Source: Deltaproteobacteria bacterium RBG_13_61_14
Lineage (GTDB): Bacteria > RBG-13-61-14
Direction of reading: 5' to 3'
DNA: 5,548 bases
Assembly: GCA_001797815.1 (NCBI GenBank)
Contig: MGQK01000029.1
Coordinates: 303-5,850 of the forward strand
The position numbers and the translations under genes were made by a program. Under the pieces are notes generated by a model. It was not told the origin of the DNA, searched no databases, and saw nothing but the letters and a program-made list of their open reading frames with translations. Of this stretch, positions 1-5,548 are shown one piece after another; position 1 is the stretch's first letter; the number at the start of each line of letters is the position of its first letter.

Positions 1-559
1 CGTTGGAGCTGGTCAGCTCGATGCTGCCCGCCATTTCCCGCACGGTCTTGGAGGTGTTTTCCACCAGCTCGGCCTGGTTCTCGGCCCCCCGGGAGATGTC
101 CTCGATGGTGCCGGCCACCTCTTCGGTGGAGGCGTTCATCTCTTCGGCGGTGGCGGAAAGGTTCTGGGCCGACTGGGAGATGTTGATGGCCGTGCCCTGG
201 GTGCGGCTGGCCAGCTCGCGCAGGCTCTCGAGCATGGCGTTGACCGAGGCCATCAGCTCGTCAATTTCGTCCGGGTAGCGGGGGTGGCGGGTGAGGGTCA
301 CGCCCTGGGTGAGGTCGCCTTCGCTGATCCGGCGGGCGGCCCGGTTCAGGGCTTGGAAATCTTTGGTAATGGTGCGGGCGTAACCCCATCCGCCCAGCCC
401 GGCCGCCAGGAAGATAAAGCAGGAGGTGAGAATCGTGGGGACCAGGGGCGAGCCGGAATAGTATTGCCGCAAGATGTCAAAGCCCATGTAGGAGATGACC
501 GAGATTGCGGCGATCACCATGAAGCCGGCAAAAATCTTGATGGCCAAAGATACCTTCAT
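1..559 (-). CDS. Methyl-accepting chemotaxis protein with minimal extracytoplasmic region (3' end beyond window)
   Basis: Membrane chemoreceptor that would signal to a CheA/CheW array; only the first 186 residues are in the window. A short N-terminus leads into membrane segment 1 (about residues 8-25, rich in I, A, V and F). A loop of only about 15 residues follows, then membrane segment 2 (about 42-61). A HAMP linker spans roughly 62-115, with ISEGDLTQGV near 78-87 and DEIDELMASVNAML near 97-110. The start of the helical signalling domain comes next (SAQNLSATAEEMNASTEEVAGTI, about 130-152), which is typical of MCPs. No PAS, Cache or four-helix sensor domain fits between the membrane segments. 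The ATG at 559-557 overlaps the cheR stop as ATGA and has a strong AGGAGGT six bases upstream, so this start is secure. The pairing with cheR suggests coupled translation. The highly conserved hairpin tip and any C-terminal CheR-binding pentapeptide lie outside the window. MCP family assignment is strong; the stimulus is unknown. Confidence 0.93.
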   Translation of the reverse strand, partial: MKVSLAIKIFAGFMVIAAISVISYMGFDILRQYYSGSPLVPTILTSCFIFLAAGLGGWGYARTITKDFQALNRAARRISEGDLTQGVTLTRHPRYPDEIDELMASVNAMLESLRELASRTQGTAINISQSAQNLSATAEEMNASTEEVAGTIEDISRGAENQAELVENTSKTVREMAGSIELTSSN

Positions 560-1479
560 CCGTCCACCTCCTGCCGGGAAGGCGCTTCCGCGATCCCCGG
601 CTTCTGGTAGATCCGCTCCCGCGGTATCACCGGGACCAACGCCCGCCGAAGCCGGCCGATCAGGATCTCGGTCTTGCCCAGCACCAGGTACCCTCCCGGG
701 CGCAAGCTAATGCTGAAACGATCCAGGATTCCCTCCTGCTCCTCGCGGGAAAGGTAAATCAACACGTTGCGGCAGACCACCAGGTCCAGATCCTCCAGCG
801 CCGGGTCGCGCAGCAAGTCCTGGCGCTGGAAGCGGACCAGTGCCGCCACCCGCCGCCGCACCACCCACTCCTCGCCCCGCGGCGAGAAATGTTTTTCCCG
901 CAGACCGGGAGGCAAGTCCTGGAGCCGCGACTCCGGATAACTCCCGGCCCGGGCCCGGGCCAGGGAATCTTCGTCAATGTCCGTGCCCAGGATCGAGACC
1001 GCCATGGTCGCCAGCGGCCCGGGGAAATGCTCGCGCAGGAGGATGGCGAGGCTGTAAGCCTCGTCTCCATCCGCGCAGCCCGCGCTCCACAGCTTAAGCC
1101 GCGGCTGGCCGTGCTGCTGGCGCCATTGGATAATCTCCGGCAGCAGCCGCGTCCGGATCGTCTCAAACGTCTCCGGGTTCCGATAAAAATTGGAGACATT
1201 GATGCTCAGCGCCGCGACCAGCCGGTCCCACTCCTCGGGCTCCCGCTCCAGCAGCTCGAGATAGTCCTCCAGACTCGCGCACTTCCGCGCCCGCAACCGC
1301 ACCGAAAGCCGCCGCCGCGCATACCGGTCCTTGTAGCCCAATAAATCCAGGCCCCGCATGGCGCGTAGTTGCTCGGCCAGCGTCTGGAACGCCGCAACGG
1401 AAATGGTTAGCTCTTTCCCCTTATCCACAGGGGACGGCACAACCAATTTCGACCGGGCTCCGGGGGCGGCGAAAATCAC
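556..1479 (-). CDS. cheR: Chemotaxis receptor glutamate methyltransferase CheR
   Basis: Transfers methyl groups from S-adenosylmethionine to receptor glutamates, a cytoplasmic step in chemotaxis adaptation. The 307-residue product has the usual CheR layout. The helical N-domain spans about residues 26-95 (GLDLLGYKDRYARRRL near 43-58). The family signature SINVSNFYRNPETF follows at 92-105. The SAM-binding Rossmann domain starts at LWSAGCADGDEAYSLAI (130-146; the usual form is WSAGCSTGEEPYS) and continues with GTDIDEDSLARA (165-176). CRNVLIYL (236-243) and LRPGGYLVLGKTE (259-271) complete the domain. The start taken is GTG at 1479; the nearest purine-rich site, GAGGAG at 1497-1492, is 12 bases away, which is long. 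The first 25 residues have no family match, so a start up to about 25 codons further in is possible. It is the first gene after a good promoter and overlaps the MCP gene by four bases. No cheA, cheW or cheB is visible here. Confidence 0.94.
   Translation of the reverse strand: MIFAAPGARSKLVVPSPVDKGKELTISVAAFQTLAEQLRAMRGLDLLGYKDRYARRRLSVRLRARKCASLEDYLELLEREPEEWDRLVAALSINVSNFYRNPETFETIRTRLLPEIIQWRQQHGQPRLKLWSAGCADGDEAYSLAILLREHFPGPLATMAVSILGTDIDEDSLARARAGSYPESRLQDLPPGLREKHFSPRGEEWVVRRRVAALVRFQRQDLLRDPALEDLDLVVCRNVLIYLSREEQEGILDRFSISLRPGGYLVLGKTEILIGRLRRALVPVIPRERIYQKPGIAEAPSRQEVDG
566..572 (-). promoter_or_regulatory. Strong ribosome binding site for the MCP gene, inside the end of cheR
   Basis: On the minus strand AGGAGGT (572 to 566) lies six bases upstream of the ATG at 559. 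It is a full match to the core anti-Shine-Dalgarno sequence, and it fixes the MCP start. Because it sits inside the last codons of cheR, MCP can be initiated independently as well as by ribosomes terminating at the overlapping ATGA. Confidence 0.85.
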
Positions 1480-1518
1480 GGCCTCGACTCGCTCCTCTTC
1501 ATCACAGAAATTCGTCTT

Positions 1519-1547
1519 AAATTAACATGGCTTAGTCAGAGTGTCAA
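1519..1547 (-). promoter_or_regulatory. Sigma-70-like promoter for cheR-MCP
   Basis: Read on the minus strand, TTGACA (1547-1542) is a perfect -35 box. It is followed by a 17-base spacer and TAATTT (1524-1519), which keeps the three most conserved -10 positions (first T, second A, last T). Transcription would begin near 1512, giving a leader of about 33 bases before the GTG of cheR. Box sequence, spacing and position all fit; the start site itself is inferred. Confidence 0.7.
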
Positions 1548-1554
1548 CTAACGT

Positions 1555-1563
1555 GACTGATTT
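1555..1563. repeat. Left flanking direct repeat (probable target-site duplication)
   Basis: GACTGATTT directly abuts the left inverted repeat of the 100-bp element. It matches GACCGATTT on the right side at eight of nine positions, in direct orientation, as expected of a target duplication that has since acquired one substitution. Confidence 0.6.
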
Positions 1564-1663
1564 GGGCCTGCGACATAAAATGGGGGCAACCGGGATAAGC
1601 GTAGGGGCAACCCCCCGTGGTTGCCCGAAGAATCCATAAAACCCCTTTTAATGTCGCAGGCCC
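1564..1663. mobile_element. 100-bp MITE-like palindromic element
   Basis: The element begins with GGGCCTGCGACAT (1564-1576) and ends with its exact reverse complement (1651-1663). Pairing continues into AAAA (1577-1580) against TTTT (1646-1649) with one extra A at 1650. Nine-base direct repeats with one mismatch flank it on both sides. Terminal inverted repeats, a target-duplication-like flank, small size and no coding capacity are the features of a miniature inverted-repeat transposable element. A partner transposase cannot be identified from this window; nine-base duplications occur in more than one IS family. The interior holds a strong hairpin whose GTAGGGGCAACC...GGTTGCCC form resembles dispersed intergenic palindromes of many anaerobe genomes; that resemblance is an impression only. 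The element lies between divergent genes, so a role as a terminator is unlikely. Confidence 0.65.
1605..1626. repeat. Perfect 8-bp stem hairpin inside the MITE-like element
   Basis: GGGCAACC (1605-1612) and GGTTGCCC (1619-1626) form a perfect stem around the six-base loop CCCCGT. A second copy of GGGGCAACC lies at 1583-1591, so the right arm could pair with either copy. No T-run follows on either strand, which argues against an intrinsic terminator. Confidence 0.7.
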
Positions 1664-1672
1664 GACCGATTT
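1664..1672. repeat. Right flanking direct repeat (probable target-site duplication)
   Basis: GACCGATTT begins immediately after the right inverted repeat and matches the left flank GACTGATTT at eight of nine positions in the same orientation. Confidence 0.6.
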
Positions 1673-1683
1673 TCTCTGCGCCG

Positions 1684-1708
1684 ATTGCCAAGAAGAATGT
1701 CTTGCAAT
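1684..1708. promoter_or_regulatory. Dyad just right of the MITE, possible operator
   Basis: CAAGA (1689-1693) pairs with TCTTG (1700-1704) across a six-base loop, and after one bulged C at 1688 ATTG (1684-1687) pairs with CAAT (1705-1708), giving nine base pairs. It could be a regulator site or an RNA hairpin; no known operator consensus is recognised. Confidence 0.3.
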
Positions 1709-1776
1709 TTTCGCCTCTTCGGAACCGTCCCCGGCCCTGGACAAAGCAAGGCCTGTCGCTCTCATCACCACGAGAG

Positions 1777-1804
1777 TTGAGCGAAGGTTCTGGTCAACCA
1801 TAAC
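1777..1804 (+). promoter_or_regulatory. Weak candidate promoter for the oxidoreductase operon
   Basis: TTGAGC (1777-1782), a 16-base spacer and CATAAC (1799-1804) give four of six matches in each box. The -35 half overlaps the right arm of a dyad (TCGCTC/GAGCGA, 1756-1784), which would suit repression. Transcription would start near 1811 and give a leader of about 145 bases. This is only the best candidate seen by eye; another sigma factor could be used. Confidence 0.25.
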
Positions 1805-1954
1805 GGAAGCCAAGAGGTAATAAGCGCGCGGAAGCGGGAGGCAGCAAGGACCGCGTCCGGTCGGAAGCTGACGGAGACGGCTGAATCCATTTGCCGAAGT
1901 TTTCATCTTAAGGAAGCATAGGAAAAGGTCCTGCGCCAAAACCCCGGAGCAGAC

Positions 1955-3760
1955 ATGAAAGAAACCCGGTTGTATCTTCCCTCGGAACGCGAAGACTTCC
2001 ACGCCTTCACCCCGGCCCGCAAGGTGGTGCGGGACATCATTTTCTCCACCGACCGGCGCGACTTCGGCTGGATCAAGGAAAACATCCCCTGCCAAAGGGC
2101 CTGTCCCGCCTCTACCAACATCCCGGGTTACATCCGCTGCATTTTTGAGGAACGCCACGGCCGGTCCTACGAGCTGAACCGCTTCGTCAACATCCTGCCC
2201 GGCGTGCTCGGCCGGATTTGCGCCCGTCCCTGCGAGCCGGCCTGCCGGCACGGCTTCCCCGACAACGGCGACCCGGTGGCCATCTGCCACCTCAAGCGGG
2301 TGGCCGCGGACTTTCGGCCGGAGGGGCATCGCCTCCAGGAACAGCTCTTTGCGCCCTCGGGCAAGAAGGTGGCGGTGATCGGCTCCGGCCCGGCCGGACT
2401 GGGCGCGGCCCACGACCTGGCCACCTTCGGGCACCAGGTCACCATGTATGAAGCGGAAAAAGAGCCGGGGGGCATGCTCCGTTACGGCATTCCCGAGTTC
2501 CGCCTGCCCCGGCCGCTCCTGGCCACGGAGATCGCCAACGTCCTGCGCCTGGGGGTGGACCTGCATCTCGGCGTCCGGGTCGGTCGCGACCTTGAGCTCG
2601 CCGAAATCCTGGACAAGCACGACGCGGTGATCCTCAGCGCCGGCGCCTACCGGCCCAACCGGCTGGGGATGCCGGGCGAGAACCTGCCGGGCGTTTACAC
2701 GGGGCTCGAGTTCATGATGCGGGTCAACGAGGGCGAGCGGCCCGAGATCGGGCAAAAGGTGCTGGTGGTGGGCGCCGGCTTCACCGCCATGGATTGCGCC
2801 CGTTCCTCCATCCGCCTGGGCGCTAAGCGGGTGCTCATCAACCTCCTCACCACCGAAGAGTTCCTCACCGTGGACCAGGAAGAAATCTTCCAGGTGAAAT
2901 ACGAAGGCGGCGAGTTCCGCGGCCTGGTCTCCATCCAAGAGGTCCTGGGCAAGGACAAGGTCCAAGGCGCCCGCTTCCAGCGCAACCGGTTGGGCGGCTG
3001 GACCGAGCGGGGCGAGCGGGAGGGGGTTCCGATCCCGGATTCCGATTTTTTTGACAGCGCCGACAGCGTGATCCTGGCCATCGGCCAGCGGCCGGACCCC
3101 TCGTTCCTCCACCTCGAGCTCGACCAGACCGAGCGGGGCTTTCTCCGCCTGAATCCTCAAACCGGGATGACCAGCCGCAACCGCCTCTTCATCGCCGGCG
3201 ACTTCGGAGCCGGCGCTTCCAACGTGATCTCCTGCATCGGCTCGGGCCGGCGGGCGGCCTGGGCGGTGGACCAATACCTGATGAGGCGGGAGCGCCGCAA
3301 GAACGTGGTCCGGTTCGAGTATATGCCCGAGACCCTGCGCGAGCGCAAGTGGGACTTCATCCCCCGCCAGCCCATGCCCACTCTGGAATTGCCTAACCGG
3401 CTGGCCGGCGCCGGCCAGAGCGAGGTGGAGACCGGCCTGGACCCGGACCCGGCCCGGGAAGAATCCAAGCGCTGTTACCTCTGCTACTTGCGCTTCGAGA
3501 TTGACGCGGCCCGCTGCATCTATTGCCGCTGGTGCATGGATGTCATGCCCAAAAACTGCATCAAGCTGGCGAAAGAAGTCGTGCGCCACCCCGACGGCTC
3601 CATCCAGAGCGTGGTGGAGACCGAGGACTGGAGCCAGGTGGCCGCGGTGGTGATTGACGGCAAGGAGTGCATCCGTTGCGGCAACTGCTTTAGGGTCTGC
3701 CCGGTCAAATGCATCGAGATCGTCAAGGTCGAGATGATGGAGCAGGACGTGGAGGCCTGA
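1955..3760 (+). CDS. GltD-like FAD oxidoreductase with C-terminal two-cluster ferredoxin-like domain
   Basis: A 601-residue cytoplasmic flavoprotein, probably carrying electrons between Fe-S clusters, FAD and the 2-oxoacid oxidoreductase encoded downstream. The N-terminal helical Fe-S region has IPCQRACPASTNIPGYI (44-60) and GRICARPCEPAC (86-97). The FAD Rossmann site is VAVIGSGPAGLGAA (139-152), followed by PGGMLRYGIPEFRLP (171-185), the usual GltD signature. A second dinucleotide fold begins VLVVGAGFTAMDCARSS (269-285), and the FAD-closing motif is LFIAGDFGAGASNVI (411-425). A C-terminal extension adds CYLC (507-510), CIYCRWC (521-527) and CIRCGNCFRVCP (572-583). GltD itself is about 450 residues, so the ferredoxin part is an added domain. 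ATG at 1955 has GGAG five bases upstream. Odd points: Met531 stands where the first cluster motif should have its fourth Cys, and the usual NADPH-binding YRR segment after the second Rossmann fold is absent. It is unlikely to be true glutamate synthase because no large subunit is nearby. Fold assignment is strong; partner and direction are inferred. Confidence 0.88.
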   Translation: MKETRLYLPSEREDFHAFTPARKVVRDIIFSTDRRDFGWIKENIPCQRACPASTNIPGYIRCIFEERHGRSYELNRFVNILPGVLGRICARPCEPACRHGFPDNGDPVAICHLKRVAADFRPEGHRLQEQLFAPSGKKVAVIGSGPAGLGAAHDLATFGHQVTMYEAEKEPGGMLRYGIPEFRLPRPLLATEIANVLRLGVDLHLGVRVGRDLELAEILDKHDAVILSAGAYRPNRLGMPGENLPGVYTGLEFMMRVNEGERPEIGQKVLVVGAGFTAMDCARSSIRLGAKRVLINLLTTEEFLTVDQEEIFQVKYEGGEFRGLVSIQEVLGKDKVQGARFQRNRLGGWTERGEREGVPIPDSDFFDSADSVILAIGQRPDPSFLHLELDQTERGFLRLNPQTGMTSRNRLFIAGDFGAGASNVISCIGSGRRAAWAVDQYLMRRERRKNVVRFEYMPETLRERKWDFIPRQPMPTLELPNRLAGAGQSEVETGLDPDPAREESKRCYLCYLRFEIDAARCIYCRWCMDVMPKNCIKLAKEVVRHPDGSIQSVVETEDWSQVAAVVIDGKECIRCGNCFRVCPVKCIEIVKVEMMEQDVEA

Positions 3761-4800
3761 TGGCGGAGCCCTTGCATTTCGTGATCGTGGGCAACGGTCC
3801 GGCCGGGAACGAGGCCGCGGCCGCGCTCCGCGGCCAGGATCCGAAAGCGCGGATTACCATCATCTCCGCGGCGGCGACCCACTACCTGCGGCCGGAGAAA
3901 CTGGCGGCTTTCCTGGTCCAGCCCCGGCACAGGCTCAAGGACCTCTATATCCATCCTTACCCCTGGTATGAAGAGCAGCGGATCCAGCTCCGGCTCAACC
4001 AGACGGTCAACCGGATCGCCCCGGAGCAGAAATACGTTTACCTCAACCACAAGGAGCGGGTCCGCTACGACCGCTTGCTCCTGGTCACCGGCGCCCGGCC
4101 CCGGGTCCCGGAGCGGCTGGCCTCCCTGAGCTCGCTCCTGACCCGCTTCGCCACCGGCGCCGACGCGCTCTTGCTCAAGCGCGGGATCGCCCAGGTGAAG
4201 CACATGACCATGCTCGGCGGCGACTGCATCGCGCTCGAGCTGGCCCAGGCCCTGCTGCCCCGGGGCGTGAGGCTGACCTTCATCCTGGATGAATATCGCT
4301 TCTGGCCCCTGGAGTTCGATGAGGGCGTGAAGAAGCGGCTGGCCGATTCCCTGGAAAAGAAGGGGATCGAGGTGGTCCGGGACGACCTGGCGGTTTCGGT
4401 GGAGCAGGCGGGCGACGAGCTTTTGGTCAAGACCCGCGGCGGCAAGGAGGTCAAGACCGACCGCGCCTGCTTGAGCTCGGGCATGGTTCCGGCCGTGGAA
4501 TTCCTGGCCTCCGCCGGGATTGACACCCAACTGGGGGTGTTGGTGGACGACCACTTGCAGACCAGTCGGCCCGACATCTGGGCCGCGGGCGAGTGCGCCC
4601 AGGTCTATTATTCCGAACTGAAAGATTACCGCTGCTCCACCGGCTCGGTCAATGCCGAGCAGCAAGGCCGGCTGGTCGCCCGGAACATGCTCGGGGCCAA
4701 AGAGATGGTGAAACTTCCGGAACCCGGCCGGGTGACCATTGCCGGCGAGCACTTCACCACCTATGGCTGGAAGGGATTCTCCTTGGATGAGAAAGATTGA
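3760..4800 (+). CDS. FAD-dependent pyridine-nucleotide-type oxidoreductase (NirB/PadH-like fold)
   Basis: A 346-residue soluble flavoprotein, probably the second flavin subunit or electron-entry/exit module of the 2-oxoacid oxidoreductase. The FAD site is FVIVGNGPAGNEAAAAL (7-23). HYLRPEKLAAFL (41-52) matches the YSRP-type segment of rubredoxin-reductase relatives, and YDRLLLVTGARP (103-114) is the ATG-type motif. The second Rossmann fold is MTMLGGDCIALELAQALL (149-166). DIWAAGECAQV (272-282) closes the FAD site with AGEC, as in NirB, instead of AGD. It has no CxxC or CxxxxC redox pair, so it is not a disulfide reductase. It is shorter than many relatives (about 400 residues). The second Rossmann glycines are altered (GGDCIA rather than GGGxxG), so tight NAD(P)H binding is uncertain. 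The start is the ATG at 3760, sharing its A with the preceding TGA and with GGAGG four bases upstream; a longer frame back to 3709 is an overlap artefact. Confidence 0.85.
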   Translation: MAEPLHFVIVGNGPAGNEAAAALRGQDPKARITIISAAATHYLRPEKLAAFLVQPRHRLKDLYIHPYPWYEEQRIQLRLNQTVNRIAPEQKYVYLNHKERVRYDRLLLVTGARPRVPERLASLSSLLTRFATGADALLLKRGIAQVKHMTMLGGDCIALELAQALLPRGVRLTFILDEYRFWPLEFDEGVKKRLADSLEKKGIEVVRDDLAVSVEQAGDELLVKTRGGKEVKTDRACLSSGMVPAVEFLASAGIDTQLGVLVDDHLQTSRPDIWAAGECAQVYYSELKDYRCSTGSVNAEQQGRLVARNMLGAKEMVKLPEPGRVTIAGEHFTTYGWKGFSLDEKD

Positions 4801-5548
4801 CCTCACCGTGGAAATCTGCGGCAGCGCCGGCGACGGCACCCTGGCCGCGGGAGAAATCCTGACCAACACCCTGGCCTTCCAGGGGTTCCACGTCCTTTCT
4901 TTCGACTCCTACCCGGCCGAGATCCGCGGCTTTGGCAAATGCGTGGCGCACACCCGGGTCTCGGACCAGCCCGCGCAGAGCCTGAGCGGCACCGTGGATA
5001 TCCTGATCTCCCTTCTCGATAGCTACTCGATCCAGCAGATCCCCACGCTCCAGCCGGAAGCCGTGGTCCTCTTTGATAACCAGCCCCTGGCCCCGGTGCT
5101 GGACGAGCCAAAGTGCATCGCCGGCCACCTGGGGCCGGGCATGATCCTTTACGGCGTGCCCTTCCACGAACTCTCCCAACAGGCCACCGCCTCGGGCCGC
5201 TCCCGCAACATCGTGGCCCTGGGCGCCTTCGCCGCCCTGTTCGAGATGAACCTCGAGAAGTTCAGCGAGAGCCTCCGGCAAAAGTTCAAGCGCAAGCCCC
5301 GGGTGGTGGACGAGGTGGCCGCGGCCTTCAACGCCGGGGTGGACTACGTGGCCGGCAATGTGCTCAAGCTGGATGAGTTCTCCTTCCGCCGGGATCAAGA
5401 GTCGGAGACCGCTGCCTACCAACTGCTCACCGGCAATGAAGCCGCGGCCCGGGGCGCGATTGACGCCGGGTGCAAGCTCTACGCCGGCTATCCGATCACG
5501 CCCACCACCAAGATCATGGAAATCCTGTCCGAGGAACTGCCCCGGCAC
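4787..5548 (+). CDS. 2-oxoacid:acceptor oxidoreductase, fused gamma-alpha subunit (3' end beyond window)
   Basis: Part of an enzyme that oxidatively decarboxylates a 2-oxoacid to its acyl-CoA or a related product with low-potential electron transfer. The 254 residues present hold a complete gamma (PorG/KorC-type) domain, about residues 1-190. Its marks are EICGSAGDGTLAAGEILTNTL (9-29), EIRGFGKCVAHTRVSD (45-60; commonly RGG) and RSRNIVALGAFAALFE (138-153). After a linker the alpha (KorA-type) domain begins with LLTGNEAAARGAIDAGCKLY (213-232) and AGYPITPTTKIMEILSEELP (233-252), the conserved YPITP segment. Complete fusions of this kind usually run to about 600 residues, so over half is missing. 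ATG at 4787 overlaps the previous gene by 14 bases; AAGGGA lies at 4771-4776, and an in-frame TTG at 4784 is an alternative start. A beta, thiamine-diphosphate-binding subunit should follow. Substrate (2-oxoglutarate, branched-chain, aryl or other) cannot be read from this part. Confidence 0.92.
   Translation, partial: MRKIDLTVEICGSAGDGTLAAGEILTNTLAFQGFHVLSFDSYPAEIRGFGKCVAHTRVSDQPAQSLSGTVDILISLLDSYSIQQIPTLQPEAVVLFDNQPLAPVLDEPKCIAGHLGPGMILYGVPFHELSQQATASGRSRNIVALGAFAALFEMNLEKFSESLRQKFKRKPRVVDEVAAAFNAGVDYVAGNVLKLDEFSFRRDQESETAAYQLLTGNEAAARGAIDAGCKLYAGYPITPTTKIMEILSEELPRH

Follow-up and report, generated by a model that had tools for sequence, protein, structure and literature searches.

The window, a stretch of 5,548 nucleotides from Deltaproteobacteria bacterium RBG_13_61_14 (contig C29, positions 303-5850), carries the beginning of a conserved four-gene operon. 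In the reading that we hold with moderate confidence, the operon would encode a four-subunit 2-oxoacid:acceptor oxidoreductase, probably acting on 2-oxoglutarate, in which the flavin of a GltD-like subunit probably passes electrons to NAD+ and a second flavin would serve as a relay or port rather than as an NAD site. Our literature searches, which left most subscription papers outside their reach, found no description of this four-gene enzyme.

Gene organization of the operon

Three genes lie in a row on the + strand of the window. The first (1955..3760) encodes a GltD-like iron-sulfur flavoprotein of 601 aa with the Pfam domains Fer4_20, Pyr_redox_2 and Fer4_10; the second (3760..4800) encodes the second flavoprotein, a short NirB-fold FAD protein of 346 aa (Pyr_redox_2, E 3.6e-40); and the third (4787..5548) is the 5' part of a fused gamma-alpha gene of the TIGR03710 type (POR, POR_N). 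The first two genes overlap by 1 base within the TGATG at 3758-3762, and the second and third by 14 bases, with the ATG at 4787 and the TGA at 4798-4800. The open reading frames, Pfam domains and coordinates thus confirm an earlier note on this DNA, which had described these three genes and their overlaps from the sequence alone.

Contig C29 is 5850 bases long and ends where the window ends, inside the gamma-alpha gene. The reading frame that opens at 4787 runs past 5548 and covers the POR (gamma) domain followed by the first 32 positions of POR_N (alpha), with the YPITP motif of the thiamine domain at 5489-5503 (+ strand). Another contig of the same genome, C132, opens inside the C-terminal half of alpha, and this gamma-alpha continuation (C132:1-762) is followed, with a 4-base overlap, by a beta gene (C132:759-1634). 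Relative to the complete homologue L042, the window corresponds to residues 1-297 and C132 to residues 382-631, which leaves ~84 codons, or roughly 250 bases, between the contigs. We infer that the two contigs adjoin because no other pair of interrupted genes among the POR_N matches of the genome fits together; through this link, the beta subunit that the earlier note had proposed to seek beyond the window is located behind the remainder of alpha. The interruption of the alpha gene by a contig boundary was counted against our preferred reading. Another candidate for the missing alpha piece, C24:736-858 (L011), was rejected as a short VorB-like fragment, probably the remnant of an oxidoreductase alpha subunit.

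The surroundings of the operon differ on its two sides. On the - strand of the window, positions 2-1479 encode a CheR methyltransferase and a HAMP-domain chemotaxis receptor, divergent from the operon and separated from it by a 475-base gap. On C132 (L010), past the beta gene and an MFS-transporter-like gene on the opposite strand, positions 3185-5898 encode a succinyl-CoA ligase-type acyl-CoA synthetase and a 4Fe-4S protein.

Conservation of the operon

Each of the 26 operons that were read has the order GltD, NirB-fold, gamma-alpha, beta, to the extent that its contigs cover it. This arrangement is more than chance, being conserved across several phyla with proteins that are roughly 26-61% identical to those of the window. 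Among 386 sampled genomes, the NirB-fold profile gave matches above 350 bits in nine, including the window's own, and the next tier reached at most 275 bits. Similarly, eight gamma-alpha matches in this sample exceeded 900 bits, all of them in genomes with the NirB-fold gene, and all others stayed at or below 620; the ninth genome with the NirB-fold gene is the window's own, where the gamma-alpha gene is split between contigs. Searches within phyla added further NirB-fold relatives, in 8 of the 9 genomes of one phylum and in 4 of the 8 of another; the phylum of the Desulfomonile MAG contributed 5 of 395 genomes, with a lower score in one, and that of the Aminicenantes MAG 4 of 347. Loci L045, L046 and L048 were added from a wider contig scan in which, among the matches listed, most were ordinary NAD-linked homologues.

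The association also holds when approached from either gene. Of the lower-scoring gamma-alpha loci, 22 were fetched. In 20 of them the operon lacks both flavoprotein genes; in the other two, a GltD gene of the type that accompanies 2-oxoglutarate:NADP+ oxidoreductase (KGOR) lies directly upstream, and the NirB-fold gene is missing from all 22 operons. The NirB-fold subunit of the four-gene clade was seen only within this operon, and a plasmid tblastn search with the NirB-fold protein as query (E 1e-30) returned no match. Two of the operons, L250 and L251, are followed ~1.2 kb downstream by a second, plain gamma-alpha gene (L250:10818-12554, L251:10957-12753), with a beta gene behind it where the stretch reaches.

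Catalytic subunits

The gamma-alpha fragment in the window scores 168 bits over 254 aa against TIGR03710 / OAFO_sf, a value for the fragment only, the rest being on C132; the complete gamma-alpha of L042 scores 559 against a cut-off of 482.75. The beta protein scores 266.9 against TIGR02177, above the cut-off of 261.9, and has TPP_enzyme_C and PFO_beta_C domains as well as the motifs CPGCG, GIGCVGR and GDGDG. Among solved structures, the best match to gamma-alpha is 6n2n (E 9.5e-103), which we take to be the 2-oxoglutarate:ferredoxin oxidoreductase of Magnetococcus marinus, likewise with fused gamma and alpha. To our knowledge, that enzyme has no flavoproteins and donates electrons to free ferredoxin.

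In the gamma-alpha tree, all sampled four-gene copies form one clade (99/98). The KGOR-type copies occupy a separate, distant branch (100/100), and plain ferredoxin-type enzymes also fall outside the four-gene clade. Given the four-gene order in every operon and this single clade, both flavoproteins would belong to the enzyme. The proposal of the earlier note that they are built into the oxidoreductase therefore stands: the three genes co-occur across genomes, and the NirB-fold subunit of this clade was seen in the operon in 26 of 26 cases rather than beside unrelated genes.

Three genomes of the Aminicenantes MAG's phylum (L262, L263 and L264) keep the four-gene order intact with a gamma-alpha on a very long branch, which amounts to 2.8 changes per site for L262 and L264. 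In these two, a pattern search did not find RGGPSTG, GIGCxGR or GDGDG. The GltD and NirB-fold subunits of all three genomes are still conserved, and their catalytic subunits may be repurposed or decaying. A transfer of the two-flavoprotein module onto another oxidoreductase in this phylum was considered and rejected, as the divergent gamma-alphas lie inside the four-gene clade.

The GltD-like subunit

The GltD-like protein consists of an N-terminal Fe-S domain, an FAD domain, an NAD(P)-type domain and a C-terminal 2[4Fe-4S] ferredoxin tail. Its closest curated model is PRK12771, matched below the cut-off. The AF2 model (pLDDT 77.8; all AF2 models here are single chains) finds its best PDB matches in Nfn/Stn chains, and the fold and domain order are those of the DsrL / NfnB family, with a C-terminal ferredoxin as in DsrL and a different partner enzyme. 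In other oxidoreductases of this class, the C-terminal 2[4Fe-4S] ferredoxin part is a separate subunit. Here it occupies 3470..3712 (+ strand; Pfam Fer4_10/Fer4_7; CX2CX2C...C and CX2CX2CX3CP), and its cysteines are invariant in alignment A6 except for the last, which is absent from the relative on plasmid 2 of Aromatoleum aromaticum EbN1.

The N-terminal Fe-S cysteines C46, C50, C89, C93, C97 and C111 (2090..2296, + strand) are also invariant in A6. The ligands in NfnB are C39, C42, C47 and C100 for the distal cluster and C51, C90, C96 and E117 for the proximal one (PMC7596348). Unlike the DsrL / NfnB family, the GltD-like subunit has no cysteines at the C39/C42 positions, and Cys111 lies near the position of the Glu117 ligand, three residues before a Lys that occupies it in a register set by eye. 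The EbN1 relative shares Cys111 and likewise lacks the distal-cluster cysteines.

The nicotinamide site (2771..2860, + strand) contains GAGFTA and, where YRR is expected, LLTTEE. Every four-gene copy has F or Y in GxG(F/Y)TA, at a position that is N in KGOR-type and Nfn proteins (GxGNTA); this unusual aromatic residue suggests that the GltD site may have been remodelled too. At the YRR position, the window has LLT, the KGOR-type proteins L240 and L242 have ARR and the EbN1 plasmid copy has VRS; some four-gene copies keep one Arg there, and L252 keeps two. Among DsrL enzymes, YRR is associated with NADP(H) and other residues in its place with NAD(H) (PMC7596348). By this rule, LLT makes NAD+ the likelier nicotinamide at the window's GltD, and the GltD FAD of the window's subtype probably serves NAD+ rather than NADP+. 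In one copy, an in-frame stop at L048:1949-1951 splits the GltD-like gene, which may reflect a sequencing error or decay.

The NirB-fold subunit and the two subtypes

The NirB-fold protein matches the NirB, PadH and HcaD models, in each case below the cut-off. Its AF2 model (pLDDT 90.6) has the fold of AIF, putidaredoxin reductase and CoA-disulfide reductase, and the protein is ~50-100 residues shorter than most of these relatives. The FAD-binding motif GNGPAG (3790..3807, + strand) is conserved in all operons. The NAD-binding loop is degenerate, reading LGGDCIALE at 4213..4239 (+ strand), with GGD for GxG: the second glycine is Asp in 23 of the 26 operons, including the window, and 116 of 121 NirB-fold homologues outside the operon have GxG. 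The GGD sequences also have FWPL, FWPI or FWPV behind the second strand of the NAD domain (FWPL at 4300..4311, + strand, in the window). As GGD leaves no canonical NAD site, the NirB-fold subunit of this subtype is unlikely to reduce NAD. The pathogenic variant G308E in the NAD domain of AIF (PMC8069373) was considered as an analogue of GGD and set aside, since the correspondence of the glycines was not established.

The remaining three operons, L046, L048 and L253, combine GxG in the NirB-fold subunit with YRR in GltD and constitute subtype 2. They are the sister group of the other four-gene copies in the gamma-alpha tree; the split is one event, so the association of GGD with loss of YRR counts as one evolutionary change and not as 26 independent ones.

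The next-closest short NirB-fold proteins adjoin either rubrerythrin-like genes (L176, L179, L181, L182) or an Fe-S protein and an aminotransferase-like gene (L177, L178, L180). Several of them have altered NAD motifs of their own (GGS, ARD, GRD).

Relation to described enzymes

NADH-dependent phenylglyoxylate dehydrogenase (PadEFGHI) combines a 2-oxoacid:acceptor core with a NirB-fold FAD subunit; its gamma, alpha and ferredoxin subunits are separate, and it has no GltD-like subunit. The operon of the window resembles Pad in joining an oxidoreductase core to a NirB-fold FAD subunit. Unlike Pad, its proteins miss the PadH (137 vs 475 bits) and PadE cut-offs, and its NirB-fold protein is shorter than PadH, with a degenerate NAD motif. 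The description of the operon as more elaborate than Pad proved correct, the pairing of two flavoproteins with a gamma-alpha fusion being conserved throughout the 26 operons.

The earlier note had also named Pad as an exception to simple ferredoxin reduction, and here a closer one replaces it. On the sequences compared, the three-gene type composed of GltD, gamma-alpha and beta is a nearer precedent than Pad. Its closest described member is the 2-oxoglutarate:NADP+ oxidoreductase of Azoarcus evansii (Ebenau-Jehle, Boll and Fuchs 2003, as cited in PMC10134865 and PMC8163825), and our comparison was made with its genomic relatives, namely EbN1 plasmid 2 (L044), L240 and L242. The EbN1 locus shares with the window's operon a GltD-like gene with a ferredoxin tail, fused gamma-alpha and beta, the first lying directly upstream of the others at EbN1. 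The four-gene operons differ from this type in the inserted NirB-fold gene, present in all of them, in the F/Y and LLT of the window-type GltD site (N in KGOR, plus ARR in L240/L242), and in a gamma-alpha outside the KGOR-type branch.

Proposed electron flow and alternatives

From family knowledge, gamma-alpha and beta would bind thiamine diphosphate, and a 2-oxoacid, most likely 2-oxoglutarate, would be oxidatively decarboxylated to an acyl-CoA at the alpha-beta site. The electrons would leave through the [4Fe-4S] cluster of beta, enter the ferredoxin tail of GltD and from there reach the GltD FAD; this tail would stand in for the delta subunit, a separate ferredoxin-like protein in other enzymes of this kind. 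In the window's subtype, this FAD would probably reduce NAD+, not NADP+. The NirB-fold protein would be an obligate second flavin subunit whose nicotinamide site has been remodelled in the window's subtype; there it would most likely serve as a relay or port for some partner besides NAD(P)H, or else in docking. We rank these roles above an NAD outlet like that of Pad and above bifurcation.

A tentative variant, to which we give a low probability, makes the second flavin of the main subtype a former NAD reductase that has become an outlet to a different carrier. Low-potential electrons from the 2-oxoacid would then be shared out between this carrier and NAD+, and both an NADP and an NAD site would persist in subtype 2.

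Somewhat more doubtful is the reading in which the NirB-fold subunit reduces NAD+, as in PadH and AorC, and GltD only relays electrons. In the Aromatoleum aldehyde oxidoreductase, AorC is the FAD subunit and the site of NAD+ reduction, fed by an Fe-S chain (PMC10413684). The NirB-fold subunit shares its fold family (8c0z_E is among the structure matches), it matches the PadH model at 137 bits, and GxG is kept in subtype 2. However, Asp replaces the second glycine in the main subtype, the window's included, the match falls short of the PadH cut-off of 475 bits, and the window protein, with no canonical NAD motif, lacks the length to include the helical C-terminal domain of AorC (PMC10413684).

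We consider it unlikely that the complex bifurcates or confurcates, by sending electrons of the 2-oxoacid through two flavins to two acceptors of unequal potential or by driving reductive carboxylation with NADH and a second donor. Two different flavoproteins with many Fe-S clusters would suit this scheme, the modelled GltD finds its nearest structures among subunits of Nfn and Stn, which bifurcate, and the YRR of GltD and the GxG of the NirB-fold subunit in subtype 2 are what an NADP/NAD pair would need. Yet the absence of counterparts to C39/C42 and the Lys at the Glu117 position, near Cys111, disfavour bifurcation of the Nfn type at the GltD flavin. Moreover, the potential of the 2-oxoacid suffices, so that an oxidative decarboxylase has no need of bifurcation, and the NirB-fold subunit of the window's subtype has lost the canonical NAD motif. 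The electron-bifurcating function suggested in the earlier note thus finds no support; of its electron channel through two flavins, the membership of the flavoproteins in the enzyme is retained, and bifurcation to two acceptors is not.

Equally improbable is a reductive direction, in which a 2-oxoacid synthase fed through the flavoproteins would fix CO2 onto an acyl-CoA. An aconitase neighbour and the reversibility of related 2-oxoglutarate:ferredoxin oxidoreductases in organisms with the reverse citric acid cycle, known generally, would fit, but reductive carboxylation calls for a stronger donor than NAD(P)H alone. We likewise give little credence to a structural or protective NirB-fold subunit (AIF-like docking, oxygen or thiol protection) outside the catalytic electron flow: the lost nicotinamide motif beside a retained FAD motif, and short relatives adjoining rubrerythrins or other Fe-S proteins, would agree with it, but the FAD site is kept in all operons and the gene is never absent where the clade occurs.

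Substrate

Within the preferred four-subunit scheme, 2-oxoglutarate is probably the substrate, a leading guess by analogy with 6n2n and from gene neighbours. Three loci of one phylum (L042, L169 and L171) have an aconitase gene immediately upstream, and in the Desulfomonile MAG a fumarase-type lyase follows immediately downstream, making four loci in all with a citric-acid-cycle neighbour. At least three of the genomes with the operon also encode 2-oxoglutarate enzymes of the conventional KorABC type, and a different 2-oxoacid may therefore be the substrate. OdhA is missing in 11 genomes that carry the operon; even so, the presence of KorABC sets led us to reject the four-gene enzyme as the sole 2-oxoglutarate enzyme of these genomes.

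Biological significance

In anaerobes, how much energy the oxidation of a 2-oxoacid yields is set by the electron acceptor. The two subtypes differ in both nicotinamide sites together, which makes the question of the acceptor directly testable. A conserved two-flavoprotein version of the enzyme, both in little-studied phyla and in bacteria of the Desulfomonile and Aminicenantes types, suggests a link between 2-oxoacid oxidation and the electron carriers of the cell that our searches did not find described.
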